From the NCBI RefSeq assembly GCF_001610835.1, contig NZ_CP011270.1, positions 1,798,001 through 1,862,000 on the forward strand: 64,000 nt of DNA. Direction: 5' to 3'. The notes under the pieces were generated by a model, which searched no databases, was not told where the DNA came from, and was given only the letters and a program-made list of their open reading frames with translations. The position numbers and the translations under genes are program-made. How positions within the stretch are numbered: the first letter of the stretch is position 1; each line of letters starts with the position of its first letter. Below are positions 1 through 64,000 of the stretch, piece after piece. Source of the DNA: Planctomyces sp. SH-PL14 (GTDB lineage: Bacteria; Planctomycetota; Planctomycetia; Planctomycetales; Planctomycetaceae).

Positions 1-1697
1 CGATTGACCGTGACCCGTGCCGTCAGCGGATGCCGCTCGTCGGCGAGCCAGTCCGCCAGCTCTCGCCGGCCGCTCTGCCCCGCAGGGATCGAAGGAGATT
101 CACTCCAGGCCGCCACGCGCATCACGCCGCGGGGAACCGTCGCCCCCGGCGCGTACGGATTGCCGCGGATGTAAATGGGCATGTCCCCGACCTGCGCCGC
201 ATCCTGCACGCCGAACGCCTTGGGAACCGTGGGAGCAAAGAACGTGGCATGCGTGATCCGCCCCGGGTACCCCCGCAGCCGGCCGGCAATCTCGTCCCGC
301 TTGCGGGTCAGGCCATCCTTGTCCGCTTCGGGCTGCTTGAGCTGCTCCTCGATCGCCGCCTGCTCCTTCTCCAGCTCCGCCCGTTCGGCCTGCAGGCGGT
401 CCATTGCCGCCTGGTGCTCGGCGGTCCGCCGCTCGCGGTCCGCCGTCTGCTCCGGCGTCTCGGGCAGCTCGACGACCTGGATCCCGCTCCAGATGCCGTT
501 CGGAATCCGGCAGGTCGAGACCGTACTTCGCAACATCCCGGCGATGCCGTAGTAGTCCTGAACGCCGATCGGATCGAACTTGTGATCATGGCAGCGGACG
601 CAACCGAGCGTCATCCCCATGAAGGTTTGCCCGATTTTGTTGACCTGCTGGTCAATGTGATCGGTTTCCATCTTGAGCTTGTCGGGATTCACGATCTCGA
701 CGTCGCCGAGGACGAGGAAACCGGTCGCCACAAGGTTGGCCGCCCGCTCGGCGGGGGAGTCGTAGGGAAGCAGGTCCCCGGCGATCTGTTCCCGAAGGAA
801 GCGATCGAACGGCTTGTCGGCGTTGAAGGCGTCGATGAGGTAGTCGCGATACCGCCATGCATGCTCCGCGAAGACGCTGTTCGACGTTCCAACCTGATCG
901 GCGTACCCCGTCAGGTCGAGCCAGTGCCGGGCCCACCGCTCCCCGAAGGCACGCGAGCCGAGCAGGCGATCCACGACGACTTCATATGCCCGCGGGGATT
1001 CGTCACCCAGGAACCGCTCGATCTCCTCCGGAGACGGCGGCAGCCCCGTCAGGTCCAGGCTGACGCGTCGCAGCCACGTGGCGCGGTCGGCGTCCTCAAC
1101 TGGCTTCAGGTCCGCGGCATCGAGCTTCGCCAGCAGGAACCGGTCCAGCGGATCGAGCGGCCACGTTGCGTCACGCACCTCGGGGGGAGCGGGATCGGCG
1201 ACCGGCTGGAACGCCCAGTGCCGGCGTCCCTCTTCAATGTCGATCGTCCGCTCCGGCTTCGCCCCGCTCCCTTCACGGGGATCGAAGGCGCCGGCGGCGA
1301 TCCAGGCTTCAAAGTCCCGAATGATCGCCTCGGAGAGTTTTCCCTTCGGAGGCATCTCGACGTCGTCATATCGGAGGGCTTTGACCAGCAGGCTCTCCGC
1401 CGCGTTTCCGGGGATCACCGCCGCCCCGCTGTCGCCCCCTTTCCGCAGCCCTTCCCGGTGGTCGACCCGCAGGCCCCCCTGAACGATCTTGGAGTCCGCG
1501 GCGTGGCACTCGTAGCAGTGCTCCACGAGAACCGGGCGGATCTTGGTCTCAAAGAACGCCTGTTGCGCGGCCGGGTCCGCCGGCGGGGCAGTCGTTGCCG
1601 AAGCGTCTGTTGGCGGGGTCTCGGCACGAATCACGGTTCCGAACAGGCCGAGGGCGGTTATCGCCACGCCGAAGAGTTTGACTTGCCATCGTCTCAT
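1..1697 (-). CDS. PSD1 and planctomycete cytochrome c domain protein (partial)
   Basis: Secreted planctomycete protein of the DUF1549/DUF1553 (PSD1) family with an N-terminal c-type heme domain; the biochemical role of the family is not settled. Translation from the ATG at 1697 gives a hydrophobic leader, then EHCYECHA, a CxxCH heme site, then DUF1549 with the planctomycete signature GCVRCHDHKFDP (a second CxxCH). A Glu/Lys/Arg-rich coiled-coil stretch follows, and at the edge the DUF1553 motif LADWLADERHPLTARVTVNR. The gene continues beyond position 1. Its start overlaps the stop of the upstream GntR gene (ATGA at 1697-1694), so the two are co-transcribed and probably translationally coupled. 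Family call is firm; substrate unknown. Confidence 0.9.
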   Translation of the reverse strand, partial: MRRWQVKLFGVAITALGLFGTVIRAETPPTDASATTAPPADPAAQQAFFETKIRPVLVEHCYECHAADSKIVQGGLRVDHREGLRKGGDSGAAVIPGNAAESLLVKALRYDDVEMPPKGKLSEAIIRDFEAWIAAGAFDPREGSGAKPERTIDIEEGRRHWAFQPVADPAPPEVRDATWPLDPLDRFLLAKLDAADLKPVEDADRATWLRRVSLDLTGLPPSPEEIERFLGDESPRAYEVVVDRLLGSRAFGERWARHWLDLTGYADQVGTSNSVFAEHAWRYRDYLIDAFNADKPFDRFLREQIAGDLLPYDSPAERAANLVATGFLVLGDVEIVNPDKLKMETDHIDQQVNKIGQTFMGMTLGCVRCHDHKFDPIGVQDYYGIAGMLRSTVSTCRIPNGIWSGIQVVELPETPEQTADRERRTAEHQAAMDRLQAERAELEKEQAAIEEQLKQPEADKDGLTRKRDEIAGRLRGYPGRITHATFFAPTVPKAFGVQDAAQVGDMPIYIRGNPYAPGATVPRGVMRVAAWSESPSIPAGQSGRRELADWLADERHPLTARVTVN

Positions 1698-2398
1698 GAC
1701 GCCGCCCCCTCGCTGGCGAGGCGTTCCAGAACCGCCTGCATGTGCTGCCGCATCGCCCGCTCGGCGGCGTCCGGATCGTGCTCGCGGACTCCCTTCAGGA
1801 TCGCCCGGTGCAGCCGGCGGCCGAGCTGGTTGTCGGCGGGCGAGGGAGTGGTGCGGGCCATCTGCGTCAGCATGAACTCGTAGGTGACTTCCATCAGATT
1901 CCGCATCAGCGGATTGCCGGCGATCTCGATGAGCCGGCGATGGAACCGGAAGTCAATTTCCAGTGCCTCGGCGTAGGAGAGGGTGTCGTCGTCCAGCCGT
2001 TTCAGGTCTGCGGCGAGTTCGGCGATCTCCTCTTCGGTCGCCCGTTCGGCGGCCTGCCGCGCGGCTTGGACCTCGATGGCCGACCGCAGTTCGACGTAGG
2101 ACCGGAGTTCCTGGGGGGAGATCGCGACAGCCGACTGCAGGAGCCGGACGCAGTTGGCGAGGCTGGTGCCGTCGCCAACGAACGTTCCCCGCCCGCGTTG
2201 GATTTGGACGAGTCCTACGCTCTGGAGCCGGGCCAGGGCTTCGCGGAGGACGGGGCGGCTGACCTGAAGCTGATCGACGAGTTCGTGTTCGCCGGGGAGG
2301 CGTTCGCCGGCCTGGAGGCCGCGTTCTTTGATGACTCGTGTGATTCGATCCACGACGAGATCGACGGTTGACGGCCGTCGGATCGCCTCGAGTTGCAT
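1694..2398 (-). CDS. GntR/FadR-family transcriptional regulator
   Basis: DNA-binding repressor of the FadR subgroup, 234 aa. The N-terminal winged helix covers about residues 8-75 (GERLPGEHELVDQLQVSRPV is the recognition region) and is followed by an all-helical FCD effector domain that usually binds a carboxylic acid or sugar acid. I chose the ATG at 2398 because GGGAGG lies about 9 nt upstream; the longer frame to 2470 has no ribosome site and would cover the inverted repeat at 2427-2443. The stop overlaps the start of the PSD1 gene by 4 nt, which suggests this regulator controls its own operon. The ligand is not predictable. Confidence 0.9.
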   Translation of the reverse strand: MQLEAIRRPSTVDLVVDRITRVIKERGLQAGERLPGEHELVDQLQVSRPVLREALARLQSVGLVQIQRGRGTFVGDGTSLANCVRLLQSAVAISPQELRSYVELRSAIEVQAARQAAERATEEEIAELAADLKRLDDDTLSYAEALEIDFRFHRRLIEIAGNPLMRNLMEVTYEFMLTQMARTTPSPADNQLGRRLHRAILKGVREHDPDAAERAMRQHMQAVLERLASEGAAS

Positions 2399-2426
2399 TG
2401 GGATGCCCTCCCGAACGGCCCATAGA

Positions 2427-2443
2427 TGACAGATGTCAGACAT
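2427..2443. promoter_or_regulatory. Overlapping inverted repeats, candidate GntR operator
   Basis: TGACA-GA-TGTCA at 2427-2438 overlaps ATGTC-A-GACAT at 2433-2443, about 30-45 nt upstream of the GntR start. Two overlapping short dyads directly in front of a regulator gene fit an autoregulatory operator. This is inference from position and symmetry only. Confidence 0.35.
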
Positions 2444-2474
2444 GTTGGCCGAGGAGCGGTCGGATGGCAAGCGC

Positions 2475-2811
2475 GCGCAAACCTCGTCCTTGCCGGCACG
2501 GCGATGCTACCTCAAACCCAACGTGCCACGGCAGGCTGGGGTCAAGGGGGCCACGCCCCCTTGCCGCCGGAGGCATTCCTGTGAGGAACCGTGGTGAGCG
2601 ACGGACGTCCCCTTTAGGGAACCAGCTATGAGGACTCCCTCACCACACACCGCTCGCCCTGCAATCCCCGCGGGTTGGTGAGGGGGCATACGACACGGCG
2701 TCCGCGCTTGGACACAAACTCCTTCAGACATCTCTCGACGAGACGGCCTCCGGCGGGCAAAGGGGCGTTGCCCCTCTGCACTCCCCACCAGGGGTACCCC
2801 CTGGACCCGGT
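2475..2811 (+). repeat. R-element copy R1
   Basis: First of nine copies of a 310-350 bp dispersed element. I define + orientation as the A end (CGTCCTTGCCGGCACG, here from 2485) on the left and the B end (CTGGACCCGG, 2801-2810) on the right. Hairpin A is at 2543-2563: CAAGGGGGC, loop CAC, GCCCCCTTG. Hairpin B near 2757-2780 has a short GTT loop. It lies between the 5' end of the GntR gene and the 3' end of the response regulator gene. Frames open across it differ from copy to copy, so no protein is called. The left edge is less well matched than in other copies. Confidence 0.85.
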
Positions 2812-2848
2812 CGGGGCTTGCTCTGAGATCGCGAGTGTTCGTACCCAC

Positions 2849-3511
2849 TCAGCGGAGCGGCCACTCCTGCTCGACCGTCCGCAACTCCGCCAGCACCCGA
2901 TGCGTAATCGTCACTTCCAAAAGCTCAGCGACCGACCGCACCCCCAACCGCTGCATCAGCCGCTGCCGACGCAACTCCACAGCCCGCAGCGTAATCAGAA
3001 GCCGCGCCGCCATGACCTTGTTCGGAACCCCCTCCAGAATCATCTGCAGCGTCTCACGATCCGTCGGACTCAACTGCTGCACAATCCGATCCAGCGAGTT
3101 GTACCGGTCATCACTCTCCCGCCACGACCGATCGACAATCAACGCCTTCTGAACACGATCCGCCAGCGTCACCTTGTCGAACGGCTTCTCCAGGAACTCA
3201 ATCGCCCCGGTCTTCATCGCCGCCACAGCCGTCGTCACGTCCGCATGAGCCGTGATAAAGATCACCGGCAACCGCTTCCCCTCGTGGACAAGGTCCGCAT
3301 ACATCTCCAGGCCGTTCTGCCCCGGCATCCGGATGTCGAGCAAAAGACACCCCGCCCGCGGCTCCGTGTAGGAGGCGCGGAACTCCTCCGCCGACGCGAA
3401 CCCTTCGCAAAAATGGCCGAGGGCTCGCAACAGCGTCAGAAGGGAATCGCGGAGGTCTCCGTCGTCATCGACAACAAAGACGGTCGGAGTGGTCGTTACC
3501 GGAGTCAACAT
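2849..3511 (-). CDS. FixJ/TodR-type response regulator (REC-LuxR HTH)
   Basis: Output half of a two-component system, 220 aa. The receiver domain (about 9-125) has the acidic pocket D15-D17, phosphoacceptor D59 in LLLDIRMPG, T87 and K109. The C-terminal LuxR-type HTH is divergent (LSPTDRETLQMILEGVPNKV, then RAVELRRQRLMQRLGVRS, FixJ-like). The first 47 bp overlap the end of the kinase gene, which argues for translational coupling and a dedicated pair. Targets are unknown; the divergent PSD1-DUF1501 operon is a natural candidate. Confidence 0.9.
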   Translation of the reverse strand: MLTPVTTTPTVFVVDDDGDLRDSLLTLLRALGHFCEGFASAEEFRASYTEPRAGCLLLDIRMPGQNGLEMYADLVHEGKRLPVIFITAHADVTTAVAAMKTGAIEFLEKPFDKVTLADRVQKALIVDRSWRESDDRYNSLDRIVQQLSPTDRETLQMILEGVPNKVMAARLLITLRAVELRRQRLMQRLGVRSVAELLEVTITHRVLAELRTVEQEWPLR

Positions 3512-5087
3512 GCGCCACGGGAAGGGTGAAAGTCAGACGCGCCCCGCGCGGTTCGATATTCCGCGCGGTCAGTCCGCCATGATGGGTTTCCAAAATGGTG
3601 CGGCAGATCGAAAGTCCCAGCCCCATGCCATCCGCCTTCGTGGAGTGGAACGGCTGGAACTCCGCCTGCAGCACGGAGAGGGGCAGGCCCGCTCCAGTAT
3701 CTTCGACTTCAACAGCGACAGTGTCATCGAGACAACGCGTCCGAAGGCTCAACCGCCGCTCCTCGGCCGGAACGCCTGACATCGCCTGCGTCGCGTTGCG
3801 AACAAGGTTCACCAGCACCTGCTGGATCTGGATCGAATCGACAAGAACAAGACGGTCCTCCGCCGGATCCAGCTGCAGGTCCACCCGCACGCCGTTCTCC
3901 CGGAGGTCTGATTCACACAGGGCTACCACCTCGCGGACGAGCCCCTGGATCGATTCCGGCCCGCGAGGAGCCGACCGGGACCGGACGAAGTTCCGCATCC
4001 GGCTCACGATCCGACCGGCGCGGATCGCTGCGTCGCGGAGCCGCCCGGAGATGCTCTGGATCTCCTCCGGGACAACTCTCGGTTTGGACGTCAGCACGCT
4101 CAGCGCCTCGGCGTAGTTCGTAATCGCGCCGAGCGGCTGGTTGATCTCGTGGGCGATGCCGGTCGCCAGCTGCCCCAGGCTCGTCACGCGGGCGGCATGA
4201 GCCAACTGCTCCTGGAGCTCGCGCGTCCGGGTCTGGGCCTCTTCCTTCTCCTCATGCTCCCGTTCCAGCGAGGCGTTCGCCTCGGACAGCTCCCGCGTCC
4301 GCTCGTCGACCCGGATCTCGAGCGCGTCCCGCGCCTCGCGGAGCTCCTGTTCACTCTTGGCAAGTCGAAGCACCTGATCGCGGATGAGCCGCGAAGCCGG
4401 CGCCAGTACGAGCCCATAAAGCCCGGTCATCAGTCCGATCGCCGAAGCGGTCACGATCCCCGCCAGGATCCGCAACTGGTGCCCCCGGGCACGGGCCTCC
4501 TCCTGGAACATCCGGACGATTTCGTCCATGACGCTCAGGTACGCCTTTTCATGCCGCAGCATGTCCGGCACCAGCGCGTCCGCCGCGCGGGGATCGGCCA
4601 GAATCCGTTCGACGCATTCGGTCATGCCGACCACGTCGGAGTCGAGCTTGGCGAAGGCCGCCCGAATCGCCGGGGTCGAGGTTCCGGGGAGGTCCAGTTC
4701 CGAGTCCCCTTCCTGCAGGCCGCGATGGACCCGCGTCCAGTCGGTCAGCGAGCCCCGCAGTTCCTGGCTCCACGTTGCGGCGTCCTGGGGAGCCCGGGCC
4801 ACCGCCAGGCTCCCTTTCGTGAGCCGCTGGCTCAGCATCCGCTGCCGTCCGGCAAGGTTGATGACGGGGGCGTAAAGGTTGAGATGAATCAGCAGCGGCT
4901 GCAGCACCGCCTGGTCGACCAGCAGCAAGCCCGCCACCACGACCAGGACGGTGACATACCGTCGGCCAAAACTCTGGATCAGGGCTTCAGAGCGTTCCGG
5001 CATTCCCATCGAGCGTCGAGGGGGAAGGGGCTGGGCGGCCGGGGAAGTCGTCGGTCGCGAGGAACCACTTGGAAAATGACGTACCAT
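3465..5087 (-). CDS. Membrane sensor histidine kinase with PilJ-type sensory domain
   Basis: Sensor of the pair with the downstream response regulator, 540 aa from the ATG at 5087. The order is: an N-terminal membrane segment (VTVLVVVAGLLLVDQAVLQ); a periplasmic helical domain of the PilJ/NarX-like type recognised by INLAGRQRMLSQRL; a second membrane segment (ILAGIVTASAIGLMTGLYGL); a long coiled coil; HisKA with H313 in GIAHEINQPLGA; and a HATPase domain ending MGLGLSICRTI. The H-E-I-N-Q-P box is typical of FixL/DctB-like kinases. The longer frame to 5234 adds polar, non-leader-like sequence and was rejected. An ATG at 5009 is the alternative. No clear Shine-Dalgarno at either. Confidence 0.85.
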   Translation of the reverse strand: MVRHFPSGSSRPTTSPAAQPLPPRRSMGMPERSEALIQSFGRRYVTVLVVVAGLLLVDQAVLQPLLIHLNLYAPVINLAGRQRMLSQRLTKGSLAVARAPQDAATWSQELRGSLTDWTRVHRGLQEGDSELDLPGTSTPAIRAAFAKLDSDVVGMTECVERILADPRAADALVPDMLRHEKAYLSVMDEIVRMFQEEARARGHQLRILAGIVTASAIGLMTGLYGLVLAPASRLIRDQVLRLAKSEQELREARDALEIRVDERTRELSEANASLEREHEEKEEAQTRTRELQEQLAHAARVTSLGQLATGIAHEINQPLGAITNYAEALSVLTSKPRVVPEEIQSISGRLRDAAIRAGRIVSRMRNFVRSRSAPRGPESIQGLVREVVALCESDLRENGVRVDLQLDPAEDRLVLVDSIQIQQVLVNLVRNATQAMSGVPAEERRLSLRTRCLDDTVAVEVEDTGAGLPLSVLQAEFQPFHSTKADGMGLGLSICRTILETHHGGLTARNIEPRGARLTFTLPVAHVDSGNDHSDRLCCR

Positions 5088-5256
5088 ACTCGATGAATCA
5101 CCAGGAAATGCCCCCCGCCCGCTTAGCCAGTAGGCAAAATGCTCAGGGCGGGAACACGGTTCTTTTCCATGTGCCCGCGTGCTGATGCCGGGATTCAAGG
5201 CACGGCTGCCGGGGGAATCCGCAGCAAACCCCAACCGGTACGCGACTTAGGTCCAC

Positions 5257-5282
5257 GCCCTGTTCGGTTAACCGAACAGGGC
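5257..5282. promoter_or_regulatory. Perfect 26-bp palindrome in a divergent intergenic region
   Basis: The half-site GCCCTGTTCGGTT is followed immediately by its exact reverse complement, centred on GTTAAC. It lies in the 383-bp gap between the divergent kinase gene (start 5087) and PSD1 gene (start 5471). No T-run follows on either strand, so a protein binding site is likelier than a terminator. I see no other structure or ORF worth calling in this gap. Confidence 0.5.
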
Positions 5283-5470
5283 CTCCGTCGTGCGTCGTTG
5301 GGTTTGTGCATCATCGTCCCCACACGGGCCTCCGGAAAAAATTCCGCGGAGCCTCGCGGGGGTGCGAATCTTTTCCAGAAGACGGATCGGAATCGTCCTA
5401 CACATCGCCAGCTTCGGATACGATCAGCGGGTCGTAATGTGGACATCAACCTGCTCGCGTTGGTCAAAGC

Positions 5471-7717
5471 ATGGGACGTCTTCTTCGCGCCCTCGCGGCG
5501 TGCGTCTTGGCAATTGGCACCCTTCCCGGACAGGCGGCCGCCGATCCGGTCGACTATCTCCGCGACATCAAGCCGCTCCTCCGCAGCCGCTGCGTGACCT
5601 GCCACGGTGCGATCACCCAGGAGGCGGGCCTGCGGGTCGACGCCGCGAAGCTGATCCTCAAGGGGAGTGACGAGGGCCCGGTCGCGCTCGCAGGGAAGAG
5701 TCGCGAAAGCAGCCTCATCGCCCGCATCAGTTCGACCGATCCCGACGAACGGATGCCCCCTAAGGGAGCCCCTCTGACGCCGGCCGAGATCGCCACACTC
5801 GCGGCGTGGATCGACAGCGGAGCGCCGGCTCCGGCCGACGAGCCGATGACCCCCTCGCCCAGAGAACACTGGTCGTTCCAGCCGCTCCGTCCGGTCCCCG
5901 TCCCCGCAGTCCGCGACGCGAGCTGGTCCCGCAACCCGATCGACCGGTTCGTCCTCTCGAAGCTGGAATCCCGAGGATGGACGCCGAACCCCGACGCACC
6001 GCCAGCCGCGCTGATGCGGCGGGCCTACCTTGACCTGCACGGCCTGCCGCCCACCCCCGCGGAGCAGAAGGAGTTCCTCGCCACGGCAGACACGGACGCA
6101 TACGACCGCCTCGTCACGACACTGCTCTCGCAGCCCGCATTCGGCGAGCGTTACGCGCGGCACTGGCTCGATGTCGTCCGCTACGCCGACTCCAACGGCT
6201 ACGAACGGGACGCCGCCAAGCCGGACGTCTGGCGCTACCGCGACTACGTGATCCGCGCGATGAACGAGGACCTCCCGTTCGACCGCTTCCTCCTCGAGCA
6301 GGTCGCGGGGGACGAGCTCGCCGACGCCGACTTCGACTCGATCGTCGCCACCGGCTTTCACCGCCTCGGTCCCTGGGACGACGAACCAGCCGATCCGACG
6401 GCGGACCGCTTCGATCAGCTCGACGACATCGTCAACACGACGAGCCAGTCGTTCCTGGCCCTCACGATGGGGTGCGCCCGCTGCCACGACCACAAGTTCG
6501 ACCCGCTCACCCAGCGGGACTACTACAGCCTCGTCTCGATCTTCAATCCCCTGGCCCGCCCGCAGAACGGCCGCACGGAGCTGACGCTTCCCGCCATGCT
6601 CCCCGGAGCGCGGCGACAGCTCACGGACGACCAGAAGAAGGCAGCCCCGCAGGGATACTTCTTCGAGGAGAAGGGGACGCCGCCGAAGACCCACATCCTC
6701 CTCCGCGGCAGCCCCGGCAACCCTGGCGACGAAGTCGCCCCCGCGATGCCGGCGATCCTGCTCGCCAGGTCGGTCGACTTCCTCTCACCCGGCGAGCATT
6801 CGAGCCGCCGCCGCCTGACCCTGGCGGAGTGGCTCGTCGAACGCGAGAACCCGCTCACCGCGCGGGTCATCGTGAACCGCGTCTGGCAGTGGCACTTCGG
6901 CGAGGGACTCGTCCGGACCTCCAACGACTTCGGCCTCAACGGCGAACGGCCGACGCATCCGGAACTGCTCGACTACCTCGCCGGGTGGTTCGTCCACGAG
7001 GCGGACTGGTCGCTCAAGAAGCTCCACCACCTGATCATGACGAGCCGCACCTACCAGCAGAGCCGCGCCGTCCGGACCGAGTACGAGGCAGCCGATCCCG
7101 AGAACCGGCTCCTGTGGCGGCGGTCGCTCCAGCGGCTGGAAGTCGAGCCGATCCGCGACAGCATCCTCGCCGTGAGCGGCCAGCTCGACCGGACGCTCTT
7201 CGGACAGCCGATGTACCCGCTCATCCCCCGGGAAGCCCTCGAAAGCCACGCCGACAAAACGTCGATCTGGCCCGCCTACAACGAGCGGGCCGCCGCCCGG
7301 CGGACGGTCTACGCCTTTACGAAGCGGTCGCTGCTCGTGCCGCTTCTGGAGGTCCTCGACCTGTGCGACACGACGCGGTCCTCCCCGCGGCGGAACGTCA
7401 CGACCGTCCCGACGCAGGCGCTGACACTGTTCAACAGCGACTTCGTCCTCCAGCAGGCGCGGCACCTGGCCGACCGCCTTCAGGCCGAGGCGGGAGACGA
7501 TCTCGATCGGCAGATCGACCTCGCCTGGCAACTGGCCCTCGCCCGGGCTCCTCGCGACGAGGAACGGCAGGCGATGCGGGCCTTCGTTGCCGATGAAATC
7601 CAGACCCTCCGCGCGGAACGGGGCGCCACCGCCACGGAGGCCGAGGTCCGTCAGGCCGCCCGCGTCCAGCTCTGCCGCGTCCTGTTCAACCTGAACGAGT
7701 TCGTCTACCCCGAGTGA
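5471..7717 (+). CDS. PSD1 and planctomycete cytochrome c domain protein
   Basis: Secreted c-heme protein of the DUF1549/DUF1553 family, 748 aa and complete. It has a signal peptide (about 1-24, cleaving near QAAADP), a planctomycete cytochrome c domain with C41-V-T-C44-H45 and a MPPKG loop that may supply the second heme ligand, then DUF1549 with MGCARCHDHKFDPLTQRDYY (second CxxCH), then DUF1553 (LAEWLVERENPLTARVIVNR and a conserved C-terminus). The DUF1501 gene follows after 7 nt, the standard planctomycete pairing. The pair is often near sulfatase or glycan genes, so a role in polysaccharide processing is commonly suspected but unproven. Confidence 0.93.
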   Translation: MGRLLRALAACVLAIGTLPGQAAADPVDYLRDIKPLLRSRCVTCHGAITQEAGLRVDAAKLILKGSDEGPVALAGKSRESSLIARISSTDPDERMPPKGAPLTPAEIATLAAWIDSGAPAPADEPMTPSPREHWSFQPLRPVPVPAVRDASWSRNPIDRFVLSKLESRGWTPNPDAPPAALMRRAYLDLHGLPPTPAEQKEFLATADTDAYDRLVTTLLSQPAFGERYARHWLDVVRYADSNGYERDAAKPDVWRYRDYVIRAMNEDLPFDRFLLEQVAGDELADADFDSIVATGFHRLGPWDDEPADPTADRFDQLDDIVNTTSQSFLALTMGCARCHDHKFDPLTQRDYYSLVSIFNPLARPQNGRTELTLPAMLPGARRQLTDDQKKAAPQGYFFEEKGTPPKTHILLRGSPGNPGDEVAPAMPAILLARSVDFLSPGEHSSRRRLTLAEWLVERENPLTARVIVNRVWQWHFGEGLVRTSNDFGLNGERPTHPELLDYLAGWFVHEADWSLKKLHHLIMTSRTYQQSRAVRTEYEAADPENRLLWRRSLQRLEVEPIRDSILAVSGQLDRTLFGQPMYPLIPREALESHADKTSIWPAYNERAAARRTVYAFTKRSLLVPLLEVLDLCDTTRSSPRRNVTTVPTQALTLFNSDFVLQQARHLADRLQAEAGDDLDRQIDLAWQLALARAPRDEERQAMRAFVADEIQTLRAERGATATEAEVRQAARVQLCRVLFNLNEFVYPE

Positions 7718-7724
7718 GGCGACC

Positions 7725-9197
7725 ATGCGTCCCAATCCATCGCCAGAGACCGCCGGCGCCGCCTCCCGTTTCGCGGAGAACCGGACGCCGTGCGGCCGGA
7801 CCCGGCGGGAGTTCCTGTGGGAAGTCGGCGGCGGGTTCGCGGGGCTCGCGCTCTGCGATCTGCTGTCGCGAGAGACGGCCTTCGCCGGAGCCCTTGCCCC
7901 GCGGACATCCCACTTCCCGGCGCGGGCCAAGCACGTCATCTTCCTGTTCATGAACGGCGGCCCGAGCCAGGTCGACACCTTCGACCCCAAGCCAGAGCTC
8001 GACCGTCTGCACGGCCAGACCTACTCCGGACCGCTTGCCGTCGGATCCAACGGACGTCCGGTCGGCCGGCTCGCCAAAAGCGTCTTCCCGTTCTCGCAGC
8101 ACGGCGAAAGCGGCCTCCCAATCAGCAGCCTCTACCCGCACCTCGCGCAGCACGCGGACGAGCTGTGCGTCATCCGCTCGATGCATACCGACACGGCGGC
8201 CCACGCCTCCGGCTGCCTGCAGATGAACACCGGCGCCGTCCTGATCGGTAAGCCGGCCCTCGGCTCGTGGCTCAGCTACGGGCTGGGGACGCTCAACGAG
8301 AACCTGCCGAGCTTCGTCGTCATGACCGACCCCCGCGGCGGTCCGATCGGCAGTGCCTCAAACTGGTCGAGCGGCTACATGCCCGCCAGCTACCAGGGGA
8401 CGCTCTTCCGCAGCGGCGGCACGCCCCTGCTCGACCTCGCCACGCCGACCGGAACGAGCGAGACGACGCAGCGCCGCGGGCTCGACCTGCTCAAGACTCT
8501 CAACGAGCAGCACCTCGCGCGTCACGATCAGGACGGTGAGCTGATGTGCCGGATCGAGTCCTATGAGCTCGCCTTCCGGATGCAGACGACCGCCGCGGAA
8601 GCGGTCGACCTCGCCCGTGAGACGGCCCACACGCGGGCCATGTACGGCGTCGACGAACCGCGGACGGCGGACTTCGGCCGCAAGTGCCTCATCACCCGGC
8701 GGCTTCTGGAGCGGGGAGTGCGGTTCGTCCAGCTCTACTCCGGCGGCGGGCACATCGAGGACACCTGGGACGGCCACACCGACTGCATCTCGAACCACAC
8801 GCTCCACGCGGGCGAGACCGACCAGCCGATTGCGGCTCTGATCACCGACCTCAAGCGAACGGGGCTGTGGGACGAAACGCTCCTCGTCTGGGGGGGCGAG
8901 TTCGGCCGGACGCCGACGAGCGAAGGGGTCGACAAGCCGGGCCGCGACCACAACTGGCACGGCTTCACGATGTGGCTCGCCGGCGCAGGAGTGAAAGGGG
9001 GCCAGGCGATCGGGGCGACGGATGAGCTCGGCTTCGGGGCGGTGGAGGACCGCTGCCACGTCCGCGATCTCCACGCGACGATCCTGCATCTCATGGGACT
9101 CGACCACCGGTTGCTGACTTACTTCCATCAGGGGCTCGACCAGCGTTTGACCGGAATCGAGCATGAGGCGGAGCTCGTCCGGAAGGCGTTCGCCTGA
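7725..9197 (+). CDS. DUF1501 domain protein with Tat-like leader
   Basis: 490 aa protein of the DUF1501 family, which has an alkaline phosphatase/sulfatase-like fold. The leader contains TRREFLWEVGGGFAGLAL, a twin-arginine export signal. Family motifs seen are FLFMNGGPSQVDTFDPKP near the N-terminus, a GEFGRTP box (WGGEFGRTPTSE) and a C-terminal DLHATILHLMGLDH. GAGGCG sits about 5 nt before the ATG, overlapping the PSD1 stop region, so the two genes form an operon. The enzymatic activity has not been established for the family. Confidence 0.92.
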   Translation: MRPNPSPETAGAASRFAENRTPCGRTRREFLWEVGGGFAGLALCDLLSRETAFAGALAPRTSHFPARAKHVIFLFMNGGPSQVDTFDPKPELDRLHGQTYSGPLAVGSNGRPVGRLAKSVFPFSQHGESGLPISSLYPHLAQHADELCVIRSMHTDTAAHASGCLQMNTGAVLIGKPALGSWLSYGLGTLNENLPSFVVMTDPRGGPIGSASNWSSGYMPASYQGTLFRSGGTPLLDLATPTGTSETTQRRGLDLLKTLNEQHLARHDQDGELMCRIESYELAFRMQTTAAEAVDLARETAHTRAMYGVDEPRTADFGRKCLITRRLLERGVRFVQLYSGGGHIEDTWDGHTDCISNHTLHAGETDQPIAALITDLKRTGLWDETLLVWGGEFGRTPTSEGVDKPGRDHNWHGFTMWLAGAGVKGGQAIGATDELGFGAVEDRCHVRDLHATILHLMGLDHRLLTYFHQGLDQRLTGIEHEAELVRKAFA

Positions 9198-9234
9198 CGA
9201 CTGAGCCGCCCCCCAGCACCACCGGTCATAAGAA

Positions 9235-9575
9235 CCGGGTCCAGGGGTCACCCTGGTGGGGGATGCAAGGGGGCCTGTGTTGTCTTAAGGGGCCCTTTGC
9301 CCGCCGGAGGCCCGTCTCGTAGGGGACAGTCTGAAGGAGCGCGCGTCCAAGCGCGGACACCGTGCCGTATGCCCCCTCACCAACCCGCGGGGAGTGCAAC
9401 GCGGGCGGTGAGTCCTCAACGCCGGTTCAACAAAGGGGATGTCCGTTATGTCCCACAGTTCCTCGTAGAAGGGGCCTCCGGCGGCAAGGGGGCCTGTGTT
9501 GTTTCTTTGGCCCCTTGACCCCAGGCTGCCGTCGCACGTTGGGTTTGAGCAAGCAGAGCCGTGCCGGTCAGGACG
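9235..9575 (-). repeat. R-element copy R2
   Basis: Minus-orientation copy in the convergent gap between the DUF1501 gene (37 nt away) and the S9 peptidase gene (62 nt away). It is the only copy in which both hairpins carry the long loop: hairpin A (about 9485-9517) and hairpin B (about 9269-9302) each contain TGTGTTGTNT-type loops closed by GGCC. The B end CCGGGTCCAGG starts at 9235; the A end reads GTGCCGGTCAGGACG. Confidence 0.85.
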
Positions 9576-9637
9576 CGGAGACGGACCACTCCCGTCGCGC
9601 GAGGCACACTCTTCGCCTCACCAGCACACCGCCCGCC

Positions 9638-12010
<2,373 letters not shown>

Positions 12011-12280
12011 CGTTCCGTGTTCCAGACGGGTGCGGTTTGCTATCGCGGCGAGTGTATCGGGCATGTCGGTTCGACGCAGCCGGCCTCCTCAGACGCCGCC
12101 ACCGCCCGGGGAGGTTTTCACGACGAGGGTTGCGGCGAATGACCGCGGTTCTCAAAGTAATTGGAAGCGAAGAGTGTCAGTGCTCTGCGGGGATTGCCGG
12201 CCCCACGATGGCCTGCACACGAGACGCCGCCGCCAAAGGGTGGGGCGTGCCTTCGTTCTCCAACTCTGATCGACGGCACT

Positions 12281-12964
12281 GTGCAACCTGGACAATCCGA
12301 CGCCCCTTCTCCTCTTCCGTCCGCATCGTTGCGGGCCGCGACTCACTTATCTCATTCCCGTCTGGAAGAGGCGGTCGACTGGAAAGCGTTCCTGTCGGAC
12401 ACCCGGCGGTACCGCGCCCTCCTGACGGGCTTTCTGAGCCTGGCCCGCCCCGCGGACCGAGCCATCTGGCAGGCTCTCGGCTCGCAGACTCCTCCGGACT
12501 TCGCCAGTCGCCGGACCGCGGACTGGATCGCCGCGGACCTGGCGGCTCTCGACCGTCAGGAGGGCCGCGGGCAAGACAGCGCGACCGCCGCGGTTCCCGA
12601 GGCGGACTTCGGGTTCATCAACTCTTTTGCCGCGGCGGTCGGAGGCCTCTATGTCCTCGAGGGCTCGACGCTCGGGGCACAGCTCCTGTCGCGAATGCTG
12701 CACGACGCGCTCGGCTGCACCGCGGAATCGGGAGGCCGGTGGCTGGCCGCCTACGGTGACGAGACCGGTCCGCGCTGGAAGCGGTTTCAGGCTTGGCTGA
12801 ACGCAGTCCTGACGACTCCCGCCGAGGTCGACGAAGCCGCGCGGGCCGCGGTCGGGACGTTCGAACGGTTCTCCGAGTGGCTCTCCCGATGCGCCCGCGA
12901 GCAGGGGATCGTGCCTTCCGCCGCGTCGACTCCAGCAGTGGCGAACGGAGGCCGCCATGAGTGA
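12281..12964 (+). CDS. bphO: Heme oxygenase (biliverdin-producing), phytochrome-linked
   Basis: Cleaves heme to biliverdin IX, the chromophore of the bacteriophytochrome encoded next. The heme oxygenase domain starts at LRAATHLSHSRLEEAV, with the proximal His in HSRLEE. The distal helix region FINSFAAAVGGLYVLEGSTLG, whose key part is GLYVLEGSTLG, matches the bacteriophytochrome-associated BphO group. The frame has no ATG upstream of the domain; candidate starts are TTG 12161, GTG 12281 (used here, 227 aa) and TTG 12329. Its stop overlaps the phytochrome start by 8 nt (12957-12964), so the two are translated together. Function is firm, the start is not. Confidence 0.85.
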   Translation: MQPGQSDAPSPLPSASLRAATHLSHSRLEEAVDWKAFLSDTRRYRALLTGFLSLARPADRAIWQALGSQTPPDFASRRTADWIAADLAALDRQEGRGQDSATAAVPEADFGFINSFAAAVGGLYVLEGSTLGAQLLSRMLHDALGCTAESGGRWLAAYGDETGPRWKRFQAWLNAVLTTPAEVDEAARAAVGTFERFSEWLSRCAREQGIVPSAASTPAVANGGRHE

Positions 12965-15260
12965 GCCGACCGCCGACGCTCCCGACGCTCCGTTCACCGT
13001 CGACCTCGACAACTGCGAGCGTGAGCCGATCCACATCCCCGGCTCGATCCAGCCGCACGGCCTGCTGCTGGCATTCGATCCCGAAACGGAGCAGATGATC
13101 CAGTGGAGCGGGAACGCGCCCGCCGTTCTCGGAATCAACGCCGAACAGATGGGCGGCCGGCCGATGTCCGAGGTGCTCGACGCCGAAACCTGCGCCCGGT
13201 TGCGGGAAACGGTCCGCACCGGAATCGCGGCCATGACCGTGCCGCTGCGGACGCACTTCGTCGGCGAGCCGGACGGAGCGGCGAGACTCGGATCGGCGCA
13301 TCTCTATCAGGGCATCCTGATCGTCGAGTACGAGCTGGAAGCCGCCGATTCGATCCACCTCCACACGACCGTACCGGGGACGACGACATCGCTCGCCGTC
13401 CAGCTGCGGCAGGCGACCGCCCACCTACAGGCCTGCCGGGACATGACGTCGCTCTACGACGCGATGGCCCGCGAGATCCGGGGGATGAACGGATTCGACC
13501 GGGTCATGATCTACCGCTTCCTGGAGGACGGCCACGGGGCGGTGGTCGGCGAAGCGAAAGCGGACCACCTGGAGCCGTTCCTGGGGCTGCACTATCCGGC
13601 CACCGATATCCCACCGCAGGCCCGGCGGCTGTACACCGTGAACCTGATCCGCCTCATCGCGGACATCAACGCGGAGTCGGTCCCCATCGTCCCGCCGCGG
13701 TGCCCGGTTCACGGCGGCCCGCTCGACCTGACCTACAGCGCCTTCCGCAGCGTGTCGCCGATCCACATCGAGTACCTCCGGAACATGGGGGTCGCGGCTT
13801 CGATGTCGATCTCGCTCCTCCGCGGCGAGGAGCTGTGGGGACTGGTGGCGTGCCACCACTACTCGCCGCGGATCCTTCCCTTTGAGCTGCGGGCGGGCTG
13901 TGAGCTCCTGGGGAATGTCGCGGCGTCGCATCTCCAGACCCGTCTGGATGCCGAATCGGTCGACGAACGGGAACGCCGCCGCGTCCACGCCCGGCAGGCG
14001 CTCCAGATCGCCGATGCCGCCAGCACGCTGTGGCCCGGCGTGACCGCTGCCTCGGAGGAGTTGCGGAGAACGCTGGCGGCGGAAGGGATGGCGCTTGTTC
14101 TCGACGACGAACTGTTCGTCGCCGGGACGACACCTCCCGCGGAGACCGTGCGGAAGATCGCCCGGCGAGCCTTGGCGGCTCCAATCGAGCAGATCACCGC
14201 GACCCCCTGCCTGAGCGAGTTCCTGGGGACGGACGCAGACGCGGCGCCCGGAGGCGGACTGGCCTTCCGGATCGGCCCGGAGGGGCAGTTCGTCGTCCTG
14301 GTCTTCCGGCCGGACTACACCGAGGAAATCCTGTGGGCCGGAAACCCTGACAAGGCGGTGGAACCGACGGACGACGGCTTCCGGCTCTCCCCCCGGAAGT
14401 CCTTCGCGACGTGGAAACAGGTCGTCTCCGGCCGCAGCCGCCCCTGGACCGAACTTGACCACGCCATGGCCCAGGAGCTGCGGAACGGCCTGCTTGCCGT
14501 TTCGGCCCGGCAGCTGGCGCACATCGAACGGGCGAACCTCGAACTGTCGCGGCTCAACTCCGATCTGAACGCATTCTGCTATTCCGCTTCACACGATCTG
14601 AAAGAGCCGCTGCGGGTGATGCAGAAGGCCCTGGTACGTCTGGACGAAGCCGCCGGATCGGCTCCGGCGGAGGACGTCCGCTCACGGATCGCCTTTCTGC
14701 GGCAGAATGTCCAGAGAATGGACGATCTGCTGGAGGCGCTGCTGCGTCTCTCCCGCGCCGGCCGGCGGGATCTGCTGACGGAGCGGGTCGACGTCGCCCA
14801 GGTGGCGGAAGAAGCGGCGGAGATGTCGCTCGGCGATCAGCTCGGCCGCTCGGTCCAGCTCCAGATCCTCACGTCGAGGAAGGTCACGGCGGACTACATG
14901 TGTCTGCGGGACGTCCTGTGCAATCTCTTTTCCAACGCCTCTCGCTATAACATCCAGCCGGTGCGGACGATCGCCGTTGGAGAATCCGACGGCTCCCATC
15001 CCTCCCCCCCCCATCCACTGAAAGGGCCGCAGACCGTTCTGTTTGTCCGCGATAACGGTATCGGAATTGCACCGTCGCACTGGGAGGCTGTCTTCCAGAT
15101 CTTCAGGCGTCTGCACCCTTCCGATGCCTACGGCGGCGGGACGGGGGCGGGACTGACGATCGCCCGGAAGATTCTGGAACGACACGGCGGGATGCTGTGG
15201 GTCTCCTCCGAGCCCGGTTTGGGTTCCACGTTTTATCTGTCACTCCCTGACGGTGAGTGA
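12957..15260 (+). CDS. bphP: Bacteriophytochrome histidine kinase
   Basis: Red/far-red photoreceptor kinase, 767 aa. The order is PAS (about 15-120) with the biliverdin-binding Cys at C20 (LDNCEREPIHIPGS), GAF (about 135-310) with the chromophore-pocket motif PATDIPPQARRLY, and PHY with the tongue motif PRKSF near residue 480. HisKA follows, with H546 in SASHDLKEPLR, then HATPase with NLFSNASRYN and DNGIGI. The Pro-Ala-Thr-Asp-Ile-Pro box has Thr where many homologues have Ser. It lies between the heme oxygenase gene, which supplies its chromophore, and a hybrid kinase gene. No receiver domain is fused to it. Confidence 0.95.
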   Translation: MSEPTADAPDAPFTVDLDNCEREPIHIPGSIQPHGLLLAFDPETEQMIQWSGNAPAVLGINAEQMGGRPMSEVLDAETCARLRETVRTGIAAMTVPLRTHFVGEPDGAARLGSAHLYQGILIVEYELEAADSIHLHTTVPGTTTSLAVQLRQATAHLQACRDMTSLYDAMAREIRGMNGFDRVMIYRFLEDGHGAVVGEAKADHLEPFLGLHYPATDIPPQARRLYTVNLIRLIADINAESVPIVPPRCPVHGGPLDLTYSAFRSVSPIHIEYLRNMGVAASMSISLLRGEELWGLVACHHYSPRILPFELRAGCELLGNVAASHLQTRLDAESVDERERRRVHARQALQIADAASTLWPGVTAASEELRRTLAAEGMALVLDDELFVAGTTPPAETVRKIARRALAAPIEQITATPCLSEFLGTDADAAPGGGLAFRIGPEGQFVVLVFRPDYTEEILWAGNPDKAVEPTDDGFRLSPRKSFATWKQVVSGRSRPWTELDHAMAQELRNGLLAVSARQLAHIERANLELSRLNSDLNAFCYSASHDLKEPLRVMQKALVRLDEAAGSAPAEDVRSRIAFLRQNVQRMDDLLEALLRLSRAGRRDLLTERVDVAQVAEEAAEMSLGDQLGRSVQLQILTSRKVTADYMCLRDVLCNLFSNASRYNIQPVRTIAVGESDGSHPSPPHPLKGPQTVLFVRDNGIGIAPSHWEAVFQIFRRLHPSDAYGGGTGAGLTIARKILERHGGMLWVSSEPGLGSTFYLSLPDGE

Positions 15261-15425
15261 TGAGCCAAGTGACCGACCTAACACAACGATCTCCGGTACC
15301 GCTCTGCACAGGTTTGAGGGCGACCCGCCGGCTGATCCTCAAACGAAAGTTGGAGTTTCTGCGTCCAGGCTGTGCGGCCCCGCCCCAGTTCCTCTCGCAA
15401 AGACTCTGGCACAGTGCGTGAGAAT

Positions 15426-17060
15426 ATGACGTCCCTTCCGATCCGTCGGGTGCTTGTCGTTGACGACACACCCGAAGACCGCGATACGGTAAGGCGAGCG
15501 TTGATTCACGATTCGACCTGTCGCTACCAGTTTGTGCAGGCAGGGTCCGGCCAGGAGGCCTTGGCTCTTCTGAAGAACGACACGCAGCCGTTCGATCTCG
15601 GGTTTCTGGACTGGCATCTTCCCGACATGACCGGGCTGGAACTTGCCCGCGAATTGAAAGGGGAGAGCGGGATCCCTCCCTTTCCGATCATCATGATCAC
15701 CGGGAGTCATCCGATTGATGTCTCCACGGCGGCCATGGAGAGCGGGATCCAGGATTTTCTCTCGAAGGAGACCGTAGATCCGGCGAGCCTTCCGCACATC
15801 GCCCGCAACGCGATCGACCGCTACCGGCTCATGAAGCGGCTGGTGGAGAGCGAGCGGGAAGCCCGCGAGGCCCGGATCCGGGCAGAGGACGCCAGCCGGG
15901 CCAAGTCGATGTTCCTTTCGAGCATGAGCCACGAGCTGCGGACGCCGCTGACGGCGGTCGTGGGACTCGCCGATCTGCTGCTCGAAAATCCCGCCGCCGC
16001 AGACTCCCGGCAGATGCTGGAGATGATTCGCAGCAACGGGACGCACCTGGCCGAGCTCCTGAACGACATTCTCGACTTGGCCAAGATCGAGGCGGGGACG
16101 ATCGACGTGGAGCTCGTCGAGTGCGACCCGCTGCTCCTGACCCGGGAGCTGTGCGATCTCATGCGGCTGCGGGCCCAAGACGAAGGGCTCTCCTTCGAGC
16201 TGGCGTTCGACACGCCGGTCCCGGCGCGGATCCGGACCGATCCGCTCCGGCTGCGGCAGATTCTGATGAACCTGCTGACCAACGCGATCAAGTTCACGGA
16301 CAAGGGGAGCGTGCGGGTCTCGCTGTGCTATCAGCCAGAGCCAGAGCCCTGCCTGGAGTTCACGATCTCCGACACCGGCGTCGGGATCAGCGAAGCGGAC
16401 CTGGAAGTGATCTTCGAGCCGTTCGTTCAGGTCTCGGAGGACTACCGGCACCGCAAAAACGGAGCGGGGCTGGGTCTTTCGATCAGCCGCTCGCTGGCCC
16501 GGCTTTTGGGCGGGAACTTGACGGCGAAGTCCCGCGTCGGAGGGGGAAGTCAGTTTTCGGCCTCGATCCGGGCCGAAGGGGCGGGGCAGGTGGCGCGGTA
16601 CGATCCCCGTCTGTACGCCGCGCCGCGGAAGGCGGCAGAGCAGCGGCCGGAGCTTCTGGATGGCTGCTGGGCTGGTCGCCGGATTCTGATTGCGGAAGAT
16701 ACGGCGGCGAACCAGTACCTGCTGCGGCGGATGCTGGAGGCGACGAAGGCTCAGACGACGTTTGTGGAGACGGGCGAGCAGGCGGTCGATGCGGTCTGCC
16801 GTTCGATCGACGCGGGCCGGCCGTTCGATGTGGTTCTGATGGACATCCAGATGCCCGGCATGAACGGGTATGAAGCGACCCGCGCCATTCGCCGCGAGGG
16901 GGTGACCGGCCCGGTCATTGCGCTCACGGCGGCGGCGATGGATGGGGACCGGGAGCGGTGCTTGGAGGCGGGCTGTACGAGTTATCTCTCGAAGCCGATC
17001 AACCGGCCGGCGCTGCTGAAGATGATTGCGGACTCGATGTCGCAGGACGGAGCGAATTAG
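15426..17060 (+). CDS. Hybrid histidine kinase, REC-HisKA-HATPase-REC
   Basis: 544 aa cytoplasmic signalling protein with no membrane segment. The N-terminal receiver has phosphoacceptor D62 (FLDWHLPD); a short coiled coil leads to HisKA with H169 (SMSHELRTPLTAVVGL), then HATPase (NLLTNAIKF, DTGVGISEADLEVIFEPF), then a C-terminal receiver with D473 (VLMDIQMPGMNG). The ATG at 15426 was chosen because the receiver fold begins right after it. It lies 165 nt downstream of the phytochrome gene on the same strand, so it is the likely next step of the light relay: phytochrome to first receiver, then own kinase to second receiver. No DNA-binding output is encoded here. Confidence 0.9.
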   Translation: MTSLPIRRVLVVDDTPEDRDTVRRALIHDSTCRYQFVQAGSGQEALALLKNDTQPFDLGFLDWHLPDMTGLELARELKGESGIPPFPIIMITGSHPIDVSTAAMESGIQDFLSKETVDPASLPHIARNAIDRYRLMKRLVESEREAREARIRAEDASRAKSMFLSSMSHELRTPLTAVVGLADLLLENPAAADSRQMLEMIRSNGTHLAELLNDILDLAKIEAGTIDVELVECDPLLLTRELCDLMRLRAQDEGLSFELAFDTPVPARIRTDPLRLRQILMNLLTNAIKFTDKGSVRVSLCYQPEPEPCLEFTISDTGVGISEADLEVIFEPFVQVSEDYRHRKNGAGLGLSISRSLARLLGGNLTAKSRVGGGSQFSASIRAEGAGQVARYDPRLYAAPRKAAEQRPELLDGCWAGRRILIAEDTAANQYLLRRMLEATKAQTTFVETGEQAVDAVCRSIDAGRPFDVVLMDIQMPGMNGYEATRAIRREGVTGPVIALTAAAMDGDRERCLEAGCTSYLSKPINRPALLKMIADSMSQDGAN

Positions 17061-17090
17061 AGACTGAGTCCGAGTTCTGATCCGTCGTAA

Positions 17091-17431
17091 CCGGGTCCAG
17101 GGGTACCCTGGTGGGGAGTGCAGAGGGGCCTGTGTTGTTCTATTGGCCCTTTGCCCGCCGGAGGCCGTCTCGTCGAGGACCGTCGGAGGGAGCACGTGCC
17201 CGAGCGCGGATAACGTGCCGGATGCCCCCTCACCAATCCGGGGGGATTGCAAAGCCAGCGGTGTGTCTTGAGGGAGTCCTCCACGCCGGTTCCACAAAGC
17301 GGACGTCCGTTGTTTGCCACGGTTCCTCGTGGAAGTGCCTCCGGCGGCAAGGGGTTGCCCCCTTGACCCCGGCTGCCGTGGCACGTTGGGTTTGACGTGA
17401 CATAACCGTGTCGGCAAGGACGTAGTTCGAG
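17091..17431 (-). repeat. R-element copy R3
   Basis: Minus-orientation copy filling the convergent gap between the hybrid kinase gene (30 nt away) and mgtE (8 nt away). Hairpin B has the long loop (CTGTGTTGTTCTATTGG). Hairpin A is short and slightly degenerate (CAAGGGGTTGCCCCCTTG). Confidence 0.85.
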
Positions 17432-17439
17432 GCCCGCGC

Positions 17440-18738
17440 CTACATCAGCCACCGCGAAAACAGGCTGGCGATCCCCAGAAACGCCGCAAAGCCAATAATG
17501 TCCGTCACCGTCGAAAGAAAGATGCTCGACGACTGGGCCGGGTCGCTGCCAAGAGCCCTCAGGATCAACGGAATCGCCGCCCCGGCCAGCCCGGCAACCG
17601 TCGTGTTCACGATCAGCGCCAGGCTGATCACGGCACACAGGCCGGGACTATGACTCCAGACCAGCACAGCCAGCGACGTGACAAACGCCAGAGCCACACC
17701 GTTCAGGAACCCCGCCAGCGACTCCTTCAAGAGCAGCGACCGCACATTGCCGGGACTGATCTCCTTCAGCGCCAGGCCGCGAATCACAACCGCCAACGTC
17801 TGAGCCCCGCTGTTCCCCCCCGGCCCCGACACAATCGGAAGCAGGATCTTCAGAGCCGCAATCTTGACCAGGATCCCCTCGAACATCCCGATGACCGCCG
17901 AGGCCATGAAGGCGGTCACCAGATTGACGAGCAGCCACGGCAGCCGGGATTTCACCGTGGCGGCGAGCGAGGTGCTGACAGTTTCGCTCCCGCTCGCCCC
18001 CACCATCTTCTGCAGGTCTTCAAACGCTTCCTGCTGAACGGTCTCGAGGACCTGTTCGTGCCGGACGACCCCCAGCAGCCGGTCCTCGTCATCGACGACA
18101 GGCAGGGCGACGAAGCCACGGCTCCGCATCAGCTCGGCCACTTCTTCGCGGTCCATCGTCGCGCGAACCGTCGCCACGTTCCGGCGGACGATCGCCTCCA
18201 GCGGTTGCTGTGGCAGAGCGAGGAGGAGGTCCCGCATGCTGAGGACGCCGATCAGGCGGCCGTCGCGCTGCGTGACGTAGAGGTAATGCAGCGTCTCCCG
18301 CGGCGCCTGGCGGATCCGGGCGATCGTCTCCTGGACCGTCAGGTCGATCGGCAGGGACGTGACGGGAAACTCCATGAGTCCCCCGGCGGTGTCGGGCGGG
18401 TAGCGGAGCGCGCTCCGCACGAGCTGGATCTGTTCGGAGTCGATCCCGGACAGGAGGTGTTCGCGGAGCTCGGCGTCGAGGTGTTGGAGGACGACCGCCG
18501 CCTGCCGCGCGGTCATGCGGTGGATCAGGCCTTGCGTTGCCTCCGGTCCGAGGTGCGCGAAGACAGCGGCGGCGCGGTGCGCGGCGAGCCGTTCGAGGAC
18601 CGGTCCCATGACGGCCGAGTCGAGCTCGGCGATGATGGCGGCCGACTCCGGAACATCGAGCTCTTCGATGGCGTGGGCCGCCGCATCGGGATGCGTCTGG
18701 GCGAAGGTCCGGATGAGGTAGGCGACCGATTTTTCCAT
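17440..18738 (-). CDS. mgtE: Magnesium transporter MgtE
   Basis: Mg2+ channel/transporter of the inner membrane, 432 aa from the ATG at 18738. The N-terminal superhelical domain (about 1-120) comes first, then two CBS domains (about 130-250; TLHYLYVTQRDGRLIGVL and GFVALPVVDDEDRLLG) that act as the cytosolic Mg2+ sensor, then five membrane helices, including the MgtE signature SGPGGNSGAQTLAVVIRGLA. Acidic residues in the last helices (TVTDIIGF) line the pore. The longer frame to 18906 adds low-complexity sequence and was dropped. No M-box riboswitch is evident in the 143 nt before R4. Confidence 0.93.
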   Translation of the reverse strand: MEKSVAYLIRTFAQTHPDAAAHAIEELDVPESAAIIAELDSAVMGPVLERLAAHRAAAVFAHLGPEATQGLIHRMTARQAAVVLQHLDAELREHLLSGIDSEQIQLVRSALRYPPDTAGGLMEFPVTSLPIDLTVQETIARIRQAPRETLHYLYVTQRDGRLIGVLSMRDLLLALPQQPLEAIVRRNVATVRATMDREEVAELMRSRGFVALPVVDDEDRLLGVVRHEQVLETVQQEAFEDLQKMVGASGSETVSTSLAATVKSRLPWLLVNLVTAFMASAVIGMFEGILVKIAALKILLPIVSGPGGNSGAQTLAVVIRGLALKEISPGNVRSLLLKESLAGFLNGVALAFVTSLAVLVWSHSPGLCAVISLALIVNTTVAGLAGAAIPLILRALGSDPAQSSSIFLSTVTDIIGFAAFLGIASLFSRWLM

Positions 18739-18881
18739 CACGCGAAGGGGGGTACGGCAGAGGTCCAGAGGGAGGGGAAAGGGAGGTTTGGATGATGCCG
18801 GAATTGGCCGGAGCGGGCCACTCCGATCAGTCGTCATTCCGGAAGATGCGGGGATTTGCTCAAGCACGAGTTCTCCTCGTT

Positions 18882-19229
18882 GCTCGAACACCGTCCTCGC
18901 CGGCACGACTGTGCTTCCTCAAACCCAACGTGCGACGGCGGCCTGGGGTCAAGGGGGCCACGCCCCCTTGCCGCCGGAGGCATTTTCGTCGCGGAACCGT
19001 GGGACACTGCGGATGTCCCCTTTGTGGTCCCAGCGTTGAGGACTCCTCCACGCTAAACCGCTCGCTTTGCAATCCCCGCGGGTTGGTGAGAGGGCATACG
19101 ACACGTCATCCGCGTTTGGACACGCGTTCCTTCAGATATCTCTCGACGGCCAGGCCTCCGGCGGGCAAAGGGCCAATAGAACAACACAGGCCCCTCTGCA
19201 CTCCCCACCAGGGTGACCCTGGCCCCGGT
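18882..19229 (+). repeat. R-element copy R4
   Basis: Plus-orientation copy in the divergent gap between mgtE (143 nt) and the SDR gene (89 nt). Hairpin A is the CAAGGGGGC/GCCCCCTTG type with a CAC loop; hairpin B has the long loop in reverse sense (CAATAGAACAACACAG). As one of only two copies upstream of genes on both sides, it shows the element is not simply a terminator. Confidence 0.85.
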
Positions 19230-19318
19230 TCAGGGGCGCGCGATGTGTTTCCGTGACCTCGGCACTGAGCTACCTTTGTGACCGCCTGCCTCCCCACCAC
19301 CCCGCTGACCAACCTCGC

Positions 19319-20110
19319 ATGGCACAGCCCCCCTCACCCCCTCGCCCCTTCGCCGACCTGACCGGCCGCACCGCCGTCATCACCGGCTCCTCCTCCGGCA
19401 TCGGCCGCGCCATCGCACTCGAACTCGCCGCCGCGGGAGCCGACGTCGTCATCCACTGCCGCCGCTCCCGCGATCGAGCCGAAGCCGTCGCCGGCGAAGT
19501 GCGGGCTCTCGGCCGCACCGCCCACATCCTGACCGCCGACGTCGGCCAGGAATCGGAACTCACTCCCTTCGTCGAAGCCTGCCTCAACGCCCTCGGCAAA
19601 CTCGACATCTGGGTCAACAACGCCGGAGCCGACCTCCTGACCGGCGACGCCCCCAAGTGGACCTTCGAAGAGAAGCTCGAGATCCTCCTCGATGTCGACG
19701 TCCGCAGCGCCGTCCTGCTCAGCCGGGACGTCGGCCGCCGCATGCAGGAGGCGGGACAAGGCGTCATCCTCAACATCGGCTGGGACCAGGCCGACCGCGG
19801 TATGGACGGAGGAGGAGACAGCGCCGAACTCTTCTCGGCCGCCAAGAACGCCATCATGGGGTTCACCCGCTCACTCGCCATGACGCTCGCCCCCGCCGTG
19901 CGTGTCAATTGCATCGCCCCCGGCTGGATCCGCACCGCCTGGGGAGACGGCGCCAGCAACGCCTGGCAGGAACGCGTCCTCCGCGAAACACCGCTCCGAC
20001 GGTGGGGCCTTCCCGAAGACATCGCCCGCCTGGCCCGATTCCTCGTCAGCGACGAAGCCAGCTTCATCACCGGCCAGGTCATCAACTCGAACGGCGGAGC
20101 GGTGCGATAG
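19319..20110 (+). CDS. Short-chain dehydrogenase/reductase family protein lacking catalytic Tyr
   Basis: 263 aa Rossmann-fold protein. The NAD(P)-binding motif TGSSSGIG and the NNAG motif (VNNAGADLL) are intact, and the C-terminus is FabG-like (PGWIRTAW, FITGQVINSNGG). In place of YxxxK it reads ELFSAAKNA, so the catalytic Tyr is Phe (F172); the usual Ser position reads ILNIGWDQ, with no Ser. I chose the ATG at 19319 over the frame start at 19253 because the fold begins shortly after it. It may be a non-catalytic or mechanistically altered subfamily; similar GWDQ-type SDRs appear to me to recur in planctomycetes, though that is memory rather than a search. Confidence 0.85.
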   Translation: MAQPPSPPRPFADLTGRTAVITGSSSGIGRAIALELAAAGADVVIHCRRSRDRAEAVAGEVRALGRTAHILTADVGQESELTPFVEACLNALGKLDIWVNNAGADLLTGDAPKWTFEEKLEILLDVDVRSAVLLSRDVGRRMQEAGQGVILNIGWDQADRGMDGGGDSAELFSAAKNAIMGFTRSLAMTLAPAVRVNCIAPGWIRTAWGDGASNAWQERVLRETPLRRWGLPEDIARLARFLVSDEASFITGQVINSNGGAVR

Positions 20111-20150
20111 CGGCCGATCGCGCCGCAAGACCGCGTACGGCGTGGCGTTG

Positions 20151-21260
20151 CTACTGCAACCGAATCGCGCGCTGATCGATGTTCAAGAGCTTCCCGACAA
20201 CAATCGCCCGACCGTCCCACTCGAAGCGTTTGTCGACTCGCCCCTCCACGTTCACCGGCGTTCCGACCGAAATCCGCCCGCCCGTCTTCAGCGTCGGCGG
20301 TGTATCACCAGTCGGCAGCCCCCACTCCGATACCCGAACCTCGCCTTCAAACTCCCGAGTTTCCGAGCCGCCCGCCAGCGGCATCAGATACCAGACGTGG
20401 AACCCGACGATTCGCGGCCGCCCCTCGACCACCCGAAAACGGAAGTCGTCAAGCACCAGGTTCGTGGCCGTGTGGATATCCGTGGAATGCAGGCCGGACT
20501 TCTCCCGGCTCAACTGATCGATCGTCTTCAGGCCCCATTGATGGTGCCCCTCCCGGGCGCACTCGATTCGGCGGGGGAGATAGCCGAGCCGCGGATCCAG
20601 CCACATCGTCCGCTCACCGAAACGCGTCCACGAAACGATCCGAACGGTCTTGTGCCCATCCACGAGAGGTGAGCCGAGGACACTCTGCCGGTTCCCCTCC
20701 CGCGCCACGTCCCACAACGACAGCCCATCGTCGCCAGGCAACGTCCCGAACAGAACAGCCACGAGATCCAGGTGGCGAAAAGCTTGCCATTCAGCCGCCA
20801 TGGCGGACGGCGTCGCCCGCATCGATGTCGACTGGTCCTTCGCGCCGTTCTCCATCGCAAAGGTCATGCGGATGACCCGGAGCGCCGGAGGTGCCGCTCC
20901 GGACATCGGATCCGGAACGCCAGCCCGCTTCATCGCGGCTTCGTCGAACGGATTGCTCCCCAGGATCAGTTCGCTGGTTTCATGGATCGTGATTCGCCGT
21001 TCCTGATAGGCCGACAGACCAAACGTGCGTCGCACGATCTGCCACCGCTCCCCATCGCGAGAGACCTCCAGGTCACTCGTCCGGACGTAGCTCTCCGACG
21101 TCAACTTCGTCGTCGCGTGAAAGTGAACGCGTGGAGGAATCGCACACGAGGCCTCCAGACGGTCCAGACAGTCGTCGACCTTCGGGACGTCCTCGGCCGC
21201 TGCCGTCGTGGCCGCAAAGATCAGCAGACTCCCGATCATTCGCCCGCCAAGTCGTCGCAT
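20151..21260 (-). CDS. Secreted protein of unknown function
   Basis: 369 aa with a signal peptide (LGGRMIGSLLIFAATTAAAE). The mature part is rich in beta-strand-like sequence (VHFHATTKLTSESYVRTSDL, TMWLDPRLGYLPRRIE) and vaguely recalls LolA/DUF-type lipid-carrier folds common in planctomycetes; I cannot name the family. GGAGG lies 6 nt before the ATG at 21260 (the adjacent ATG at 21263 is possible). It lies 142 nt downstream of the DUF1501 gene on the same strand and may be co-transcribed. Convergent with the SDR gene, 40 nt apart. Confidence 0.75.
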   Translation of the reverse strand: MRRLGGRMIGSLLIFAATTAAAEDVPKVDDCLDRLEASCAIPPRVHFHATTKLTSESYVRTSDLEVSRDGERWQIVRRTFGLSAYQERRITIHETSELILGSNPFDEAAMKRAGVPDPMSGAAPPALRVIRMTFAMENGAKDQSTSMRATPSAMAAEWQAFRHLDLVAVLFGTLPGDDGLSLWDVAREGNRQSVLGSPLVDGHKTVRIVSWTRFGERTMWLDPRLGYLPRRIECAREGHHQWGLKTIDQLSREKSGLHSTDIHTATNLVLDDFRFRVVEGRPRIVGFHVWYLMPLAGGSETREFEGEVRVSEWGLPTGDTPPTLKTGGRISVGTPVNVEGRVDKRFEWDGRAIVVGKLLNIDQRAIRLQ

Positions 21261-21402
21261 CATCCGCCTCCAGCCACAGCAAGGCGAAATTGTTGTCGCC
21301 GCCCCGCTCCTCCGCCACCTCGAAGCGGGCTGCGCAGAACGATCGACCACGGACGCCTCGGGCGAGGGGCGGGTCGCGCGGAGGACATCGGACTGCGGCC
21401 CG

Positions 21403-22779
21403 TCAGAACAGCTCCGAGATCGCGGCGGCGTCATCCACCAGCGGGATCGGGCGGCCGGCGAAGTCCGGGAACGACTGGCTGCCGTCGATGTCGAGGACGC
21501 GGTAGACCGTCGCCAGGAGGTCGTGGGGCTTGAGGGCCCGCTCGACCGGGAACTCCGCCTTGGGGTTCGTCGCTCCCACGACCGTCCCCTGCTTGAGTCC
21601 GCCTCCGGCAACCATGACCGAGACGGCGTCCCCCCAGTGGTCGCGACCGGGGATCGGATCGTTCGGGAGGCCGGTGTTGACCTTCGGCGTGCGGCCGAAC
21701 TCGCCCATCACGATCACCATGACCTTGTCGAGCATGTCCCGCTCGACGAGGTCGGTCATCAGGGCTCCGACGCATTCGTCCATCGCCCGCATGTTCGGGG
21801 CATGCCCCTCGACGAGCCGCGAGTGATGGTCCCAGTGCGGCATGTCGACGGTGACGAACGTCACCCCCGCCTCGACCAGCCGGCGGGCCATCAGCGTGTA
21901 TCGCCCCCACGGGTGCTTCGGATAGCGGGCGGCGACCTTCGGATCTTCCTGGGAGATGTCGAACGCCTTGATCGCCGCCTGGCCGAAGACGAGCGACATC
22001 GCCTCCTGGTTGCAGGCGTCCATCGTGTCCATGATCCCCGACCGGTCGACCTCGCGGCGGATCCGGTCGAGCGAGCCCATCAGCTCACTCCGGCTGCGTC
22101 CTCGCCCTTCGTCGATCCCGGCGGTCGCCTGAAAGCACTTCGGACGGTTGATCTCGATCACGTTCCCGTGATGCAGATACTTGCGCTCGGTGTCGACGTC
22201 GAACGGGTTGTAGGCCCCGCCGAGGTACGCCGCGCCGTGGTAGCCGGGGAAGAGGTAAATGCTCTCGGCCGAGGGAAGGCCTACGTACGCCGGCAGCCCT
22301 GGACGCCGCGGCCCCCGGACTTTCGAGATGGCGGCGCCAAAGGACGGAAACTTGATCCCCTGGTTGACTGACGTTGCCCCGAAGCGGCCCGTCAGCATCC
22401 AGTGCCCGGCGGCAAAATGGTCCCCCGTGCCGTGGTGGATCGACCGGATAAAGTTCATCCGGTCCGCGAACTTCGCGTGGTTCGGCAGGAGTTCCGAGAG
22501 GTGGATCCCCGGAACCTTCGTGTCGATCGCCGTGAACGGCCCGCGGCACTCCTCGGGGGCCTCCGGCTTGGGGTCATACGATTCGAGTTGGCTGGGACCG
22601 CCGTCGAGCCAGATGAGAATGACGCTCTTGTCGTTTTTCGGGGTCGCACCGTTCGCCAGCAGCCGGTTCTGTCCGGCGAGGGTCATCCCCGCCATCCCGA
22701 GGAAGCCCGCCTTCAGCGCCGCGCGGCGGGTGACTCCCGCGCAATTCGTTCCCCGGCTCGATCCGCGAATCTCCAGCAT
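21403..22779 (-). CDS. DUF1501 domain protein with Tat-like leader
   Basis: 458 aa member of the DUF1501 family, of the shorter subgroup. The leader contains TRRAALKAGFLGMAGMTLAG, with the twin Arg. Family motifs are LIWLDGGPSQLESYDPKP, the GEFGRTP box (VMGEFGRTPKVN) and C-terminal KPHDLLATVYRVLDID. Unlike the other DUF1501 gene in the window, no PSD1 gene is adjacent. It is divergent from coaD. The inverted repeat at 22827-22840 lies about 50 nt upstream. Confidence 0.92.
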   Translation of the reverse strand: MLEIRGSSRGTNCAGVTRRAALKAGFLGMAGMTLAGQNRLLANGATPKNDKSVILIWLDGGPSQLESYDPKPEAPEECRGPFTAIDTKVPGIHLSELLPNHAKFADRMNFIRSIHHGTGDHFAAGHWMLTGRFGATSVNQGIKFPSFGAAISKVRGPRRPGLPAYVGLPSAESIYLFPGYHGAAYLGGAYNPFDVDTERKYLHHGNVIEINRPKCFQATAGIDEGRGRSRSELMGSLDRIRREVDRSGIMDTMDACNQEAMSLVFGQAAIKAFDISQEDPKVAARYPKHPWGRYTLMARRLVEAGVTFVTVDMPHWDHHSRLVEGHAPNMRAMDECVGALMTDLVERDMLDKVMVIVMGEFGRTPKVNTGLPNDPIPGRDHWGDAVSVMVAGGGLKQGTVVGATNPKAEFPVERALKPHDLLATVYRVLDIDGSQSFPDFAGRPIPLVDDAAAISELF

Positions 22780-22826
22780 CGTCCACCCCTAGTCGAATCA
22801 ACGGGCGCTGATCGATACAGTATGCA

Positions 22827-22840
22827 GATTGTCAACAATC
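22827..22840. promoter_or_regulatory. Inverted repeat GATTGT-CA-ACAATC
   Basis: A perfect 6-bp dyad with a 2-nt spacer in the divergent gap between the DUF1501 gene and coaD. The minus strand reads TTGACA across it, a possible -35 box, but I could not find a well-spaced -10. Candidate operator; no regulator gene is adjacent. Confidence 0.3.
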
Positions 22841-23057
22841 GGCCAGTCCGGACGCAGGAAACAGGCGACCTGTGCGGGGAGCGGGGAGAATTTGCCGTCA
22901 GAATCCGGGATCGGGAACTTCCGGCGCTTTCCGGACCTCTCCGGGATGGCCGAGAGAGTAGGTTGAACTGAAATCCGTATTCGGTGCAGGAGCCGCGGCC
23001 CGGGTGTCGCCGTCCCCGCCGGACGAGAGAAGCATCCGTTCGGTCGGAACGTCTGAA

Positions 23058-23579
23058 ATGACAAAACTTTCCGCTCGCATCGCCGTCTACGCCGGGAGTT
23101 TCGACCCGATTACGCTCGGTCACCTCGACATGATCCGCCGGGGTTCGGGCCTGTTTGAGCACCTGATCGTCGGCATCGGCATCAATCCCGACAAAAAGCC
23201 GCTGTTCTCGCCGCAGGAGCGGCTCGACCTGATGCGGGAAGTCGTGAAAGACATCTCGAACGTTTCGGTCGAGACCTTCGAGGGGTTGACCGTGGAGTAC
23301 GTCGCCCGGAAGGGGGCGGCGGTCATGCTCCGCGGGATCCGGACCGTCTCGGACATCGAGGCGGAGTTCACGATGGCCCTCACGAACCGGACGCTGGCCC
23401 CCGGGATTGAAACGGTGTTCCTGATGGCGAGCGAAAAGTATTCGCACGTCTCCAGCACGCTGATCCGCCAGATCGCCCTCATGGGGCGCGACGGCAGCGG
23501 CGAGAGCCTGAAGCAGTTCGTCCCGCCGACCGTGATTCCCCCGCTGATGCAGAAGGTTCGTCTCCCCGCCGGGGGTTGA
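23058..23579 (+). CDS. coaD: Phosphopantetheine adenylyltransferase
   Basis: Transfers AMP from ATP to 4'-phosphopantetheine in coenzyme A synthesis; cytoplasmic, 173 aa, normal family length. The nucleotidyltransferase motif [12 protein letters not shown] is at the N-terminus and the ATP-grip motif VSSTLIRQI near residue 130 (ISST/VSSTxIR). The ATG at 23058 puts the first beta strand at residue 7 as in the family; the frame extends to 23004. purE follows after 212 nt, a gap in which I see nothing definite. Confidence 0.95.
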
Positions 23580-23791
23580 GCCGAAGTCTCCAGCGTTCCG
23601 TCGAAAAGTCCTCCCCGCCGACCGGAGCCTCCCATCTCCGGCAACCGGCGGCGGGTCGATTTCGTCGTCCTTCCTGCCCCGCTACCATCGTCCTCCGCTC
23701 GCGGTTCCTCCGGAGCGAGGATTTCCTGCCGGTCGGCGTTCCTGCGCTTTCCGGACCGGTGGCGTTTTCCTTTCCCGATGCGCGTGAACGA

Positions 23792-24286
23792 ATGACAGAA
23801 CCCGAACGACCGCTCGTCGGTGTCATCATGGGAAGCAAGTCCGACTGGGACACCATGAAGGCGGCGGCGGACATCCTGACCGAGTTCGGCGTCTCCCATG
23901 AATGCCGGGTCGTGTCCGCCCACCGGACTCCGGAGTGGATGGTCGAGTACGCCAAGTCCGCCGCGGCGCGGGGGCTGGAAGTCATCATCGCCGGCGCCGG
24001 AGGGGCCGCTCACCTTCCGGGAATGGTCGCGTCGATGACGCTCCTCCCGGTCCTCGGCGTGCCGGTCGGCTCGAAGTGGCTGCACGGCGTCGATTCGCTG
24101 CTCTCGATCGTCCAGATGCCCGGAGGGGTTCCGGTCGGCACGATGGCGATCGGCGAGGCCGGGGCCAAGAATGCCGCCCTTCTGGCGATCCGCATCCTGG
24201 GGAATACCCGGCCGGCGCTGCGGGCTCACCTGGAGTTCTTCCAGAGCTGTCAGACACAGAAAGTCCTGGAGCAGAAGCTGCCATGA
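23792..24286 (+). CDS. purE: N5-carboxyaminoimidazole ribonucleotide mutase
   Basis: Converts N5-CAIR to CAIR in purine synthesis, working with PurK encoded next. 164 aa, the class I length. It has the signature [10 protein letters not shown], the active-site VSAHRTPEW and the glycine-rich [12 protein letters not shown]. The ATG at 23792 follows directly after non-coding-like sequence. Its stop overlaps the purK start (ATGA at 24283-24286), so the two are translationally coupled. Confidence 0.95.
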
Positions 24287-25434
24287 GTCGGAGTCTGGTT
24301 CCGGGGGACGTGATCGGGATCGTCGGGGGAGGGCAGCTCGGCCGGATGGCCTCGATCTGCGCCCGGCGGATGGGCTATCGGACGATCATCTACACCGAAG
24401 AGGCGGCGAGTCCCGGACCGCAGTGGGCGGACCAGTGCGTCGTCGGTGCGCTCGACAATACGGACCTGCTGACGAAGTTCGGCCGGCAGGTCGATGTCGT
24501 GACCTATGAGACCGAGCACATCCCGCTCGCCAGCATGCACCTGCTGGAGCGGCTGGTCCCGGTCTATCCGTCGCCGCACGTCCTGTCGATCACCCAGCAT
24601 CGGCAGCTCGAAAAGGACTTTCTCCTGCAGAACGGGTTTCCGCTCCCGGCCTGCGCGACGATCCGCTCGTACGATCACCTGGTCCAGGAGGTCAGCCGGC
24701 TGAATCGCCCCTGCGTGCTGAAGACCGCCACCGGTGGTTACGACGGCAAGGGGCAGTGGAAAGTCGGCCTTCAAGACGGGGACGTCGCGGCTGCCTGGAA
24801 GGCGGCCAACGGCCGAGGGACGGTCCTGGAAGAGTGGGTCGACCTGGCCTTCGAGTGCTCCGTGATCGGGGCCCGGGCGGTCGACGGGACGATGGCCTTC
24901 TATGGCCCCCTGCTCAACGACCACGCGAATCACATCCTGGACGTTTCGGTCTGCCCGATCGTCGAGTCCCGGATGTCGGATTCGTTGCGGGCGGAGGCCC
25001 GTGAGATCGCCGCGGCTCTTTGTACGAAGCTGGATGTTGTGGGGCTGCTGTGTGTCGAGATGTTCGTGACGACGAGTGGAAAACTGCTCGTCAATGAGCT
25101 GGCTCCGCGGACGCACAACTCGGGGCACCTGACGATCGAGGGGCACGTCACGAGCCAGTTCGAGCAGATCATGCGGATCGTGGCCGGGCTGCCGCTGGGT
25201 GCGGTGGACCAGATCCGGCCGGCGGCGATGGCGAACCTGCTGGGGGATCTCTGGTCGGCCGGTCCGCCGCGGTGGGACCGTCTGTTGCGGCATCCTGCCG
25301 CCAAACTCCACCTGTACGGAAAACTCGATGCCAAGCCGGGCCGCAAGATGGGCCATGTGACGGCGACGGCGGACACGCCGGAAGCGGCGGCGGAGACCGT
25401 CCAGCGGGCCCGGGCGGATTTGGTTGGCGGGTGA
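24283..25434 (+). CDS. purK: N5-carboxyaminoimidazole ribonucleotide synthase
   Basis: ATP-grasp enzyme that carboxylates AIR with bicarbonate and ATP, feeding PurE. 383 aa. It shows the N-terminal [12 protein letters not shown], the ATP-grasp motif [14 protein letters not shown], and the metal-binding CVEMFV and [12 protein letters not shown]. The start is fixed by the ATGA overlap with purE; the longer upstream frame lies inside purE. R5 begins 8 nt after its stop. Confidence 0.95.
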
Positions 25435-25442
25435 GCCCGCTG

Positions 25443-25779
25443 GCTCAAACCGCGTCCTCGCCGGCACGACTCCGCCCGCTCAAACCCATCGTGCGACGGC
25501 CACTGGGGTCAAGGGGGTCTCACCCCCTTGCCGCCGGAGGCATTTTCAATGAGGAACCGTGGGACACAACGGGCGTTCCCTTTGTGGTACCGGCGTTGAG
25601 GACTCACAGCTCGCTTTGCAATCCCCGCGGGTTGGTGATGGGCATACGGCACGTCGTCCGCGCTTGGATACGTGCTCCTTCAGACATCTCTCGACGAGAC
25701 GGCCTCCGGCGGGCAAGGGGGCCAAGAAAACAACACAGGCCCCCCTTGCATCCCCCACCAGGGTGCCCCTGGACCCGGT
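25443..25779 (+). repeat. R-element copy R5
   Basis: Plus-orientation copy starting 8 nt after the purK stop. Hairpin A at 25510-25530 reads CAAGGGGGT, loop CTC, ACCCCCTTG: the top C-G pair seen in most copies is replaced by T-A on both arms. Hairpin B (about 25713-25749) has the long loop in reverse sense (AAGAAAACAACACA). Confidence 0.85.
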
Positions 25780-25983
25780 GGACAGAGAAGCCCAGGTCTC
25801 TTCGTAGCTGCGCGACTCCTGAAGATTCCCTCAAGACGGCCCCCCTCTACCCAAGTCCGGCTGTAGCGGTCCTTCGACCTGTTCCTGCCACACCGGCCTC
25901 CCTCCCCCCATTCCCGGCTCCCTGGACGACCAGTCGCGCAGTGGAGAGCCTCTTCTGACGATGTCCCTTGTGCAGCCCCCACA

Positions 25984-26044
25984 GCTCCGGGGCAGGACGT
26001 CCCGGAGCCCCGTGCGGACCGCAACGGAAGTAAGGATTCTTCCG
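25984..26044 (+). promoter_or_regulatory. Leader hairpins upstream of the TolC-like gene
   Basis: Two stems stand in the 298-bp gap after R5: GCTCCGGG/CCCGGAGC with a 9-nt loop (25984-26008) and CGGAAG/CTTCCG with an 8-nt loop (26025-26044). The second ends 19 nt before the AAGGAG ribosome site at 26064-26069. A leader or attenuator role is possible but unsupported otherwise. Confidence 0.3.
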
Positions 26045-26077
26045 TAAAGACCGACGTCGGACGAAGGAGCGTTCGGA

Positions 26078-27778
26078 ATGAAGCCGATCCTGCGCTCGGT
26101 GGCAACCGCCACCGTACTGGCTCAGATGCTGGCTGGCGCGGGCTGTCAGCACGTCGAACGGTACATCCATAACGGCTTCAAGGTCGGGCCCAACTACTGC
26201 CCCCCCGCCGCTCCGGTCAAAGACCACTGGATCGACTCCGCCGACCGCCGCGTCCGCTCCGACACCGACGACCTCAGCGACTGGTGGACGGTCTTCGGCG
26301 ACCCGCTCCTCAACCGCTTCATGCGGGACGCCTACACGCAGAACCTGACGCTCCGTCAGGCCGGCTTCCGCATCCTCCAGGCCCGCGCCATCCGCGGCAT
26401 CGCCGGCGGAAACTTCTTCCCGCAGCAGCAGAACGCCGACGGAAGCTACCGTCGGTCGGTCTCCAACCTGAACTTTTTCGACAGCTGGGACTTCGGTTTC
26501 AACCTCTCCTGGGAACTCGATTTCTGGGGCCGCTACCGCCGGGCGATCACTTCGGCCGATGATGCCCTCGAAGCGTCCGTCCTCGACTACGACGACGTCC
26601 TCGTGACCCTCCTGGGGGACGTGGCGGTCAACTACACCGTCATCCGGACGAGCCAGGAACGGATCCGGCTCCTCTCCGAGATCATCCTGATCCAGGAGGA
26701 CGTCCTGGACTTCATCAAGGGGCGGCTCCAGGCGGGGGCGGTGACCGACCTCGACCGCGCCCAGGCGGAGAGCAACCTGGAGCAGAGCCGGGCCCAGATC
26801 GAAACCCTCAAGATCGATCTCCGGACCTCGCAGAATCAGCTCTGCGTGCTGATGGGGATGTCGCCTCAGGACCTCTCGACGATCCTGGCCTCGGCTCCCA
26901 ATACGAACATCCCGAAGGCCCCCGAGTTCATCGTGGCCGGGATTCCGGCGGACCTCCTCTCCCGCCGGCCGGACGTCCGCCGCGCGGAACGTCTGGCGGC
27001 GGCCCAGGCGGAGCAGATCGGCATTGCGGAGACCGACTGGTATCCCGCAATCACGATCAACGGGACGATCGGCTGGCAGGCGAACAACTTCTCCGATCTC
27101 TTCCGTCCGCGGGCGATGAACGCGAGCGTCGGCCCTTCGTTCCAGTGGAACCTGCTCAACTACGGACGGATCCTCAACAACGTCCGGCTGCAGGACGCGA
27201 CGCTGCAGGAGTTGCTGGTGCAGTACCAGTCGACGGTGCTTCAGGCGGACCTCGAGGTTGAGAACGGGATCACGATCTATCTACAGTCGCACGAGCGGGC
27301 CCGGCACCTGGAGACGAGCGTCGACAATGCGTATGTCGCGCTGCGGGTTGTGGTGTCCCAGTATGAGGCGGGTCTGCAGGGGGTCGACTTCAACCGGTAC
27401 GCGACGATTCTGCAGCAGTTGATCAACCAGCAGGATTCGTGGATCCAGTCCCGCGGTCAGATTGCGCAGGGGCTGATTCAGGTTTACCGGGCGTTGGGTG
27501 GTGGTTGGCAGATCCGTTGTCAGCCGGAGGTCGACAAGCGGGGGACGTTGTCGGCGTTCCCCGAGGGGAAGCCGGAAGACGCGGAGGCGACCGAGATGCC
27601 GCTGCAGGCCGGTCCGAATCCGCTCCCCGTGCCGCCGGATGCGGCACCTTTGCCGGCGGCTGCGAAGCCGGCTGAGGAAGCTGGGGAGAAGGTTGATCCG
27701 GCTGTGGATGCGATCAAGGGGGCGTGGCAGCGTCGGAATGCGGCGATCCAGAATTCGTCGTTGTCGAACGCAGACTAA
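26078..27778 (+). CDS. TolC/NodT-family outer-membrane efflux lipoprotein
   Basis: Outer-membrane channel subunit of a tripartite efflux system, 566 aa. The lipobox LAGAGC places the lipidated Cys at C23. The body is two outer membrane efflux repeats: a first with WWTVFGDPLLNRFM, DFGFNLSWELDFWGRYRR and a helical hairpin, a second with GIPADLLSRRPDVRRAERLA and the sequence after it. The C-terminus (about 480-566) is a Pro/Ala-rich, probably disordered tail beyond the normal family end. Excellent ribosome site AAGGAG, 8 nt spacing. No inner-membrane pump or adaptor gene is nearby in the window, so the partner is elsewhere. Confidence 0.9.
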   Translation: MKPILRSVATATVLAQMLAGAGCQHVERYIHNGFKVGPNYCPPAAPVKDHWIDSADRRVRSDTDDLSDWWTVFGDPLLNRFMRDAYTQNLTLRQAGFRILQARAIRGIAGGNFFPQQQNADGSYRRSVSNLNFFDSWDFGFNLSWELDFWGRYRRAITSADDALEASVLDYDDVLVTLLGDVAVNYTVIRTSQERIRLLSEIILIQEDVLDFIKGRLQAGAVTDLDRAQAESNLEQSRAQIETLKIDLRTSQNQLCVLMGMSPQDLSTILASAPNTNIPKAPEFIVAGIPADLLSRRPDVRRAERLAAAQAEQIGIAETDWYPAITINGTIGWQANNFSDLFRPRAMNASVGPSFQWNLLNYGRILNNVRLQDATLQELLVQYQSTVLQADLEVENGITIYLQSHERARHLETSVDNAYVALRVVVSQYEAGLQGVDFNRYATILQQLINQQDSWIQSRGQIAQGLIQVYRALGGGWQIRCQPEVDKRGTLSAFPEGKPEDAEATEMPLQAGPNPLPVPPDAAPLPAAAKPAEEAGEKVDPAVDAIKGAWQRRNAAIQNSSLSNAD

Positions 27779-27786
27779 CGGCGACC

Positions 27787-28111
27787 GCTCGAACCACGTC
27801 CTTGCCGGCGCAGCTTGGTAGCTCAAACCCAACGTGCCACGGCAACCAGGGGTCAAGGGGGCCACGCCCCCTTGCCGCCGGAGGCACTTCTATGAGGAAC
27901 CGTGGCAAGCAACGGATGTCCCCTTTGTGGGACCCGCGTTGAGGACTCCCCGCTCGCCCCGGAATCCCCGCGGGTTGGTGACGGGGCATACGACACGGTG
28001 TCCGCGCTTGGACACGATCTCCTTCAGACATCTCTCGACGAGACAAGCCTCCGGCGGGCAAGAGGCATTCTGCCCCCTGCACCCCCTGACCAGGGTGCCC
28101 CTGGACCCGGT
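27787..28111 (+). repeat. R-element copy R6
   Basis: Plus-orientation copy in the convergent gap: 8 nt after the TolC-like gene and 18 nt before the 3' end of the Aas-like gene. Hairpin A is the common CAC-loop form. Hairpin B is short and partly decayed (CAAGAGGCATTCTGCCCCC). The internal stem GTGTCC/GGACAC around loop GCGCTT is perfect here. Confidence 0.85.
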
Positions 28112-28129
28112 TCTTTGGGACGCGAATGC

Positions 28130-31100
28130 TTATGACGCCTGCGTCCGCGCAATCGCCAGATCCTTGATCCCCTTCAAATCCAGCTTCCCCGTCCCAAGGA
28201 GCGGAATCCGCTCCACCTCAAAAAAACAGTCCGCCGAAGGCAACCACAAATTCGGCAGGCCCATCGCCGAAAGCTCCTTCAGCACCTCCGGAACCGGCTT
28301 CTTCAGCGGCTTGTGCAACACAATCAACCGCTCACCCCGGTTCGGATCACTCACCGCCGTCACCGCGAGACGCAGCTCCGCATCCTCATCACTCGGATCC
28401 TCAGTCAGCCGCGTCAGATGCTCCTCGAGCAGAATATGCGGCACCATCTCGCCGCCAATCTTCGAGAACCGGCTCTGCCGACCGGTGATCTCAATAAACC
28501 CTTCATCGTCCAGCTTGGCAAAGTCCCCCGTGACATACCACCCGTCACGGATCACCGCCGCCGTCTTGTCCGGCTGCTGGAGATAGCCCTTCATCACGTT
28601 GGGCCCCTTGATCAGCAGCAGTCCCTCGCGGTTCACTCCCAGGTCCGCGCCGGTATCGGGATCGATCACCTTGGCTGCAACCCCCGGCAGAGGTCGGCCC
28701 ACCGTCCCGAGCTTCGTCCCCTTCTGCTGGACTTCCGACGAGCGGTGATCGGGAATATTGACCGCCGCCACCGGCGAGAGCTCGGTCGTGCCGTACCCTT
28801 CGGACGGCATCACCTTGAACTTCTCGTGGAACTGGTGAGCCAGGTCCGTCGGGAGTTTCTCCGCCCCCACGACGACCATGTCGAGCGACGCGAACTGCGA
28901 CGGCTCGACCCGCTTGATGTACGACTTCAGGAACGTCGGCGTCGACATCAGGATCGTCGCCTTGTGCTTCTCGACCAGCTTGCCGATCGTCTTCGCGTCG
29001 AGCGGATTGAAGTGGTAGACCCCCTTCGGCTCAAAGCAGAGCGGCAGCCACATCGAGGCCGTATAGCCAAACGAATGGAAGAAGGGCAGGATCCCCATCA
29101 GACCGTCGGTGATCTCCAGATGCAGGAGCTGATCGACGGCATCAATGTTCGAGGCGACGTTGTGATGCGAGAGCATCACCCCCTTCGGCTCACCGGTCGA
29201 GCCCGAGGTGAAGATGATGCTGAGCGTCTCATCCGGATCGACGGAGTGCAGACCGAGCATCCGCGTGACGATTCCCGTCGGCAGGGCGTAGGCCATCAGC
29301 CCCGCCACCGCCTTGTCCATCTTGGTGACCTTGTCCTTGAGGTCGTCCAGGAAGACGAACTCGGCCCCTTCGGGCTTGAAAGGCCGGCGATCCAGGAACT
29401 GCCGGCTCGTCAGGATGTGCTTGATCCCCGCCGTCCGGATGCAGTAGTTGAGGGTGTCGTCCGAGAGCGTGTAGTTGAGGTTGACCGCCACCCGCTTCGA
29501 GAGGCTGACCGCCATGTTGGCGATGCAGCCGCCGGTCGACGGCGGAAGCAGGATCCCGATGTTCTGCTCGTCGGGAGCGAAGGTGGTCCGCTCCAGGATC
29601 CGCCGGGCGATGATCGTCCGGAGCAGGAGCATCGTCCCGGAGACTTCCTGGCCGAGCGAATCCGCCACCTTGATCCGTTTTCCGGTTTCGCGGCACTGCT
29701 GCACGAAACGGACCGCCGGAATCGGCGAATACGGCTTGTCAGATTTCACGGCGTCCACTCCGAGCTGCTCGACGGCGAGCCGGACCTGGCTGACGTCGTC
29801 CGGCTGGGGCATCGGTTTACCAAAATGAACCGCCACCCGGTAAGGCCAGTGTTTCGGCCACTTCCAGAAGAATTTGCCCCCCGCAAAGCTGAAAACGCTT
29901 CCCCACAAGCCGTGGAGGTAGGCCGGGATCACCGGGGCGTTCGTCCCCTCGACGATCTTCATCAAACCCCGCTGGAACGGCTGCAACTGGCCGGTCCGGG
30001 TCAGGGCCCCTTCGGCAAAAATGCACACCAGCTCGCCGTTCGCCACCGCCTCCTTGGCGGTCTTCAGCGCCATCACGATCGACCGCGGTCCCTCGGAGGC
30101 CTTGATCGGAATGACGTGCATCACCTTGGCCAGACCCGTCAGGAGCGGGTTCCGGACGTAATCGGCATAGACCAGGAACCGGACGAACCGCGAGGAGCTC
30201 GTCAGCATCAGGATCCCGTCGACCCACGAAACGTGGTTGGCGACGATCAGCGCCCCGCCCCGCTCCGGAATGTTCTCCCGGCCGACGACCTGCAGCCGGT
30301 AAACGGTGTGGCTCGCCAGCCAGAAGACAAACCGGGCCGTGATCTCCGGCATCAACCGGAGGGCATAGATCAGGATCGGGATCGTCCCCAGGCCGGCCAG
30401 GGCGAAGATCGCCCCCGGGGAAATCCCCAGGACCGCCTTGAGAACAAAGAACACCGCCGCGGAGAGCAGGATCCCCAGGAACACGACGAAGTTCGTCGCC
30501 GCCAGGATCATCCCCCGCAGCCGCGGATCGGTCCGGTGCTGCAGGTACGACTCGAGTGGAACGTCGAACAGTCCGGCGCTCGCCCCCAGAAGGCAGAGCG
30601 ACGCCGCGCACAGATAGAACATGACCTGATGGGTCGCCGGCGCGTCGGCCGTGACGAACCGGCCCGTCAGGTAGACGAGGACCGAGCTGATGACGACGCC
30701 GAGCGCCCCGATCGGGACGATCCCCAGCTCGACCTTCCCCTCGGACCATTTCCCCGCGAGGAGGCTTCCCCCGCCGAGTCCCAGCACAAGGACCGCCATC
30801 AGCATCCCGACGCTCTGCTGCGGGAGGTGCAGCCACTCCTTGCCGAGCGGGTCGGCATTGAGCTGGGCGAGCGATGCCAGGAACCAGAAGAACCCGATCC
30901 CGAGGGCGGTCCGGAAGAGCTTCGTCTCCCGGGCCAGCGTCCGCAGGGCCGGAAGCGTATGAGAGAAAGGGTCGATCTCCAGCGGCCGCGTCGGCGAGGC
31001 GGCCACGAGGGGCTCGATCATGATCGCCGTCGCGGTGCCGGCCACCGCCATGCCGATCAGGGCCACTATCACCGGCCAGAGCTCCCAGGGGCTGAGCCCC

Positions 31101-31642
31101 CCTCCCAGGCTCGGAGTGACAACGCCATAGAGCGAATAGCCGCCGATCATTCCCAGGGCCGACCCGCACACCGTCACCAGCCCCATCCAACCGTTGCCGG
31201 CGGTGAGCAGGGGAGGCGGGAGCATCTCGGGAATCGCCCCGTACTTGGAAGGGGCGAACAGGGCGCTTTGGGCCCCGATCAGGAACACGAGGAAGTAGAG
31301 GAACGTCAGGTTGCCCAGGACGAGCGCCAGGATCGCGAGGGCCATGATGACCACTTCGGCGACTTTGCAGGCAACGATGACGACCCGCTTGCTGTACCGG
31401 TCGGCCAGCGATCCGGAGAACGGGGCGAGCAGCAGGTAGGGGATCGTGAAGCAGGCCGCCCCCAGGACGAGCGCCGTATCGCTCCCGATCCGTCCCGTCC
31501 CCATCGCGTAGCAGACCGACAGCCACTTGAAGACGTTGTCGTTGATGCAGCCCAGAAGCTGCGTCAGGACAAGCCCAAGGAAGCTCCGGTTGCGAAGCGG
31601 CGAATCCGGCGGTGGGGGGAGACTGTCACTCGGCGGGGACAT
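28130..31642 (-). CDS. MFS flippase / 1-acyltransferase / acyl-ACP synthetase fusion (LplT-PlsC-Aas)
   Basis: Three lysophospholipid-recycling activities in one 1170 aa inner-membrane protein. About residues 15-430 form an MFS domain like LplT, the lysophospholipid flippase ([19 protein letters not shown]). About 440-650 form a PlsC acyltransferase with NHVSWVD (the NHxxxxD motif) and [15 protein letters not shown]. The rest is an AMP-binding acyl-ACP synthetase ([42 protein letters not shown]). In E. coli LplT and Aas are separate proteins. I chose the ATG at 31642, just before the MFS domain; the frame extends to 31831. Probably re-acylates lysophospholipids. Confidence 0.9.
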
Positions 31643-32003
31643 TCCGCAAGGTCTCGGCGTCAGTCCGGAAAGGTGGGGATGGGGCCCCTCGATCGCGCGG
31701 GCGCGGCGCCGCCCGGCCGTCGGACGAGGCTTCGTCCGCGTTTCCGGGTCGTCACCAGCGAGCTGAGTGCGAGCGGGCGTGGTCGAAGCGCGCAGACCGG
31801 TCACATTCCGCTCAGCAGCTTCGCCCCACAACTCTAGCTGTCGATCGAAATTCGGAGAACCAAACCGCTCCCCCGCGCGGGATGTTCACAATCTGCCTCA
31901 CGTCCGTCCCCTACAGGCGATCCAACCCCGGGCGACACAATCCCTCGGGACCGCTATCTTCGGAATCCCCGTCGTTCCGTGTCGAACCGGTGAGGTCCGT
32001 CCC
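31643..32003. other. Divergent intergenic region, no feature recognised
   Basis: 361 bp between the Aas-like gene and the large secreted protein gene. It should contain both promoters, but I could not find a convincing pair of -35/-10 boxes, a strong dyad or an ORF with a homologue. Confidence 0.4.
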
Positions 32004-34721
32004 ATGCGTTCGATCGCGCTCCTGTGGTTCTTCCTCATCCCCGCCTGCGGCCGCGGGGAATCCCTGATCCTCGACCTGCGTGACGCGGAGACCACGCGCG
32101 GCTGGCGGGGACTGCACGACCTCGCCCCGCTGGAGCGGACCGCCAAAGGCCTCGTGACCCGGTCGACCGGCGACGACCCCTATCTGGCGACGACGCCCCT
32201 GAACGTTCCGGACGGCCGCCCGCTGATCCTGACGATGCGAGCCCGCAACCGCGCTGGGGGCTCGTTCCAGGTGTTCTATTACGCCGACGGCGACGGTCCC
32301 TCGGAGGGGCGCTCGGTCCGCTTCTCGCTCCCCGGCGGCGACCTGAGGGAAGTCTCCGTCGCCCTGCCGCCGCTGACGGCGAAGACGCGGTTCCGCTTCG
32401 ATCCCCCGGTCGGCGAAACGCTCCTCGAACGTGTCATGCTCGAACCGCGACTGGAGATTCCCGATCCGCCGCTTCCCAGGATTGATGCCGCCCGCGCGGA
32501 CCCGGCTGGTCCGGGACTTCACCACAGAACGTCCAGCCTCGTCTATTCGACGACGTCGTGGAACCACCTGGCTCTTTCGGTCGGCGGGAAGACGGTCGCC
32601 GTCGGACATCCGCGGCCCCTTGTCGGCTATCGTCAGGGAGACCAGGTCCGCTGGCTGGACATCAACGAGGCTCCTGGCGGGACGCAAACCGACGCCGCAG
32701 GTCCGCTCCTGACGTGTGTCCGGCGCGTTTCCGACCCCGATGGTGGAACCTGGACCTTTCGCCACGAGGTCGCGCCCGGTTCCTTGCCGGGCACGTTCAA
32801 CCTGGGAGCGACCGTCGCGTGCGATCAGCCGCGCGAGATCGTTTTCGTCCCGCTGCTGCTCGTCTGCCCTAGGCTCGGCACGTTCGGCGAAGCCAAGACG
32901 CAAGGGCTCTTCGCGGGAGTGGAGTACCTCGATCACGACCCCAGCCGGTCCGAGGCGGACGTCCGCGGTCCCGGAGCCGCGCGACGGGTCCCGGCGGCCC
33001 ACAAGGTCACGTTCCCCCTGATGGCGATCCACCACGACAACGCCTGGTCGGCCCTGCTCTGGCACCGGTCGAGCGAGGTCGCCCCGCTGTTCGATTCTCC
33101 GGACCGGACATTCGGTTCGGGCGCCCACCTGATGGGCCTGATCGCTCCGGGGCCGGATGCGAACCTCCGGACCGACGGGGATCTCTTCCCGTTCCGTCCG
33201 GGGCGGCTGGAAGCGAATCAACCGCTGACCGCGCGGGCCACGCTGGCAGCCGGCGAAGGGACAAGCGTCGTCCCGGCCATCGAAACGTACGTCGCCTCGC
33301 GGCCCGGAGCCGGCGCGTTCGCAGGATCCTCGTCGGCCAGCTCGCTGGCCGCCGCGGGACAAGGACTATCGCCGCTGCCGGAAATCGGCGATCCCCAGGC
33401 CCACCTGACCAACGCCGCGCGAGGCTGGCTCGACACCCCGATCCGCGACGGAGACCGGTTCCGGCACGCCCTCCCGGGGGAGACCTTCGCGGCCCAACCG
33501 GCCGCCGATGCCGCGTGGATGATGGAACAGCTCGCCCATCTTTCGAAGGACGCCGCGCTCTCCGGGCGGCTCCGCGAAACCGCCGAATCCGCCTGGAAAG
33601 CGGTGGAAGGGCGGGACCTGACGGCCCATCGGGTGGGGCACCTCACCACGCCGGTTGCCCCGCTCCTCCGCGGGGAGATGAAGGACTCGCTCCGTCATGC
33701 CCGGGAGCGGGCGGAAGCGGCCGATCGCCGTTTCGATCCGGAGGGGCGAATCCTCTACACACCGCGGCCGGACAAGGACTATTCAACGACGCACTGGTCC
33801 AAGGAGGCGAACGGGCTCGCGGCGCAGGTCGTGGCCCAGTTCCTCGAAGACGCGGCGTTCTCGGGAGACCGGGACCTGATCGCCCGCGCGGTCGGACGCC
33901 TCCGCGGCCTCGACAAGTTCGCCCGCACGGTCCCCCGAGGAGCGCAGACGTGGGAGATCCCGCTCCACACTCCCGACATTCTGGCCTCCGCCCACCTGAT
34001 CCGGGCCTACGTCCTCGGGTGGGAACTGACCGGCGAGCAGGCGTTGCTCGAATCCGCCCGCTACTGGGCCTGGACCGGCGTCCCCTTCGTCTACCTGGAA
34101 AACCCGACTCCGCAGCCGATCGGTCCGTACGCGACGATCGCCGTGCTCGGGGCCACGAACTGGGAAGCACCGCTCTGGATCGGCCTCCCGGTCCAGTGGT
34201 GCGGCCTGTGCTACGCCGACGCCCTCCTGCGTCTGGCGCGGCACGATGGCAGCGGTCCGTGGCAGCACATCGCCGAAGGAATCGCCCGCAGCGGTCTGCA
34301 GCAGGCCTACCCCGCCGACCATCCCCGGCACGGCCTGCTCCCCGACTCCTTTACGCTCGACATCCAGCAGCGGAACATCTTCGATATCAACCCGGGCACG
34401 CTCCACCCGGTCACGATGGCGGCCGTCTTCGGCCAGCCCCCGTATTCGCTGGCGAGCCTCGATTCGGGCAAGCTCCTGATTCACGCCGCCGGCCGGGTCG
34501 TCGCCACGGGAACGCCAGCGACGGAAGTCCACATCGGCGTCGTCCCCTCCTTTCCCGGACCATCGCGCGTCCTGATTCACGGCTGCGGTCCGCAGCCGCG
34601 GGTGAGCGTCGATGGCCGCGAGATCCCGCTCCAGAATGCCTCCACATGGCTTCCCGGGTCCCAGACCTGCGTGCTGACGATCACCGGGAAGGCGGCCATC
34701 GAGATCCGGCCCGCCGAGTGA
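32004..34721 (+). CDS. Large secreted protein, possible alpha-toroid domain
   Basis: 905 aa with a signal peptide (RSIALLWFFLIPACGRGES). The ATG at 32004 has GTGAGG about 12 nt upstream; the open frame continues upstream to 31767 without a leader. The first half looks beta-rich (ligand-binding or sandwich-like). About residues 480-780 are alternating helices with the aromatic motifs STTHWSKEANGLAAQVV, TWEIPLHTPDILASAHLIRA and ATNWEAPLWIGLPVQWCGLC, which resemble the alpha/alpha toroids of six-hairpin glycosidases and polysaccharide lyases. The C-terminus is again beta-rich. I cannot assign an activity; glycan binding or cleavage is the best guess. Confidence 0.75.
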   Translation: MRSIALLWFFLIPACGRGESLILDLRDAETTRGWRGLHDLAPLERTAKGLVTRSTGDDPYLATTPLNVPDGRPLILTMRARNRAGGSFQVFYYADGDGPSEGRSVRFSLPGGDLREVSVALPPLTAKTRFRFDPPVGETLLERVMLEPRLEIPDPPLPRIDAARADPAGPGLHHRTSSLVYSTTSWNHLALSVGGKTVAVGHPRPLVGYRQGDQVRWLDINEAPGGTQTDAAGPLLTCVRRVSDPDGGTWTFRHEVAPGSLPGTFNLGATVACDQPREIVFVPLLLVCPRLGTFGEAKTQGLFAGVEYLDHDPSRSEADVRGPGAARRVPAAHKVTFPLMAIHHDNAWSALLWHRSSEVAPLFDSPDRTFGSGAHLMGLIAPGPDANLRTDGDLFPFRPGRLEANQPLTARATLAAGEGTSVVPAIETYVASRPGAGAFAGSSSASSLAAAGQGLSPLPEIGDPQAHLTNAARGWLDTPIRDGDRFRHALPGETFAAQPAADAAWMMEQLAHLSKDAALSGRLRETAESAWKAVEGRDLTAHRVGHLTTPVAPLLRGEMKDSLRHARERAEAADRRFDPEGRILYTPRPDKDYSTTHWSKEANGLAAQVVAQFLEDAAFSGDRDLIARAVGRLRGLDKFARTVPRGAQTWEIPLHTPDILASAHLIRAYVLGWELTGEQALLESARYWAWTGVPFVYLENPTPQPIGPYATIAVLGATNWEAPLWIGLPVQWCGLCYADALLRLARHDGSGPWQHIAEGIARSGLQQAYPADHPRHGLLPDSFTLDIQQRNIFDINPGTLHPVTMAAVFGQPPYSLASLDSGKLLIHAAGRVVATGTPATEVHIGVVPSFPGPSRVLIHGCGPQPRVSVDGREIPLQNASTWLPGSQTCVLTITGKAAIEIRPAE

Positions 34722-34882
34722 ACACACGAACACAAATGGTGAGCTGCGCGACTCTTGGAGGACTCCGGCTCCCCGACATTGCCCTCAGGCGGGACCGCTG
34801 TTATGCTTCCCGACCCGCCTCCCCCCGGAGGCCGGATTGTGTATTGCATTCCAGCACGTGAGAAAGGGGAGTCCGGCAAGTC

Positions 34883-34969
34883 ATGGGTGTGAAGAAGACA
34901 GGTAAAGGGCGGCGGAAGCAAGGTCGGAAGAAGCGTCGCATGCGTGCCCGGATTCGGCACCGCAAGTAA
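34883..34969 (+). CDS. 28-residue highly basic protein, ribosomal-protein-like
   Basis: ATG at 34883, TAA at 34967-34969; 28 aa, of which 17 are Lys or Arg (pattern MGVKKTGKGRRK, then KKRRMRARIRHRK). AGGGGA lies about 12 nt upstream and an intrinsic terminator 36 nt downstream, so it looks like a one-gene transcription unit. The composition and the KKRRM core resemble tiny ribosomal proteins such as the AURKAIP1/COX24 group (bS22 in mycobacteria) or bTHX, but similarity at this length is weak evidence. It falls below usual gene-caller length limits and is likely to be missed. Confidence 0.7.
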   Translation: MGVKKTGKGRRKQGRKKRRMRARIRHRK

Positions 34970-35005
34970 TCTTCGTCGCCCTGTCAGACACTCATCGACA
35001 GTTGC

Positions 35006-35027
35006 CGGCCCCGTTTGGGGCCGTTTT
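35006..35027 (+). terminator. Intrinsic (Rho-independent) terminator
   Basis: CGGCCCC (35006-35012), loop GTTT, GGGGCCG (35017-35023), then TTTT. A perfect 7-bp GC stem followed by a T-run, 36 nt after the small basic protein gene. The only clear intrinsic terminator I found in the window. Confidence 0.85.
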
Positions 35028-35076
35028 CATTGGTGGAGTGCGAGCGGGCGCCCGGACTTGGGCAGCGCCGGAAGGT

Positions 35077-35230
35077 GAAACACCAAGGCACCAAGACGGC
35101 ACAAAGGCCACCAAGGATTGGGGACAGGCTGCTGGACGGTCGTGCATTCGCGCCAGAAACGCTTGGCGAAACCAACTTCCTCCCTGTTTCCTTTGTGTTC
35201 TTGGTGCCACCTTGGTGCCTTGGTGTTTAA
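35077..35230. repeat. M-element copy M1, 154-bp inverted-repeat element
   Basis: The right end CTTGGTGCCTTGGTGTTT is an exact reverse complement of the left end (18 bp), with looser pairing continuing to about 40 bp on each side. The centre (about 35117-35189) is unique sequence with no ORF. Same length and ends as M2 at 63528. No transposase is present, so it is MITE-like. Confidence 0.75.
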
Positions 35231-35336
35231 TCTCTTCGACGACGCTTTCGATGAGAGAACGGAACGGAGGGGATATGGAGCGCCCGACCTCTGCTCCTGA
35301 GCTTCGTCCGTAACCCTCGCCCCGCGAAGAGACCTC

Positions 35337-36191
35337 ATGCCCCTTCTCGACCGGGAAGAGTACATCGAGCAGGCTTACTTCTTCCGGGTCTACCGGGAGC
35401 GGATCGCGGAAAACGTCCCCTCCCAGGAAGTCCTGCGGATGGTCCGCGAGGAAATCCTCGCCACCACCAAGCTCCCGCTGGCGATCGACTTCCTCTGCGG
35501 CGAACTCGAACACCGGGGCCGGCTCTCTCCCGGAATGGGGCAGCTCGCCCATTACTTCACCCCCTTCCAGACGTTCCTCGTCGAGAAGGCGGAAGAGGAC
35601 AAATCGAAGTTCGACTTCCGGATCGCCCTCCAGGTCCTGGAACGGGAGGCGGGCCACCGGGCTGAGCACACGAACCCGGCCGCCCTGTTCGTCTACCAGT
35701 TCGAGTGCCTCGCCCGGAACCGGCTGGGGTACGACCACGGCCTCAGGGCGGTCGCTGCCGACCCGATCTACGGTCCGGAGTGGAAGGAGTGGATCGTCCG
35801 GGTCCGCAAGCAGCTCGGGACGGTCGACTTCCCGGACATGATCTACGCCCGCTCGGAGTACTTCCTCGAGGAGCTCCGCCGCCAGGAACGGAACCCGGAC
35901 CTCCCGGCCCCGTACCCGATGCTGTTCGGCCGGCAGGAAGGGCGGATCGCGAAAGCGAGCCACGGCCGCGACCCGCTCTACATGTTCGGAGCCCTCCAGC
36001 GTCAGCTCGGCTATCCGACGGTGCCGCGGCCGACCCCGGCTCGGACCGGCCCCCTCTTCGACCCCGCGACCGAGCTCCGGTTCCAGAAGGTCGAGACTCG
36101 GCTCATGCTCCTCGAACAGGAGTCGAAGGGGACCGTCGACCTTTCCAAGCTGGCATCGCCGTTCGCGACGGACGATCCTGATACCCAGTAG
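35337..36191 (+). CDS. Conserved protein of unknown function
   Basis: 284 aa, soluble, no leader and no membrane segment. Mostly helical; it opens with a helix containing EYIEQAYFFRVYRERIAENV and has a Trp/Arg-rich segment (YGPEWKEWIVRVRKQLGTVD). The last 60 residues end in a predicted helix (ELRFQKVETRLMLLEQESKG). I do not recognise a family. The upstream ribosome site is weak (GAAGAG). The App1-type gene follows on the same strand after 67 nt, so they may be co-transcribed, but no functional link is visible. Confidence 0.75.
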   Translation: MPLLDREEYIEQAYFFRVYRERIAENVPSQEVLRMVREEILATTKLPLAIDFLCGELEHRGRLSPGMGQLAHYFTPFQTFLVEKAEEDKSKFDFRIALQVLEREAGHRAEHTNPAALFVYQFECLARNRLGYDHGLRAVAADPIYGPEWKEWIVRVRKQLGTVDFPDMIYARSEYFLEELRRQERNPDLPAPYPMLFGRQEGRIAKASHGRDPLYMFGALQRQLGYPTVPRPTPARTGPLFDPATELRFQKVETRLMLLEQESKGTVDLSKLASPFATDDPDTQ

Positions 36192-36258
36192 AGGCGAGCC
36201 GGCTGGGTGAGTGGAACCTCTCGCCATCGGACGCCGGAGTCATCAGGGAGTCGCGTCG

Positions 36259-37386
36259 ATGCGCTGGCCGGCCGCACTTCTGATGTGGGGAGGACTGATG
36301 CTGTCATCCGTTTTCGGGCAGGACCGGATCAAGAGCGACGAGCGGGTCGTCTTCTTCCCGACCGCCGGGACCTGGAATGACGAGACTCGCGAGTGGACCG
36401 CCGACATCCACGGCTGGATCTACGAGCCGGAGGTGAACGACTTCCTCCGCCGGCAGCTCACGGAGCGGATCCTCGCCGTCATGGGCCGCGGCCGAGACTG
36501 GGACGACGCGACCGAGGAGCGGCTTCGAGGCCGGATCTCCCGCTTCCTCTACGACAACGAGCGGTCCAAGCAGCTCCGCATCACGATCGGCGAAGCGGCC
36601 TGCGACCTAGAGCCCTCTGCGGCCGACGGCCATTTCACCGGCCAGGTCCGTATCCCGGAAGCCGTCCGCGGAAATCCTGGACGCGATGGGACAATTGAGT
36701 TCCGGCTGCTCGAGTCCGGCGAACAGGAGATCCGCGGGACTATCCATCTCCTGGCTCCCCGCGGCCTCTCGATCGTCAGCGACGTCGATGACACGATCAA
36801 GGTGTCGGACGTCCGCAACCGCCAGCGGCTCCTGGAACGGACGTTCCTCGAGGAGTTCGTCCCCGTCGAAGGGATGGCGGCCCTCTACCGGGACCTCGCC
36901 GACCGCGGCGCCACGATCCACTATCTCTCGAATTCCCCCTGCCAGCTCTATTTCGATCTGGAAGCGTTTCGGGCCGAGCATCGTTTCCCCGCGGGGACTT
37001 GGTCGCTGAACCGCTTCCGCCTGAAGGATCCCGGGAGCTGGGACCGGATGCTGACTCCCGAAGTCTCGAAGGGGACGCGGATCGAAGCGCTGCTCCGGCG
37101 GTTCCCGGGCCGGCAGTTCGTCCTTGTGGGCGACAGCGGCGAGCGGGATCCCGAGATCTACGGCGAACTGGCCCGCACGTTTCCCGAGCAGGTGCGGCAG
37201 GTCTGGATCCGCAGCGTCGACGAGACCGTCGATCGCGAGGCCCCGCGGTTCACGGCCGCCTTCCGAGAGGTGCCGGCCGATCGCTGGATTCTGTTCCGCG
37301 ACCCGGCCGTCCTGAAAGAGTCGCCCTTCGTCCGGACGTTGCGAGAGACCGCCCCCGTCCCCGCCCCGTCAGGCGGCCCGCGCTGA
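36259..37386 (+). CDS. App1/DUF2183-family phosphatase, secreted
   Basis: 375 aa. A signal peptide (RWPAALLMWGGLMLSSVFGQ) is followed by a beta domain and the App1 catalytic domain, whose HAD-like motif reads SDVDDTIKVSD (DxDxT type) with LSNSPCQLY and LVGDSGERDPEIY downstream. In yeast the family dephosphorylates phosphatidate to diacylglycerol; the bacterial substrate is not established. Start at the ATG 36259, because the GTG at 36211 would precede the leader by 16 residues. Its last 18 bp overlap the convergent MurJ-like gene. Confidence 0.88.
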   Translation: MRWPAALLMWGGLMLSSVFGQDRIKSDERVVFFPTAGTWNDETREWTADIHGWIYEPEVNDFLRRQLTERILAVMGRGRDWDDATEERLRGRISRFLYDNERSKQLRITIGEAACDLEPSAADGHFTGQVRIPEAVRGNPGRDGTIEFRLLESGEQEIRGTIHLLAPRGLSIVSDVDDTIKVSDVRNRQRLLERTFLEEFVPVEGMAALYRDLADRGATIHYLSNSPCQLYFDLEAFRAEHRFPAGTWSLNRFRLKDPGSWDRMLTPEVSKGTRIEALLRRFPGRQFVLVGDSGERDPEIYGELARTFPEQVRQVWIRSVDETVDREAPRFTAAFREVPADRWILFRDPAVLKESPFVRTLRETAPVPAPSGGPR

Positions 37387-38727
37387 CGGCGGCGAGTCTT
37401 CGTCGGCCGGAGTCGCGACCGCCATCGCGTCGTTCGAAAGTCCGCGGACCGTCAGGATCAGCGTGTAGGCCCAGGCGGCGACGACCGTCGCGGCGACGAC
37501 CCCGTGGATCCCCCATTCCCGCTCGGCGAGCCACATGCCGGGGACCAGGAGGGCAAAGACCGCCAGCCCCCAGCGGAGCGGCGTCGATGTGTTCTGCCGG
37601 GCATGGAATCCGGCCATCGCCAGCGACGTCAGGACCGCCGCGGGGACGCCGAGGATCGAGACCCGGGCCAGGTCGGCGACAAGCCGGGCGGCGTCATGAT
37701 CGAGCCGACCGTGGCGGAAGATCAGACCTACGACGGGGTCGGCGAGCCACTGGAAGGCGATGATGACCGGGACGAGTCCCAGGAGGATGAGCTGGGCCGA
37801 TGTCCGGATCATGGTCCGGGCGCCGTGGGAGTCGCCGGATTGAATCGCGCGGCTGATCCGCGGGAGGACGATCATCGAGATGACCGCGGTGCAGATCCCC
37901 GCCGGCAGTTCGCCGAGCTTGAGGGCGTACGACACCGCTGCGGCAGCGCCGGGCTGGTGACTGGCAAACGCGCGGGCCGTGACCGGCAGGAGGACCAGGA
38001 GACCGATTGCGGCGAGTGCCTGGACGTATCGCTGTCCGATCCCCGGCGGCAGCCGGTCAAACCGCAGGATCCGCGAGAACGCGCCGTTGAGACCGCCGTC
38101 CCGCGCGGCCGCGATCCCCTGCATGACAACGCGGGCGAGAGCTCCGGCGACGACCGCCCAGGCGGCGGTCCGTCCGGTGTGACCGGACGCGAACAGGCCG
38201 ATGACGAGAACTGCCGTCAGGTTGAAAGCCAGCGTTCCGAGCGTGGCGAAGGTCAGCCGCTGGTGAATCTGCAGGACCGCCGACAGGACCGCCGTCGCGG
38301 CACTGAGCGGGAACGCCAGCAGGGCGACGCGGGCCATCTGGAGAGCGGCCAAATGGTCGGCCCCGTCGAAGCCGGGGGCCATCAGCTCCACCCACAGGGG
38401 GGCGAGGCCCGCCAGGATCACCGCCAGGATCGATCCCAGCCCCGTGATCATCGTGAACGACTGTCCGAGGAACCGCCGGGCCGCCGGTTCGCCGTCGCGG
38501 CTCGCCTGGCGGTGGTATTCCGGGACCAGGACCGCCGAGACCGCGCCGCCGATCAGGAGGCTCGTCAGGAGGTCGGGGAGCGTCATGGCGAACATCGCCA
38601 GGTCGGCGGCCCGGGTCAGGCCGTAGACCCGCGCCAGAACCATTTCGCGCAGCAGTCCGGAGGCCCGTCCGAGGAGCATTCCTCCGGCCACCGTGAGAAC
38701 ACCAATAATGAGCGCCCGACTTCGCAT
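37369..38727 (-). CDS. MurJ/MviN-family lipid II or polysaccharide flippase
   Basis: 452 aa integral membrane protein of the MOP flippase superfamily, with about 12-14 hydrophobic helices. The N-terminus matches MviN: LGRASGLLREMVLARVYGL. Other family stretches are YALKLGELPAGICTAVISMI and IFRHGRLDHDAARLV. As the last gene of the polysaccharide cluster it may move the lipid-linked glycan built by the upstream enzymes, rather than being the housekeeping MurJ. Start at the ATG 38727; the frame to 38883 adds basic non-membrane sequence and overlaps asnB. Confidence 0.85.
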   Translation of the reverse strand: MRSRALIIGVLTVAGGMLLGRASGLLREMVLARVYGLTRAADLAMFAMTLPDLLTSLLIGGAVSAVLVPEYHRQASRDGEPAARRFLGQSFTMITGLGSILAVILAGLAPLWVELMAPGFDGADHLAALQMARVALLAFPLSAATAVLSAVLQIHQRLTFATLGTLAFNLTAVLVIGLFASGHTGRTAAWAVVAGALARVVMQGIAAARDGGLNGAFSRILRFDRLPPGIGQRYVQALAAIGLLVLLPVTARAFASHQPGAAAAVSYALKLGELPAGICTAVISMIVLPRISRAIQSGDSHGARTMIRTSAQLILLGLVPVIIAFQWLADPVVGLIFRHGRLDHDAARLVADLARVSILGVPAAVLTSLAMAGFHARQNTSTPLRWGLAVFALLVPGMWLAEREWGIHGVVAATVVAAWAYTLILTVRGLSNDAMAVATPADEDSPPSARAA

Positions 38728-38809
38728 TCTGTTTTCAATTCGCCTCCGAAGGAGGCTGGGAAGGATCCGGGGGGCCGCTCCGTCTCGGAGGCGGCACCAC
38801 GGTCGATCC

Positions 38810-40609
38810 CTATGCGGCCCTGCGGAGAGCGACGGAGCTCGTCTTCGCATCGACGAACGTCCGGTTCCACCACTCAACGGCAATGAGGGCCCGCAACTCC
38901 CGCGTTCGATCCTGTTCGCCCGATTGATGCTGGTCGAGGAGCCGCGCCACCTCGCGGCGTTCGAACAGCCCCCGCTGCGCCGTCCGCGCGGAGAGGAGCA
39001 TGTCCCGGCAGTAGGATGCCTGTCCGCTCTTGAACCACTCGCCGACGGGGACCGTAAACATCTGCTTCTTCCGGTCGGCGAGCTGGGTCCCGATGAGGGG
39101 CCGGACCGCCTTCTTGTAGATCGACTTCGTCTCGCCGCCGCGGAGCTTGAGGTTCCCCGGCATGCGGAACGCGAGCTCCATCATCCGGTAGTCGAGGAAC
39201 GGGGCCCGCGTCTCCAGGCCGACCGCCATCGCCATCCGGTCCGGTTTGACGAGGTTGTTCCCCGGCAGGAGGTGCATCATGTCGACGTACAGCGCCTGGT
39301 TGATCCGGTCCATGTGCCGCGACCGGTCGAACAGCGGCTGCAGGGAGTCCCAGGCCGCTTCGCTCAGGTCCGCCGTCCCGCCCGAGACCCGCCGCCGCTC
39401 GTCGTCCGCGAAGAGGCAGAGGTTGCGGTAGTAGCGCCGCTGGAACGACTCCGGCGTCCCCTCCAGAACGGAGGGATCAGCGAAGAAGTTCTTGTACTTG
39501 TCGTAGCCGGCAAACAGCTCATCCGCGCCGTCGCCGGTGAGGACCATCTTGACGTGCTCGACCGCCAGCTCCGCGACCCGGAGGGTCGGCAGGAACGAGA
39601 TGTCGCCGTGCGGCTGGTCGCAGTGCCACGTCGCACGCGGCCACAGACCGAGCATGTTGGCATCGACCTTCCGCATGACGTGCCGCGTCCCGAACCGTTC
39701 CGCCGCCGCCGCCGCAAAGGGGGACTCGTCGTACTTCGCTTCATGGAAGCCGATACAGAACGAGCGGACCGGCTCGTCCAGATGGCGGGACATCAGGCCG
39801 ACCACCGTCGACGAATCGACCCCGCCGGAGAGGAAGGCCCCGAACGGAACGTCGGCCCGGAGCCGGATCCGGACCGCGTCGTCGAGGGTCGCGTTGAACT
39901 CCTCGATCCACGCCTCTTCGGACCGCTCTTCGGATTCGATCGCCGCCAGGTCCCACCAGCGGACGGTGCGGGCCCCGGTCCGGGTCACCTGCATCCAGTG
40001 TCCGGGGGGGACATGGGACACTCCCTTGAACATCGTCCGCGGCGGGGGGATGAAGTTGAACGCCAGGAACTGCTCAAGGGCGACTTCGTCGGTCTCGGTC
40101 GAGACACCGGCCCGGAGGAGCGACTTGATCTCGGAGGCGAACAGGAGCCGCCGGCCGTCGTCGGAGACATACAGCGGCTTTTCCCCGATCCGGTCCCGGA
40201 TGAGGTAGAGGCACTCCTCTTTCGCATCGTGAATCGCGATGGCGAACATCCCGTTCAGCCGGGAGACGAAGTTGATCCCATGCCGCTCATAGAGCCGCAG
40301 GATGACCTCGGTGTCGCAGGTCGTCTCGCAGACGATCCCTTCGCGGGCCAGCTCTTCGGCCAGCTCGATGAAGTTGAAGATCTCCCCGTTCTGCACCACG
40401 GCAATCCGGCCATCCCGCGACAGGAACGGCTGACCGCCCCCGGCGACATCGAGGATCGCCAGCCGCTGGTTGCCGATCGCCACGCCCCCCGCAACGTGCC
40501 GTCCGTGTCCGTCCGGTCCGCGGTGGGCAATCGCTTCCGCCATCCCGTTGAGGGTCAGGCCGTCGATGGTCCGGTGCCGCCGGTCGAGAACGCCGTAGAT
40601 TCCGCACAT
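38810..40609 (-). CDS. asnB: Asparagine synthase (glutamine-hydrolysing)
   Basis: 599 aa, full length. Met is followed by the N-terminal nucleophile Cys2 (MCGIYGVLDRR); the glutaminase domain (about 1-200) shows IAHRGPDGHG and NGEIFN. The synthetase domain has the PP-loop FGAFLSGGVDSSTVVGL and GDGADELFAGYDKY. In a glycan cluster such enzymes often amidate a sugar carboxylate or a peptide side chain instead of making free Asn. A ribosome site GGGAGG sits in the preceding sugar transferase gene, whose stop is 1 nt from this start (TGAgATG). Confidence 0.92.
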   Translation of the reverse strand: MCGIYGVLDRRHRTIDGLTLNGMAEAIAHRGPDGHGRHVAGGVAIGNQRLAILDVAGGGQPFLSRDGRIAVVQNGEIFNFIELAEELAREGIVCETTCDTEVILRLYERHGINFVSRLNGMFAIAIHDAKEECLYLIRDRIGEKPLYVSDDGRRLLFASEIKSLLRAGVSTETDEVALEQFLAFNFIPPPRTMFKGVSHVPPGHWMQVTRTGARTVRWWDLAAIESEERSEEAWIEEFNATLDDAVRIRLRADVPFGAFLSGGVDSSTVVGLMSRHLDEPVRSFCIGFHEAKYDESPFAAAAAERFGTRHVMRKVDANMLGLWPRATWHCDQPHGDISFLPTLRVAELAVEHVKMVLTGDGADELFAGYDKYKNFFADPSVLEGTPESFQRRYYRNLCLFADDERRRVSGGTADLSEAAWDSLQPLFDRSRHMDRINQALYVDMMHLLPGNNLVKPDRMAMAVGLETRAPFLDYRMMELAFRMPGNLKLRGGETKSIYKKAVRPLIGTQLADRKKQMFTVPVGEWFKSGQASYCRDMLLSARTAQRGLFERREVARLLDQHQSGEQDRTRELRALIAVEWWNRTFVDAKTSSVALRRAA

Positions 40610-40610
40610 C

Positions 40611-41168
40611 TCAGTTCCCTCCCGTGAACACGACCTGCCGGACGGTGAGCAGGATCAGGCGGACGTCGAACCACAGCGAGGACCGCTGCACGTACTCCAG
40701 GTCGAGCGTGTTCCGCTCCTCGACGGTCGCGGCGGACCGCTTCGTCGCCTGGGCGAGACCGGTGATCCCCGGCTGGACGGAGTTCCGGAGCTCCCACTCC
40801 TCCCCGGTGTACTGCGACCGCTGTTCGAAGACGTTCGGCCGCGGGCCGACGATCGACATGTCCCCCAGGAGGACATTGAGGAGTTGCGGGAGCTCGTCGA
40901 GGCTCGTCTTACGGAGCAGCCGTCCGACGCGCGTGATCCGCGGGTCGTTGTCGCTCGTGAAGTACGGCCCGATCTTCGGCGCGTCAGGGACCATCGAGCG
41001 GAACTTGAAGATCCGGAACGGGGCCCCGAAACGGCCAACGCGGGTCTGCCGGAAGAAGACCGGCCCCCGCGAGTCGAGCTTGATGAGGAGAGCGATGAGG
41101 CAGAACACCGGAGCGAGCAGAACGAGCGCCGCGCCGCTGACCGCGATGTCGAACAGCCGCTTGAACAT
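40611..41168 (-). CDS. Bacterial sugar transferase (initiating phosphoglycosyl transferase)
   Basis: 185 aa monotopic phosphoglycosyl transferase of the PglC/WcaJ-C type, which loads the first sugar phosphate on undecaprenyl phosphate. One re-entrant hydrophobic helix (DIAVSGAALVLLAPVFCLIA) precedes the signatures FFRQTRVGRFGAPF, KFRSM, RKTSLDELPQLLNVLLGDMS and VGPRPN. It lacks the N-terminal four-helix part of full-length WcaJ. TGATG overlaps with the preceding aldolase gene by 1 nt. Confidence 0.92.
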   Translation of the reverse strand: MFKRLFDIAVSGAALVLLAPVFCLIALLIKLDSRGPVFFRQTRVGRFGAPFRIFKFRSMVPDAPKIGPYFTSDNDPRITRVGRLLRKTSLDELPQLLNVLLGDMSIVGPRPNVFEQRSQYTGEEWELRNSVQPGITGLAQATKRSAATVEERNTLDLEYVQRSSLWFDVRLILLTVRQVVFTGGN

Positions 41169-42004
41169 CAGGCCGCCTCCTGCTGGGACCGGCTGGCGAC
41201 GATCTCCGCGACGATCGACTGCAGCCGGAGCTGGTCCTGCAGCGTCTGCTCGGGAGTCCTTCGGGCCAGGGAATGCTCGAAGGCCCGGACTGCCGAGACC
41301 GACGCCCAGAAATCATCCCGCTGGCTCCGCGCCAGCTCGACTTCGCCGAGCCCCTTGTGGAACGCCCGCGAGAGGATGACCGATTGCGATCCGAGGCGGA
41401 CATGCTCGCCGAGGACCAGGTCGCCGGGGAGCGTCCCTTCCCCCATGCGGGCGATGCCGCCGAAGCCGAACCGAAGCCCGGCCTGCTGGACGACGTCCGA
41501 GATCCGGTCGACCGTGCCGTTCGCCAGGAGCTCGAACATGAACTTGAGTCCGAGGCTCAGATGCAGGTCGTTGAGTCCCAGGAATACCTCGTGAAGGCCC
41601 GGCACCCGGACCACGCGGCGGATGTCCCCCGCCGCCTCCCGGGTCTCGACAAGCGGAATGATCCCGACCCGGCCGTTCACGATCTTCGAGAACCGCGCGA
41701 GCTCGTCGGCGCTGCGGAACATCGGGAGCATCAGGAAGTCCGCCCCCGCCTCGATCGCGCCGTCGACCTCCCGATCCGACCCGGTATGCAGCGGGTTGAG
41801 CCGGACCATCAGCTCCGCCTTCGGAACGGCGGTCCGGACCGAAGCGACGTCGTTCAGCGTATGGTCGCTGATGACGGTGTTGAGATTCCCCTGCCGCTCG
41901 TGTTTTCCCAGGATCTCCATGTCGACGAAGATCCGCTGCACGCCACAGGCATGGACATGCCGGGCGACGGACGGGTGCTTCGTGATGAGCATCAGGGTGA
42001 GCAT
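41168..42004 (-). CDS. HpcH/HpaI aldolase/citrate lyase family protein
   Basis: 278 aa TIM-barrel of the class II pyruvate/HpcH aldolase superfamily. Motifs: RIFVDMEILGKHER near the N-terminus, IEAGADFLMLPMFRS, GIIPLVET with the metal-ligand Glu, EVFLGLNDLHLSLG with the second acidic ligand. The product is unknown; in a glycan cluster it could form or cleave a keto-sugar carbon bond with pyruvate. Tight spacing with its neighbours shows it belongs to the cluster. Confidence 0.85.
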   Translation of the reverse strand: MLTLMLITKHPSVARHVHACGVQRIFVDMEILGKHERQGNLNTVISDHTLNDVASVRTAVPKAELMVRLNPLHTGSDREVDGAIEAGADFLMLPMFRSADELARFSKIVNGRVGIIPLVETREAAGDIRRVVRVPGLHEVFLGLNDLHLSLGLKFMFELLANGTVDRISDVVQQAGLRFGFGGIARMGEGTLPGDLVLGEHVRLGSQSVILSRAFHKGLGEVELARSQRDDFWASVSAVRAFEHSLARRTPEQTLQDQLRLQSIVAEIVASRSQQEAA

Positions 42005-42101
42005 GGCGGGCAGGTTAGGCGGGGCTGGGGGGGGCGGGGGAGCGGGCGGATCGAGGAGGCAGGATTCCGGATCGAGGCCGGAGGGGGGAGAGGCCGAGGG
42101 C

Positions 42102-43283
42102 TTACGCGGCCTGCCGCTCGGCGGCGCTCGCCGCGAGGCGGGCGCTGCTGGGGATGTTGATGACTTCTTTCTGGAGCGACCGGGCGACGGTCAGGTCCAT
42201 CTGGGGATGCCCCTGGTACATCGGCAGGTCCGGAAGCAGGTCCCAGACCGGGCGGGTCATGAGCCCCGATTCGTGGCTCGTCGCCAGGACGTGGTCGCGG
42301 ACCACCTTGCCGCCGGGGACCAGGAGGGCGTTGAGCCAGTAGTTGCTCTCGCCGAACTGCGGCTCGATGAAGAACTTCGCGTCGTTGCAACCGGCGAACG
42401 CCGATGCGAACTGGAGAGCGAGAGCCCGCTTGCGGGCCCGCATCTCCGGCAGCCGCTCGAGCTGGGCGCACCCGAGAGCGGCGTTCAGGTTTGGCATCCG
42501 GTAGTTGAACCCGACCTCGTCGTGGACGTACTCCCAGCGGTGGGCCCGCTTGGCGGTCGTCGTCAGGTGCTTCGCCCGGTCGGCGAGGGCGTCGTCGTTC
42601 GTCAGGATCGCCCCGCCGCCGCCGGTCGTGATGATCTTGTTTCCGTTGAAGCTCAGGGCCCCGACCCGGCCGATCGTCCCGGTGTGCCGCTGCTTGTAGT
42701 ACGTCCCGAGCGACTCGGCGGCGTCCTCGACCAGAGCGATCTTGAACCGCTCGCAGACTTCGACGAGCGGATCGAGGTCGACCGGATGGCCGAGCGTGTG
42801 CATCGGAATGACCGCCCGGATCCGCCGGCGGCTGAGCCGGTTCCAGGCGACGCCGTTCCGCAGCGTGACGATCTTCCGCAGGTAGCCGTCGAGCTTCCGC
42901 GGATCGAGGCCGAGCGTGTACCGCTCCGAGTCGACGAAGTGCGGAATCGCCTGGCAGTAGGAGATCGCGTTGGCGGTGGCGACGAAGCTCAGGGCGGGGC
43001 AGAGGACTTCGTCCCCCGGCTGGACGTCGCACAGCTTGAGGCTGATGTGCAGGGCGGCGGTCCCGTTGACGACCGCCACGGCCCGCTTGGCCCCGGTGTA
43101 CTCGGCGAGCATCGACTCGAAGCGATCGACATATTTGCCGACCGAGGAGACCCATCCCGACTGGACGCAGTCGGAGACGTACTCTTTCTCGCGTCCCTGG
43201 AATTCCGGTTCATGGAGAGCGACCTGAGCCGCATCTCCCACGACGAGCCTGAGGCGGCGAACGATGTCCTGTGCGGCGTCCAT
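42102..43283 (-). CDS. DegT/DnrJ/EryC1 aminotransferase, LegC-like
   Basis: 393 aa PLP-dependent sugar aminotransferase, aspartate aminotransferase fold. The motifs VNGTAALHISL, the PLP-contact EDAAESLG and the Schiff-base Lys in SFNGNKIITTGGGG fit the LegC group, which aminates a nucleotide 4-keto-6-deoxy-GlcNAc. The ATG at 43283 has GGAAAGG 9 nt upstream; the ATG at 43292 would sit directly on that site. It follows the LegB-like dehydratase, its expected substrate supplier. Confidence 0.88.
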   Translation of the reverse strand: MDAAQDIVRRLRLVVGDAAQVALHEPEFQGREKEYVSDCVQSGWVSSVGKYVDRFESMLAEYTGAKRAVAVVNGTAALHISLKLCDVQPGDEVLCPALSFVATANAISYCQAIPHFVDSERYTLGLDPRKLDGYLRKIVTLRNGVAWNRLSRRRIRAVIPMHTLGHPVDLDPLVEVCERFKIALVEDAAESLGTYYKQRHTGTIGRVGALSFNGNKIITTGGGGAILTNDDALADRAKHLTTTAKRAHRWEYVHDEVGFNYRMPNLNAALGCAQLERLPEMRARKRALALQFASAFAGCNDAKFFIEPQFGESNYWLNALLVPGGKVVRDHVLATSHESGLMTRPVWDLLPDLPMYQGHPQMDLTVARSLQKEVINIPSSARLAASAAERQAA

Positions 43284-43334
43284 TCCCAGCATCCTTTCCG
43301 GGTCGGGCCAGTCGGCGGCAATCCGCGTTCCGCT

Positions 43335-44318
43335 CTAAACGGTGTACTGTCCCGGGCGATACCGATCGAGGTGCGCGCGCATCCACTCGATCGTCTTGAG
43401 GAGTCCTTCGTCGAACGAGACCTCCGGGGTCCAGCCCAGGAGCGTCCGCGCGAGTGTGTTGTCTGCGAGCAGCCGGTTGACTTCGCTCTTCTCGGGGCGG
43501 AGCCGCTGCTCTTCCGTCACGATCGGGACGTCCCGCCCGACGAGCCGGATGATCGATTTCGCCAGTTCGCCGACGCTGATCTCCTGGTTCGAGCCCAGGT
43601 TGATCGTCCGTCCCTCGACCCCCGGGACCGAGGCCCCCTTGAGGAATCCGGCGACAGTGTTGGCGACGTAGTTCAGGTCCCGCGTCGGGGTCAGGCTCCC
43701 GAGCCGGACTTCGCTCCCGCTGAGGGCCTGCGTGATGATCGTGGGGATGACCGCCCGGGTCGACTGCCGGGGGCCGTAGGTGTTGAACGGGCGGATCGTC
43801 ACGACCGGCAGGTCGAACGAGCGGTAGTAGGACTCGACGAGCTTGTCGGCCCCGATCTTGGTCGCGGAGTACGGGGACTGCCCCTGGAGGGGATGCTCCT
43901 CGTCGATTGGGACCCGCAGCGCGGTCCCGTAGACCTCGCTCGTCGACGTGTGGACGACCCGCGGGGTCTTAAGCAGCCGGGCCGCTTCGAGAACGTTGAG
44001 CGTTCCGTCGATGTTCGTCCGGACGTAGGAATCGGGAGCGTGGTACGAGTAGGGGATCGCAATGAGAGCGGCGAGGTGCAGGACGACGTCGCAGCCCTCC
44101 ATCGCCCGGCGGACGTTCCCGCTGTCGCGGATGTCCCCGGCGAAGACGTCCATTTCCTTGCTGAGCGGAGAGTCGTCGAGCCAGCCCCAGCGGCCGGCCG
44201 AGCCGTAGCGGACCATCGCCCGGACGCGGGCCCCTTCACGGACGAGGCGCTCCGCGAGATGGCTGCCGATGAACCCGCCGGCGCCGGTGACGAGCACGCT
44301 CTTTCCCTGCCAGCTCAT
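43335..44318 (-). CDS. NAD-dependent sugar 4,6-dehydratase/epimerase, LegB-like
   Basis: 327 aa extended SDR. It has an N-terminal GxxGxxG (VTGAGGFIGSHLAE), a TSTSEVYGTA serine region and active-site Tyr and Lys in SPYSATKIGADKLVESY, then RPFNTYGPRQSTRAVIPT. This resembles nucleotide-GlcNAc 4,6-dehydratases of the LegB type. The ATG at 44318 is chosen because its ATGA overlaps the preceding gene's stop by 4 nt; the ATG at 44327 would give three more residues. Substrate (UDP- or GDP-linked) is inferred from the neighbouring nucleotidyltransferase, not seen. Confidence 0.88.
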   Translation of the reverse strand: MSWQGKSVLVTGAGGFIGSHLAERLVREGARVRAMVRYGSAGRWGWLDDSPLSKEMDVFAGDIRDSGNVRRAMEGCDVVLHLAALIAIPYSYHAPDSYVRTNIDGTLNVLEAARLLKTPRVVHTSTSEVYGTALRVPIDEEHPLQGQSPYSATKIGADKLVESYYRSFDLPVVTIRPFNTYGPRQSTRAVIPTIITQALSGSEVRLGSLTPTRDLNYVANTVAGFLKGASVPGVEGRTINLGSNQEISVGELAKSIIRLVGRDVPIVTEEQRLRPEKSEVNRLLADNTLARTLLGWTPEVSFDEGLLKTIEWMRAHLDRYRPGQYTV

Positions 44319-45385
44319 GCCGCCCATCCCAGGCTCTGGACGTCCCGCTGCGCCCGTTGAAAGTCCTCGATCTGGCCGATATCGAGCCAGTATTCCACCA
44401 CCGGGAAGGTCACCACCTTGCGGCCCTCCTCCAGCAGCGCGCCGATCAGGTCCGTCATGTCGAACCGCCGGTCGGCCGGAATGTATCTCTTCACATCCGG
44501 TTCGAGAAGATAGATCCCCGCGTTGACGAGGAACTCGTATTTCGGCTTCTCGCGAAGGGCCCGGACGACCCCCTGTTCCGCCTGGACGACCCCGTAGGGG
44601 ACCTTGAATTCGTACTGCCGGACCCCGACGGTCAGGGCCGCCTCATGCTCGCGGTGGAACCGGACGAGTTCCTGGAAGTCGACCCCGGTCAGGATGTCGC
44701 CGTTCATCACGAGCAGCGGTTCGTCGCTCTCGGGAAGGAGCGACAGGGCCCCGGCGGTCCCGAGCGGCTTTTCCTCGGCGACGTAGTTGATCCGCACGCC
44801 GAAGTCGCTGCCGTCGCCGAAGTGGTCGTGGATCTTCTCCGGGAGGTAGTGCGTCGTCAGGCTGACGTTCCGGATCCCGCTCTTGCGGAGCCGTTCGACC
44901 GTCCGCTGAAGCAATGGCTGTCCGCCGATATTGAGCATCGGCTTCGGTGTTTCGTCGGTCAGGGGGCGAAGCCGGGTCCCGAAGCCCCCCGCCATGATGA
45001 CCGCCGAGACCGGGATCTCCGGCGTCGTTTCGAGTTCTTCGCGGATCGCCAGCCGGACAAGCCGCCCGCCCCGGTCGAGGACCGGGACATGCCGGATCTC
45101 ATGGTGGGCCATGAGTTCTTCGAGCTCGGCGTCCGAGGCTTCGGCGGGAGCGGTGATCGGTTTGCGGGCGTTCGGGGGCCGCCGGACGATGAGGGACGTG
45201 ACCGGCGAGTCGAGACCGACGCCGGCGAGGATCGCGCGGCGGATGTCGCCGTCGGTGATCGTCGTCACGAGTCGTTCGAACTCATCCGTGACCAGCGCGA
45301 TCCCTTTCCCCGACCGGTCGATCGCCGTCATGGCGTCGCGGATCGTGGCGGATTCGTCGATCAGAAACCTGGTCAGATCATCCAT
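44315..45385 (-). CDS. Sugar-phosphate nucleotidyltransferase with N-terminal CBS pair
   Basis: 356 aa. Two CBS domains (about 1-120; DAMTAIDRSGKGIALVTD and HHEIRHVPVLDRGGRLV) precede a nucleotidyltransferase domain opening with VIMAGGFGTRLRPLTDETPK. The architecture is that of PtmE, the glucosamine-1-phosphate guanylyltransferase of GDP-linked legionaminate synthesis in Campylobacter, and of related mannose-1-phosphate guanylyltransferase-like proteins. The CBS pair may sense adenosine nucleotides. Start at the ATG 45385; the frame to 45430 adds 15 residues. The 156 nt upstream hold the cluster's internal gap; I see no clear promoter there. Confidence 0.88.
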   Translation of the reverse strand: MDDLTRFLIDESATIRDAMTAIDRSGKGIALVTDEFERLVTTITDGDIRRAILAGVGLDSPVTSLIVRRPPNARKPITAPAEASDAELEELMAHHEIRHVPVLDRGGRLVRLAIREELETTPEIPVSAVIMAGGFGTRLRPLTDETPKPMLNIGGQPLLQRTVERLRKSGIRNVSLTTHYLPEKIHDHFGDGSDFGVRINYVAEEKPLGTAGALSLLPESDEPLLVMNGDILTGVDFQELVRFHREHEAALTVGVRQYEFKVPYGVVQAEQGVVRALREKPKYEFLVNAGIYLLEPDVKRYIPADRRFDMTDLIGALLEEGRKVVTFPVVEYWLDIGQIEDFQRAQRDVQSLGWAA

Positions 45386-45541
45386 GATCGGAGCCGAACG
45401 CGATGAGAAAGGCCTCTTTCCACGGCCCATCAGACCTGAGCGCCTCTCATCTCACGGTGCAGCGTAGCCGCAAAGGGGGAACGGAGGCGAGATCACTCCA
45501 CAGGGATTTGGGGCAGACTAGGAGACCTGGGCAAAGTGCCG

Positions 45542-46699
45542 TCAGGCCGCTCGGCGCACGGGAGCCGCCGGAAGAGCCACTGTCTCCGCAGCCCGGGTCG
45601 GAGCCGGCCAGAGTTGCTCCGTGATTCGCTTCCCGACCCGGATCATCGGCACCTCGAGCCAGCGGTAGCTGCACCGTCCCACCGCGATCGTGGCGAGAGC
45701 CGAACCGACCACGAGGCTGCCCCGCCAGTCCCCGGGAACGAGCCGCTGGAGCACGGTGAACACGAGGAAATGGCTCAGGTAGATGGAGTAACTCCACTCG
45801 CCGAGGCGCTCCAGCACGGGAGAGAGAAAGCTCCGGCCTGCCGGTCGCCGAGCCACAGCGGCGCAGCCTCCGACCGTTACGAGGAGCAGGGCTCCCCGCC
45901 GCCAACCGGTGACAAGATCGACGTCCGGCACTCCCAGGCTCAGGGCCGCAAAGAGCCCGAGGGCCAGAACGATCCACGCGGAGTTCGCCGCTCGATTCGC
46001 CTGCGGTCCCTGCGAAGTCCCGCGGACCAGCAGCATTCCGGCGACAAACAGAAGAAGGTGATTGGCGACGCTGGCGTAACAGGCGGACTGAGACGCGAAG
46101 TTCAGGAGCGGGTCGAGCAGCACGAACGCGAAGACCGCCGCCGGAACCGCCGAGCCCGCGAGGAGAAGCGGTCGCCAGGTGTCCCGCCGCGTCATCAGCC
46201 ACATCAGCGGGGGAAAGAGCAGGTAGAACACCATCTCGATCCCGATCGACCACCCGGCAATCACCAGACTCTGCGTCGGATCGACGAGGCCGAACAGCAG
46301 CGACAGGTTTCCCACAACCTCCGCCAGCGACGGCATCGCGACGCCCGGCGTATGAAGGACATGAACGGCCGCCCATTTCAGCACGAGCGTCGCGGCCAGC
46401 ACGGCATAGAACAGTGGGGCGATCCGGAAGAACCGCCGCACAAAAAACGTCCCGACCGTCCGCGGCCGCGAAAAATCGGTCCGCTCGTAAACGAACGCGA
46501 GACTCATCCCGCTGATGACGAAGAACGCCTCGACAGCGTAGAAGGCGACCGCGGAAAGCAGGCCGGAGAACCGGGGGCCGACATCAATCCCTGCCCACAC
46601 CGTGTAGTGATAGAGCATCACCGAACAGGCCAGGATCCCCCGCAGCCCGTCGATCCCGTGGAGCCGCGGGGCAGGCGGGGCAAGGACGGATGTCTGCAT
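45542..46699 (-). CDS. Acyltransferase family 3 (OafA/YrhL-like) membrane protein
   Basis: 385 aa, about ten membrane helices. It opens with the family signature [19 protein letters not shown] (catalytic-region His after the first helix) and contains [20 protein letters not shown] with the [11 protein letters not shown] stretch. Such proteins O-acetylate or otherwise acylate cell-surface glycans, using an acyl donor from the cytoplasm. First gene of the cluster on the minus strand; divergent from pyrD, with 160 nt between them in which no clear promoter boxes were found. Confidence 0.88.
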
Positions 46700-46859
46700 G
46701 GAGGAGCCCTGCCGCGAGGAATCGAACAGCCGGCGAACGCTATCGGCCCAGTTTCGGTCGGGTCAATCCGAATCCGCGGCGGCCGATCGGCTGACAGGGG
46801 CCGGCAAATCCCCGATACTTCGCTCCCTCTCCGTTTCCCGTTGCCGCCGAAGCCCCTCC

Positions 46860-47807
46860 ATGCCGGACCTGTCCGTCACCCTCAACCGCCTCCGTCTGAA
46901 AAACCCGATCCTGGTCGCCTCGGGAACCTTCGGCTACGCCCGCGAAATGCAGGCCTTCGTCGACTTCCGCAAGCTCGGCGGGATCATCCCCAAGACCGTG
47001 ACGCCCCATCCGCGGGCGGGCAATCCCCCGCCGCGGACGGTCGAGACCTCGTCGGGAATGCTGAACGCGATCGGCCTCGACAACGACGGGATCGAGACCT
47101 TCATCACGAAGCACGTCGACTACCTGACGTCGCTCGGGACGGCGATCATCGCCAACATCGCGGGGACGAACGTCGATGACTTCGCGCGGATGGCGGAGCG
47201 GCTGACGCAGTGCCCAGGCCTGGCGGCGGTGGAGCTCAATATCTCGTGCCCGAACGTGAGCTGCGGGGTCGACCTGGCCCAGAACCCGGACGCGGCGTTC
47301 GCCGTCGTGGCGGCCGCCCGAAAGGCGTGCGACTTCCCGATCATCGCCAAGCTCACGCCGAACGTGACCGACATCGTCTCGATCGCCCGGGCGGTCCATG
47401 CGGCGGGGGCGGATGCGGTCTCGTGCGTGAACACGTTCCAGGGAATGGCGATCGACTGGCGGCGGCGGAAGCCGATCCTCGGAAACACGATCGGCGGTCT
47501 CAGCGGGCCGGCGATCAAGCCGCTCGCCCTGCGGTGCGTGTGGCAGGTGGCGAAGGCGGTCCCGATTCCGATCATCGGTGTCGGCGGGATTGCGACGATC
47601 GACGACGTGATGGAGTTTCTCGTCGCCGGGGCGACGGCGGTGCAGATCGGGACGGCCAACTTCTATAACCCGGCCGGCTCGGGTCAGCTCGTCGATCAGC
47701 TCGACAAGACGCTCGCCGACCTTGGCGTCGAGCGGGTCACGGACATTGTCGCCACGCTCCAGGACGGCCGCCCGTTCGCCTGCCAGCCGGCGGCGGCGAA
47801 CCCGTGA
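46860..47807 (+). CDS. pyrD: Dihydroorotate dehydrogenase, class 1B-like
   Basis: FMN enzyme of pyrimidine synthesis, 315 aa, cytoplasmic. Motifs: [33 protein letters not shown], the catalytic Cys in [22 protein letters not shown] and the FMN phosphate-binding [12 protein letters not shown] and [13 protein letters not shown]. The sequence is closest in pattern to PyrDB, which needs PyrK as electron-transfer partner, but no pyrK is nearby. Start at the ATG 46860; the frame extends to 46698 without homology. Confidence 0.93.
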
Positions 47808-47866
47808 TCTGTGGCCCCTTCCGTATCGATTGAGGCACAGGGTGTGTTTTGCGCGGGGGCAGATGG

Positions 47867-48205
47867 GCTCAAACCGCGTCCTTGCCGGCACGACTTTGTC
47901 ACCTCAAACCCAACGTGCCACGGCAGCCTGGGGTCAAGGGGGCCACGCCCCCTTGCCGCCGGAGGCACTTCCATGAGGAACCGTGGTAAGCAACGGATGT
48001 CCCCTTTGTGGCACCCGCTATGAGAACTCCTGCACACCACACCGCTCGCTTTGTAATCCCCGCGGGTTGGTGAGGGGGGCATACGGCACTGTGTCCGCGC
48101 TTGGACACGTACTCCTTCAGACAGTTCTCGACGGCCAGACCTCCGGCGGGCAAGAGGGCTTCGCCCCCTTGCATCCCCCACCAGGGGTACCCCCTGGACC
48201 CCGGT
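47867..48205 (+). repeat. R-element copy R7
   Basis: Plus-orientation copy in the convergent gap between pyrD (59 nt) and ftsH (100 nt). Hairpin A is the common CAC-loop form. Hairpin B has a TTC loop inside GGGC/GCCC, that is a GCTTCG-type tetraloop context. The internal GTGTCC/GGACAC stem around GCGCTT is perfect. One of the best preserved copies. Confidence 0.88.
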
Positions 48206-48305
48206 TCTTGGGCTGGTAAGGCGGGGGGACGTAGATGCCGTCTCCACGGCTCACAAACGACTGCGCAAGACTCAGTCGCCACAAGCACATAGGGCCACTG
48301 CCAAC

Positions 48306-50264
48306 CTAAACGTCCTGCGACTTCGTGATGTGAGCACTCGACGAGCGCGGAGTCGCCGGACCAATGAGGTTCGTGATCTCGTCGGTGTCGATCAGCTCCT
48401 TGTCGAGGAGCGCCTCGGCCAGCTTGTCGAGCTTCTCACGGTTCTCAGCGAGCAGCGACGACGCCTGACGCTGCGCTGTCGTCAGGAACTTCTGGATCTC
48501 CTGATCAATGACGTGCGCCGTCGCCTCGCTGAACTGCCGGTGCTCGTGGATCTCCTTGCCAAGGAACGGATGCTCCTCGCCATCACGGAACGCTGCCGGC
48601 CCGATGACGTCGCTCATCCCCCAGTAGGCGATCATCCGCCGGGCAATCCCCGTGGCCCGCCGCAGGTCGTCTTCGGCCCCCGCGGTGAACTCGTCGAAGA
48701 CCAGCTTTTCAGCCGCCCGCCCGCCGAGATAGACCGCCAGCTGCGAGCGGAGCTGCCGCTCGCCGATGCTCATCCGCTCGTCCTGCGGAAGGAACTGCGT
48801 CACGCCGAGCGCCCGGCCGCGGGGAACGATCGTCACCTTATGAACCGGATCGACCTCCGGCAGGATCCAGGCCAGCAGAGCATGCCCCGCCTCGTGGTAG
48901 GCGGTCATCCGCCGCTCGTGCGGGTTGAGGACTTCTTCCCGGACGACCCCCATCAGGATCTTGTCCTGGGCCGCCTCGAAATCCTGGCTGTCGACGGCGC
49001 TCTTACCGTCGCGGGTCGCGTGCAGGGCCGCCTCGTTGACGAGGTTCTTGAGGTCCGCCCCCGCAAAGCCGATCGTCCCGGCCGCGATCTTGTCCAGCCG
49101 GACGTCCGGCGCAAGCGGAACCTTGCGGCTGTGGACCTTGAGGATCGCCTCACGGCCCTTCTTCGTCGGCCGGTCGACGGTGACATGCCGGTCGAAGCGG
49201 CCGGGGCGGAGGAGAGCGGGGTCGAGAACGTCGGGCCGGTTCGTCGCCGCGATGACGATGACCGCCTCGTTGGACTGAAAGCCGTCCATCTCCGAAAGGA
49301 TCTGGTTGAGCGTCTGCTCCCGCTCGTCATGTCCGCCGCCGAGCCCCGCCCCGCGGACACGGCCGACGGCATCGATCTCGTCGACGAAGATGATCGCCGG
49401 AGCCGCTTCCTTGGCGGTCCGGAACAGGTCGCGGACGCGGCTCGCCCCGACGCCGACAAACATCTGGATGAACTCGGAGCCGTTGATCGAGAAGAACGGC
49501 ACCCCCGCCTCGCCGGCGCAGGCCCGGGCCAGCAGGGTCTTGCCGGTCCCCGGAGGGCCGTTCAGCAGGACCCCCTTGGGAATCTGCGCACCGAGCCGCT
49601 GGAACTTGGAAGGGTCCTTGAGGAACTCGACCACCTCGGTCAGCTCCCGCTTGGCCTGCTCCATGCCGGCCACGTCGTCGAACGTCGTCTTCTGGTCGCT
49701 CGGGCGGAACCGCTTGGCCGGGCTGCGAATGAAGCCGCCGAGCATCCCCGACCCCATCGGGTCGGCCGAGCGGCGCATCATGTAAATCATCATGGCGATC
49801 AGCAGGAACGCCGGCAGCAGGTAGATGAACGCCTCGGTGACGTACCCCTTTTCCGGGGTCTTCACCGTGAGGTCGACCGCCGCCGCCTCCAGCCGGTCGA
49901 GGAGTTTGCGTTCCTCAACGAGCGGCAGCTCGGTCTGGAACTCGAGGGGGAGCTCCGCGGGGGCCGACGTATCCTCGGCCGCCGCCGGGTTCTTGGGCTT
50001 CGCCTTGAACTTGCCGGTGATGTGCAGGCCGGAGAGGGTGACGGTCTGGACGTTCTTCTTCTCGATCTGCTCCATGAAGACGCTGTAGGAGATCACGGTC
50101 GGCGGCCGGCCGGTGATGAACAGCGACACAATCACGACGATCAGCAGGCTGATCGTAAGCAGAAAAATGATCCGCGCCGGAAGAGGGGGCTGCGGGGGAG
50201 GGGCCTGGCGACCGGCGTTGTCACGCGAGTCCGGATTGGAGGGACGCTCGGTTGGATCAGACAT
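48306..50264 (-). CDS. ftsH: ATP-dependent zinc metalloprotease FtsH
   Basis: Membrane-anchored AAA+ protease, 652 aa. Two membrane helices (about 30-50 and 140-160) flank the periplasmic domain. The AAA domain has Walker A GPPGTGKT, Walker B IIFVDEID and the arginine-finger region [19 protein letters not shown]. The protease domain has the zinc site HEAGH and a third ligand region in [14 protein letters not shown]-like sequence. Start at the ATG 50264: the frame to 50417 adds basic, non-membrane sequence. The 102-bp stretch after its stop up to R7 shows no terminator. Confidence 0.95.
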
Positions 50265-50283
50265 CGGTCGCTTTCGCAAATCT

Positions 50284-50346
50284 CCTGGGCGAGCCCAGAA
50301 AGCTACACGAGGGGGCCAAGTCCCGCAACCAGGGCATCCGCCCTGG
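50284..50346. other. Two short perfect stems in the ftsH/DUF1559 divergent gap
   Basis: CTGGGC-GA-GCCCAG (50284-50297) and CCAGGGC-ATCC-GCCCTGG (50329-50346), 20 and 65 nt upstream of the ftsH ATG on its strand. They may shape the ftsH leader RNA. The remaining 390 bp of this 471-bp gap hold only the promoter candidate described next; no ORF there is credible. Confidence 0.3.
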
Positions 50347-50604
50347 ACCCGGTAGGCCGGCAACCACGGGTTGCGCAAAGGAGACGCGTCGGCCCGGCGC
50401 GCCGTCTGAGCAGCCACCAGACCGCTGCCGCATTTTCAACTTGAACACGATCCCGCCTTGCACGGCTCGTGCCCGCTCCTTCCCGTGCCCCTGTTGCCAC
50501 CCCGTCCGCCGAAACGCCGGGCCTGGGAAATAGTCCCTGGCCACCAGCGATCATTCCCGCGACGCCTCGCCAGGCGATCCGAAGCTCCGCCACCGCCCCG
50601 TTCC

Positions 50605-50631
50605 TTGACAGTGCGAGTCTACCGGGATAAT
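50605..50631 (+). promoter_or_regulatory. Candidate sigma-70 promoter for the DUF1559 gene
   Basis: TTGACA at 50605-50610 and GATAAT at 50626-50631, spacer 15 nt, about 105 nt upstream of the ATG. The consensus match is good for the -35 box; the spacer is short by 2 nt. Confidence 0.45.
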
Positions 50632-50735
50632 CATTCAAACGGCTGCTTGATCGTTTTCCCCCGGGCAGCCTCCGCTTTGCTGCTTCCGTTCCGCCCGCCT
50701 CCTTGCCCCTCCTCCTCCCAGCTGAGACTCGAATT

Positions 50736-51704
50736 ATGCGCCGGCGTCATGGTTTCACGTTGATCGAACTGCTTGTGGTCATTGCCATCATCGCCGTCCT
50801 CGTGGCGATCCTCCTTCCCGCCGTCCAGCAGGCCCGCGAAGCCGCCCGCGCGACGCAGTGCAAGAACAACATGAAGCAGCTCGGCCTGGCGCTGCACAAC
50901 TACGAGGGGACGTTCGGCCTGTTCCCGCCCAGCAGTACCAGCGGCTTCGGTCGCGGGGTGTGGAACTACACGGGCGCCGCGAGCGACCGGGATCCGACAG
51001 TCCACCTCCACAGCTTCGCCAGCCTGATCCTGCCGAACCTCGACCAGACTGCGATCGCGAACCGGATCGACTACAACGTCTCCGCCCTGGCGGCCGGGGC
51101 GAACCGGGAGATGGCCACCAAGATCATTCCGGCGTACCGCTGCCCCAGCTACGCCGGCCCGTCGTTCTATAGCACCGACGCCCTGTACGCGAACAATACG
51201 ACCGCCTTCGGCGCCGCGACGCCGAACGTCTTCGCCCTCCGCAACTATGTCGCCGTCGGAGCGAAAACGGTCGTCGGCCTTTCCGGCGCGATCCCGGCCG
51301 AAGGGATCATGTTTCCGGGCTCCCGGACCCGGATCGCGGATATCACCGACGGCACGACGAACACGATCATTCTGGCCGAAACTAAAGAGGATAAGGCCGC
51401 GGTCTGGATCGATGGAACCTCGGGCTCGGTGGCGGCGCGGTTCTTCGATATGACGAACTCGCCGACCTTCGCCGGCCGCTCGGTGTCGATCAACTACCAG
51501 CCGTACTACTTCTACCCGCTTCCGGGATCGATCAACCAGAACTGGGGCCCGTCGAGCTACCACACCGGCGGAGCGACGCACCTCGTCGCCGACGGCTCGG
51601 TCCAGTTCCTCTCGGAGAACATCAACCCCGAGCTCTACGACGCCATGGTGACCAAGTCGAACGGCGGCCCCGAAACAGCCGCCGGCGTCAAGGTCCAGTG
51701 GTAA
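50736..51704 (+). CDS. DUF1559 domain, type II pseudopilin-like protein
   Basis: 322 aa member of the large planctomycete DUF1559 family. The N-terminal prepilin-like segment [20 protein letters not shown] has the peptidase cleavage context (F-T-L-I-E), followed by the family signature [20 protein letters not shown] and [12 protein letters not shown]. The C-terminus shows the H..G...DGSVQFLSE pattern ([16 protein letters not shown]). Probably a surface or secretion pseudopilin; exact role unknown. Singleton here. Convergent with the permease gene, 27 nt apart. Confidence 0.95.
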
Positions 51705-51731
51705 GCCCTTGCAAGGCGTGGCCGAGCCCGC

Positions 51732-53066
51732 TCACTTGGGCTCGGTCGGAATCGGCTGACCGTGGGGATCCACGGTCGGCTGGCTCGTCGCCTGATCGAG
51801 CTGCTCCCGCATCGAGTGGTCGGTGAAGTGCTCGTACTGCTCCGCCTTGCGGTGGATCCGGTCCGCTTCGAGGCCGGCGTGCGAGACGAGGTACTGCTCC
51901 CACAGCCGGTGCGACCGGACGAGATTCTGGGCATGCGTCCGTCCGGCGGCGGAGAGGCGATAGACATCGCTCGCGGTCTCGACCTGGCCGCGCCGCCCGA
52001 GCAGGAACAGCGCCGCCCGGAGCGAGAGGCGGTCCGCCAGCAGGACGTCGCGAAGATGCTCGGCGGTGGCGGGGGTCGCTCCCTGCCGCTCCTCGATCCG
52101 GTACAGAAGGGCGACGACGTCGTCGGTCAGGATCTGCCAAGCCAGCATCCGCTGACGCACGAAACGGACCAGGACGCCGTGACGAGGTCCAAGCGTCGCC
52201 GCCAGGAGCAGGAACAGCCCCGCGGCGACTGCCATCATGCCGGCGGTCGTCGTGCTCTGCAGGCCGAACCAATGCGGGATCGTGAGCGCGCCGACGTGTC
52301 CCGCGAAGGCTGAGAGCGCCGCCAGCAGGGCGCTCAGGCCGATCATCGGCCCCAGCCGGTCCGTCAGGAGATACGCCGCCGCCGGGGGGACGATGAACAT
52401 CGCCACGACGAGGATGTTCCCCACGCTCTCGAAGCTGGCGACCGCCGTGATCGCCACGAGGACCATCAGCAGGTAGTGCATGAGCTTCGCGCTGATCCCG
52501 GACGTCGTCGACAGGGCCGGGTCGAAAGAGCTGATCTTGAGCTCCTTATAGAACAGCCCGACGAACAGCGCATTGATGACGGCCACCACGGAGAGTGTCG
52601 CCACCGCCCGCGGGACCTCCAGCCCCAGGATCGAGACGGTGTCGAGCGGCGTGAGCTCGATGGCACCGTACAGGACGCAGCCCGGATCGAGGTCGACGTG
52701 ATCGGCCGCCTGGACGATCAGGACGAGCCCCAGGGCAAAGAGCGACGTGAAGACGACCCCCATCGAGGCCCCTTCGTCGACCTGCCCGATCCCGCGGACC
52801 CACTCGGTGAAGAAGGCGGTCAGGATTCCGACCGCCACCGCGCCCACGAACATCGGCCAGCTGCTGCGGCTGTCGCTGACGAGGAACGCGACCGCCAGCC
52901 CCGGCAGGACGGCGTGGGTGATGGCGTCCCCCAGCATGCTCATCCGCCGCAGGACGAGGAAGTTCCCCAGGAGCGACGCCGAGACGGCACACAGGATCCC
53001 CGCCAGGACGATCCAGCCATCGAGCGCCCAACTCCAGTTCGGCACCAGTGTGATCGCAAGCGACAT
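51732..53066 (-). CDS. Metal ABC transporter permease fused to a DtxR/MntR-like module
   Basis: 444 aa. The first 280 residues are an ABC-3 family permease (8-9 helices; GNFLVLRRMSMLGDAITHAV, GNILVVAMFIVPPAAAYLL). Residues about 300-440 are not membrane: a winged-helix-like segment followed by SHRLWEQYLVSHAG and IHRKAEQYEHF, the metal-site region of MntR/DtxR dimerisation domains. E409-x-x-E412-H413 matches the E99/E102/H103 ligands of B. subtilis MntR, and H386 fits H77. A repressor-type metal site on the transporter itself suggests feedback on import. Start is 1 nt after the preceding gene's stop. Confidence 0.88.
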   Translation of the reverse strand: MSLAITLVPNWSWALDGWIVLAGILCAVSASLLGNFLVLRRMSMLGDAITHAVLPGLAVAFLVSDSRSSWPMFVGAVAVGILTAFFTEWVRGIGQVDEGASMGVVFTSLFALGLVLIVQAADHVDLDPGCVLYGAIELTPLDTVSILGLEVPRAVATLSVVAVINALFVGLFYKELKISSFDPALSTTSGISAKLMHYLLMVLVAITAVASFESVGNILVVAMFIVPPAAAYLLTDRLGPMIGLSALLAALSAFAGHVGALTIPHWFGLQSTTTAGMMAVAAGLFLLLAATLGPRHGVLVRFVRQRMLAWQILTDDVVALLYRIEERQGATPATAEHLRDVLLADRLSLRAALFLLGRRGQVETASDVYRLSAAGRTHAQNLVRSHRLWEQYLVSHAGLEADRIHRKAEQYEHFTDHSMREQLDQATSQPTVDPHGQPIPTEPK

Positions 53067-53067
53067 C

Positions 53068-54573
53068 TTACCGGACTCCTTCCGGTCGAGCGGTCCGCGC
53101 AGCCGCGGGAGGGACCGACTCCAGTCCGTGCGGGCTCGCCGGCGCGCCGGGCGTTCCCTGCTGAAGGAGTTCCTCCAGCTCCGCGATCACTTCGGGCTCC
53201 AGAACATGCTCGATGGCGTCGGCGTCTCGGTCGACGCGGCTGGGAGCGATGTCGGCATGGGCAATCAGGTACAGCTCCCACAGGCGGTGCTGCCGGGTGA
53301 GTCGGATTCCTTCGAGGGCGCCGCGGCGGGTGAGCCGGATCGGCTCCGTCCCCCATTCGATCAGCTCGTCATGCCGGGCCCGCTGGATCGCGCCCCGCAG
53401 ACGGGCCGGGGACCAGGACCGTTTTCCCAACAGGGCCGCGAACGTGACGTTCGCGGACGAGGCCGGGCCCGGGCCAGTCGCGGTTTCCTGCAACTCATGA
53501 ATCGCCCGCAGGAGGTGCTGCCGGTCGATGCTCCGGGCGAGGTCCCACCGTCGCCGAACCCGGTGCAGGACGCCGCGGGCCGATCCGAACACGAGGCTGA
53601 CACCGAAGAGAGACGTCGAGACGAGGACGATCATCGCCCCGGATGGGACTTTCGAGAACAGGGCGCTCATCCCCGCCCCCGCCAGTCCGCTGAAGGCGCC
53701 GAGCCCCCCCGAGATGAGGAACATCCGCGACAGCTTCTCCGTCCAGAACCGGGCGGCCGCCGCCGGAATGACGAGCATGGCGACCATCAGGATCAGTCCG
53801 ACCGCCTGCAGACCAACGATCGTGACGACCACCACGAGGGCCATGAGGGTCAGATCGAGGAACAGGACCGGCATCCCGGCCGCCCCGGCGAACCCCTCGT
53901 CGAAGCAGAGGAGTTTCAGTTCCTTAAACAGGAGCACACAGGCGACGACGCAGACGAAGGCCGAGACGGCGATGATCGTCGTGTCGCCCGTCCCCATCGA
54001 GGCGGTCTTGCCGTAGACGAACGACTCCAGCCCCGCGGCGTGTCCCTTCTCCATCTGCTGGATCAGGCCGAGGAGCGCGGCCCCGGCGCCGAAGAAGACG
54101 CTGAGGACCGCGCCGAGCGCCGTGTCCTCTTTGAGCCGCGTCAGGTTGCGGATGAGCAGGATCGCCGCGACTCCCAGGAGCCCCGTGACGGTCGCCCCCA
54201 GGAGCAGGAGCGGCAGCGATTTGCCGTCGCCCCCCCACCGCGTGGCGACGAGGAACGCGAGGCAGATCCCGGGGAGCGTCGCATGGCTCAGGGCGTCCCC
54301 CATGAGAGCCCGCTTCCGGAGAAGCATGAACGAGCCGACCATCCCGGAGGCACAGCCGAGGAGCATCGTCCCCAGCAGCACGACCCGGGTGTTGTAGTCC
54401 TCGAGCAACAGCACCCGCCGCCACTGGGCCGCGGAGGGCCAGGCGAGCGATCGCCCCGCCAGCGAACGATCGGTTGCCGGAGAGGCGGGGCGGGGAGGCG
54501 GTTCGGCCTGGGCCGCCGGCGCCACCAGGAGGAGGCTCCCCCACAGGACCAGCAGAAAGATCGCGCGGCTCAC
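53068..54573 (-). CDS. Metal ABC transporter permease fused to a DtxR/MntR-like module
   Basis: 501 aa, with an N-terminal leader-like helix (RAIFLLVLWGSLLLVAPAAQ), then an ABC-3 permease (GSFMLLRKRALMGDALSHA, GLILMVAMLVIPAAAARF). The C-terminal 150 residues again carry the winged-helix and dimerisation pattern: ARSIDRQHLLRAIHELQE, then RQHRLWELYLIAHADIAP and RVDRDADAIEHVL. The metal-site equivalents are H429, D452, E455 and H456, with Asp in place of the first Glu. It pairs with the second permease; both halves of the transporter therefore have cytoplasmic sensors. 4-nt overlap with the ATPase gene (ATGA). Confidence 0.88.
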   Translation of the reverse strand: MSRAIFLLVLWGSLLLVAPAAQAEPPPRPASPATDRSLAGRSLAWPSAAQWRRVLLLEDYNTRVVLLGTMLLGCASGMVGSFMLLRKRALMGDALSHATLPGICLAFLVATRWGGDGKSLPLLLLGATVTGLLGVAAILLIRNLTRLKEDTALGAVLSVFFGAGAALLGLIQQMEKGHAAGLESFVYGKTASMGTGDTTIIAVSAFVCVVACVLLFKELKLLCFDEGFAGAAGMPVLFLDLTLMALVVVVTIVGLQAVGLILMVAMLVIPAAAARFWTEKLSRMFLISGGLGAFSGLAGAGMSALFSKVPSGAMIVLVSTSLFGVSLVFGSARGVLHRVRRRWDLARSIDRQHLLRAIHELQETATGPGPASSANVTFAALLGKRSWSPARLRGAIQRARHDELIEWGTEPIRLTRRGALEGIRLTRQHRLWELYLIAHADIAPSRVDRDADAIEHVLEPEVIAELEELLQQGTPGAPASPHGLESVPPAAARTARPEGVR

Positions 54574-55424
54574 AGTGATCGCTCCCGGCGGCGCATCGCC
54601 TCGGAGACTTCGTCCAGGAGCGTGAGCCGCCCGCCATAGGTCTTCTGGAGATTCTCGGGAGTAAAGACCTCCGCGACCGGGCCGTGCGCCACGACCCGCA
54701 TGTTGAGGAGGATCACGTGATCGAAGTACTCGGGGACGGTCTGGAGGTCGTGATGAATCACGAGAACCGTCTTCCCCCGCTCTTTCATCTCCCGCAGGAG
54801 GTCGACGATCGCCCGTTCCGTCGCGGCATCGACCGCGGCGAACGGCTCATCCATCAGGTAGAGGTCCGCGTCCTGCACGAGCGCCCGGGCGAGGAAGGTC
54901 CGCTGCTGCTGGCCACCGGAGAGCTGGCTGATCTGCCGCCGCGCGAGGTCCGCGATCCCGACGCGGCTGAGGGCTTCTAGCGCCAGTTCGCGATGCTTGC
55001 GACGGACCGGCAGGCACCAGCCGATCTTCCCGTACAGGCCCATCGTCACGACATCGAGGGCGTCCACGGGAAAGTCCCAGTCGACGCTCTCCCGCTGCGG
55101 GACGTAACCGACCCGGTTCCGGCTGCGGCGGTACGATTCCCCGAACAGCCGGATCCGCCCCGACGCGCGGGGAATGAGATCCATGATCGCCTTGAGGAGC
55201 GTGCTTTTCCCCGCTCCGTTCGGTCCGACAACGCCGACGAGCCGACCGGGCGGGATGTCGAAGCTGACGTCCCAGATGACCGGCTTGCGATGGTAAGCGA
55301 CCGTCAGGTCATAGACCGACAGGGGGACCGCGGTCCCATTGAAATCCTGTCCCGTTCCCGTCGCCTCCCGGCCCGGACTCCGGCCTTCCGCAGCGGCGAT
55401 GTTCGGTTCGATCGGGGAATTCAT
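54570..55424 (-). CDS. Metal ABC transporter ATP-binding protein
   Basis: 284 aa ATPase of the Mn/Zn/Fe importer (ABC-3 group). Walker A GPNGAGKST, Q-loop VPQRESVDW (a Trp after the Gln region typical of Mn/Zn importers), signature LSGGQQQR, Walker B LYLMDEPFAAVD, H-loop VLVIHHDL. About 35 extra, probably flexible, residues precede the domain. Overlaps by 4 nt with the binding-protein gene upstream and with the permease downstream, so all four genes are one operon. Confidence 0.92.
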   Translation of the reverse strand: MNSPIEPNIAAAEGRSPGREATGTGQDFNGTAVPLSVYDLTVAYHRKPVIWDVSFDIPPGRLVGVVGPNGAGKSTLLKAIMDLIPRASGRIRLFGESYRRSRNRVGYVPQRESVDWDFPVDALDVVTMGLYGKIGWCLPVRRKHRELALEALSRVGIADLARRQISQLSGGQQQRTFLARALVQDADLYLMDEPFAAVDAATERAIVDLLREMKERGKTVLVIHHDLQTVPEYFDHVILLNMRVVAHGPVAEVFTPENLQKTYGGRLTLLDEVSEAMRRRERSL

Positions 55425-56572
55425 TGTGCTGCCCCCGCGCCTGCGGTCGCGGCCGGTGCGGCTTCGTTGTTCGGCAGAGGGGCAGCGGACGACGCGTGGG
55501 CGAGCCGGCCGTTGAGTCCCGCTTCCGGGGCGGTTCCGCCGAGAGCCCGCGTCACCAGTGTGATGTTGTGGTCGAGCATCCCGACGTAGGTCCCTTCATA
55601 GGTCCCGTGTTCCCCCATGGCGTCGGAGTAGAGCTCGCCTCCGACCCGAATGACGTGCTTCCGGTTCCGTGCTCCTTCGACGAGGGCGTCGATGCTCTTG
55701 CGCGGGACGCTGCTTTCGACGAACAGGGCGGGCAGTTTCCGGGCCACGATCTCGTCGACCAGTTCATTGACCCGCTGCAGGCCGGCTTCCGATTCGGTCG
55801 ACAGCCCCTGGATTCCCTGGACATCGAGGCTGTAGGCGCGGCCGAAGTAGTTGAAGGCGTCGTGCGACGTGATGAGCGTCCGGGCCTCCTTGGGAATCGA
55901 GGCGATCGACTTGAGGCCGTAGTCGTGGAGCTTCGCCAGGTCCTCGCGATACCGGGCGGCGTTCCGCTGATAGTCCGCCGCGTGGGGCGGATCGAATTTC
56001 GCCAGTTCCGATTCGACGACCTCGACGCACCGCGACCAGGCGGAGACATCCATCCAGACGTGCGGGTCGAAATGCCCGGCGAAATCTTCGGGCTCGAGGA
56101 GCGTGGCAGGCTCGAGTTCCTCCGTCACAGCGACGACGGGCTTGGTCCGTGCCACCTTGACGAGGGTGTCGACCATTTTTCCTTCCAGCATCAGGCCGGA
56201 GTAGAAGACGACATCGCCGGCCATAATGGTCCGGACGTCGTCCCGGGTTGCCTTGTAGAGATGAGGGTCGACTCCGGCCCCCATGATCTGGGTGACCTCG
56301 ACGTGGTCGCCGCCGACGTTCCGGACGAGATCGGCCACCATCCCGACGGTCGCGACCGCCTTGATCGCTCCCGTTCGGGCGGTGTTGCCCGCGCCCGTTG
56401 GAGCCGTGTCTTTCGCCGCCGGCGAGGCGCTATCGCAGCCGCTCATCCAGACGAGGGCGAGGAACAGCGTCGCCAGCCGCGGGAGAGTCAGAAAACGGTG
56501 GCCCTGATGAGCGGAGACAGGGGAGGGCGATTCCACAGTCCAGTCCAGGTCACGAATTCCCCACTCCAACAT
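55421..56572 (-). CDS. Metal ABC transporter substrate-binding lipoprotein, Mn type
   Basis: 383 aa of the TroA/PsaA/MntC cluster. The leader is long (46 residues); the lipobox reads VWMSGC with the lipidated Cys at C46. Metal ligands by family position: His in GVDPHLYK, His in FDPHVWMD, Glu in LFVESSV and Asp in GMLDHNI. An H-H-E-D set marks manganese (or iron) binders, while zinc binders have H-H-H-D, and the His-rich loop of ZnuA is absent. The ATG at 56572 has GGGAGG 4-5 nt upstream, which supports the long leader. Confidence 0.9.
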   Translation of the reverse strand: MLEWGIRDLDWTVESPSPVSAHQGHRFLTLPRLATLFLALVWMSGCDSASPAAKDTAPTGAGNTARTGAIKAVATVGMVADLVRNVGGDHVEVTQIMGAGVDPHLYKATRDDVRTIMAGDVVFYSGLMLEGKMVDTLVKVARTKPVVAVTEELEPATLLEPEDFAGHFDPHVWMDVSAWSRCVEVVESELAKFDPPHAADYQRNAARYREDLAKLHDYGLKSIASIPKEARTLITSHDAFNYFGRAYSLDVQGIQGLSTESEAGLQRVNELVDEIVARKLPALFVESSVPRKSIDALVEGARNRKHVIRVGGELYSDAMGEHGTYEGTYVGMLDHNITLVTRALGGTAPEAGLNGRLAHASSAAPLPNNEAAPAATAGAGAAQ

Positions 56573-56635
56573 TGTGCCTCCCGAGGCAGTCCTCCGCGGG
56601 ATCGCTGCAAAGACAGCATCCCGGTCCGGCTGAAA

Positions 56636-56663
56636 ATTGTACCCTAAGCTACATCTTCGTCAA
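56636..56663 (-). promoter_or_regulatory. Sigma-70 promoter of the metal importer operon
   Basis: Minus strand reads TTGACG (56663-56658), 16 nt, TACAAT (56641-56636), about 64 nt before the ATG. Near-consensus boxes and good spacing. A loose dyad TGTA-N8-TACA overlaps the -10 and may be a metalloregulator site, but it does not match a consensus I can name with confidence. Confidence 0.65.
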
Positions 56664-56700
56664 GAGGGCTCCCTCCGGAGCAGGTTTTCTCAATTTCTCA

Positions 56701-57022
56701 CCGGGTCCAGGGGCACCCTGGTGGGGGATGCAAGGGGGCAACGCCCTCTTGCCCGCCGGAGGCCCTCTCGTCGAGAGATCTCTGAAGGAGAGAGTGTCCA
56801 AACGCGGACAACGTGCCGTATGCCCCCTCACCAACCCGCGGGGACTGCAGAGCGAGCGGTCAGTCCTCAGCGCCGGTGCCACAAAGCGGTCGCCCGTTGC
56901 GTTCCACGGTTCCTCATGGAAGTGCCTCCGGCGGCAAGGGGGCGTGGCCCCCTTGACCCCAGGCTGCCGTGGCACATTGGGTTTGAGCGACCAGAGCTGT
57001 GCCGGCAAGAACGTGTTTCCGC
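56701..57022 (-). repeat. R-element copy R8
   Basis: Minus-orientation copy in the divergent gap between the metal importer operon (128 nt from its ATG) and the DKNYY lipoprotein gene (79 nt). Hairpin B is GCAAGGGGGC, loop AAC, GCCCTCTTGC; hairpin A is CAAGGGGGC, loop GTG, GCCCCCTTG. It stands directly upstream of the importer's promoter without overlapping it. Confidence 0.88.
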
Positions 57023-57101
57023 TCAATCGTTGCGATGAGGCCCCGCCCAGCCGACAATCCCACAACGGCAGCAAGCTTCCGACATCCGCCGGGCCGCGTC
57101 C

Positions 57102-57914
57102 ATGTCCGCACGCTTCAGACCCCTCGTATCCTTCACTCGAGTCGCCATCGCCGGCCTCGTCCTCGCGGGCTGCGACACCACCTGGTTCCGCCCGGCTCAC
57201 TTCAGCTTCCTCAACGGCGAATGGAAATGGGTCGGCCGCAACGCCGCAGTCGGCCGACACGAACATGCGATCGGCGCCGACCCGAAAACATTCGCCATCC
57301 TCGACGACCCCCGGTACGCCAAAGACGTCAAAACCGTCTTCTATCGCGGCGGAAAGATCGTCGACGCCGATCCGGCGTCGTTCGAGATCATGCCCGATGA
57401 AGTCGGAGTCTCCGGCCGGCTCTATACGCGGGACCGCTACCACGTCTTCCTCGACGGCAAGACCATCCCCGGCGCCGATCCCGCCACTTACCGCGTGATC
57501 CAGGCCCCCTTCGGCCGCGACGCCAGGAATGTCTACTGCGGCACGCTCACCGTCTACGGCGCCGATCCGGCCACATTCACCGTCCTCACGGAATCCACCA
57601 GCTGGAGCCACATGGGGGAGCCTGAGCACTTCCTCCGCCACAACGGCCCCGCCTTCGCCAAAGCCGACGTCTCCCAGGAGCGTCCCGCGATTCTGACAAC
57701 GTGCACGTGGTCCCGCGATTCGCGGAGCTACTTTTACAACGCCTCCCGCGTCGAGGACGCCGACTACGAGACGTTCCAACTGATCGACACCCGAGAGGCC
57801 CGGGATAAGAACGGCCGCTTCATCTGTCAGTACCGAAAAGAGGACTACCAGGAAAAGGTCCACGGAGCCTGGCCCTTGGAACAGGCCAGGCAAGCCCGAG
57901 CGGAGGCGCCGTAG
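57102..57914 (+). CDS. DKNYY-repeat lipoprotein
   Basis: 270 aa. The lipobox LVLAGC puts the lipidated Cys at C24. The body is built of DKNYY-family repeats (at least four), each with a YAKD or similar phrase, VFYRGG and an ADPASF-type phrase (GADPKTF, DADPASF, GADPATY, GADPATF). These repeats form small beta units in surface or outer-membrane lipoproteins of unknown role. Convergent with argS; the 102-bp gap contains nothing recognisable. Confidence 0.85.
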   Translation: MSARFRPLVSFTRVAIAGLVLAGCDTTWFRPAHFSFLNGEWKWVGRNAAVGRHEHAIGADPKTFAILDDPRYAKDVKTVFYRGGKIVDADPASFEIMPDEVGVSGRLYTRDRYHVFLDGKTIPGADPATYRVIQAPFGRDARNVYCGTLTVYGADPATFTVLTESTSWSHMGEPEHFLRHNGPAFAKADVSQERPAILTTCTWSRDSRSYFYNASRVEDADYETFQLIDTREARDKNGRFICQYRKEDYQEKVHGAWPLEQARQARAEAP

Positions 57915-58016
57915 AGCACAGTGCGGGCACCCCGCTTCGAGTGATCGGCCGGGCGCGATCCACCGAGCTGTTGCTCGCTGATTTCGCGTCGGAATGACTC
58001 TGCAGGCCGACCGAAG

Positions 58017-59981
58017 CTACATCCGGTCGATCGTCTGGATCCCCAGGAGTTCCAGACCGATCCGGATCACTCGCCCGGTCAGGTCGGTCAACCGCAGGCG
58101 GCTGGCGCGGATCGCCGGGTCTGGCTCCTTGGCGACTTCACAGGCGTCATAGAACGAGCTGAACGCCGAAGCGAGTCCGAATAGATACGACGTCAGAACG
58201 TTCGGCCGGTAGTCCTGGACGACCCCTTCGAGCGTTTCCGAGAGCCGCAGGATCGCCACTGCCAGCGCCCGTTCCGCCGGATGGCCGACGACGACCGGGG
58301 TCCCCTGGAGCGAGTCCGAAGCAACGCCCGCCTTCCGCAGAATCCCCCGCGTCCGGGCGAAGGCGTACTGCATGTAGGTCGCGGTGTCCCCCTCCTTGGC
58401 GAGCATCGTCTTGAGGTCGAAGGTGTAGTCGCTGTCCCGGCTGATCCGCAGGTCGGCGTACTTCACCCCGCCGATCCCCACGATCCCGGCAATCCGCCGC
58501 ATCTCGGCGTCGTCGAGGAGGTCATCGGCCCCCTTCTCCTTCTTGAACGCCTCGTTCGCCTCGACCACCCGCAGCGCCTCTTCGACCGCCTCATCGAGAA
58601 GACTCTCCAGGCCGACCGTGTCCCCCGAGCGGGTCTTGTACGGACGGCCGTCCTTGCCGAGGACCGTCCCGAAGTTCACGTGCTTGAGCCGGACCGGAGC
58701 CAGGCCCCACCGCCCGCAGGTCTTGAAGAGCATCTCGAAGTGCTCTCCCTGCCGGGTGTCGACGACGTACAGGATCTCCTCCGCCCCGAACTGATCGAGC
58801 CGGTACTTCACCGTCGCCAGGTCGGTCGTCGCGTAGGTGTAGGCCCCGTCCGCCTTCTGGACGATGAACGGCGCCCGGTGCCCCTCCAGGAACACGACCT
58901 GCGCGCCGTCGCTCTCGACGGCGAGCCCCTTCTGGCGCAAGCTGGCAACGGTCTCCGCCAGGAACGGGTTGTAGAAACTCTCACCAAGCGTCATGTCGAA
59001 CGAGATGCCGAGGCGGTCGTACATCCCCTGCAGCGCCGTCAGGCACTGCGGAATGAACTGCTGCCACAGCTGATTGTTCTCCGCGTCGCCGGCGTGGAGC
59101 TTCGCCGTCTCGTCCCGCGCGAGCCGGGCGATCTGCGGATGGGCGCTCGCGACCTTCAGCAGATCGGCATCGGCTTCGACGGCAGCAACCTTCCGCTTCG
59201 TCGACGCCAGCTCCTCCTGAGACCCCTTGAGGTCTTCCCGAAGCTTCTTGAGCGTCTTGCCGGTGTTCTTGTCCTTCGGGTCGAGCTTCGCTTCCTGCGT
59301 CTTCAGGTCCGCCGCCTGCTGCTCGGCCTGCCGCGCCAGGTTAGCGAGAGCACCCTTCGCCTCATGGAAATCGCCAAGCTGATTGACCAGCCGGTAGAGC
59401 CGCGCCAGCTCCGCGACGGGATCCCGCTCATACGCCGCCGGGTCCAGGAAGTGCTTGAACCCGTAAATGATCATCCCGAACTGCGTCCCCCAGTCCCCGA
59501 TATGGTTGTCCGACCGGACGTCGTGACCAAGGAACTTGAGGATGTGGTACAGCGCCGCCCCGATGACGCTGCTCCGCAGGTGCCCGACGTGCATCGGCTT
59601 GGCGACGTTCGGACCGGAGTAGTCGATCACGACCTTCCGTGGCGGGGAGGCGGACTCGACCCCGACACGGGCGTCGTCGGCAGCCCGGCTCACTTCGCCG
59701 GCCAGCCAGTCGTTCCGCAGCCGCAGGTTAATAAACCCCGGCCCCGCCACTTCCGGCGCGTCGCACAGGTCATCGATCTTCAGCCGGTCGACGACCGACT
59801 GCGCGACATCGCGCGGGGACTTCCCGAGCTGCTTCCCGAGCGACATGGCGAAGTTCGCCTGGTAGTCGCCGAACTTCGGATCCTGAGCGGACCGGATCAT
59901 CGGAAGACAGGCGGCCGGATCGGGAGCGATCCCCTCGAGGGCGGCGGCAAAGCGGGACTGAAGGAGGGCCAGGATGTTCAT
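58017..59981 (-). CDS. argS: Arginyl-tRNA synthetase with coiled-coil insertion
   Basis: Class I synthetase charging tRNA-Arg, 654 aa. The N-terminal Add-1 domain is followed by the catalytic core with the HIGH motif as HVGH (KPMHVGHLRSSVIG, about residue 130) and DNHIGDWGTQFGM, the YATTDLATVKYRLD region, and an anticodon-binding C-terminus ending GIQTIDRM. Between about residues 207 and 285 lies a Lys/Glu/Gln-rich insertion (QAEQQAADLKTQEAKLD, then LKGSQEELASTKRKV) that looks like a long coiled-coil hairpin and accounts for the roughly 75 residues beyond the E. coli length. Start at the ATG 59981; the frame to 60197 adds no homology. Confidence 0.93.
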   Translation of the reverse strand: MNILALLQSRFAAALEGIAPDPAACLPMIRSAQDPKFGDYQANFAMSLGKQLGKSPRDVAQSVVDRLKIDDLCDAPEVAGPGFINLRLRNDWLAGEVSRAADDARVGVESASPPRKVVIDYSGPNVAKPMHVGHLRSSVIGAALYHILKFLGHDVRSDNHIGDWGTQFGMIIYGFKHFLDPAAYERDPVAELARLYRLVNQLGDFHEAKGALANLARQAEQQAADLKTQEAKLDPKDKNTGKTLKKLREDLKGSQEELASTKRKVAAVEADADLLKVASAHPQIARLARDETAKLHAGDAENNQLWQQFIPQCLTALQGMYDRLGISFDMTLGESFYNPFLAETVASLRQKGLAVESDGAQVVFLEGHRAPFIVQKADGAYTYATTDLATVKYRLDQFGAEEILYVVDTRQGEHFEMLFKTCGRWGLAPVRLKHVNFGTVLGKDGRPYKTRSGDTVGLESLLDEAVEEALRVVEANEAFKKEKGADDLLDDAEMRRIAGIVGIGGVKYADLRISRDSDYTFDLKTMLAKEGDTATYMQYAFARTRGILRKAGVASDSLQGTPVVVGHPAERALAVAILRLSETLEGVVQDYRPNVLTSYLFGLASAFSSFYDACEVAKEPDPAIRASRLRLTDLTGRVIRIGLELLGIQTIDRM

Positions 59982-60196
59982 GCGGCGGAGTGTAACGGCC
60001 GTTTTCCCAAGTCGCACCAGCGTCCGCCGGCCCCGGGAACGCCGGAACACCGATTCGGTCGGTGGGGCCCGATGTCGGGTTGAACAAAGGACATCCATCG
60101 GCGGGTGAAGGTTCTCTTCCGCTTCCTTCGATCCCTGAGCGCGGCCCCTTGACCCATCCAGCCTCACCAACTCGAATGCCATCCAACAGATCAACA

Positions 60197-60219
60197 ACCG
60201 GTCATGCGATCGGACCGGT
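60197..60219. promoter_or_regulatory. Inverted repeat ACCGGTC-N9-GACCGGT
   Basis: A perfect 7-bp dyad in the 297-bp gap between argS and the ceramidase-like gene, 60 nt before the latter's ATG. A second small stem GTTCGG/CCGAAC with loop TCCCCG (60246-60263) ends just before the AGGAG ribosome site. Candidate operator and RNA structure; nothing else recognised in this gap. Confidence 0.3.
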
Positions 60220-60278
60220 CGCGATGTCGCAGTCCGTCAGCCCCAGTTCGGTCCCCGCCGAACGCAGGAGAGAGTGTC

Positions 60279-61718
60279 ATGAGTTGGATGTGCCGAAGGA
60301 TGTTCCTGGTCGCGATCGCCGCCCTCTGGCTCCCCCTCCCGTCGGGAATCGCCCGCGGCGCCGAGGGAAAGACGTTCCGCGCGGGAGCCTTCGTCGCCAA
60401 CATCACTCCGGAAAAGTTCCCGATCTCGGTCAACGGGAACATGCGGGACGTCCAGGCGACCAAAGCTCATGATCCGCTCAGCGCCCGCTGCCTCGTCCTT
60501 GACGACGGCACAACGCAACTGGTGATCGTCGTCGTCGACAGCTGCATGATCCCCCGCGAGCTCTTCGACCGGGCCAAGACCGAGATCGAGAAGCGGATCG
60601 GCCTGCCGACGACGCGGATGATGATGTCCGCCACCCACACCCACGAGGCGGTCACCGTCGCCGGCGTCTTCCAGAGCGAGCCGGAGCCGGAGTACGTCGA
60701 ATTCCTGATCGGCAAGATCGCCGACGGCGTCGAGACCGCCTGGAAGCAGCGCGAGCCGGCGAAGGTGGGTTGGGCCGTCGGCTCCGACCCGTCGCAGGTC
60801 TTCAACCGCCGCTGGTACACCGCCGAGGGAGTCGCCAACAGCGACCCGTTCGGCCAGACGACCGACAAGGTGCGGATGAACCCGGGGTTCTCGAAGGAGA
60901 TCAAGACGAAGCCCTCCGGACCGGTCGATCCCGAGGTCTCGCTACTGTCCGTGCAGTCCAAGGAGGGCCGGCCGATTGCCCTGCTGGCGAACTACGCCCT
61001 GCACTACGTCGGCGGCGTGGAGCCGCTCTCGGCGGATTACTTCGGGGAGTTCGCCGTCCGGATCGCGCAACGGATCGACGCCATGAAGGTGGAGCCGCCG
61101 TTCGTGGGGATCATGTCGAACGGGACGAGCGGGAATATCAACAACGTGAACTACGGTCTGGAGTCGATCGTCCGCAAGCAGCCGTTCGAGCAGATCCAGC
61201 ACGTGGCGGCGAGTGTCGCCGATGCGGCTTATCAGGCGTATCAGAAGATCGAGTACAAGGACTGGATCGAGCTCAAGACGGCGGAAGAGGAGGTCGAGCT
61301 CGGTGTCCGGCTGCCGACGGCGGAGGACCTGGCGGCGGCCCGCAAGCGGCTGGAGGCGGCGGGGGCGGGGCCGTATTCGGCGCGGGAGGATATTTACGCC
61401 CGCGAGACGGTCCTGATGTCCGCGTATCCGAAGACAGTGAAGGCGCGGTTGCAGGCGTTCCGGATTGGCGAGCTGGGGATTGTCAGCAGCCCGTGCGAGA
61501 CGTTTGTGGAGACGGGTCTGGCGATCAAGAAGGAGAGTCCGCTCAAGCCGACGTTCTGTATTGAGTTGGCGAATGGATACAACGGCTATCTGCCGACGCC
61601 GGAGCATCATGAGTTGGGTGGCTATGAGACGTGGCGGGCGCGGTCGAGCTATCTGGACGCGGCAGCGGAGCCGAAGATTCGCTCAACGCTCCTCAAACTC
61701 CTCAACCAGGTAAAATAA
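60279..61718 (+). CDS. Neutral/alkaline ceramidase-like secreted hydrolase
   Basis: 479 aa with a signal peptide (RRMFLVAIAALWLPLPSGIA). The rest is the N-terminal catalytic domain of neutral ceramidase: GAFVANITPEKFPISVNG, ATHTHEAVTV (zinc-type HxH), NYALHYVG and the catalytic-Ser region MSNGTSGNINNVNY; the separate C-terminal beta domain of the classic enzyme is missing. In planctomycetes many such genes are secreted and of unknown substrate, so amidase activity on another lipid or a glycan is possible. AGGAG, spacing 8 nt, fixes the ATG at 60279. Confidence 0.87.
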   Translation: MSWMCRRMFLVAIAALWLPLPSGIARGAEGKTFRAGAFVANITPEKFPISVNGNMRDVQATKAHDPLSARCLVLDDGTTQLVIVVVDSCMIPRELFDRAKTEIEKRIGLPTTRMMMSATHTHEAVTVAGVFQSEPEPEYVEFLIGKIADGVETAWKQREPAKVGWAVGSDPSQVFNRRWYTAEGVANSDPFGQTTDKVRMNPGFSKEIKTKPSGPVDPEVSLLSVQSKEGRPIALLANYALHYVGGVEPLSADYFGEFAVRIAQRIDAMKVEPPFVGIMSNGTSGNINNVNYGLESIVRKQPFEQIQHVAASVADAAYQAYQKIEYKDWIELKTAEEEVELGVRLPTAEDLAAARKRLEAAGAGPYSAREDIYARETVLMSAYPKTVKARLQAFRIGELGIVSSPCETFVETGLAIKKESPLKPTFCIELANGYNGYLPTPEHHELGGYETWRARSSYLDAAAEPKIRSTLLKLLNQVK

Positions 61719-62057
61719 CCGGGTCCAGGGGGCACCCTGGTGGGGGATGCAAGGGGGCCTGTGTTGTTTCTTTGGCCCCTCTTGCCCGCCGGAGGCCTGG
61801 CCGTCGAGAGATGTCTGAAGGAGAGTGTGTCCAAGCGCGGAGACCGTCCCGGATGCCCCCTCACCAACCCGCGGAGATTGCAAAGCGAGCGGTGAGTCCT
61901 CAACGCCGGTTCCACAAAGCGGACATCCATTGTGTCCCACGGTTCCGCGACGAAAATGCCTCCGGCGGCAAGGGGGTAAGACCCCCTTGGCCCCAGCCTG
62001 CCGTGGCACATTGGGTTTGAGCTAGGGACGTCGTACCGGCGAGGACGCGGTTCGAGC
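61719..62057 (-). repeat. R-element copy R9
   Basis: Minus-orientation copy whose first base is next to the TAA stop (61716-61718) of the ceramidase-like gene. Hairpin A at 61969-61989 reads CAAGGGGGT, loop AAG, ACCCCCTTG: the same C-G to T-A exchange as R5, on both arms. Hairpin B has the long loop TGTGTTGTTTCTTT. hisD follows after 75 nt. Confidence 0.88.
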
Positions 62058-62132
62058 CGCCGCTGTCGTGCGAAAGGACCGTGGCCTACAATTCCGCCCA
62101 TCGGCCCCGTTCCCCCGCCCCGACCGCCCTCC

Positions 62133-63494
62133 ATGTCGCTGAATCTCCTGACGATCGATACCCGCAGCGGAAACGCAGAACAGCTCTTCGCAGACCTGCG
62201 TCAAAAGCTGTCGCCCCAGGGGGACGTCGTCTCGGATGCGGGACGTGAACGGACGATCGCCCTCTTCGGCGCCCCCCTGACCCCGCAACAGGTCGTCGAA
62301 CGAATCTGCCGCGACGTCCGCGAACGCGGCGTCAGCGCCGTGCTCGAGTACACGGCCAAGCTCGACCGCAAGGAACTGACGGACGCAACGCTCCGTGTTC
62401 CAGCCGAAGAGTTTGAGAAGGCCCACCGCGCCGCCGATCCGCGGTTCCTCGAAACCGTCCGGCAGATCCGGGAGAACATCGCCGAGTTCCAGCGGGCCGT
62501 CGTTCCGGACGACATTCGAATTCTCCGTCAGAATGGCGCCGCCCGGGTCGAACTGCGTCAGCGGTGCCGCCCCCTCAAGCGGGTCGGCGTCTGCGTTCCG
62601 GGTGGAGCCGCGGCCTATCCCTCAACGCTCCTCATGACGGTCGTCCCGGCCCAGACCGCCGGCGTCAAGGAGATCGCGGTCGTCGCTCCGCCCACTCCGT
62701 TCGGCGCGTACAACACGGACCTCCTCGCCTGCTGCCATGAGCTGCGCGTGACCGAGGTCTACCGCATGGGGGGAGCCCAGGCGGTCGCGGCGATGGCCTA
62801 CGGCGTTGCCGGCGTGCCGCGGGTCGACAAGATCGTGGGGCCGGGGAACCTGTTCGTGGCCCTCGCCAAGCGGCACGTCTTCGGCGAGGTCGATATCGAC
62901 AGCATCGCCGGGCCGAGCGAAGTGATCGTTCTGGCGGACGAGACCGCCCGGCCGGAGTTCGTCGCCGCCGACCTGATCTCGCAGGCGGAACACAGCCCCG
63001 GCTCCGGCGTGCTGATCACCTGGCACCCCCCGCTGATCGACGCCGTCCGGGCCGAGCTCGAGAAGCAGCTCGCTCACCTGGCGCGGGGCGATCTCGCGCG
63101 GGTCTCGATGGAAGCCTACGGAGCCCTGATCCTGGCGCGGGACGAAGACGAAGCGGCCCGACTGACCGACCTGCTCGCCACGGAGCACCTCCACATCTCC
63201 ACCGCGGAGCCCGACCGGCTGCTGGACAAGATCCAGAACGCCGGGGCGATTTTCCTGGGGCACTACACGCCCGTCGCGATGGGCGATTACGTCGCCGGGC
63301 CGTCGCACGTCCTGCCGACCGGCGGGACGGCGCGGTTCGCCAACGGCCTGTGCGCGGCGGACTTCATCAAGCGGTCGAGCGTCATCCACTACAACCGGGA
63401 GGGCCTGGCCCGGGACGCCGACCTCGTCCGGCAGATGGCGGACAAGGAAGGCCTCACCGCCCACCGCGCCAGCGTCGACATCCGCCTCCAGTAA
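62133..63494 (+). CDS. hisD: Histidinol dehydrogenase
   Basis: Zinc enzyme that oxidises histidinol to histidine with two NAD+, last step of histidine synthesis; 453 aa, slightly longer than E. coli HisD. Motifs: VGVCVPGGAAAYPSTLLMT, the signature region IVGPGNLFVALAKRHVFG with IAGPSEV, DLISQAEHSPGSG (zinc and catalytic His), LPTGGTARFANGL. No other his genes are in the window, so it stands alone or the pathway is dispersed. Confidence 0.95.
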   Translation: MSLNLLTIDTRSGNAEQLFADLRQKLSPQGDVVSDAGRERTIALFGAPLTPQQVVERICRDVRERGVSAVLEYTAKLDRKELTDATLRVPAEEFEKAHRAADPRFLETVRQIRENIAEFQRAVVPDDIRILRQNGAARVELRQRCRPLKRVGVCVPGGAAAYPSTLLMTVVPAQTAGVKEIAVVAPPTPFGAYNTDLLACCHELRVTEVYRMGGAQAVAAMAYGVAGVPRVDKIVGPGNLFVALAKRHVFGEVDIDSIAGPSEVIVLADETARPEFVAADLISQAEHSPGSGVLITWHPPLIDAVRAELEKQLAHLARGDLARVSMEAYGALILARDEDEAARLTDLLATEHLHISTAEPDRLLDKIQNAGAIFLGHYTPVAMGDYVAGPSHVLPTGGTARFANGLCAADFIKRSSVIHYNREGLARDADLVRQMADKEGLTAHRASVDIRLQ

Positions 63495-63527
63495 CCAACG
63501 GCCGGGCGCGAGTCCGAGGCGGGGGGA

Positions 63528-63681
63528 TTAAACACCAAGGCACTAAGGAGGCACCAAGGTCACGAAGTGTCCTTTGGGCCGTGAGACGCTTGGCCCCTGG
63601 AACGCGACCGCAAGCCAATGAGGTGTACCTGCATCAAAAGCCTTGGTGCTCTTTGTGCCTCCTTAGTGCCTTGGTGTTTAA
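63528..63681. repeat. M-element copy M2, 154-bp inverted-repeat element
   Basis: Left arm 63528-63554 and right arm 63655-63681 are perfect reverse complements over 27 bp (TTAAACACCAAGGC at the outer left end). Same length as M1, but the arms differ from M1 by matched changes (CTTAGTGCC here, CTTGGTGCC there). The centre is unrelated to the M1 centre. It lies between hisD (33 nt) and the TadE-like gene; the remaining 190 bp to that gene hold a CCTAG-N6-CTAGG dyad (63813-63828) and nothing else clear. Confidence 0.8.
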
Positions 63682-63870
63682 CTCTTCCTCTCTTCCTCTC
63701 CTCCTCTCTTCCCGCGGCCACCCCGGCACGGCCCGGACGGCGTTACAACCGGCCCCGGAGGGGGCGAACTTCAATAATCGAGCCAACTTCGGCTTGTCGC
63801 GGAGATGAGACCCCTAGCGTGACCTAGGTTTGCGGGACGTTCCTCTTTGGCTCGAACCCGCACAACCCCT

Positions 63871-64000
63871 ATGACTGGCCTATCCCGCCACAGCCGCAAT
63901 GGTGAGCCGCGTCGCTCCGGCGTCGCGGCCGTCGAGCTGGCGCTCTGCAGCCCGCTCCTGTTCCTGCTTGTGATGGGGGCCGTCGAGACCGCGAACTACA
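63871..64000 (+). CDS. TadE/TadG-like pilus assembly protein (partial, 5' end)
   Basis: 43 codons to the right edge. The N-terminus reads RRSGVAAVELALCSPLLFLL, then MGAVETANY: the TadE-family signature of an R-x-G-x-x-A-V-E-L-A start followed by one hydrophobic helix. Such minor pilins serve Flp/Tad pilus assembly. No clear ribosome site precedes the ATG. Planctomycetes often have several tandem copies, so more are expected beyond the window. Confidence 0.8.
   Translation, partial: MTGLSRHSRNGEPRRSGVAAVELALCSPLLFLLVMGAVETANY

Follow-up and report, generated by a model that had tools for sequence, protein, structure and literature searches.

DtxR/MntR-like domains on both permeases of a planctomycete ABC-3 importer: candidate cytoplasmic metal sensors

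Background

Permease-repressor fusions are known from metal importers. In Chlamydia, YtgCR is such a fusion, and YtgR is released by cleavage from the permease YtgC and, with Fe(II), binds the ytg promoter (accessible text of PMC7755916 and PMC5599777). The accessible text of PMC5599777 places fusions of this kind in 11 phyla, a finding that it credits to Thompson 2012. In the importer PsaBC, Asp46/His50 are transmembrane metal-coordinating residues (accessible text of PMC11779740), and MetNI and ModABC have been named the first ABC importers whose trans-inhibition by substrate was explained (accessible text of PMC10710835).

Here we describe an importer encoded in a stretch of 64,000 nucleotides from Planctomyces sp. 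SH-PL14, referred to below as the window. It shares with YtgCR (CT069, ytgABCD operon) a permease followed on one polypeptide by a C-terminal DtxR-like domain, an operon of substrate-binding protein, ATPase, permease and permease, and the retention of metal ligands (PMC5599777, accessible text). The two differ in that the published description has the fusion on the first permease only and YtgR cleaved and DNA-binding, whereas in the window each permease carries a domain with decayed recognition helices.

Results and Discussion

The importer operon

The genes encode an importer of the Mn/Zn/Fe (ABC-3) class with the order substrate-binding protein-ATPase-permease-permease; ABC-3 permeases, a ZnuA-type binding protein and an ABC ATPase lie in a single operon. 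The features are as follows, with gene starts assigned mechanically.

51732..53066, minus strand: P0001, second permease, 444 aa; ABC-3 transmembrane domain (about 15-297) and C-terminal DtxR/MntR-like domain (305-444)
51735..52154, minus strand: DtxR/MntR-like domain of P0001, residues 305-444; degenerate recognition helices 330-359
53068..54573, minus strand: P0002, first permease, 501 aa, GTG start; ABC-3 transmembrane domain (about 60-331) and C-terminal DtxR/MntR-like domain
53104..53541, minus strand: DtxR/MntR-like domain of P0002, residues 345-490; degenerate recognition helices 376-404
54570..55424, minus strand: ATPase subunit, 284 aa; the two top-scoring NCBIfam models describe Mn and Mn/Fe importer ATPases, and neither reaches the curated cut-off
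55421..56572, minus strand: substrate-binding protein of the ZnuA family, 383 aa; best NCBIfam model zinc AztC, next Mn/Fe EfaA, under the cut-offs
56636..56663, minus strand: predicted sigma-70-like promoter of the operon, TTGACG-16-TACAAT; 1 found against a shuffle mean of 0.4
56638..56653, minus strand: predicted palindrome resembling an MntR box, TGTAGC-TTAG-GGTACA, which overlaps the promoter and differs from TGTAGCN4GCTACA at one position

Reading frames of 444 and 501 aa at these permease coordinates had been given in the initial annotation and were correct. Since the best models of the binding protein (zinc, then Mn/Fe) are under their cut-offs, the metal was left at the Mn/Zn/Fe class. 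Rfam at the gathering score found no riboswitch near the operon (46000-60000) and ARAGORN found no tRNA genes. Among the Pfam families listed (25 of 33), none placed an extra domain of the DtxR-like kind on the 284-aa ATPase.

The permease fold is shared with the manganese importers PsaBC and MntBC (Z 31.6 and 33.9 to PsaC). D47/H51 of P0001 and D93/H97 of P0002, which do not vary in two overlapping protein sets (45 and 40 members), fit Asp46/His50 of PsaBC, matched by spacing and place and not from a residue table (PMC11779740, accessible text). PsaBC differs in being a homodimer whose permease chain (258-290 residues) has no such C-terminal domain.

Fold and metal ligands of the fused domains

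The initial annotation had proposed that both permeases carry DtxR/MntR-like metal-sensor modules, and Pfam, phmmer, AlphaFold, Foldseek and structure matches agreed with this. Pfam assigned ABC-3 and Fe_dep_repr_C to both permeases, PF02742 covering residues 374-441 of P0001 (E 1.1e-20) and 415-472 of P0002 (E 7.8e-12). With phmmer, residues 318-440 of P0001 aligned to DtxR-family chains (7b25, E 1.8e-12), and P0002 did so more weakly (8pvt, E 1e-4). In the AlphaFold models (mean pLDDT 92.8 for P0001 and 87.8 for P0002) both ABC-3 permeases end in a complete DtxR/MntR fold. Residues 305-444 of modelled P0001 matched the winged helix and dimerisation domain of DtxR/IdeR with Z 19.0 and rmsd 2.0 over 136 aligned residues (1fx7_B), and residues 346-493 of P0002 with Z 16.5 and rmsd 2.1 over 133 (2qq9). 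Foldseek gave a clear DtxR match for P0001 (8pw0, E 5.8e-6) and a weaker one for P0002 (8pvt, E 6.1e-4). The linker is modelled as a single long helix (298-328 in P0001, 335-366 in P0002) that continues straight into DtxR helix 1, the bearer of a metal ligand.

The domains thus share with the repressors DR2539, IdeR and MntR the entire winged helix and dimerisation fold and the primary-site ligands, and differ from them in being fused to permeases and in having lost the recognition helix and the PF01325 signature. Neither protein extends beyond the dimerisation domain into an SH3-like domain such as that of IdeR.

The residues first named as a metal site, E409/E412/H413 in P0001 and D452/E455/H456 in P0002, were correctly identified, and further ligand positions belong to these sites: in B. 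subtilis MntR numbering D316 (Asp8), H386 (His77) and E390 (Glu81), together with H405, in P0001, and H353 (at the Asp8 position), H429, E433 and D448 in P0002. P0002 has PF02742 with H353, D448 and D452 at three ligand positions: a histidine in place of Asp8 and aspartate at two further ones. The Glu11 ligand of MntR is missing in both permeases, which have A and R at that column.

H386, R387, W389, E390, H405, A408, E412 and H413 were invariant in P0001 and 44 relatives, taken from a list of 85 full-length fused proteins, as were transmembrane D47/H51. Among 166 fused domains, with exact duplicates removed and a few genomes present in both the planctomycete and the named sets, His77 was kept in 160, Glu81 in 161, Glu102 in 164 and His103 in 163. 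Both the DtxR fold in the AlphaFold models and nearly invariant ligands, the two properties on which the initial annotation had made its proposal depend, were found. Core ligands are missing in some first permeases (His77 in 4 of 37), suggesting that sensing may depend on one subunit. A tryptophan at MntR position 80 (HRLWE) was considered as a signature of fusion (85/86 fused and 1/24 standalone domains in planctomycetes) and was dropped, being present also in 7 of the 15 standalone proteins of the wider set (L170 excluded).

Distribution of the fusions

The permease-DtxR fusion architecture is widespread: the search in other phyla that the initial annotation had suggested found it widely, in many of them. 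The annotation's reading of the fusion was overstated in this respect, given Chlamydia YtgCR, the 11 phyla of PMC5599777 (accessible text) and these scans. We found no report in open papers of the domain on both permeases, nor of gating by permease-DtxR fusions. The wide scan was queried with six closer sequences and kept the best 80 of at least 523 relatives (595 stretches), so that its 79 loci are biased to relatives of these six and are no census.

A full domain was present on both permeases at 39 of 139 loci and on the first permease only at 34, including L119 and L154, whose second permease is incomplete in the sequence covered; a pair of domains per transporter is therefore not universal. 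At 12 of the 139 loci a second permease with only a stump lay beside a fully fused first. Seventeen loci were classed as having a single permease, of which at most 13 are truly single, since L052, L053, L068 and L069 have the first permease elsewhere in the genome.

The fused domain might be a structural or metal-handling module that pairs the permeases or takes metal at the cytoplasmic exit and leaves transport unregulated. Its conserved part is indeed the dimerisation domain with the ligands, and many permease pairs carry domains on both members. However, some related operons have a single domain or lack it altogether, and the permease tree intermixes fused with unfused members (12 changes), indicating that the domain is not needed for assembly, and the ligand positions are those of sensors. 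We regard this explanation as unlikely.

Decay of the DNA-reading part

A second alternative follows the Chlamydia example, where the same architecture works in this way (PMC7755916, PMC5599777, accessible text): the domains, cut off or tethered, would repress the operon when metal-bound. The fold does contain a winged helix, and the recognition segments are basic, with mean net charges over MntR positions 36-50 of +3.1, +3.2 and +2.4 in three fused sets compared to +1.4 in standalone proteins; over positions 8-76 the charges were alike (+4.4, +3.1 and +2.8 against +4.3). These basic segments could allow non-specific binding of DNA, lipid or the ATPase.

On the other hand, the helix-turn-helix sequence of a repressor (PF01325, conserved recognition helix) was not found in P0001 or P0002. 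PF01325, the Pfam DNA-binding domain, was detected in a single fused domain out of 45 and in every one of 33 standalone domains, whereas PF02742 was present in all of both (45/45 and 33/33; samples of 86 planctomycete fused and 40 standalone domains). Scored with a model of the standalone helix-turn-helix, none of the 166 fused domains (Chlamydia YtgR not among them) resembled the standalone proteins, all fused scores being at most 25.9 bits and all 41 standalone scores at least 35.2 bits; the standalone set includes near-copies, so that held-out scores are partly dependent, and gaps or misalignment can depress the fused scores. The gap-free comparison within the same six genomes is free of the latter problem. 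Identities in the recognition and dimerisation parts were 0.31 and 0.64 for P0001 and 0.47 and 0.68 for P0002, compared to 0.71 and 0.56 for standalone MntR; within the fused domain, change is fastest in the recognition helices and the wing, and the opposite holds for standalone MntR. Six fused sets had ratios of recognition to dimerisation identity of 0.35-0.49, compared to 0.98 and 0.86 for two sets of standalone proteins. Since the metal and dimerisation machinery is retained and the DNA-reading surface lost, the view that the fused domain is a cytoplasmic metal sensor and not a sequence-specific repressor is well supported at the level of sequence.

Standalone DtxR proteins and the promoter site

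A standalone DtxR protein was present in 53 of the 56 genomes with a fusion, and the three in which none was found are all drafts, 81-87% complete. An operator-like site, with at most two mismatches to TGTAGCN4GCTACA, which we take to be the E. coli MntR box, was present in 13 of the 54 regions upstream; shuffles that preserved base content only gave 0.5. Of six loci with an E. coli-type MntR as neighbour, five have the site, L057 being the exception, and none of 17 loci neighbouring another DtxR has it (p 1.8e-4, for loci related by descent). With a stricter pattern, three of the eight genomes of the family had no site and a fourth (G127) had its sole site away from the operon. Genome-wide, TGTAGCNNNNGSTACA was not commoner than a reversed control (1 and 2 against 3 and 3 in its own genome), and only its location is informative. 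At L037 the best site falls within the gene as mechanically called, 41 bases past its start. The promoter alignment was poor and was left out of the argument. The palindrome at 56638..56653 is likely to be the operator of a standalone MntR, as predicted from its sequence and place.

Repression by the fused domains themselves is improbable, as their DNA-reading part decays, standalone DtxR proteins coexist with them and the operator-like motif tracks one standalone MntR type. Direct metal sensing with gating of transport and membrane-tethered DNA binding had both been offered in the initial annotation; the former fits these data better, while sequence-specific tethered binding fits poorly because of the decayed recognition helices, the standalone DtxR-family proteins and the MntR-box-like promoter site. 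That the domain is a remnant of a fused repressor, persisting as a neutral tail after losing its role, is scarcely credible, for although the recognition part decays and second-permease stumps occur (12/139 loci), the ligand columns vary as little as the transport residues across many phyla, and a neutral tail would not keep them.

Proposed role of the fused domains

The explanation we favour, and consider rather more probable than otherwise, is that transcription is under the control of standalone MntR, with the fused domains acting on the transporter as cytoplasmic metal sensors. At high free levels of Mn(II), or of another transition metal, in the cytoplasm, the sites of one or both domains would fill with metal, and helix 1 and the domain arrangement would shift; the helical linker would transmit this shift to the permease pair or the ATPases, and import would be slowed. 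Operon transcription would be repressed separately by a standalone E. coli-type MntR at the MntR-box-like operator. This would be a trans-inhibition analogous to that of MetNI and ModABC, in which the imported substrate is sensed by a dimerising domain in the cytoplasm that slows transport (PMC10710835, accessible text). Those domains are at the C-terminus of the ATPase (MetN, ModC) and have another fold, whereas in the window they are on the membrane subunits and inhibition is proposed. Computation supplies the architecture, the fold, the conservation pattern, the decay of the recognition helices, the coexistence with standalone DtxR proteins and the operator-like motif; the identity of the metal, its binding, the pairing of the two domains, repression by MntR and gating are inferred from these.

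Against the sensor explanation we count the zinc model as best match of the binding protein, the basic recognition segments, YtgR as a fused domain that does bind DNA, the loci fused on the first permease only, the ligand losses, the three genomes lacking a detected standalone DtxR, the siteless L057 and the genomes of the family without a site at the operon under the stricter pattern. The architecture is a variant of the known permease-repressor fusion, and what may be new is the function of the fused domains. To our knowledge, little is understood of the means by which bacteria restrain a high-affinity Mn/Fe/Zn ABC importer already resident in the membrane. Should transport be gated by these domains, an importer family of wide distribution would possess a built-in feedback from cytoplasmic metal, with a repressor fold reused as an allosteric brake, and the expectation that permease-DtxR fusions generally act as repressors would be corrected.

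Origin of the fusions

Tentatively, and with slightly less than even confidence, we suggest an ancient multi-phylum family of transition-metal importers in which a DtxR-fold sensor lost its DNA reading and was turned into an allosteric brake; the domains of the planctomycete permeases, one copy on each, could pair as a heterodimeric sensor within every transporter, and the cleaved DNA-binding repressor of Chlamydia would be the exception, and not the model, among the 11 phyla with reported fusions. A single origin of the fusions is compatible with the trees (FastTree, few columns). On the domain tree the fused or standalone label changed once without L170 and twice with it, L170 being a fragment at a contig end that was classed as standalone. 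In a tree from the dimerisation part only, fused and standalone domains were again separated by one change, with support down to 81.

Fold and metal site of the fused permeases

The importer operon lies on the single 8.44-Mb contig of Planctomyces sp. SH-PL14 (phylum Planctomycetota) and is arranged as follows:

55421-56572, minus strand, substrate-binding protein, first gene
54570-55424, minus strand, ATPase, second gene
53068-54573, minus strand, first permease P0002, ABC-3 then Fe_dep_repr_C (Pfam)
51732-53066, minus strand, second permease P0001, ABC-3 then Fe_dep_repr_C (Pfam)

The ATPase scored best against Mn models and the binding protein against a zinc one, every score being below cut-off, and the imported metal may be Mn, zinc or another transition metal. 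AlphaFold models of the permeases, built on alignments of 45 (P0001) and 40 (P0002) sequences, had mean pLDDT of 92.8 and 87.8, respectively. Comparison of these predicted models by Foldseek and VIA-align showed that the membrane part shares the fold of the manganese importer permease PsaC (Z 31.6 for P0001, 33.9 for P0002) and that the C-terminal part matches DtxR/IdeR/DR2539 across both winged helix and dimerisation domain (Z 19.0, rmsd 2.0, 136 aligned for P0001; Z 16.5, rmsd 2.1, 133 aligned for P0002). Together with Fe_dep_repr_C in both proteins, this bears out the initial annotation, which had placed a DtxR/MntR-like module on each permease. After the last membrane helix comes a single unbroken predicted helix that takes in DtxR helix 1 (298-328 in P0001, 335-366 in P0002).

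The ligand positions are D316, H386, E390, H405, E409, E412 and H413 in P0001 and, equivalently, H353, H429, E433, D448, D452, E455 and H456 in P0002. MntR proteins carry Asp or Asn at the first ligand position (D316 of P0001) and Glu at the E409 position, according to PMC10317159; MntR ligands are also catalogued in PMC6860424. Set against these ligands, the site of P0001 is of the Mn type and almost complete, lacking Glu11, and that of P0002 is a modified one. Of 166 distinct fused domains, 160 retain the core MntR position His77, 161 Glu81, 164 Glu102 and 163 His103, with mostly D, N or H at Asp8 and mostly E, D or H at Glu99.

Loss of DNA reading in the fused domains

The nearest known system is the Chlamydia permease-repressor fusion YtgCR, which is cleaved to yield a DNA-binding iron repressor (PMC7755916, PMC5599777), and by this precedent the fused domains would be sequence-specific repressors. 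For the fusions sampled here the evidence argues against this. When scored with a model built on the helix-turn-helix region of standalone proteins, 41 held-out standalone proteins had a median of 72.9 bits; the lowest, a distant reference, scored 35.2 and the next 59.2. The 166 fused domains reached at most 25.9 bits, and the two window domains 2.6 and 3.0 bits. Among 45 of 86 fused and 33 of 40 standalone proteins compared by Pfam, PF02742 was found in all (45/45 and 33/33), whereas the DNA-binding PF01325 was found in 1/45 fused and 33/33 standalone proteins. The recognition helices also vary, their identity relative to the dimerisation domain being 0.35-0.49 in the fused sets versus 0.98 and 0.86 in the standalone sets. 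The cleanest control takes fused and standalone proteins from one set of six genomes in the window's family, in which recognition segments align gap-free. Identity in membrane part, dimerisation domain, recognition helices and wing was 0.77, 0.64, 0.31 and 0.39 for P0001 orthologues and 0.71, 0.68, 0.47 and 0.24 for P0002 orthologues; standalone MntR showed 0.56, 0.71 and 0.78 in the last three. These results give good support to the view that the fused domains have kept the metal sensor and lost DNA reading, being sensors and not repressors. They speak against sequence-specific repression by the sampled fusions. YtgR, a fused domain that does bind DNA, is compared by its published description, the weakest point of this case. 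Since the fused recognition segments carry basic charge, non-specific binding is possible.

Transcriptional control and proposed gating

The genome encodes two standalone DtxR proteins, an E. coli-type MntR of 146 aa (E 4.5e-30 against E. coli MntR 2h09) and a divergent DtxR-like protein of 228 aa. A standalone DtxR accompanied the fused permease in 53/56 genomes (hand count, among the matches listed and locus data; in G087 from match count alone), and the genomes where none was seen (G119, G193, G221) are drafts, 81-87% complete. The predicted operon promoter (TTGACG-16-TACAAT) overlaps TGTAGCTTAGGGTACA, a motif that resembles the E. coli MntR box. The TGTAGCNNNNGSTACA pattern occurs at two places in the genome, this promoter and 36 bases before the mechanical start of the 228-aa DtxR gene (L190 1501-1516; G000:C1:5170418-5170433). 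The latter, the only other exact match, suggests that this protein may belong to the same regulon.

A perfect TGTAGCNNNNGSTACA site preceded the same operon in 3 of the 7 relatives searched. G127 has a single perfect site away from the operon and none was found in the genome search of G177, G022 and G270; in G177 and G127 a site with one mismatch lies close to where the operon begins (L037, L038). Sites within 2 mismatches of TGTAGCN4GCTACA were present in 13/54 upstream regions versus 0.5 in shuffles. Where the stretch includes a standalone DtxR (23 loci), sites of this type were found in 5/6 loci with E. coli-type MntR versus 0/17 with another type (p 1.8e-4, a guide only, the loci being related by descent). 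The coexisting standalone DtxR, the promoter site and this association suggest that standalone MntR probably represses the operon, and that the fused domains are probably a second layer of control.

In a related genus, two genomes also have tandem MntR-box-like sites ahead of a prepilin-like gene (L186 and L191, 1501-1543), and a similar gene adjoins the window operon (50703-51704). Since prepilin-like genes are numerous in planctomycetes, the adjacency may be due to chance. Inverted copies of a dispersed repeat (47872-48186 and 56716-57018, 86-87% complementary) flank an ftsH-like gene and the operon; a 261-base stretch of it has at least 40 genome copies at 87% identity or more (40 of 1,167 first-look candidates scored).

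The fused domain would gate the transporter in response to metal, as suggested by its place, the single helix running into ligand-bearing helix 1, the movement of DtxR/IdeR helix 1 on metal binding (PMC10317159) and the analogy with the trans-inhibited importers MetNI/ModABC (PMC10710835). In the window importer the two domains could pair inside a single transporter, but this cannot be a general rule, since in 34/139 loci, best-scoring named loci included, the first permease alone carries the full domain.

Spread and origin of the fusion

P0001 had matches (E 1e-5 or better, unfused permeases counted too) in 177/294 genomes sampled from the phylum. One locus from each of 60 of these 177, plus the window, gave 61 planctomycete loci: 30 with the full domain on both permeases, 17 with a lone fused permease in the stretch (the other elsewhere in 4), 7 with it on the first only (stump on the second in 5), 2 on the second only and 5 with none (stump on the second in 2). 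The best 80 of at least 523 relatives gave 79 named loci, a few genomes being common to both sets. By their titles, the architecture extends beyond Planctomycetota, among these best-scoring loci, to Bacteroidota, Acidobacteriota, Verrucomicrobiota, Zixibacteria, Calditrichaeota, Krumholzibacteriota and 'Deltaproteobacteria' groups. Of the 78 with a permease, 40 had a single one, 27 carried the full domain on the first only (stump on the second in 7), 9 on both and 2 on the second only. A window-like binding protein and ATPase were present in 54/61 planctomycete and 43/79 named stretches; those without were mostly single-permease Bacteroidota.

One branch parts the 166 fused from 41 standalone domains; its support is 99 when all columns are used and 81 from the dimerisation part by itself. 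The permease tree groups mainly by operon position (6 changes), and each form of the C-terminus, be it fused, stump or unfused, is scattered inside the position groups (12 fused/not-fused changes). One old fusion followed by losses would explain this single branch and these mixed forms.

Stump second permeases (L073, L074, L075, L076, L096, L101-L103, L105, L108-L110) keep a short stretch weakly resembling the winged-helix part, the dimerisation domain being missing. Among the planctomycete single-permease proteins, 12/17 have 77-92 extra residues beyond the DtxR domain. No FeoA/SH3-like match was found for the L081 extension, and that of L144 (Bacteroidota) gave a weak one (E 0.0043); these and other extended proteins may be a nearly full-length three-domain DtxR fused to a permease.
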